From IMG/VR virus record IMGVR_UViG_3300022841_000065, positions 1-24,171 of that record: a stretch of 24,171 nucleotides of DNA. One strand, written 5' to 3'. The notes under the pieces were generated by a model. That model did no database searches and was not told where the DNA came from. It saw nothing but the letters and a program-made list of their open reading frames with translations. The translations under genes were made by a program, and so were the position numbers. Below, in pieces: positions 1-24,171 of this stretch; positions within the stretch are counted from its first letter, which is position 1, and every line of letters begins with the position of its first letter. This stretch comes from a virus.

Positions 1-1596
1 GTCACGGCGATCCGGCTGACCACAGATGCAGGAGACGCGACGTTCTCTGCAACCGACGGATCGCCGCTAATCACCGTATCCGAGGCAAGTCACGGAGCCG
101 CACAAAACGACTTCGTCCGGTTCTCGGGCGCTGCCGGCCTTGGCGGTAACATAACGTCCTCGGTGCTCAACGCAGAATACCAAGTCGTGTCCGTGTCAGA
201 CGCAAACACGTTTACTGTCAGTGTGTCGGCCGTGGCGAGCGCTGCTGACTCTGGCGATGGCGGGTCATCTACTATAGCGGCATATCAGATCGCCGTCGGA
301 CTAGACACATCTATCGTCGGCACGGGCTGGGGGGCCGGTGCTTGGGGCGAGAACGCGTGGGGCGGCCCTGCGGATACGTCGGTGTCTGGCGCTATACTGC
401 GCTTGTGGTCGATGGACAACTGGGGCGAAGACCTCCTGTCGTGCGTACGTGACGGGGGGATATATTACTGGGACAAGTCGGGCGGCACTGGGTCGCGCGC
501 CGTAGCGTTAGAGGATTTGGCGGGATCGAACTCCGCGCCCACTAAGGCCACACTCATGCTGGTGTCTGAAAAAGACCGGCACGTTATTGCGTTTGGGTGT
601 ACGCCCGAGAGTGGTGGCGGGGTGCAAGACCCGATGATTATCCGGTTCTCCTCGACCGAAAGCCTCACCGAGTGGAACACCACCGAAACCAACACGGCGG
701 GCGCGCTGCGCTTGGACTCTGGCAGTGCGATTATAACCGCAGTGCAGACCCGGCAGCAGGTGTTCATCCTCACGGACTCGGCGGCGTACACGATGCAGTT
801 TATCGGGGCACCGTTCACCTTTGGCACCACGGAGATATCTGTCAGCACGTCGGTCGTGTCTGGCAACGCCGCTATTGCGGTGCAAGACGTTGTGTATTGG
901 ATGGGCGACGGGCTGTTCTATAAGTTCGACGGTATCGTCGAGACCCTCCCGTGCAGCGTTGACGAGTATGTGTTTGGCAACTTCAACTACGACCAGGCGG
1001 CCAAGGTCGTGTCCGGCACCAATGCGTCAGACAGCGAAGTGTGGTGGTTCTACCCATCGGCTGACAGCGACAACGTCGACCGGTACGTCGTGTATGACTA
1101 TGCGCAGGATATCTGGCACTACGGCGGGCTGACGCGCACTGCCTGGATAGACCGGTCGGTGCACGCTTATCCGCTGGCCGCCGCGCTCGATGGGTACGTG
1201 TACTCTCATGAGTTCGGGCTTGATGATGGGGAATATAATCCGCCTATCGGTCTGAACGCGTGGGTGGAGTCAAGTCAGTTTGAGATCGGCTCGGGCGACA
1301 AATTCTCTTTTGCGCGCCGGATCATACCGGACCTCACATTCCGTAACTCGACGGCGCCGGCACCGAAGGTCGTGTTTACCGCAAAAGCCCTGCAGTATCC
1401 TGGCGGGGGGTCATATGGAGACGACGTGGACACAGTAACCGGATCATCGGCGCAACCGCTCGAGCGCTACACCAACCAGCTGTATACGAGACTGCGAGGT
1501 CGCGCTCTGTCGATCCGCATCGAGTCATACATGGCGGGGGTGCAGTGGCGCATCGGTACGCCGCGTGTGGAACTCCGCACCGATGGGGGCCGCTAA
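1..1596 (+). CDS. Tail stabilisation / tail tubular-like virion protein (5' end outside window)
   Basis: The frame is open from base 1, so the gene starts upstream of the window; a GTG at 163 is an internal codon, not a convincing start. At least 531 codons are visible. The protein is rich in beta-strand, Gly, Trp and Tyr, with a WGAGAWGENAWGG segment followed by LRLWSMDNWGEDL and GGIYYWD. That signature recurs in podovirus tail proteins related in style to P22 gp10-type packaged-DNA stabilisation proteins. The C-terminal half has repeated short beta units, such as YVVYDYAQDIWHYGG, like a beta-propeller. Its place at the head of the virion module, before the internal proteins, fits a role closing the portal or forming the short tail. 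The recognition rests on memory of the family pattern; a tail-hub protein of another type is the alternative. It ends in TAATG, sharing one base with the next gene. Confidence 0.6.
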   Translation, partial: VTAIRLTTDAGDATFSATDGSPLITVSEASHGAAQNDFVRFSGAAGLGGNITSSVLNAEYQVVSVSDANTFTVSVSAVASAADSGDGGSSTIAAYQIAVGLDTSIVGTGWGAGAWGENAWGGPADTSVSGAILRLWSMDNWGEDLLSCVRDGGIYYWDKSGGTGSRAVALEDLAGSNSAPTKATLMLVSEKDRHVIAFGCTPESGGGVQDPMIIRFSSTESLTEWNTTETNTAGALRLDSGSAIITAVQTRQQVFILTDSAAYTMQFIGAPFTFGTTEISVSTSVVSGNAAIAVQDVVYWMGDGLFYKFDGIVETLPCSVDEYVFGNFNYDQAAKVVSGTNASDSEVWWFYPSADSDNVDRYVVYDYAQDIWHYGGLTRTAWIDRSVHAYPLAAALDGYVYSHEFGLDDGEYNPPIGLNAWVESSQFEIGSGDKFSFARRIIPDLTFRNSTAPAPKVVFTAKALQYPGGGSYGDDVDTVTGSSAQPLERYTNQLYTRLRGRALSIRIESYMAGVQWRIGTPRVELRTDGGR

Positions 1597-2009
1597 TGGC
1601 GCGTAATCTCACAGTCCCGCTGTTCCCCGTCCCCCCGGGAGTGTATTCCCGTCGCTATATGGCCGAAGTTACACGTGCGTTCTCGGTGTACACCACGCAG
1701 ATGCAGAGTCCTGGCGCAGAACGTGTGACGACGTTATCTCTGTCGTCAAGCGGGCAACCGGGCGAGTCGGTGTTAGTTGTGTGGGACGACGTTACCAAAG
1801 AGCTGACACTGACGTACGGATCGACCACCCAGACTATAGCGGTGCTCGGTGGACCTGTGGTATCCGCGAGCTACACAGTGGCAACCCTGCCATCTGCAGC
1901 GACCGCGGGGTCCATGATATACGTTACTGATGAAACGGGCGGATCGACTCACGCATCGGCCGACGGAACCAACTGGCGCCGTATGAGCGATCGAGCGATT
2001 GTAGCCTAG
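1596..2009 (+). CDS. Small tail-associated protein, hypothetical
   Basis: I chose the ATG at 1596 because it shares its A with the TAA of the upstream gene and has a purine-rich GATGGGGG about seven bases before it. An in-frame ATG at 1545 would lie deep in the previous gene. The product is 137 aa. The N-terminus is strand-rich and ends a segment with DDVTKELTLTYG. The C-terminal part reads LPSAATAGSMIYVTDETGG followed by SADGTNWRRM, a pattern common in phage tail-fibre and tail-adaptor proteins (a small beta domain holding a 'data/time-slot' like loop before a DGTNWR strand). Coupled position after the tail protein suggests an accessory tail or fibre-attachment subunit. No enzymatic motif, signal peptide or membrane segment is visible. 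Function is inferred from pattern and neighbourhood only. Confidence 0.6.
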   Translation: MARNLTVPLFPVPPGVYSRRYMAEVTRAFSVYTTQMQSPGAERVTTLSLSSSGQPGESVLVVWDDVTKELTLTYGSTTQTIAVLGGPVVSASYTVATLPSAATAGSMIYVTDETGGSTHASADGTNWRRMSDRAIVA

Positions 2010-2053
2010 ATAATACGCACCGATACGTGTATCGTGGCGACAACAACATGAGT

Positions 2054-2058
2054 AGGAG
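2054..2058 (+). promoter_or_regulatory. Shine-Dalgarno deciding the start at 2066
   Basis: AGGAG at 2054-2058 lies seven bases before ATG 2066. The in-frame ATGs at 2027 and 2048 have no comparable site, so 2066 is preferred. Confidence 0.65.
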
Positions 2059-2065
2059 TTTAGCC

Positions 2066-2950
2066 ATGGGCAGACTAACACGCGCCGCGGAGGGGATCGA
2101 GTCCGTAGGACGAAACATCCGTGACAGCATATCCAGTGCGTTTTCTGGATCGCAGCGAAGCACCAACAACGTGAATACAGGACCGATGAGCAGCAGCCCG
2201 CGTCCGCAGGGTCGCCCGAGCGGCGGTATCAGCTCGCTGCACACTGGAAACAACTCGTCACGAAACAACTCCAGCAGAAACCGGTCGGGTAGTGGTGGGG
2301 GCAGTTCAACACCTGCAGAACCAGCTATGAGTGCTATGTCGTCAGCGGCAAACGCGGGGTCGTTTGTGCAACCGCTAAACCCCAACTACGACTCATCTGA
2401 CCCGATGTCCGCTAAGTATGCGAGCCGCCCCTCATACGAGGAGTTGGTGGCATACCGCAATACGCCGTCAGAACACGTTAGCCGGGTACTGCCAGGGTCG
2501 AAGTTCGATAAGCCGGTAGCGATGGCCGAGGGCGGCGAAGTAGAGCCTAGCGCCAGCGGCAACGAAGTGGTGGACAGTGCGGTTATGGCCGTCACCGGTG
2601 CGCTAACTGGACAGGAAGCCGCCATCGCACTCGCTCTGTTTGTGGAGACTTACGGCAAGGACGAACTGCAGAAACTCGTAACTGCAGTGGGCTCGCGCGC
2701 TTCTGACGGCGAAGATCGTGACGACGGAGGCGAGGTCAAAGGACCGGGCACCGGCAAAAGCGATAGCGTCGACGCGAAGATGGGCAACAAACCGTACAAG
2801 CTGTCAAACGGCGAGTACATCTTGCCAGTTGAAGTCGTAGAGGGCTTGGGCGACGGAGATCACGATAAAGGCATCGCGACGCTGGACCGGCTTCGTGAGA
2901 TGGCACAAGCAGGGCGGCCTCGTGAAAACGCCATGGACCCTAGCGCATGA
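2066..2950 (+). CDS. Ser/Asn/Gly-rich probable virion protein
   Basis: The 294-aa product starts at ATG 2066, selected by AGGAG seven bases upstream. Residues up to about 100 are low-complexity and Ser/Asn/Gly/Pro-rich, probably disordered. A middle segment has VAMAEGGEVEPS, a short motif seen again in the 824-aa protein of this module. Then comes a helical stretch (AIALALFVETYGKDELQKL), and a conserved C-terminal unit reading GPGTGKSDSVDAK and LSNGEYILPVEVVEGLGDG. The 'SNGEYILP..VV..LG' pattern belongs to a family common in podovirus and marine phage structural modules and annotated as hypothetical or internal virion protein. Its stop overlaps the next start (ATGA). A structural or morphogenesis role is inferred from context; no enzyme motif is visible. 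Confidence 0.65.
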   Translation: MGRLTRAAEGIESVGRNIRDSISSAFSGSQRSTNNVNTGPMSSSPRPQGRPSGGISSLHTGNNSSRNNSSRNRSGSGGGSSTPAEPAMSAMSSAANAGSFVQPLNPNYDSSDPMSAKYASRPSYEELVAYRNTPSEHVSRVLPGSKFDKPVAMAEGGEVEPSASGNEVVDSAVMAVTGALTGQEAAIALALFVETYGKDELQKLVTAVGSRASDGEDRDDGGEVKGPGTGKSDSVDAKMGNKPYKLSNGEYILPVEVVEGLGDGDHDKGIATLDRLREMAQAGRPRENAMDPSA

Positions 2951-3378
2951 CCGAGCCGCGCATAACCCCAGTGCCGCCCGCGTTTGTGGATTGTGTGTGG
3001 GCGGAAGTAATGCCGTTCATAACCGAAGCGGTTCGTAAGTCCGCAGGGCGGTTCTCGGTAGAAAGTGTACGGGAGGACGCGCTACGTGGGTTTCACACGC
3101 TGTGGATCGCAGTGATGGACGAGAAGATCGTGCTCGTTATATCCACACGCGTTGTACAGTATCCCCTACGTCGAGGGCTTATTGTCGAGTGGGCGGGCGG
3201 CGGTAGACTCATGGACGTTATAGGTGCATACATGCACGAACTTCGCGCGTATGCTCGAGAGAATAAATGTGACCACATCGAAGGGTCTGGACGCCGTGGG
3301 TGGTCTAAAGCACTGGCGCTGCATGGATGGTCTATCGGGGACGTGTCCTACAAACTGGAGATAGAAGATGCCGGGTAA
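2947..3378 (+). CDS. GNAT-like internal virion protein
   Basis: The 143-aa product begins at an ATG overlapping the upstream TGA. It has an acetyltransferase-like layout: an alpha-helical N-terminus, strand LRGFHTLWIAVMDEKIVLVI, the strand VVQYPLRRGLIVEWAGGGR, a long helix, and then KCDHIEGSGRRGWSKALALHGW. The 'R.GW...L...GW' ending is typical of GNAT-fold phage proteins found among internal virion genes and comparable in size to T7 gp13. A canonical acetyl-CoA pyrophosphate loop (R/QxxGxG/A) is not obvious, so it may be structural rather than catalytic. It overlaps the next gene by 11 bp, implying translational coupling with the internal protein block. Family assignment is from pattern memory. 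Confidence 0.6.
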   Translation: MTEPRITPVPPAFVDCVWAEVMPFITEAVRKSAGRFSVESVREDALRGFHTLWIAVMDEKIVLVISTRVVQYPLRRGLIVEWAGGGRLMDVIGAYMHELRAYARENKCDHIEGSGRRGWSKALALHGWSIGDVSYKLEIEDAG

Positions 3379-4396
3379 CACGACGTACAACACAACATCG
3401 GACACGGAGAACAAACTGCCCGAATGGGCGGCGCCGTACTTTGAGCGCAACTTAGCGCAGGCCGAGGCCGCTTACGGCACGGAGTATCAGAAATACGACG
3501 GAGAACGCGTAGCGGGCCCTGGTGCTGATACGCTGGGGTCGCGCGATATGATCCGTGACATCGCAGGGCAGGGTATCTCCGGTATCGGCGAAGCTACAGA
3601 CTTCGTGTCGCAAGGCATGGGAACTGCGGCTGACCTCGGTAATTACGACCCGTCACAGTTCTCGGACTTCGGGTTCGACCCAGCACGTCAGTTCAATGCG
3701 TCCGAAGCCCAGCAGTATATGTCACCGTATCAGCAAGAAGTAACGGACCGGAACAAGGATGCGGCGTATCGCGATTTCCAGATGATGCAGGGTGGCCGCG
3801 ACGCCGCCGCCGTAAATGCAGGCGCGTTTGGCGGATCGCGACAAGGTGTTGTGCAGGGTATGGCCGAAGAAGATTTGATGCGGAACCTCGGAGACATCCA
3901 GGCGCAAGGATCGCAAGATGCGTTTGTAAATGCGCAGGGTATGTTCCAAGGCGACCGGGCCGCCCAGCTCGACACCGCACGGGCCATGGCCGGCGAGCAG
4001 GCACGTACGCAAACAGGTCGCGCTGCCGAAAATCAGTTCGGTGCGGGCCAAGGACTTGCCGCGCTGCAAACCGGAGCGCAGCTTGCGGGGGGTCTCACAG
4101 ACCTCGGTCAGCTGGAGCGTCAGGGTCAAATCCAAAACGCGCAGCTTATGGACGGCGTCGGTGGCGCTATGACCGCAGAGCAGCAGGCGCTTAACGATCA
4201 ACAGTATGCGGATTACGTCGAGCAACGCGACTTCACCAAGAACCAAGTCGGCGGCATGACCAATATCCTCAACGCCCAGCCTATCGCCCCCACGGGCACA
4301 TCAAACACGGTCGGAACCACTCCTGGTCCTAGCGCGCTCCAGCAAGCTGCCGGTGCGGGTCTAAGCGCAGTTGGTCTATATAAGGCGTTCACGTAA
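3368..4396 (+). CDS. Gln/Ala/Gly-rich internal virion-type protein
   Basis: The 342-aa product starts at ATG 3368, with GGAG at 3357-3360 inside the upstream gene. After an acidic start there is YMSPYQQEVTDRNKDAAYRDF followed shortly by NAGAFGGSRQGV. This 'YM.PYQQ..TD...GAFGGSRQ' block is a widespread hallmark of phage structural or ejection-type proteins lying between tail genes and large internal proteins. The middle is a long Ala/Gln/Gly helical region with repeated short AGEQ/GAGQG/GLAAL units. The C-terminus ends in a small hydrophobic helix (LQQAAGAGLSAVGLYKAF) that could contact membrane. No catalytic motif is visible. It ends with TAATG shared with the next start. A role in the internal core or DNA ejection is inferred. 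Confidence 0.65.
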   Translation: MPGNTTYNTTSDTENKLPEWAAPYFERNLAQAEAAYGTEYQKYDGERVAGPGADTLGSRDMIRDIAGQGISGIGEATDFVSQGMGTAADLGNYDPSQFSDFGFDPARQFNASEAQQYMSPYQQEVTDRNKDAAYRDFQMMQGGRDAAAVNAGAFGGSRQGVVQGMAEEDLMRNLGDIQAQGSQDAFVNAQGMFQGDRAAQLDTARAMAGEQARTQTGRAAENQFGAGQGLAALQTGAQLAGGLTDLGQLERQGQIQNAQLMDGVGGAMTAEQQALNDQQYADYVEQRDFTKNQVGGMTNILNAQPIAPTGTSNTVGTTPGPSALQQAAGAGLSAVGLYKAFT

Positions 4397-6870
4397 TGGC
4401 TATTAACATCTTCAAGATGCAGGACATGCTTAAAAACATGTCTAAAGACCAACTTCTCGCCGAGGCGCAGAACCCCACAGGGTCCGCGCCCGCGTTCATG
4501 GTGCACGCGCGGCTCGCCGAAGTCGGTGAGCAGGAGAAAGAAGCTATGCGCAGCGCAAGCGCGCAGGACACCAGCACTGTAGCGCAAGATGTCGTTCAGG
4601 GTGCGGGTGTTGGCGGTATCGGGGCTATGTCGCAGGCGTTAAACCCTCGCGCTCAAAACTCCGCTGACAACGGCTCGTTCGACCCTCGCACGGTGCAGGA
4701 CAACACGGGCGGTCGACAAGAGCCGATCCGTATGGCCGAGGGCGGCGCGGTCAACGGCCGCAACGCGTTCCAAGGCGTCGATCAACTTGACGTTCCTGTT
4801 ATGGAAACTATCGACGTGCGTATGCCAACTCCAACCATCGGGCTTGACTCGCTTGCGGCCCCGCAACGCCCTGCGGCACCACCGGCGTCGTCGCCACGCG
4901 GTCCTGGCCCAGCACGCGACAGCGGGGTTGCTCGCGGACTTGATGCTGCATTGAACGACCTCGCCACAGCAGGTACAAACCGTGCACCGCGCGGCACTAT
5001 GCTTAACGGTGTCATGTACGAACTGCTTGATAACAACACAGTGCGCGAGTCTCGAAGTGGGCAGACAGCACCGCCAGACATTGCCAACGCCGTACGTGCA
5101 CGCCTTCAACCGCCGGTCCAACTCTCTCCTGCTTTGGGGTCCGGGGTTAACCCGTCGTATGAGGAAGCCAGCGGAGGTCGGTTCCCAGCCGAGGACGCGC
5201 TCGCAGCTGACCGTGATGCTGCAGCTGCAGCGACAGCCGAAGCGAATATCATCCAACGCCCGCAGCAGCGCCCTGGTACAGGCGACATAAGTATGGCGGG
5301 TGCGTTCTCGCGCGGTATCGCTATGCAAGAGCCTTCTCCTGCGCGCAGCCCTGCGGACTTTAACGGCCTGCGTGAGCGTGCTGACTATGTAGGGGATAGC
5401 GCGCGCGATGCGTTAGCCGCAGGTCGCGGCGTAGTGAGTGACGGACGAGATAGCGTAGATGCGATGCGTACCCGCATAGACGGCGCAAAAGACAATATCC
5501 AAGGCGGTATCGCTAGCGTGCGCGGGCAGCTCTCCGATCGGTTCGATGCTATGCGCACGCCAGAACAGGACACCGGTCCCGCACCACGCGGAGCGTCTAT
5601 ACGCCGACAAAACCGCCCAGAGGTAATTGCGGGTCCGGGCCCGGATGCGGGCAACGGACCGCGCGGAGCGTCTATGCGCCGTCAAAACCGGGAATACGAA
5701 CCACCGGTTGCCGGTGCGCCGAAAGACTACGGGTCTATGGACCTCACCCGGCTCGAGGCGGAGCGACGCGCCGCGGGAAGTGGCGGCCTTGGCGAGTTTG
5801 CGCTGAACGCAGCAGAGGGTTTTACAGGCGCATTTCGTGGTTTCGGTGCGCGTGTACAAGACAGTATCGGGGATACGGTATCGTCGCTTGGCGCCCCTGG
5901 GGTAGGTGCTTTTTTTAACAGAAATGCGGACGACCTCAACGCTGTAACCGACGAATACTCCCAAAACAGTGCCGGTCGGGACGCCGATCGACAGCGCGAA
6001 GTGGCCCAGCTAAACGCGGCGATCGCTGCGAACGGCGGCGCCCCGAGTTTACCTGATAATGCTAGTGTCGAACCGCTGGCTGACGGTACACTCCCCGGGG
6101 ATTTGCTTCCGCCTGCGCCTGCGCCTACGTCTACGTCTACGTCTACGTCTACGCCTGCAGCCACACAGCCAGGCCCGAGTCGCACAGCAGTGCAGTCGGG
6201 CGGTAACGGCGGTGGCGGCATAGCGGGTATTGCTGCAAAAGCGGCGAACAGCTCGTCCAAGGAGATGTCCTCATACGACACGTTGCTCGCTGACGCGTTG
6301 ACCGAGAACAAAGCCGACCAGAAACAAGCCAAGTGGCTTATGCTCGCCGAGATCGGTGCCGGTATGCTCGGGTCAACAAAGCCTGGTTTTGCAGGCACCG
6401 GAGATGCAGTGAGCGCGGGCCTTGGATCGTACAACGCTGCTAAAGACGCGCTCAAAGCCGAGGCTATGGGTATTGCAAGTATGGGTGAAGACCGACGCCG
6501 CTACGAGCAGAACCGTGAGGATCAGTTCACTATGGCAGCGATGCAGGCCGCTGCGGCTCGCAGTCGTGGCGCTGCGTCAGCGCGTCGTATCCCTATCGGG
6601 GCGCTGACGCCGCTAACAAACGCACTGGAGGAGGCACGTATGGTCGCCTTGAATGTTCCGCCGCCGCCAAAACGCGGTCGTGTGGGCACTATGCTAGGAC
6701 TGGAGGCTCTGGACGATCCGTTTTACACCGATCGCCAGCGTGCAGATGACAACATCGCTATCCTTGAGTCCCAGATAAACCAAGTGTATAACAGCCAAGG
6801 TATCGCTACGCCCACTGCGGCTACGGGCCAAACCGATACCCGCCAAATTAACGCGTCCGATCAACAATAA
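4396..6870 (+). CDS. 824-aa Ala/Arg-rich probable internal virion protein
   Basis: The protein starts with amphipathic MAINIFKMQDMLKNMSKDQL and HARLAEVGEQEKEAM helices, a start seen in large phage internal proteins. It then runs through long disordered Pro/Ala/Arg/Gly stretches with IRMAEGGAVNGR at about residues 112-123. Two near-identical segments of the PRGAS(I/M)RRQNR type lie around residues 396-433. A hexanucleotide repeat encodes alternating Thr-Ser near residues 577-586. The C-terminal part is more ordered, with a Gly-rich hydrophobic stretch (LMLAEIGAGMLGSTKPGFAG) followed by a helical coil (SYNAAKDALKAEAMGIAS, RRRYEQNREDQF). No enzyme motif is recognisable. Position between the YMSPYQQ protein and the giant protein fits an ejection or core component. 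Repeat-driven length variation is likely in this gene. Confidence 0.6.
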   Translation: MAINIFKMQDMLKNMSKDQLLAEAQNPTGSAPAFMVHARLAEVGEQEKEAMRSASAQDTSTVAQDVVQGAGVGGIGAMSQALNPRAQNSADNGSFDPRTVQDNTGGRQEPIRMAEGGAVNGRNAFQGVDQLDVPVMETIDVRMPTPTIGLDSLAAPQRPAAPPASSPRGPGPARDSGVARGLDAALNDLATAGTNRAPRGTMLNGVMYELLDNNTVRESRSGQTAPPDIANAVRARLQPPVQLSPALGSGVNPSYEEASGGRFPAEDALAADRDAAAAATAEANIIQRPQQRPGTGDISMAGAFSRGIAMQEPSPARSPADFNGLRERADYVGDSARDALAAGRGVVSDGRDSVDAMRTRIDGAKDNIQGGIASVRGQLSDRFDAMRTPEQDTGPAPRGASIRRQNRPEVIAGPGPDAGNGPRGASMRRQNREYEPPVAGAPKDYGSMDLTRLEAERRAAGSGGLGEFALNAAEGFTGAFRGFGARVQDSIGDTVSSLGAPGVGAFFNRNADDLNAVTDEYSQNSAGRDADRQREVAQLNAAIAANGGAPSLPDNASVEPLADGTLPGDLLPPAPAPTSTSTSTSTPAATQPGPSRTAVQSGGNGGGGIAGIAAKAANSSSKEMSSYDTLLADALTENKADQKQAKWLMLAEIGAGMLGSTKPGFAGTGDAVSAGLGSYNAAKDALKAEAMGIASMGEDRRRYEQNREDQFTMAAMQAAAARSRGAASARRIPIGALTPLTNALEEARMVALNVPPPPKRGRVGTMLGLEALDDPFYTDRQRADDNIAILESQINQVYNSQGIATPTAATGQTDTRQINASDQQ
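5587..5689 (+). repeat. Pair of 28-bp imperfect direct repeats
   Basis: Copies at about 5587-5614 and 5662-5689 share CGCGGAGCGTCTAT and then CAAAACCG, differing at a few bases. They encode PRGAS(I/M)RRQNR twice, 75 bp apart, in a basic disordered part of the 824-aa protein. Confidence 0.75.
6127..6150 (+). repeat. Four perfect ACGTCT hexamers in frame
   Basis: ACGTCT is repeated four times without change, followed by ACGCCT and preceded by two GCGCCT-like units. It encodes alternating Thr-Ser in a disordered linker of the 824-aa protein. Six-base units keep the frame, so copy number could vary without breaking the gene. Confidence 0.8.
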
Positions 6871-6888
6871 AACGTACTGGAATTACCT

Positions 6889-9800
6889 ATGGGCAATCTC
6901 TCTATTACGAGTAAAAGCACCGGCCAGACGTACGACGTGCTCATATCGGGCGACACACCTACACCCACAGAGACGGCGCGCGCCACGGCTATGATCCAGC
7001 AACGCGACGCTGTGATTGCGGCAGACTACGAAGCCGTGAACGGCCGCCCAATGCCGGTAGCGGACGGCACTGCACTGGGGCGCGGTATTGATCGTGGGAA
7101 GACAGCAGCGTTCAACTCTCTTGGTGTTGCGGCCGAGTCACTCGGGCAGGCCACAGGGATCGCAGGGCTCGCAGGGTTCGGTGCTGATATGCAGGGCGAT
7201 GCGCGGGCAGAGCAGATACGTGAAAACGTAAACATGCCTGCACCTACGTCGTTTTCAGACGCAGAAGGCGTTGGCGGTTTCTTGACGGCCCTCGGAGAAA
7301 CTGCAGGTCAGACCCTTCCTGAAATGGGCGCGACAATCGGCGCAACAGTCGGGGTTGGTCTTACAGCGGGGCCCGTTGCGGGGCTTGCCGCTGGGTGGGC
7401 CACAGCCGTACCTCTATTCACAGGGCGAAACGTAGAACGGCAACGCGCGGAAGTTGCCGCTGGCCGCCTCCCCGAAGTAGACCTATGGAAAGCCTTTATG
7501 ACAGCTGGCGGACAGGCTGCATTAAACTCCATTGGCGACAAACTGCTGATCGGGCCGCTGGCGAAGTCAGGCAAGAACATATTTTCGCGTGTCGGTATCG
7601 GTGCGACGCAAGGTGCAGCCTCCGAAATACCGACGGAGGTAGGACAGCAAGTTCTTGAGCGTCTTCAAGCCGGTATGCCCCTCGACAACGACGAAGCAAT
7701 CGCGGAGTACAAAGAAGCGGCAATCGGTGCAGGTTTCCTCGGTGCAGGTTTCGGTGGTGCCGGTGCGCCCATTCGCGGAGCAATCAACGACAAGATTGCG
7801 CGGGACGTCGCAGATGCACCCACAGCGGACTCAACCGCGGACCCTATGGCAGACGCTGCCGGCGACGCCATCACCACAACACCAGGCGAGCGGGCACCCA
7901 TCACTGCCGAGATTATGGCCGAGGTCACGGGCGACATGCCCGACGTTGACATTGAGCCTACCGTTGACATTGAGCCTACCGTTGCAGCGCCTACCGCCAC
8001 ACTCGACACGCCCACTGCAGTGGTCAATACACCTCTCGCGGACGCTGCTGTCGACAGCAACGCATTGGCCGACAGTCTCGGCGTTCGCAAAGGCGCAAAC
8101 GTGCGCAAAAAGATCGCCGCCATGACGCCGGGCGATCCTGCTATTTTAGATGCGCTTGAGGCGTATTCAGTGAACCCGCGCGTAGTGAAGGCAACACCGA
8201 AAGCAGCCACCGCCGTCAAGCAGTACGTGGATGCACAGCGCGCAGCGCCAACTGCTGACCTTGCCGCACCTGATGCGGCTGTAACCCCTCTTGAGGAGAC
8301 CGGAGATGTCGGATCGCCTACCCCCGCACCTGCTGGAAACAGCCCTGATGCTAGTCAGCCGGATGCCGCTAACATCGACATCGCCGCGCCCGTCGCAAGT
8401 GCCCCCGTCACTCCTGCACGTAACGACGCCGCAGTGGGAGACCCTGCACGAGACGTACCACCTGCTGACATGGCAGCGAGAGCACTCGACACTTCACTAA
8501 CACCGGAGCCCACGGCTATCCCTGATGCGGCGCCAGACGCAGCGACACCTGCGGTAAGCCAAGCGGGCGCTGCGGTGACTGTATCGCCCGCGAGGCCCGT
8601 TGCTGCACCAAAGTCAGTAGCCTCAACGCCGGAACTGGTGTCCGCTGTCGTCACGCCGGAACAGCGAAACGCTGCGCCAGGACTCGCTACAGGCGCAGCC
8701 CGACAATCAATCCCTGCTGGCGTTGCTGGTGCCCCCTCCGTGGTGCGTCCGCCCGAAACCACGCCCGCCCGACGCACTGGGTACACAGTGCAGTCGCAGG
8801 TCGAGTACGACACAGCGCGGCAAGAGGTACGCACCCGCTTCGACGAAACAGCGTCTCCGCAGCTAAAATCAGAAGAACGCCTGTACGCAGGTACGTACGG
8901 TGACGTGCCTGACGTTATGGTGGCAGGGGACTATCTTAGCATTACCGCACTGCTGCGCTCTACGGTATCGACACGCACCTCGATGGAGAAGGCGGCGTTT
9001 ACGTTCTTCTCTAAAAACTCTGATCCGGTGAAAGCCCTTGCCGGTATCGGGTACGCGCTAGACCCGCGTGAGCCGGCTATCCGCCGTGCAAGTGTGGATG
9101 AACGCGTCGTGCCTGAATACTATCGCGGAACCGGTCGCACTGCAGGGGGGCTCGCCGCGAAGTGGGTCGATGCAAATCTAAGCCCAGACGCTACGGATTT
9201 CGTGCTGACCACGGCCGAGGAGATGTCAACGGAAGCGGCTATTGACGTACTCGACGCGTACGCGCAAAGCTCCGAAGCTGCGCGGATACAAGCCGAGAAG
9301 GCATCGCTACGCACGTTGTTGACGCAAGAAGCGATCACCAACAAAGATTTCGATGCACGCATCAGTGCCCTCGATGCGCAGGCGAAAGCGTTAAAGGCAT
9401 TGCCTGTAGACTCCATGGCATCCATGCGTCGCGGTATAAATTCCCGTACGCACCCCACAGCCCTAAGTGCGTTGCGTCAAGGCGACCTTGTGGGCGCGCT
9501 AAATGCTATCGCCGCCACAACCACAGACCCCGTGATCCAGCGCCTCGCTACCGCGCTCGCACCATTCATGGGTGACGTGTCGGTATCAGTCGTGCCTGCA
9601 CGCGACGCGCCGACAAACCCCGACGGGTCCGTTAACCCCCTGTGGATGAAATTCAACGACGGCACCGGAGAAGAAGCCAACGCAGTGTATTACACTGACG
9701 GGTCGATATTCTTCGCTGACCTGCCCGACGGCCTATCTGTGTCGACGATCATGCACGAAGTATTCCACGCCGCTACGGCTACGGAACTGCGTCGCCCGAA

Positions 9801-12800
9801 CAGCATGTTCGCCAAGCAAATCACGTCTCTCCGCGAAGCGGTTAAAAAGCGCTTCGATGACGAGATGGCGGCCGGAGACCCCGCGGCGCGTTCTGACTAC
9901 GATTACTTCACACTCAACAATGACGAGTTTGTGGCCAACGGCATGTCCAGCAAGTCATTTCAGGCCATGTTGGATCGGCTGACCGTGGGCGAGGGCACTG
10001 GCGGCGTATCGCTGTGGACCAAGTTCACCACCGCCATGCGCAACTTTGCTGGTCGTCTACTGGGTCGCACGTTGCGTCCTGTGCGGCGCGACGCACCGTC
10101 GGCGTACGACGTGCTGGACGCCCTGACTATGGAGTTGATTAAAACCCCTGGTGCAATCGTCACTGCGGACCCGGTATTCAGTGCAGCCCTGAACCCGGAC
10201 ACTGCAATGGCGTCGCTAAACAGCCTGTCCAAGCGCGTTGTGGATACCACAAAGGACACCGTCGATAACGTGTTCGAGGGCTGGTCTGCACTGGGCACGA
10301 GTGAGACGATGAAACGGTTTATCGCGAACGCTGCAATTCCACAGCGGAATATGGTTGACTACGCGAAGCGTCACTTCATGAGCACTGACCCCGATACGGG
10401 TGTGGTCACTGACTTGGCCATGGCCACGTACGATGTCACGTCCAAGCACAACGCCACGATTAAAAGCATCAACGATGTGGCCCGGGAGACAATCAACGCT
10501 GTAGCTGGATACCTGCGTAAACAGCCAAACGACGTGAACGCGTTTAATGACTGGGCGTTTCAAGGCAGTGAGTATGGCATTGACGTGCGTAATCCACGCG
10601 ATCACTACGAGTTCCATACGTTGCAGTATTGGGATATGGGCCCGGACGGACGTCCTACAAAGATGAACGTGCAGGTGTTCAAAGGCGCTGACGCGACTAA
10701 AAAACGCACCGCTGCAATGAAGAAGCTAAACTCCGATCTGGCTGCCGACATCGCAGCGGGCCGCCCCGCAACTCGTGGCAACGCCGCGATGAAAAACACA
10801 CCTGAAAAGGATGACGGCACGCTCGACAAGTTCGACGAGTTGAAGGCTATTCAGCAGCAGCTGGATGCAAACAGCAACGGCGAGGCGTCATTAGCCTATG
10901 GCCGTATGCTCGGTCTATACAAGAACCTGCACCGTGAGGCGGCACGCGTGTTTCGCGCCAAGATCGTCGCCATGCTCCCTGGTAATGAAGCCCTGCAGCG
11001 GGTGGTCTATGCCGACATCTTCGACAAGATGTTTACGACCAACCTGCTTGAGGCGTACATGCCGCTGACACGGTCTGGGAAGTATTGGTTGACGTATTCA
11101 ATCCGAAACCAGGACTCCAAAGAGATCGAGACGTTTAAGCAGACGTTCCTCACAGACACAGAGCGTAAGCAAGAACTTGCAGCCCTTGAAGCGTTACCTG
11201 CGGAGCTAGACTTCTCGGATGCCAGCGAGTTCACGTCGTTCAAAGAATACCACCAGCGTGGAGCGCCCACAGCGTTTGTCGCAAAGACCGTGGAGAAGAT
11301 CGACAAGTCGCTCGCCGATCGCACTAAGAAAGAGTACGACACTGTCCTGGCCGCGGAAATTGCACGTCTACAGCCCGACGTGGATGCGGGTAACATCGGT
11401 GCCGATTACGCGGCTGGTGTTGCCGCAGGCGTGGCGGAAAGTGCGTCGCTCGATTACAACGCCAAGTCCGCCGAGGAAGCCAAGACGCTAAAAGAAGACC
11501 TGATTAACATCGCCTTGGAGATGATGCCCGAGCGGTCGTTCATGCAGAGCTATAAGGCGCGTCAAGGAACAAAGGGTTACGAGGGTGGCCGCACGGCGCT
11601 TGGTAACAAGCTGGGTGCACGAGACGCGGTCAACATGATGATGCGCAAGAGTTCTACTATGGCACGGCAGCTTGCAGATGCAGAGTTCAGTGCCAAGGCC
11701 ACGGAGTTAAAGGGCCGGATGACGCGTCATGCTAATGAGCGGTCGCCAAAGGTATCCGCAGCGGAAGACTCGAACATGCGCGTGTCGCTAGACGTCCTGA
11801 CGCGGTCGATGGATAACATCGCTGTTCAGCGATCCGCCGGAGTGAAGGTGCTTAATACGTTCACGTACATGATGACACTGGGCTTCAACGCGTCGTCCGC
11901 CGCTATGAACATGATGGGGCTGCCTACAATCGTTCTAGGCACCCTGGGCGGCAAATACGGATACGCCGAGTCCGCAAAAGCGATTACGGGGGCTATGAAG
12001 ACCTTGGGTAACTCCGGCCGCACCCGTGCAGCTACTCGTGTCGACGAAAACGGAAACCTTGAGGTGTTTGACCGGGACGTGGGGCGCTTCGATGTAACGA
12101 TGGAGAACATCAAGTTCGCCGACTACGATGCGTCCGCGGCGTATAACTCAAGCACCAACAAAGCGGCGCGTCTTGGTGCGCTGGCGAAGGTGTTCGGGGA
12201 AAGAGGCCTGTTTGCTGACTCCGTCCACCACGATAACCTCGACGTGCAGGGTATGGCTACAGGCGGTGCGTGGCAGAAGTTCGTGGAGTTCGGTGCGTGG
12301 GGTATGCACAAGACAGAGATTATCGTACGCGAGTCCACGGCTATCGCTGCGTTCGAGCTTGAGCTGGACCGTATCGCCAAAGCCAACGGCAGCGACGTGT
12401 TAACCGATGCTGATCTGGAGGCGGCTGCCCTCGAAGCAGTGTACGTCACAGAGCTGACCAACGGCACAATCGCAGCGGCCTCACAGCCTAACTTCGCGCA
12501 GCACGGCATCATGCCGATGATGTATATGTTTAAGCGTTACCCGCTGGCGATCTTTAACCTGATGGGAACGCTTGCCCACCAGTCGTTCCCTGGCCACGCC
12601 AAGTTACTCGCCGAGTTCGGCAGCGTAGACGCACCCGAGTACATAGACGGTATGCAAGCGCGTAAAGTAGCGCGGCTGCAGCTTGCCGGTGTCGTCGGTA
12701 ACGTAGGGTTGTGGGCCGGTGTTGCGGGTATGCCGCTGTACGGTGCGTTGACCAGCGCGCTTGACATGATCTTCAAAGACGAAGACGAACTCGACTCGGA

Positions 12801-13527
12801 CACACTGTTCCGCATCGCTATCGGTGAGGGCGCATCGCGCGGCCTCGCAAACTACTTGTTCGGGGTGGAGGCATCCAGCCGTATCGGCCTCGCCAATATG
12901 TTCTACCGTGATCCGTTCCGGTCTGCAGATAACCCACCACTGTGGAACTTCCTTGAGGGTGCGGGGGGACCGGTCGTCGGCCTTACCAACTCCATCCTTA
13001 CGCGCACTGGAGACCTGATATCCACCGGACAAACGGGACGCGCAATCGAGTCCATCTCGCCTGCCTCGCTTCGCAACGTGATGAAAGCCATGCGGTTTAC
13101 GTCGGCCGGCGGCGCGGAGTCATCCCGCGGTGATATGATCGCCGATATCAGCGCGGGTCAGGTGCTTGGTCAGATGCTTGGCTTCTCGCCAGCGTCTTAT
13201 ATTCGTCAGACGCAGCTTAACGGCGCGCTCAAGACGATGGACATGGCGATATCGTCACAGCGTACAGCGGCCCTGCGTCGCCTTAACGTCGCCCAGCGCA
13301 CGGGGAACGCGGCGGGTGTGTCTGATGCACGCGACATTATCGCCAACTTCAACGAGCGGAACCCAGACTACCGGATCGACGCTGATACCGAAGCGCGGTC
13401 CTCTAAAGCGTTCACGTCCACCACTGCACGTATGCAGCACGGTATACAGTACAACACGCGCACGGAGGCGCGTATGGCGCAGTGGCTCGCCTACTTTGAA
13501 GGCAACGGCCCCAAGCCCTCCATCTAA
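6889..13527 (+). CDS. 2,212-aa internal virion / ejection megaprotein with HExxH metallopeptidase domain
   Basis: The gene begins 18 bases after the previous stop, with a weak TGGA ribosome site. Residues about 147-178 form a Gly/Ala-rich hydrophobic stretch (GATIGATVGVGLTAGPVAG) that could act in or on membrane. Residues about 300-640 are Ala/Pro/Thr/Asp-rich and probably disordered, with a tandem VDIEPT unit. HEVFH at 956-960, with downstream NNDEFVAN (Glu at 1013), matches a zinc metallopeptidase with a Glu third ligand; a similar HE..H...EFVAE pattern occurs in other phage virion megaproteins. The C-terminal third, including MMYMFKRYPLAIFN near 1877 and an Arg/Gly/Pro-rich end, resembles the large polyvalent-protein-associated region of podovirus internal proteins. 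It is probably packaged and ejected with DNA, analogous to T7 gp16 or N4 internal proteins; the peptidase activity is inferred. Confidence 0.75.
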   Translation: MGNLSITSKSTGQTYDVLISGDTPTPTETARATAMIQQRDAVIAADYEAVNGRPMPVADGTALGRGIDRGKTAAFNSLGVAAESLGQATGIAGLAGFGADMQGDARAEQIRENVNMPAPTSFSDAEGVGGFLTALGETAGQTLPEMGATIGATVGVGLTAGPVAGLAAGWATAVPLFTGRNVERQRAEVAAGRLPEVDLWKAFMTAGGQAALNSIGDKLLIGPLAKSGKNIFSRVGIGATQGAASEIPTEVGQQVLERLQAGMPLDNDEAIAEYKEAAIGAGFLGAGFGGAGAPIRGAINDKIARDVADAPTADSTADPMADAAGDAITTTPGERAPITAEIMAEVTGDMPDVDIEPTVDIEPTVAAPTATLDTPTAVVNTPLADAAVDSNALADSLGVRKGANVRKKIAAMTPGDPAILDALEAYSVNPRVVKATPKAATAVKQYVDAQRAAPTADLAAPDAAVTPLEETGDVGSPTPAPAGNSPDASQPDAANIDIAAPVASAPVTPARNDAAVGDPARDVPPADMAARALDTSLTPEPTAIPDAAPDAATPAVSQAGAAVTVSPARPVAAPKSVASTPELVSAVVTPEQRNAAPGLATGAARQSIPAGVAGAPSVVRPPETTPARRTGYTVQSQVEYDTARQEVRTRFDETASPQLKSEERLYAGTYGDVPDVMVAGDYLSITALLRSTVSTRTSMEKAAFTFFSKNSDPVKALAGIGYALDPREPAIRRASVDERVVPEYYRGTGRTAGGLAAKWVDANLSPDATDFVLTTAEEMSTEAAIDVLDAYAQSSEAARIQAEKASLRTLLTQEAITNKDFDARISALDAQAKALKALPVDSMASMRRGINSRTHPTALSALRQGDLVGALNAIAATTTDPVIQRLATALAPFMGDVSVSVVPARDAPTNPDGSVNPLWMKFNDGTGEEANAVYYTDGSIFFADLPDGLSVSTIMHEVFHAATATELRRPNSMFAKQITSLREAVKKRFDDEMAAGDPAARSDYDYFTLNNDEFVANGMSSKSFQAMLDRLTVGEGTGGVSLWTKFTTAMRNFAGRLLGRTLRPVRRDAPSAYDVLDALTMELIKTPGAIVTADPVFSAALNPDTAMASLNSLSKRVVDTTKDTVDNVFEGWSALGTSETMKRFIANAAIPQRNMVDYAKRHFMSTDPDTGVVTDLAMATYDVTSKHNATIKSINDVARETINAVAGYLRKQPNDVNAFNDWAFQGSEYGIDVRNPRDHYEFHTLQYWDMGPDGRPTKMNVQVFKGADATKKRTAAMKKLNSDLAADIAAGRPATRGNAAMKNTPEKDDGTLDKFDELKAIQQQLDANSNGEASLAYGRMLGLYKNLHREAARVFRAKIVAMLPGNEALQRVVYADIFDKMFTTNLLEAYMPLTRSGKYWLTYSIRNQDSKEIETFKQTFLTDTERKQELAALEALPAELDFSDASEFTSFKEYHQRGAPTAFVAKTVEKIDKSLADRTKKEYDTVLAAEIARLQPDVDAGNIGADYAAGVAAGVAESASLDYNAKSAEEAKTLKEDLINIALEMMPERSFMQSYKARQGTKGYEGGRTALGNKLGARDAVNMMMRKSSTMARQLADAEFSAKATELKGRMTRHANERSPKVSAAEDSNMRVSLDVLTRSMDNIAVQRSAGVKVLNTFTYMMTLGFNASSAAMNMMGLPTIVLGTLGGKYGYAESAKAITGAMKTLGNSGRTRAATRVDENGNLEVFDRDVGRFDVTMENIKFADYDASAAYNSSTNKAARLGALAKVFGERGLFADSVHHDNLDVQGMATGGAWQKFVEFGAWGMHKTEIIVRESTAIAAFELELDRIAKANGSDVLTDADLEAAALEAVYVTELTNGTIAAASQPNFAQHGIMPMMYMFKRYPLAIFNLMGTLAHQSFPGHAKLLAEFGSVDAPEYIDGMQARKVARLQLAGVVGNVGLWAGVAGMPLYGALTSALDMIFKDEDELDSDTLFRIAIGEGASRGLANYLFGVEASSRIGLANMFYRDPFRSADNPPLWNFLEGAGGPVVGLTNSILTRTGDLISTGQTGRAIESISPASLRNVMKAMRFTSAGGAESSRGDMIADISAGQVLGQMLGFSPASYIRQTQLNGALKTMDMAISSQRTAALRRLNVAQRTGNAAGVSDARDIIANFNERNPDYRIDADTEARSSKAFTSTTARMQHGIQYNTRTEARMAQWLAYFEGNGPKPSI
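7945..7980 (+). repeat. 18-bp perfect tandem duplication
   Basis: GTTGACATTGAGCCTACC occurs twice head to tail (7945-7962 and 7963-7980). It encodes VDIEPTVDIEPT in the disordered linker of the megaprotein. Confidence 0.85.
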
Positions 13528-13534
13528 ACGCAAA

Positions 13535-13564
13535 AGCCCCGCTTGGAGTTAACCAAGCGGGGCT
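13535..13564 (-). terminator. Intrinsic terminator between the convergent arms
   Basis: AGCCCCGCTTGG at 13535-13546 and CCAAGCGGGGCT at 13553-13564 form a perfect 12-bp GC-rich stem with a six-base loop. Read leftward the stem is followed by TTTTGCGTTT, giving a short U-tract, so the fit is best for the minus-strand replication operon. Read rightward the stem is followed by GATGGAGG with no T-run, so termination of the virion operon would rely on the hairpin alone. The stem begins only eight bases after the stop of the 2,212-aa gene and 44 bases beyond the stop of the last minus-strand gene. Confidence 0.85.
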
Positions 13565-13607
13565 GATGGAGGATGTCGCCTATGGACTAACCGACACGCG
13601 GTTCATA

Positions 13608-13835
13608 TCACGACTTGCGCCAGAACCGAATACCAAAAACACCATCTTCGATAACAACTTTATGTATCAGCGATATGTTTTTGTAGAACGCGACCTCGTT
13701 TATCTGCTTGATCGCGCGGTTTATGGCAATGCACGGCACGAATAAGGACATTCCAACGTCCCAAACGTCCCATGCAATACACACTCGCACCCCGTCAGGG
13801 TACAGGTCGTCTTCACGTACTATGCGTTTTGACAT
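13608..13835 (-). CDS. 75-aa hypothetical protein at the end of the replication operon
   Basis: I use the ATG at 13835; a GTG directly before it could also serve. The product reads like a small phage protein with IAWDVWDVGMSLFVP, then AIKQINEVAFYKN helix, and a GVFGIRFWRKS ending. A pattern of 'W..F.VG.S.F.P......A........G......R...EG..G.RFWR' is one I associate with small uncharacterised phage proteins, but I cannot name a function. It overlaps the 3' end of the primase-helicase gene by 23 bp, which implies translational coupling, and is the last gene before the terminator. No Cys pairs, signal peptide or membrane segment are visible. Confidence 0.6.
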   Translation of the reverse strand: MSKRIVREDDLYPDGVRVCIAWDVWDVGMSLFVPCIAINRAIKQINEVAFYKNISLIHKVVIEDGVFGIRFWRKS

Positions 13836-16695
13836 CACTAAGGTCCATGGCGATAGACAGGACAGTCGTGGCGGGTAGCTTTAGGTGCGTGCCCTTACCC
13901 ATACACTTCTGCAACTTAGCCACCTCATAGTGCGCCGCAAGACCCTCGACCATAGCACCGTAATTCAGCTGCGCTTTTGCGCACCACGCCTTCAACGGTT
14001 TCTGCAGTAGGAACAGGCGCCCTAAGTCAGTCTCGTATCGCGCAACCAACTTACCGTGCGGCACCGCTTCGGGGACGATCAATTCATCGACGCCTGGCTG
14101 GGCCGGGCCGCGCAAGTCTTGCGTGCTCTTGATGCGCAAGATGTTGTTCCAGTGATCGGCGATATACTCGTTGAGTACGTCGTCCCATGTCTTCGCATTA
14201 TCCTCGGTATACGACGCGTCGTCGGTCAGGAGACGAACCACGTACTTGAACAGGCGAGCCGTGTCGTAATTAACCAACCCCAATTCCTTGGCGATGGTGA
14301 TACCGGTCAGCGCACACGCAAACCCCGCCGACTTAAACCGGTGAGGTGCGCTTAATCCTGCTGCCGCGTCGAGTTTCTGCTGCACGGCATCGAACAGGGT
14401 GCGCACCCGGTCGAGGTTAGACATCACGTAGCGCATGTATACGTCACCGGCCACGCCGTAGTGCTTTTCCTTGATATCCTTAGCGAACTTGTCGGTGTCA
14501 GCCTTGGCACCTGCACTGACGTAATCCTTGAGACGCACCTCGAACACACGTTCTTTCTCCGCGCGGCAGTCTGCCTTTATTGACTCGATACGCGCGTGCC
14601 AGCTCATGTTACCGGAACTCACCACGAGACAGGCCCACGCTGCACCGCGTGTTCGTTCTCTGTTAGAGCCGCCAGTCATGCGGTTCTTTTGGCGGCCACC
14701 GGACACAGCGTATGCCAAGTCACTAAGCGCATGTGGATCGGTGTTTGTCATCTCGTCGAACATAGCGAACACATTCTTGTACACCTCAAGCCGGTTCAGC
14801 TTGGCGTTCGCAGTGTCTTTGTTGTCCATCGCAAGTTCTTCGGGGTCGCCCCATATGGACATAGCTGCAAGCTGCACGGTTGTTTTACCGTACCCAGTGG
14901 CCCCATCGAGGTGCATCACAAACCCGTTGACCGCGGATAACGCCATAAGCGGCGACCCGAAACCGAACGCCATAACCAGCTGATACAGCTCCATACCTTC
15001 TTGGTTATAAATATCCATGGAGTTGCACCAATCTGCAGTCGTGCCGCGCATCTCGAACGCAGGTATAAGCTGCGCGGTCGATGGTGTCGGCGGATTGTAT
15101 GCGACCTTGCCTGGAAGGTATTCGCGATCCCCCAGCAAGAACGACTCCATATTGTCCGTCCATCCGAATTGACGGTGGGCTTTGTCCGCAGCCGCTTTGG
15201 CCTGCAGTTCGTTAATCCAATCTACCATGTAATCTCCAATCTTATCCCATCCTTTGATGTTCTTTGCGGTGATGCCTTGGGACGATAGGCGCTTCCGCAA
15301 ATCCTGGCCTGACGCAACCTGCCACTGCGGCACGGTAAATTCCCGCACCCCGTCATTCGGGAGGTGCAGTCGTATAACCACAGAGTCCCCGTCGTCGGGG
15401 TCATAGATACGTCGAGTGGCGTACAGGTCATGGTGATACACGAAATCCTGCACGTCTTCGCCGTCGTCGTCTTGCGTGATCTTATATACCCCGCCAGCAG
15501 CGCCTCGTAGATACGGCGCCGGTGGCTTCGGTATGATGTATTCTTGCTGCGTACCGCCACTGCGTGCGTTCGGCTCGTTGGCTAAGACCTTTATCTCCTC
15601 GACGCCGCCTTCAACTGCAGGTGCGAAGTTCGTAGATTTAAGCTCTTTACCTATGGTTATTGGCGACTTGATCTTACCATATAACGGGCAGTCTACGCAC
15701 AGGCCGGGGTTATAGTCGTCGAAGCGCTCGCACAGGTACGGTCCTTTGATGCGCCCTGCCTTGTACGTGGTGTCTTCTTCGTCATATCCGGGGTGCCCTT
15801 TAGACAGTTTGTGTATCGCTGTGGCCTCGTCAACGCAGTGTGCGGCGACGGATAGCGCGGCACGCCACTGTGGTTCGTCCAAGTCCTCGGGGTTTAGCAG
15901 GGCGTGCTTGATGTGCGCGCACCCGCGATCCTGCAATGACTTCTTAGCGATCGTACCGAACCGGCTCGTGCTGTTCTGGATAAGAATATCACCCACGCCC
16001 GCCATACCTTCCGGCAGGGCCAAGCCGTGAAACGCTGCCGGCAACATCACTGCCGCGGACGCGCCAAGCAATTCGGCGATATCACCTAGCGAAACATGCG
16101 CGGGGGTATCTACGCCCACAATGGCAACAGGGCGAGGTTCATCCTGCTTGTGGTTGTGTGTGCCAGGGACGCGCAGTATTCGCGCCGCGTCGGCCGTGAT
16201 CGTCGGGTCCGCCTTGAAGCCGTGCTGCTTGCACAGCTCCTTTAGGCGGGTTGCAACGGGCAGCCATTCAGCCAACGTAGCCGGTTTGTCGAGGCTCCAG
16301 TATACGTGCACGCCTCCGCCGCTGTCGATCATGATGGGGCGCGGCATACCGAGGCGTCTACAGAAGTCACGAAGTTTTGCTGTCGCGTCGGACTTACTGT
16401 CAAATTTAAGGGGGTCGTCTAGGTCAACGTCGAGATCAAGGAACAAAGAGCGCATCTGTGACACGCACTCCACGGTGCGCATTTTCTTGCCCTTGTCGTT
16501 CTCCTCACCGGTGAACGTGCCCAATGCGAAGTAGGTGTCGTATCCTTTGTCGTCAAGCGACTCGGCTTTCGTAACCAACTCCGTGATGTCTGTGTAGAAT
16601 AACTGTACCCGGCTAGATGTGTCTTTTTTAGCTGCGAATAGGCAGTAGTGGCCTGTGTCCCCGAGGGACCGGCGCATAAAATCAGTGGTGTTCAT
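13813..16695 (-). CDS. Primase-helicase fusion (AEP-type primase plus P-loop helicase)
   Basis: The 960-aa protein starts at ATG 16695 behind GAGGAAG. The N-terminal third has archaeo-eukaryotic primase motifs: LFLDLDVD at about 84-91 with metal-binding Asp residues, SGGGVHVYW at 125-133 with the catalytic His, and ARILRVPGTHNHK at 171-183. A middle section carries CERFDDYNPGLCVDCP, a possible zinc cluster. The C-terminal half is a helicase of the kind found beside or fused to such primases: Walker A GATGYGKT at 598-605 and Walker B VFAMFDEM ending with D647 E648, then a sensor-like VVSSGN. The protein would lay primers and unwind DNA at the replication fork, replacing the T7 gp4 DnaG/DnaB-type fusion. 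It follows the ssDNA-binding protein gene. Domain calls rest on visible motifs; the exact helicase family (DUF927-like) is less sure. Confidence 0.85.
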   Translation of the reverse strand: MNTTDFMRRSLGDTGHYCLFAAKKDTSSRVQLFYTDITELVTKAESLDDKGYDTYFALGTFTGEENDKGKKMRTVECVSQMRSLFLDLDVDLDDPLKFDSKSDATAKLRDFCRRLGMPRPIMIDSGGGVHVYWSLDKPATLAEWLPVATRLKELCKQHGFKADPTITADAARILRVPGTHNHKQDEPRPVAIVGVDTPAHVSLGDIAELLGASAAVMLPAAFHGLALPEGMAGVGDILIQNSTSRFGTIAKKSLQDRGCAHIKHALLNPEDLDEPQWRAALSVAAHCVDEATAIHKLSKGHPGYDEEDTTYKAGRIKGPYLCERFDDYNPGLCVDCPLYGKIKSPITIGKELKSTNFAPAVEGGVEEIKVLANEPNARSGGTQQEYIIPKPPAPYLRGAAGGVYKITQDDDGEDVQDFVYHHDLYATRRIYDPDDGDSVVIRLHLPNDGVREFTVPQWQVASGQDLRKRLSSQGITAKNIKGWDKIGDYMVDWINELQAKAAADKAHRQFGWTDNMESFLLGDREYLPGKVAYNPPTPSTAQLIPAFEMRGTTADWCNSMDIYNQEGMELYQLVMAFGFGSPLMALSAVNGFVMHLDGATGYGKTTVQLAAMSIWGDPEELAMDNKDTANAKLNRLEVYKNVFAMFDEMTNTDPHALSDLAYAVSGGRQKNRMTGGSNRERTRGAAWACLVVSSGNMSWHARIESIKADCRAEKERVFEVRLKDYVSAGAKADTDKFAKDIKEKHYGVAGDVYMRYVMSNLDRVRTLFDAVQQKLDAAAGLSAPHRFKSAGFACALTGITIAKELGLVNYDTARLFKYVVRLLTDDASYTEDNAKTWDDVLNEYIADHWNNILRIKSTQDLRGPAQPGVDELIVPEAVPHGKLVARYETDLGRLFLLQKPLKAWCAKAQLNYGAMVEGLAAHYEVAKLQKCMGKGTHLKLPATTVLSIAMDLSDVKTHST

Positions 16696-16722
16696 AAGGC
16701 CTGCTTCCTCTAAAGGGATATA

Positions 16723-16748
16723 CGGGGCTGCGCTTCCACACAGCCCCG
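16723..16748 (-). promoter_or_regulatory. Intercistronic hairpin before the primase gene
   Basis: In the 69-base gap, CGGGGCTG (16723-16730) and CAGCCCCG (16741-16748) form an 8-bp GC stem with a ten-base loop. On the transcribed strand it is followed by TATATCCCTTTAG and the ribosome site, without a U-run. It may be an attenuator, an mRNA-stability element or an RNase site rather than a full terminator. Confidence 0.5.
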
Positions 16749-16764
16749 AATGGTCGGGGGGTAT

Positions 16765-17844
16765 TTAGTCCCAACCAGACAGCGCCTCCTGCACGGCGGC
16801 GTCAGCTTTAACGGTGGGCTTCTTCTTGGACACCTTCTTCGGCTCGTCTACAGTTTCACCGTCGTCTACGTCAGACGCGCTGTCACTTTCTGCGGCCTTT
16901 GCCCTGGCTTTTGCCTTGGCGCGTGCAGCTGCGGCGGCTTCTTCTTCGGCTTCTTCTTCGGCTTCGGCCTTGGCACGGGCCTTGGCACGGGCTTCTTTGC
17001 GCGCTTTAGCTGCTGCCGCTTCGGCTTCGTCGTCGTCTTCATCATCCGACGGCTTCGCTTTTGGCTCGGGCTTCGGCTCTGTCTTCGCTTTCGACTCGGG
17101 CTTCTTACCGTCTTCGCCGTCGTCTTTCTTATACACAGTCAGCGTCGCTGCTGTCTCGGCAGCTTCGGTGCCATACGCTTCCACTGCAAGGGCCAATTCT
17201 TCCTCGTCTAAGGGACGCGCTGGCTTGAAGTACAGCTTCGGTGTCTCGCTGTCTTCATCAAACGACATCGTCGTTACGAGCGCCGCCATGGCCAGACCGT
17301 TAGCCTTGAGGTAACGTGCATACGCCTGGATAGGCATAGACGACCCCTTGGCCTCGCCAAAGATACTCGTCGCCGGTATCTGGAATTGGTACACATTCTC
17401 AAAGTCACCTGCCAGGCAGATAGCTGTACGGATGGAGTACCGGCACGCGCGGGAGTCGCCCTGCCCAGAACCTTTGATGTTCATCTTACAGTCGCGGCAC
17501 GCGCTCGCTTGACGCGTCTCTGCTGGCACGTCTGCGGACGGGGTCTCTTGGTTCGTAGACCAGCACGCAGGTGCTTCGGATTTGTCAGCGTCGTATGTAC
17601 CCTCGAAGTACGTGCGGTTGATGCCCGAGATACGCAGGATAACTACGTCCATTGAACCGGACGAATTAACGCGGATTTGCTCGCCGCCGACGATCTCACG
17701 GAAGCGACCCCCGCGAATACTGATGCGTCGCGTGGTGCCGCCGGTGCTGGCTAGGTTATCTGTCTCGGCCATCATCTTTGCGAACATGTCGTTGTTCGAC
17801 AGTGCGGTCGTCTTAAATGCGGTCAGGTCTGTTGCGTCACTCAT
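16765..17844 (-). CDS. Probable ssDNA-binding protein with zinc site and charged tail
   Basis: The 359-aa product starts at ATG 17844 with AAGGAC upstream, overlapping the HTH gene by 8 bp. Residues 1-235 look folded: strand-rich RRISIRGGRFREIVGG and VVILRISGINRTYFEG, then a four-Cys zinc site at C94, C116, C119 and C134 in a CW...CRDC...GSGQGDSRACR context. That context recurs in a phage family usually found in replication modules and often considered ssDNA-binding. From about 240 the chain is highly charged low-complexity: a Lys/Glu/Pro part, an Asp/Glu cluster, a long Ala/Arg/Lys/Glu helix, and a short ending LSGWD. An acidic tail ending in a hydrophobic-acidic tip resembles SSB tails that recruit partners. 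Neighbouring primase-helicase supports the role; direct homology to a named SSB is not shown. Confidence 0.6.
   Translation of the reverse strand: MSDATDLTAFKTTALSNNDMFAKMMAETDNLASTGGTTRRISIRGGRFREIVGGEQIRVNSSGSMDVVILRISGINRTYFEGTYDADKSEAPACWSTNQETPSADVPAETRQASACRDCKMNIKGSGQGDSRACRYSIRTAICLAGDFENVYQFQIPATSIFGEAKGSSMPIQAYARYLKANGLAMAALVTTMSFDEDSETPKLYFKPARPLDEEELALAVEAYGTEAAETAATLTVYKKDDGEDGKKPESKAKTEPKPEPKAKPSDDEDDDEAEAAAAKARKEARAKARAKAEAEEEAEEEAAAAARAKAKARAKAAESDSASDVDDGETVDEPKKVSKKKPTVKADAAVQEALSGWD
16895..17060 (-). repeat. Low-complexity Ala/Lys/Arg/Glu coding repeat
   Basis: The plus strand shows repeated GGCTTCTTCTTC and CTTGGCACGGG units here. On the coding strand they give repeated KARAKA and AEAEEEAEEE blocks in the tail of the probable ssDNA-binding protein. 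This is internal coding repetition, not a separate element. Confidence 0.7.
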
Positions 17845-18049
17845 TTTCGGTGTCCTTATGCTTATCAGCAGTGTTTGCAGCGGTGAGAACCGCCTGGATT
17901 GCCTTGAGATCGAAACGATACACGGCGTCTACATGAATGTATGTAGCCGGTGGTATCTTACCGCTGCGCACCCACTTACGCGCCGTGGATACGGACACGC
18001 TAAAGTGAGCAGCTAATTCTTTGATGGTGGAGGTCGCCTGAATATCCAT
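17837..18049 (-). CDS. Small helix-turn-helix DNA-binding protein
   Basis: The 70-aa product uses ATG 18049, which shares its A with the upstream TGA (TGATG); AAGGGGC lies six to seven bases before. STIKELAAHFSVSVSTARKW and VRSGKIPPATYIHVDAVYRF form the winged-HTH/excisionase pattern: a helix, a tight turn, a recognition helix with ARKWVRSGKIP, then a short wing with the aromatic 'YRF' strand and an LKAI helix. This matches MerR/AlpA/Xis-type 'helix-turn-helix domain 17' folds. Placed between replication genes without an integrase in view, it is more likely a transcriptional regulator or origin-binding factor than an excisionase. The C-terminal tail is charged. Confidence 0.7.
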   Translation of the reverse strand: MDIQATSTIKELAAHFSVSVSTARKWVRSGKIPPATYIHVDAVYRFDLKAIQAVLTAANTADKHKDTENE

Positions 18050-18450
18050 CACTTGCCCCTTACAGTTACGACGTACTCGTTGTCGACCTTTAAGCCAGTC
18101 GGGAATACATCTGGGTTTTCTTCGAGGAACGACTTCACTGCACCTTGAGCAAGGCGCTTCTCGAAGAAGTCGAAGGTTTCGTTTTGTTGAATGAACTCAT
18201 GCATGGCGGCCCAATCGCTGGCCCAATACCGCGTCTTCACGCTGCGGTAGAACATGCCCGATGCGGTGCGCACGCTTTCGACGCCGGACTTATCGCAGTA
18301 ATCCAAGAGTTGACGTTTAATCACATCCATCCTAGATACGATTTCCGCGTCTGCGACCTTGTACGCGCTGGCGGCGGCGGCTTTCTCGTCGCGAAGCGTG
18401 ATAAACGCTGCGGTGAGGTCATTCAATGATGTTGTGTCTGGGGTGTCCAT
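18049..18450 (-). CDS. 133-aa conserved-type phage protein of unknown function
   Basis: ATG 18450 is preceded by AGGAG seven bases upstream and by a near-consensus promoter. The first 60 residues are helical (LTAAFITLRDEKAAAASAYK, then MDVIKRQLLDYCDKSGV), probably a coiled coil. The second half has SVRTASGMFYRSVKTRYWAS and DWAAMHEFIQQNETFDFFEK, then a PDVFPTGLKVDNEYVVTVR ending. The 'T..G.......TRYW.SDW...H.FI' pattern is one I recognise from uncharacterised proteins in phage replication modules. No catalytic motif is evident. It is the first gene after the internal promoter and is joined to the HTH gene by a TGATG overlap. Function is unassigned. Confidence 0.65.
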   Translation of the reverse strand: MDTPDTTSLNDLTAAFITLRDEKAAAASAYKVADAEIVSRMDVIKRQLLDYCDKSGVESVRTASGMFYRSVKTRYWASDWAAMHEFIQQNETFDFFEKRLAQGAVKSFLEENPDVFPTGLKVDNEYVVTVRGK

Positions 18451-18475
18451 AGTAGTCTCCTGTTGCTGTACGTTG

Positions 18476-18504
18476 TATATAATGGTGTATCGTTACCTAG
18501 TCAA
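18476..18504 (-). promoter_or_regulatory. Near-consensus sigma70-type promoter
   Basis: On the minus strand TTGACT (18504-18499) is followed after exactly 17 bases by TATATA (18481-18476). The -35 element overlaps the last codons and stop of the helicase gene. Expected initiation near 18470 would give a leader of about 20 bases carrying AGGAG before ATG 18450. It could drive the 133-aa, HTH, SSB-like, primase-helicase and 75-aa genes up to the terminator at 13.55 kb. Confidence 0.6.
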
Positions 18505-20032
18505 GCATTTGTTTGTATAAATTAACAACCTCCATGTGAACGACTTCACGCGCAGTCAGCGCCGCGTATAACCGCTTCTCTGCGGCGGACGCACTGAGCT
18601 GCACTACGGTGCACTTATTCACCTGACCTGCGCGGTGGACCCGTGCGTTGGCCTGTGCGAATGTTTCAAGCGACGCTGTTGGGGCCCACCACACAACCGT
18701 ATTTGCAGCGGTCAGCGTGACACCATGCGCGGCGGCTTGTGGTTGGATTACCAGCACCCGGGGGTCCGGTGTCTCCTGGAACCGCTTAAATATATCGGTG
18801 CGCGCCCCTGCGGACACGTCTCCCGAAATGACCTCCGTGGATATACCGTCGTCGCGAAGCCGCTCGGATATCATCTTGATTGTGCTTTTGAACGGCACGA
18901 ATACCAGCGTCTTGTGGCTACTCTCGTCGATTACTTCGCGCAAGACGTTGTACCGATTGCTGATGTCAAACTCAATCGTGTCGTTGTCGTCCGTGTACAC
19001 GGCCCCCGCCGAAATCTGCAGGAGTTTGTTCATCATGATCGCTGCGTTGACAGCGGATACTTCTTCCCCCGCCGCCTCCATAACCAGCTGGCTACGCAGT
19101 TTGTTGTAATACAGCGTTTGCATCTTCGTCATGTCCACGTGGCGCTTCATATACACCATGTCTGGCAGGTCGAGGCATTGGTCCTTAGTGAACCGGATAG
19201 CAGGCTGCAGCGCTTGGTGCACTGTGGCCACGGCTGTATCCTTGGGCTGCCATTTGAACTTGGTGATCTGCTGCATAACGACGTCGCGGAACATGGCGCC
19301 AGTGCGCGGAACGCCCTCGGGGTTGACCAGCTTGGCGATACCGTAGGCGTCGATCGGCGACTGCGCCGCTGGCGTACCCGTCATCATCCACAGCCATGTT
19401 TTCGGCGTCACGAGCCGGTTGAGGCACTTCCACCGCGCGGTCTGTGGGTTCTTGTAGCTGTTAGCTTCGTCAACGATCACGAGGTCGAACCCACCGTCCG
19501 CAATCTCTTTCTCCACAATGGCGATACCGTCGTAGTTGATGATAACGAACTCGGCATCCCCCGACACGATCTTACGGCGCTTGGGTGCGGCACCATAGGC
19601 GATGTCCACGCGGCGATGCATTGCAAAACTAAACAGGTCCGCACGCCATGCGGAGTCCATGATGGATAGCGGGCACACGATCAGCACGCGGCGGATCACA
19701 CCCTGCGTCATAAGGTAGTCTGCAGCCCAGATCGCGCTGGCAGTTTTACCAGTTCCCATCTCGCTAAAGCAGAACGCTTTTTGGTTCATGACAAAGAACG
19801 AGGCGGTGGTCTTCTGGTGGTCGAACGGCGTGTACCGCCCAGTCCACTTGTATCGGTTTGCAATCGGAGACGGTGGGTTGAAGCCTAAGTCTCGCAGGGC
19901 GTGCGCTTCGGTAACTCCCCAGCTTACCAACACACTGCCGTCGCCCATGTCTTTGCTTTTGGGGATGCATGTCGTGATCTGTAGAGGTGTATCTGTAGTG
20001 ACGCGAAGCGCCTTATTGTCAACTATGTCCAT
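18497..20032 (-). CDS. SNF2-type DNA helicase / translocase
   Basis: The 511-aa protein starts at ATG 20032 behind AGGAA. It carries superfamily 2 helicase motifs in order: TPFDHQKTTASFF (Q-like region, about 68-80), motif I EMGTGKT at 91-97, motif Ia VCPLSIMDSAWR at 119-130, motif II VDEAN at 187-191 (DEAN rather than DEAH), motif III TGTP at 218-221, motif V GVTLTAANTVVWW, and motif VI QANARVHRAGQ near 465-475. The last two are the SNF2 signature, with compact spacing typical of phage versions. It probably remodels replication or recombination intermediates by ATP-driven translocation on DNA. It is of normal length for phage SNF2 proteins and appears intact. It lies between the 174-aa regulator-like gene and the internal promoter. 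Confidence 0.88.
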   Translation of the reverse strand: MDIVDNKALRVTTDTPLQITTCIPKSKDMGDGSVLVSWGVTEAHALRDLGFNPPSPIANRYKWTGRYTPFDHQKTTASFFVMNQKAFCFSEMGTGKTASAIWAADYLMTQGVIRRVLIVCPLSIMDSAWRADLFSFAMHRRVDIAYGAAPKRRKIVSGDAEFVIINYDGIAIVEKEIADGGFDLVIVDEANSYKNPQTARWKCLNRLVTPKTWLWMMTGTPAAQSPIDAYGIAKLVNPEGVPRTGAMFRDVVMQQITKFKWQPKDTAVATVHQALQPAIRFTKDQCLDLPDMVYMKRHVDMTKMQTLYYNKLRSQLVMEAAGEEVSAVNAAIMMNKLLQISAGAVYTDDNDTIEFDISNRYNVLREVIDESSHKTLVFVPFKSTIKMISERLRDDGISTEVISGDVSAGARTDIFKRFQETPDPRVLVIQPQAAAHGVTLTAANTVVWWAPTASLETFAQANARVHRAGQVNKCTVVQLSASAAEKRLYAALTAREVVHMEVVNLYKQMLD

Positions 20033-20060
20033 AGACGTATTCCTATATATTAACGATGTT

Positions 20061-20585
20061 TTATGTAGTCTCTGCCGGTCCGTGCTTGGACCGTACGAAC
20101 CTGCAGTCGGGGTTTGCCTTCGCCCAGATCGTCAGGCTGGATCGCGACACGCCGCGGGCCCGAGCGGCTTCGGACTTGGTCATGCCCTTGGCGGCACATT
20201 TACGGTAGAACGCGCTTTCGCCCGACTTGGGATACAACCCACACTCCGCTGCCTTTATCCCGAGGAACACGCAGTCAAGTCGAACCGTGCTGTTGGATAC
20301 GCGGAGTTCGTACACCACGTCAGCTACTGATTTCCCTGCCAGTATAAGCGCGCCCACCTTCTCACGGCGCTGACACGCTTGCAGTGAAGGTGCTTTTTTG
20401 GCGGCGGCGAACTTCACTACCTCCACCTCCGCCGCCTTGGCGGTCACAGCGGCCGCTTTGTTTCGTGCATATGACTTCCGTGCCTCAAGGCTGGCAACGG
20501 TCGCTTCATGGCTGCTGTAATCAATCGGCGGCAGTTCGCTGAACGGGAATACGTTCACGCTGGTACGAGTCATGAATGTCTGCAT
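20061..20585 (-). CDS. 174-aa protein with two HTH-like segments
   Basis: ATG 20585 is preceded by GGAG eight bases upstream. Residues about 30-70 are a basic Ala/Lys helix (ARNKAAAVTAKAAEVEVV). Two segments resemble helix-turn-helix units: VGALILAGKSVADVVYELRV followed by SNSTVRLDCVFLGI, and AKGMTKSEAARARGVSRSSL followed by TIWAKANPDCRF. Both have the 'helix, G/A-x3-G-V-S, recognition helix' cadence seen in resolvase and terminase-small-subunit-type HTHs. It is likely a DNA-binding protein, perhaps regulating the early operon or marking the origin. It shares no specific enzyme motif. Its stop is 28 bases before the helicase start. Confidence 0.65.
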   Translation of the reverse strand: MQTFMTRTSVNVFPFSELPPIDYSSHEATVASLEARKSYARNKAAAVTAKAAEVEVVKFAAAKKAPSLQACQRREKVGALILAGKSVADVVYELRVSNSTVRLDCVFLGIKAAECGLYPKSGESAFYRKCAAKGMTKSEAARARGVSRSSLTIWAKANPDCRFVRSKHGPAETT

Positions 20586-20605
20586 ATTTTTACTCCGGTA
20601 GGGGA

Positions 20606-20875
20606 TTACTTCTTTTTCTTCGGCGGCTTGCTGGATGCCCCGCCGCGCGCACGGTTAGAACTCGGCGACTCCAAACGTGTCCCGTCGGAGTTCTTGCCAC
20701 CGTCCTTCAACGCTTTGCGGTGGCTTATGTCTTTTCCGGCCCGTGCCTCTTTGCCGTTCTTCTTGTCGAACGCGGCCCGTGCACGTTGTCGTTCGAGGCG
20801 GTTCGAGTCCTCTCCCCGTGCTTTTTGCTGGGCGTATTCTTTTTTGTAGGGGCGTGGCTTGTTTACGTACGGCAT
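20606..20875 (-). CDS. Small basic HNH-like protein
   Basis: The 89-aa product has ATG 20875 with TAGGAA six to seven bases before. It is very basic. It opens with YKKEYAQQKARGED and ERQRARAAFDKKNG, then GKDISHRKALKDGGKNSDG and ESPSSNRARGG. This order (K.RGE...R.ERQ.AR....D...G....DI.HRK.L..GG.N......NR) matches a small phage family with a HNH-like beta-beta-alpha core, in which the Asp/His and the late Asn-Arg pair occupy the metal-site positions (usual form 'DHxxPLSxGGxxxxxNL...NR'). Here the first position is S-H rather than D-H. It may be a minimal nuclease or only a DNA-binding relic. The tail is Lys-rich (PPKKKK). Confidence 0.6.
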   Translation of the reverse strand: MPYVNKPRPYKKEYAQQKARGEDSNRLERQRARAAFDKKNGKEARAGKDISHRKALKDGGKNSDGTRLESPSSNRARGGASSKPPKKKK

Positions 20876-20883
20876 TGGATTTC

Positions 20884-21552
20884 CTAACTGTTGGCTCCGT
20901 TATGCGCACACGTTACCACGGGGCAGTGCGCTCGGCATAGTCCTGACGGCTTGGGGTTCCACACGTCGTTCGTGGCGGCGTCCTGCAGTGCGTTGACCCG
21001 CCGTATCCACTTGGCCCACTGCTTTTCGTCGTCGCGGGTATACGCCGCCGGTATCAGCTTGCCGGCAATCACGTATAGAAGTGCGGCGCGTACCCCCGTG
21101 ACCAGTGGATAATGTTTGAACACAGTCAGGGCCATAAGCTCTAACTGATCGGGGTCCGCGTACTTCGCAGACTTCCCCGTCTTGTAATCCACGACACGCG
21201 CTTCGCCGCCGTCGATACTTAGGTAATCGACGATCCCACGAAACCACACGTCCTTCGCGAAGAAACCGCAGGGCTGCAGGTCGATGGTCAACCCCATCTT
21301 TAGTTCGAGGTGCTTGACCCCCTCGCGCTCTGCCAAGTTGTCAAGCATACCCTGTGTAAACGCGAACTGTTCTGGCACAGGCGTACCGTCACGCACGAAG
21401 TCCTCCGCCGCTTTGTGAAACTCATTGCCGTACTTCACGGCTGGCGTCTGCACGAACGGGTATTCCTTGAGGATTTTCTCGTGATAGAATTGCTTGGGGC
21501 ACGTCTCGAACGACGTGATGCTGCTGTATGACCATGCGATAGGTTTCTTCAT
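20884..21552 (-). CDS. Cas4/RecB-like PD-(D/E)XK exonuclease with Fe-S cysteines
   Basis: I choose ATG 21552 (222 aa), since GGAG at 21561-21564 sits eight bases upstream and the upstream gene ends at 21575; an in-frame ATG at 21639 would overlap that gene and add a tail without motif. The N-terminus SYSSITSFETCPKQFYHEK is the classic RecB/Cas4 'S.S....F..CP..F' start. Then come GNEFHKAAEDF (motif His), WFRGIVDYLSIDGGEARVVDYKTGK (GIVDY Asp and VVDYKTGK with Asp and Lys of the nuclease core), and DQLELMALTVF (QxxxY-like Gln position). The end CRAHCPVVTC with the early Cys would hold a 4Fe-4S cluster. It probably degrades or processes DNA ends in replication or recombination, or acts on host DNA. 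Confidence 0.85.
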   Translation of the reverse strand: MKKPIAWSYSSITSFETCPKQFYHEKILKEYPFVQTPAVKYGNEFHKAAEDFVRDGTPVPEQFAFTQGMLDNLAEREGVKHLELKMGLTIDLQPCGFFAKDVWFRGIVDYLSIDGGEARVVDYKTGKSAKYADPDQLELMALTVFKHYPLVTGVRAALLYVIAGKLIPAAYTRDDEKQWAKWIRRVNALQDAATNDVWNPKPSGLCRAHCPVVTCAHNGANS

Positions 21553-21560
21553 TTGGGGGG

Positions 21561-21564
21561 CTCC
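21561..21564 (-). promoter_or_regulatory. Shine-Dalgarno deciding the nuclease start
   Basis: GGAG lies eight bases upstream of ATG 21552 across a run of six C. It supports this start over the ATG at 21639. Confidence 0.6.
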
Positions 21565-21574
21565 GTAGGTGTTT

Positions 21575-21790
21575 TCAAAAAGAACGATCTTTACTTGACC
21601 GACGCTTGGGTTGTTCAAACTTGACGTTACCTGTAACATCCAGCCAGTCGATTGTTGAGTTCACAAGAACGTCCTGCATTTCCTGCGTCATCCTACCGCC
21701 CGCTGCAACGTATTGCCGAGCGGCTTGCGCCACCACTTCTGCCCGTCGGTAGCTTTCCATTTTGCGTTTAGACAGCGTGTATTCCGGCAT
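21575..21790 (-). CDS. 71-aa hypothetical protein
   Basis: ATG 21790 is preceded by AGGAACC nine bases upstream. The product is mostly helical and charged: MPEYTLSKRKMESYRRAEVV, then ARQYVAAGGRMTQEMQDVLV, and a basic end (KRRSSKDRSF). No Cys, membrane segment or known motif is seen. It lies between the 52-aa zinc-knuckle gene and the nuclease gene with short gaps, and its stop is just upstream of the nuclease ribosome site. I do not recognise the family; the tight packing and ribosome site are the reasons to call it real. Confidence 0.6.
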   Translation of the reverse strand: MPEYTLSKRKMESYRRAEVVAQAARQYVAAGGRMTQEMQDVLVNSTIDWLDVTGNVKFEQPKRRSSKDRSF

Positions 21791-21802
21791 TAAATCAGGT
21801 TC

Positions 21803-21961
21803 CTATTTAGGTTGCGAGTTGCCGCATCCGTGGCAGTATATTTTATTATGCCGTACGACCGCTGTTTTATGCGACGCGAACTTACCGCATCCGTGGCAGC
21901 TGATAGAAAGCAGTACGGGGGGTTTCCCCTCACTTTCTACCGGCGCTATATCGAAGTCCAT
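21803..21961 (-). CDS. 52-aa double zinc-knuckle protein
   Basis: This short gene fills what would otherwise be a 170-base gap. ATG 21961 starts one base after the polymerase C-part stop, with GGAGAG six bases before it; an in-frame ATG at 21973 would add four residues. The product has an acidic start (MDFDIAPVESEGKPP), then SCHGCGKF, a basic linker (ASHKTAVVRHNK), YCHGCGNSQPK and a stop. Two CHGCG knuckles, about 21 residues apart, form one four-Cys zinc ribbon. Its placement just behind the polymerase gene suggests a replication accessory or DNA/RNA-binding role; the function is unknown. The two knuckles are encoded by an identical 15-base stretch, suggesting internal duplication. Confidence 0.7.
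   Translation of the reverse strand: MDFDIAPVESEGKPPVLLSISCHGCGKFASHKTAVVRHNKIYCHGCGNSQPK
21822..21899 (-). repeat. 15-bp direct repeat encoding the two zinc knuckles
   Basis: CTGCCACGGATGCGG on the minus strand occurs at 21885-21899 and again at 21822-21836, 63 bases apart. Both copies read C-H-G-C-G in the same frame. Confidence 0.8.
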
Positions 21962-21962
21962 A

Positions 21963-22910
21963 TCACTCTCCATATCGTTTCCCTACGTCGGACTCGCACG
22001 CAACGGGCAGGCCTGCGGCCCAGTCCGGTGTCACACTCATGCACGCTTCGATGTATGTTCTGGCGTCATCTACTTCCTCGTCCCGCACGCAACACACGAC
22101 CGAGTCATGAACTGTTAGGGCAGGGCGATAACGCTTGTTAATTAGTATCATCTGATCCCCGATGACGCAACGTGCAATCGCCTGACACACGTTCTCGACT
22201 ACGGCGCCCCCATATACATACTTCCAACCGTTGCGCACCTTGTAGCTGTAGTCGTACCCCATATCGCTTTTCTCGGCCCGGAGGTCGCGGTATCGTAGGT
22301 ATAGCCCAGACGGCAAAAGGATACCTTCTTCGTCCGGGTCCACTTCCAGAACACCCCGTTTACCGAAGTTGTACGCGTCGCCCCGCTGCAGGTATTTGAG
22401 CATATTCCCTGCATCCTTCCACAGCTGGCTTATGTGGTGGTTGCTGCTGCGGTAAACGTCGATGATGCGCTTCGCCTCGTGCTCGGTCACTTCGACACCG
22501 GCTTGCATCTTCAAGAATAGCTGTAACTTCAAGTGACCGACGCCGTATCCTGCACCTAGAATAACGGTCTTTCCCACTGCGCGTTCCTCGTACGTTACGT
22601 CAGCAACGTCCTTGCCGTAGATTAGCGCGGCCATGATCTTATACACGTCCTCTTTGTTTAGGAACGCAGCCACAACATTATCCTGGCCGGCCAGCCACGC
22701 CAGCACGCGCGCTTCGATCTGCGACGAGTCGGCGTCGATAAGGGTGTAGCCCGTAGGCGCCACAATGGACTTCTTTATCTGTTTGGCGTTCGCGCCGCGC
22801 GATGGTAGATTTTGGAGGTTAATTTTGTCTGAGTTGTGCACTAACTTTCCGTTGGCGGCGAACCGACTACGGGGGCCGCAATTCTGTATGTCATAAACTG
22901 GAACGCGCAT
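21963..22910 (-). CDS. Intein C-half fused to C-terminal part of family A DNA polymerase
   Basis: The 315-aa ORF starts at ATG 22910, five codons after an in-frame TAG, with AGGGAGA upstream. Residues 1-26 are an intein C-half: VYDIQNCGPRSRF (block F) and GKLVHN (block G, penultimate His25, terminal Asn26). Ser27 is the +1 extein residue. The polymerase then continues with SDKINLQNLP. Palm motifs follow: motif A DADSSQIEAR with catalytic Asp61, motif B R110 to K114 and Y122-G123, motif C VHDSVV with H268-D269. This is the fingers and palm end of a T7-like polymerase, about 289 aa after splicing. It should be inactive unless trans-spliced to the N-part. The HNH gene overlaps its first 20 bases; the 52-aa gene follows one base after the stop. 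Confidence 0.93.
   Translation of the reverse strand: MRVPVYDIQNCGPRSRFAANGKLVHNSDKINLQNLPSRGANAKQIKKSIVAPTGYTLIDADSSQIEARVLAWLAGQDNVVAAFLNKEDVYKIMAALIYGKDVADVTYEERAVGKTVILGAGYGVGHLKLQLFLKMQAGVEVTEHEAKRIIDVYRSSNHHISQLWKDAGNMLKYLQRGDAYNFGKRGVLEVDPDEEGILLPSGLYLRYRDLRAEKSDMGYDYSYKVRNGWKYVYGGAVVENVCQAIARCVIGDQMILINKRYRPALTVHDSVVCCVRDEEVDDARTYIEACMSVTPDWAAGLPVACESDVGKRYGE
22833..22910 (-). other. Split intein C-half (IntC)
   Basis: These 26 codons run from the start Met to Asn26. They hold blocks F and G (VYDI..., VHN) and precede Ser27. The half is short compared with the 35-40 residues usual for natural IntC pieces. Confidence 0.88.
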
Positions 22911-23655
22911 ATTTCTGTCTCCCTATGATGTCGGCATCCGTATGCCCTTGCTTTATCCACTGCCGTAGCGTCTCGTACGTTAAGTCGGGGCGAATTTCTT
23001 GCAGTGCGCGTATCCGCTCCCCTACAACACCGCGCTTGTACGCGCGCTTGTTCTGCGCCTGCTCAGACCTCGTGGCCCACCGTAAGTTACCTGCTTCGTA
23101 GTGTCGGTTATTATCTACCCTGTCGATGCTGTGACCCGGCGACGGCCGCATCCCGAGGTTATATAGTACCCACTCCGCAGCGGCGTGTGGCGACGGGAAG
23201 TCAAACTGTATACCTCGCCCTCCATAGCTCGGATAAGCGACGTCGTTGGCGTTGGTACACCGCTGCTTGGCGCTGGACATTACGTTCATAACCGCCCGCG
23301 CACCGGGGCCGTATGCCCGCACCAACGGATGGGGCGTAGCTTTAGCCTTGACTGATGCAGCGGTTGACGCGGCTGTTGCCTGCGCGAGCCGCTGCGTCGC
23401 TGGGATGCGGGACATCTTAGCGCGGGTGGCGCACGCTTTGCATTGCCGTGTGCCACCCGCTAGTACGTCACTTACGCGTACGTGGGTCTCTGTGCCGCAC
23501 CTGCACCGCACGCGTATCTTAGATTTTGTCGCCACGCCGCCGCTGCACACCCGCGTCCATAGCGTCATTGTCAGGGCAGACGCTAGGCGTGATCCGGTGA
23601 GCTCCCTGCATCGCGTCTCGTAGGCTGATCTCTCCGGCGTCGGTAAATACGACAT
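22891..23655 (-). CDS. Freestanding HNH homing-type endonuclease between the intein halves
   Basis: The 254-aa ORF lies in a frame different from both polymerase parts. A zinc ribbon uses CRC at 51-53 and CKAC at 72-75. Then come a Lys/Ala/Thr linker, a MSSAKQRCTNANDVAYPSYG segment with GGRGIQF, and an HNH core HSIDRVDNNRHYEAGNLRWA (His175, Asn190) followed by SEQAQNKRAY. That core pattern is typical of phage intron- and intein-associated homing nucleases. A C-terminal LTYETLRQWIKQGHTDADI looks like an HTH/NUMOD-style DNA-reading unit. The start is uncertain: ATG 23655 makes a 137-bp overlap with the intein N-half gene; ATG 23568 would give 225 aa and still keep every domain. The nuclease probably cuts the polymerase gene of intein-free relatives at the insertion site. 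Confidence 0.85.
   Translation of the reverse strand: MSYLPTPERSAYETRCRELTGSRLASALTMTLWTRVCSGGVATKSKIRVRCRCGTETHVRVSDVLAGGTRQCKACATRAKMSRIPATQRLAQATAASTAASVKAKATPHPLVRAYGPGARAVMNVMSSAKQRCTNANDVAYPSYGGRGIQFDFPSPHAAAEWVLYNLGMRPSPGHSIDRVDNNRHYEAGNLRWATRSEQAQNKRAYKRGVVGERIRALQEIRPDLTYETLRQWIKQGHTDADIIGRQKYARSSL
22918..22924 (-). promoter_or_regulatory. Shine-Dalgarno for the intein C-half ORF
   Basis: AGGGAGA lies inside the last codons of the HNH gene, seven bases before ATG 22910. With the in-frame TAG just upstream, it marks independent initiation of the polymerase C-part. Confidence 0.75.
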
Positions 23656-24169
23656 GGTCTTCGGTCCCTGTAACTCCGTCCCACTCTATAACTTCAGAGT
23701 AGCCGCTGAACACGACACCCTCGTGCCGTACGAACTCTATTCCATCCCAGACAAGATCGTCAGGAAGAACGTCCGTTATAGCCTTGTCTATTACGGCGTC
23801 CGAAATGTCAAGTACCGTTATCGACGTATCGGCCGTTAGACATCCCCCCCAGCGACCTGTGTGGGCCGCATAGTAACGGATCGGCACCGGCAGTGATCCA
23901 CGCGATGCGATCCCGATAAACCGCTGCGTACGTGTTTCCTCCAGCGTGGATTTAACCCCCATACGCGCGGACACGAGTGCCTGCACTGCGGTGTCGTCGT
24001 GATCCAGCAACGCCTTGAACTCCTCGTCACCCTTCGCAAAAGCGTATGTCTCTTTACCGGTAGATGGGCTGATCTTTAACGGGCACACGACACCTAACGC
24101 TTCGAGCATGGTGGCGAACTTCGGGTTGCTCATTAGCTGTTTCTTGGCTGCTACGTTTATAGCGGAGTC
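23519..24169 (-). CDS. N-terminal part of family A DNA polymerase fused to intein N-half (5' end outside window)
   Basis: The frame is open to the window edge, so the exonuclease and earlier parts of the polymerase lie outside; visible codons begin DSAINVAAKKQL. Counting from an internal Met at 24133, the polymerase part has TGKETYAFAKGDEEFKALL, KSTLEETRTQRF and YYAAHTGRWGG, the thumb-to-palm region of T7-like polymerases. Cys98 then opens an intein N-half of 107 residues: block A CLTADTSITV, a middle WDGIEFVRHEGVVFSG, and block B with T157-E-D-H160. The protein stops after RRRGDKI. Splicing would join RWGG to SDKINLQNLP, restoring the conserved HTGRW.GSDKINLQNLP block. The tail overlaps the HNH ORF by up to 137 bp. 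Confidence 0.93.
   Translation of the reverse strand, partial: DSAINVAAKKQLMSNPKFATMLEALGVVCPLKISPSTGKETYAFAKGDEEFKALLDHDDTAVQALVSARMGVKSTLEETRTQRFIGIASRGSLPVPIRYYAAHTGRWGGCLTADTSITVLDISDAVIDKAITDVLPDDLVWDGIEFVRHEGVVFSGYSEVIEWDGVTGTEDHVVFTDAGEISLRDAMQGAHRITPSVCPDNDAMDAGVQRRRGDKI
23522..23842 (-). other. Split intein N-half (IntN)
   Basis: Codon TGT at 23840-23842 is Cys1 of the intein. Block A follows at once, and the TxxH motif of block B (TEDH) lies about 60 residues on. After GEISLRDAM a tail of about 30 residues runs to the stop and overlaps the HNH frame. Confidence 0.88.
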
Positions 24170-24171
24170 TA

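Follow-up and report, generated by a model that had tools for sequence, protein, structure and literature searches.

The window, i.e. the whole 24,171-base stretch analyzed (IMG/VR virus record IMGVR_UViG_3300022841_000065), carries a fractured DNA polymerase locus on its minus strand. The locus is situated at the end of a replication block containing exonuclease, helicase and primase-like genes, as judged from PHROG matches. It consists of three consecutive ORFs, each in a different reading frame. The first of these (N-ORF, 24169–23519, minus strand) is open at the contig end and reads ...RYYAAHTGRWGG/CLTADTSITVLD...GTEDHVVFTDAGEISLRDAMQGAHRI... up to its stop codon. It is followed by an HNH ORF, and the third (C-ORF, 22910–21963, minus strand) reads MRVPVYDIQNCGPRSRFAANGKLVHN/SDKINLQNLP.... 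The break point in the polymerase is AAHTGRWGG/SDKINLQNLP. The following features were located:

23843–24169, minus strand: N-extein, the part of a family A DNA polymerase 5′ of the break, ending in AAHTGRWGG; its 5′ end is cut by the contig end and the full counterpart is in contig L003
23519–23842, minus strand: IntN, 107 aa and a stop, with Cys1, block A CLTADTSITVLD, block B GTEDHVVFTD, an N4-like region ISLRDAMQGAHRI and a helical tail; Cys1, T60 and H63 are invariant and the model matches Npu DnaE IntN (4qfq_A)
23639–23668, minus strand: intein block B GTEDHVVFTD, which contains the HNH start codon (CATGTC)
23665–23669, minus strand: AGGGA, which lies within IntN and may serve the HNH gene as ribosome-binding site, found by sequence inspection
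22891–23655, minus strand: HNH-type nuclease ORF, 254 aa, with an N-terminal helix over IntN, a CxC...CxxC zinc-ribbon-like region, a HSIDRVDNNRHYEAGNLRWAT core and a C-terminal helical region (PHROG 374, PHROG 3377; model pLDDT 88)
23519–23655, minus strand: IntN/HNH dual-coding overlap, 137 nt (+1 frame), supported by a codon-position test
22919–22924, minus strand: AGGGAG, resembling a Shine-Dalgarno site for the IntC ORF and situated within the last part of the HNH gene; a purine-rich site precedes the IntC start in 30 of 30 distinct loci
22833–22910, minus strand: IntC, 26 aa, MRVPVYDIQNCGPRSRFAANGKLVHN, with block F VYDI and block G VHN; 26 aa long in 30 of 30 distinct inteins
21963–22832, minus strand: C-extein, the polymerase domain from Ser+1 (SDKINLQNLP...) to the stop, with motif A DADSSQIEAR, O-helix RAVGKTVILGAGYG and motif C VHDS (PF00476, PHROG 17)

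The positions of the ORFs and the splitting of the polymerase agree with a preliminary description of this DNA, and the same three ORFs in three frames are repeated in L003 (IMG/VR 3300037320_000013). This contig comes from another sample and is 99.26% identical to the window over 2300 nt, with no gaps; all 11 differences that fall inside C-ORF are synonymous. The complete 5′ part of N-ORF, taken from L003, comprises 444 aa and has a DxE-type 3′–5′ exonuclease motif (read by eye).

Profile searches bore out the assignment of the C-half to family A polymerases (PF00476, E = 4.7e-34; PHROG 17 DNA polymerase, E = 6.7e-59), and motifs A, B (the O-helix) and C of PF00476 are all present in the C-extein. 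The Glu of motif C is replaced by Ser or Ala, in uninterrupted relatives too. It had also been claimed that joining the two exteins rebuilds a conserved block. The joined sequence, AAHTGRWGGSDKINLQNLP, does occur uninterrupted in relatives including L005, L006, L008 and L011. A search with the C-half extended this to about 50 distinct related polymerases in which the site (AAHTGRWGG-SDKINLQNLP and close variants) is uninterrupted, and also yielded several that are broken at this point; looking for uninterrupted phage relatives had been suggested in the preliminary description.

The protein encoded between the halves matched two HNH endonuclease-type families (PHROG 374 HNH endonuclease, E = 5e-29; PHROG 3377, E = 6e-24), and its match to Pfam HNH_3 was marginal. 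Comparison of its structural model (pLDDT 88) with the PDB gave no usable match to a solved nuclease. The model contains a confident helix at residues 7–28, in the region encoded over IntN. At its other end the HNH gene overlaps C-ORF by 20 nt in the window.

A family of split inteins in environmental contigs

A search of IMG/VR with an alignment of IntN revealed 48 contigs with IntN, of which 44 hold both halves and represent 30 distinct inteins. All 44 are split at the same place with the halves on separate ORFs, and the intein was found within one contiguous ORF in none of them. Across the 30 distinct inteins IntN is 105–111 aa long and IntC is exactly 26 aa. Wherever it occurs, IntN terminates in a stop codon of its own at much the same point, and between 1 and 30 stops are present in the IntN frame before IntC at the split loci (10 in L003). 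The start codon of IntC is conserved and preceded by a purine-rich, Shine-Dalgarno-like site in every distinct intein. Taken together, the arrangement has the characteristics of a fractured gene: a split intein breaks a conserved enzyme gene, and an endonuclease gene stands free between its two halves.

The occupation of three frames by three ORFs could also be produced by sequencing or assembly frameshifts breaking one continuous intein-HNH polymerase gene. The probability of this is negligible: L003, which derives from another sample, lacks indels relative to the window, all 44 loci are split and have stops in the IntN frame before IntC, and errors of this kind could not create an HNH/IntN overlap of well over 100 nt. 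Recoding is a second way in which the parts could be read as one cis-splicing polypeptide, by programmed frameshifting or readthrough, and several phages do have cis relatives whose continuous intein contains HNH in a different frame. However, the 10 IntN-frame stops before IntC in the near-twin contig and up to 30 in relatives, together with the conserved IntC start codon and its Shine-Dalgarno-like site, make recoding extremely unlikely. Read-through from IntN to IntC was considered separately for the L118–L130 clade, where the two halves share a frame, and was rejected because 9–22 mixed stops lie in the way.

The residues expected of a class 1 split intein (Cys1, Thr and His of block B, Asp of block F, the terminal His-Asn and a Ser or Cys at +1) are all present. 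In a 20-sequence alignment C1, T60, H63, VYD of block F, H113 and N114 are invariant; position +1 is occupied by Ser in 29 of the 30 distinct inteins and by Cys in L113. A conserved Cys in block F suggested that the intein might belong to class 3. Inteins of that class (WCT motif) have no nucleophile at position 1, a Trp in block B and a Cys in block F (PMC7664689). This candidate was rejected: Cys1 is invariant, block B (GTEDHVVFTD) contains no Trp, and the Asp position of block F is kept (VYDI), the conserved Cys lying four residues later.

The intein assignment of the preliminary description was also examined by comparison with known inteins. A profile of the joined halves matched a single PDB entry, the Spl DnaX mini-intein, and this match was weak (E = 0.044), while the Pfam and NCBIfam intein models recognized neither half. 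The AlphaFold model of IntN alone is of modest confidence (pLDDT 73, pTM 0.42), and its six best PDB matches are all inteins; the best is the IntN of the Npu DnaE split intein (4qfq_A, probability 1.00, E = 0.008), followed by gp41-1. Taken by itself, IntN is therefore modelled as the N-half of a Hint-type domain. IntC falls approximately 10 residues short of the usual length of natural IntCs (39 aa in CLm, PMC13014065). Part of the usual Hint fold may therefore be absent, or may be supplied by IntN.

Variants of the arrangement were also found. In L110 most of the HNH gene is deleted and only those parts are kept that overlap IntN and the IntC start; the split intein is intact, and its IntN stop is separated from the IntC start by only 8 nt. 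A second, cis-type intein is present in the same polymerase at three split loci (L085, L093 and L106). In rumen and gut contigs (L170–L175) a related break is located a few residues away; three of these have a GIY-YIG-like ORF between the halves, as judged by eye, and L174 is without a nuclease there. A DNA-level search of cultured phages returned an 85-nt match only, so this exact type is not known from the cultured phages searched.

Self-splicing RNA provides another possible explanation of the interrupted intein. Phage introns often carry HNH genes, as does the DNA polymerase intron of Pf-WMP3 (PMC3428280), and the record of Sodalis phage SO-1 names a related locus a type I intron. The HNH gene would then lie in an intron interrupting an ordinary cis intein, and the contiguous intein would be made from spliced RNA. 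We consider this very unlikely, as no group I or group II match above Rfam gathering thresholds was obtained for the window and 12 related loci, and in each of the 30 distinct inteins a conserved start codon with a purine-rich site belongs to the IntC ORF itself. The similar position of the IntN stop everywhere and the 8 nt left between the halves in L110 also argue against it.

Overlap of the HNH gene with both intein halves

The ATG of the HNH gene is formed by the His-Val codons of block B (CAT GTC) and in the window is preceded by AGGGA. A start inside block B is common to the main clade. The last codons of the HNH gene, in turn, contain the IntC start and its putative ribosome-binding site. 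Since roughly the first 45 HNH codons overlap IntN and the last ones include the start of IntC, the nuclease and the splicing halves are tied to each other at the DNA level.

The mean pairwise difference at IntN codon positions was determined for 22 aligned loci. In sequence coding for IntN only, positions 1, 2 and 3 differ by 0.227, 0.199 and 0.557; in the overlap the corresponding values are 0.272, 0.187 and 0.283, and in sequence coding for HNH only they are 0.66, 0.395 and 0.315 (these being HNH positions 3, 1 and 2). The 137-nt overlap is constrained in both frames. Third-position variation falls from 0.557 in IntN-only sequence to 0.283 in the overlap; the silent positions of IntN are therefore conserved there, which is what one would expect were both proteins important.

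Distribution, possible mobility and proposed mechanism

The split state was followed on a tree built from 83 polymerase C-halves, of which 30 are split and 53 empty. It requires 13 label changes, of which at least 8 are forced on supported branches, and shuffled labels average about 25. Median identity is 73% for the inteins, 57% for the HNH proteins, 56% for the N-side extein and 42% for the C-side extein, the last value being pulled down by the second inteins in L085, L093 and L106. Strong constraint on the intein could contribute to its higher identity. The patchy distribution and the similarity of the inteins fit homing with repeated gain and loss, as far as can be judged from sequence comparison. 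The preliminary description had regarded the element as locked into an essential gene, and this agrees poorly with the patchy distribution, in which supported branches require at least 8 gains or losses.

These data also bear on whether the intein is active at all. The two polymerase fragments could reassemble non-covalently into an active enzyme, the intein halves being vestigial or able to cleave only; the two pieces of nuclease-split NrdA are mentioned as functional without being joined (PMC10448857). Such an arrangement is improbable here. None of the 30 distinct inteins has lost its catalytic residues, purifying constraint on the IntN-only codons is strong (0.557 at the third position versus 0.227 and 0.199), the intein is more conserved than the exteins, and in L110 it is still intact after loss of the nuclease.

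Overall, the comparative evidence supports the central proposal of the preliminary description. We assign a probability of about 0.88 to the reading that a family A DNA polymerase gene is fractured by a split intein, which would splice in trans, and that the freestanding HNH-type gene would encode an active homing nuclease. According to this explanation, one mRNA region would give three proteins: the N-half of the polymerase with IntN attached, the HNH-type nuclease, and the C-half of the polymerase preceded by IntC. The 107-aa IntN and the 26-aa IntC would come together as a Hint domain. Splicing would follow the class 1 route with Cys1, Thr and His of block B, Asp of block F, the terminal His-Asn and Ser+1; the intein would excise itself and join Gly-Gly to Ser-Asp. 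This would restore the conserved AAHTGRWGG-SDKINLQNLP block, and the predicted ligated junction peptide is ...HTGRWGGSDKINLQNLP. The nuclease would be translated from its own putative ribosome-binding site inside block B. It would most likely cut uninterrupted polymerase alleles at or near the site, and repair of a cut allele would copy the whole IntN-HNH-IntC cassette. Replication of the phage would then depend on trans-splicing, as proposed in the preliminary description, unless the two polymerase halves reassemble non-covalently.

Known systems and a possible origin of the split

Dassa and colleagues are said to have described in 2009 fractured genes in environmental phage-like DNA, i.e. 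conserved genes of DNA metabolism interrupted by a split intein with a freestanding nuclease. They reportedly found eight enzyme types, with a Vsr-like nuclease in half of the loci; a Vsr-like nuclease is not a required feature of fractured genes. The arrangement reported here is the same. Features that may set it apart from those loci are the interrupted gene, which codes for a family A polymerase, the nuclease, which is HNH-type and not Vsr-like, the HNH start in block B and the 26-aa IntC.

Cyanobacterial DnaE split inteins resemble the present ones in being of the class 1 trans-splicing type and split between blocks B and F, and according to the model Npu DnaE appears to be the closest fold match of IntN. 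The cyanobacterial DnaE halves are encoded far apart in the chromosome, without a nuclease.

The preliminary description had presented a replicative polymerase as the fractured host gene. This is the case here but is not new as such, since PolB of phage MIJ3 has a split intein with an HNH gene, orf154 (PMC6892783). The MIJ3 locus differs in that the polymerase is of family B, the phage is a jumbo phage and the intein has another sequence (block F VYDIGMKNPDNPYFF); it was reported as a single case (PMC6892783). Trans-splicing has been demonstrated experimentally for a natural split intein of a phage polymerase, Aes123 PolB1 (CLm; PMC13014065; PDB 9HTH). That intein differs from ours in being cysteine-less, in having an IntN of 120 aa and an IntC of 39 aa, and in residing in a family B polymerase (PMC13014065). 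In ShiLan an out-of-frame HNH insertion in a methylase was reported, without a splicing domain (PMC11855218). Both there and here an HNH gene is hidden in another frame of an element inserted in a phage gene.

A comparison that bears on the origin of the split is provided by related PolA inteins of cultured phages, in which one frame is open throughout and the entire HNH gene lies inside it in a different frame. They were found in SO-1 (gp38/gp39), VT223 (Jerseyvirus), Pubbukkers, APSE-1 (P45/P46), EBPR siphovirus 2, MR14, Gardnerella AB1 and Vibrio 97.13. In six of these inteins, measured over the 222–269 codons of the nested gene, the intein frame contains no stops and the third frame contains 12–27. 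They share with the present inteins the same kind of polymerase and an overlapping out-of-frame HNH gene, and are 37–51% identical to IntN. They differ in occupying other insertion sites, e.g. RQIGKA/CELGLGYGGG, and in a frame that is open throughout and is thus read as splicing in cis.

We slightly favor a scenario in which split inteins arise by gene overlap. An HNH gene would first become established in another frame of the intein, before any split. Afterwards the intein would either be kept open, giving the cis forms of SO-1, APSE-1 and Jerseyvirus, or it would accumulate stops while its C-terminal part gained a start, giving the trans form. Through the overlap of its start, the nuclease would be tied to one of the catalytic blocks of the intein; where the nuclease was later lost, as in L110 and L174, a permanently split intein would remain. 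If true, natural split inteins would have a general route of origin that is visible in sequences. One enzyme family contains nuclease-bearing fractured genes, split inteins lacking the nuclease and cis inteins in which it is nested, which makes the cis-to-trans route directly testable.

As far as we have checked, the following are new: fractured family A polymerases as a broad family, the conserved dual-coding start in block B, the uniform 26-aa IntC, the nuclease-less derivatives and the pair of cis and trans outcomes. Natural split inteins are major tools of protein engineering. The family described here offers about 30 ready-made split inteins that are missed by current intein models, with an IntC of 26 aa that is short enough for chemical synthesis. 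With regard to the phages themselves, our data suggest that many environmental phages depend on protein trans-splicing for their polymerase.

Polymerase motifs in the window

The C-extein, the part of the family A DNA polymerase (PolA) that follows the C-half of the split intein (IntC), reads VHDS at motif C in place of the usual HDE.
21963-22832, minus strand: window C-extein
Because uninterrupted relatives of this polymerase also have VHDS or VHDA, this departure is a clade trait. The O-helix reads KTVILG, with Leu, in a hand alignment, where E. coli Pol I has Phe762. Elsewhere in the window lies a long ORF whose C-terminal part matches the DarB-like antirestriction PHROG 10089 (E 7.5e-25).
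6889-13527: ORF of 2212 aa

Other broken polymerase genes

A second, divergent split clade was found in loci L118-L130, with an N-half (IntN) of 108 aa and the C-extein SKGSAINMQNLKR. Its N and C halves share one frame, yet they are separated by 9-22 stops, and the HNH ORF starts over IntN, still further upstream. Split-intein locus L110 has an HNH ORF shortened by deletion to just the segments overlapping IntN and the start of IntC; both halves of its split intein survive undamaged, the IntN stop being 8 nt from the IntC start.
L110, 5188-5349: reduced HNH ORF, 53 aa
PolA is broken at a nearby site, GRF/SGR, in gut and rumen contigs L170-L175 (Firmicutes and Synergistales). Between the halves, L171, L173 and L175 have an ORF judged by eye to be GIY-YIG-like, and L174 has none; L172 and L174 additionally carry a cis (continuous) intein with a nested HNH.

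Continuous inteins

Cultured phages SO-1, VT223, Pubbukkers, APSE-1, EBPR siphovirus 2, Vibrio 97.13, MR14 and Gardnerella AB1 carry an HNH gene entirely inside a continuous PolA intein, in another frame. Across 222-269 codons, the intein frame contained 0 stops versus 12-27 in the third frame (six of these loci measured).
L160 (3036-3794), L161, L162, L164, L165, L166, L168, L169: continuous PolA inteins with nested HNH gene
In three split-intein loci the C-half of the fractured polymerase is itself interrupted by a second, cis-type intein. This intein is 281 aa long and is inserted either at the O-helix (ILG/C...HN/CGYG) or close to motif C (YGGK/C...HN/CVEN). Each contains a nested, out-of-frame HNH-like ORF, which is cut off by a stop in L085.
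L085, 6284-7126: second intein
L093, 6284-7126: second intein
L106, 2933-3775: second intein
A member of the window's intein family was also located in a chimeric ORF of Moraxella phage Mcat20.
L167, 2659-3591: chimeric ORF
A start recognized by eye as ThyX-like is followed by the PolA-like snippet RGNMPIPLRYASAHTGRYGG, this cis mini-intein and a DUF3310-like tail. The chimera looks like an intein relocated together with a fragment of its former host gene.
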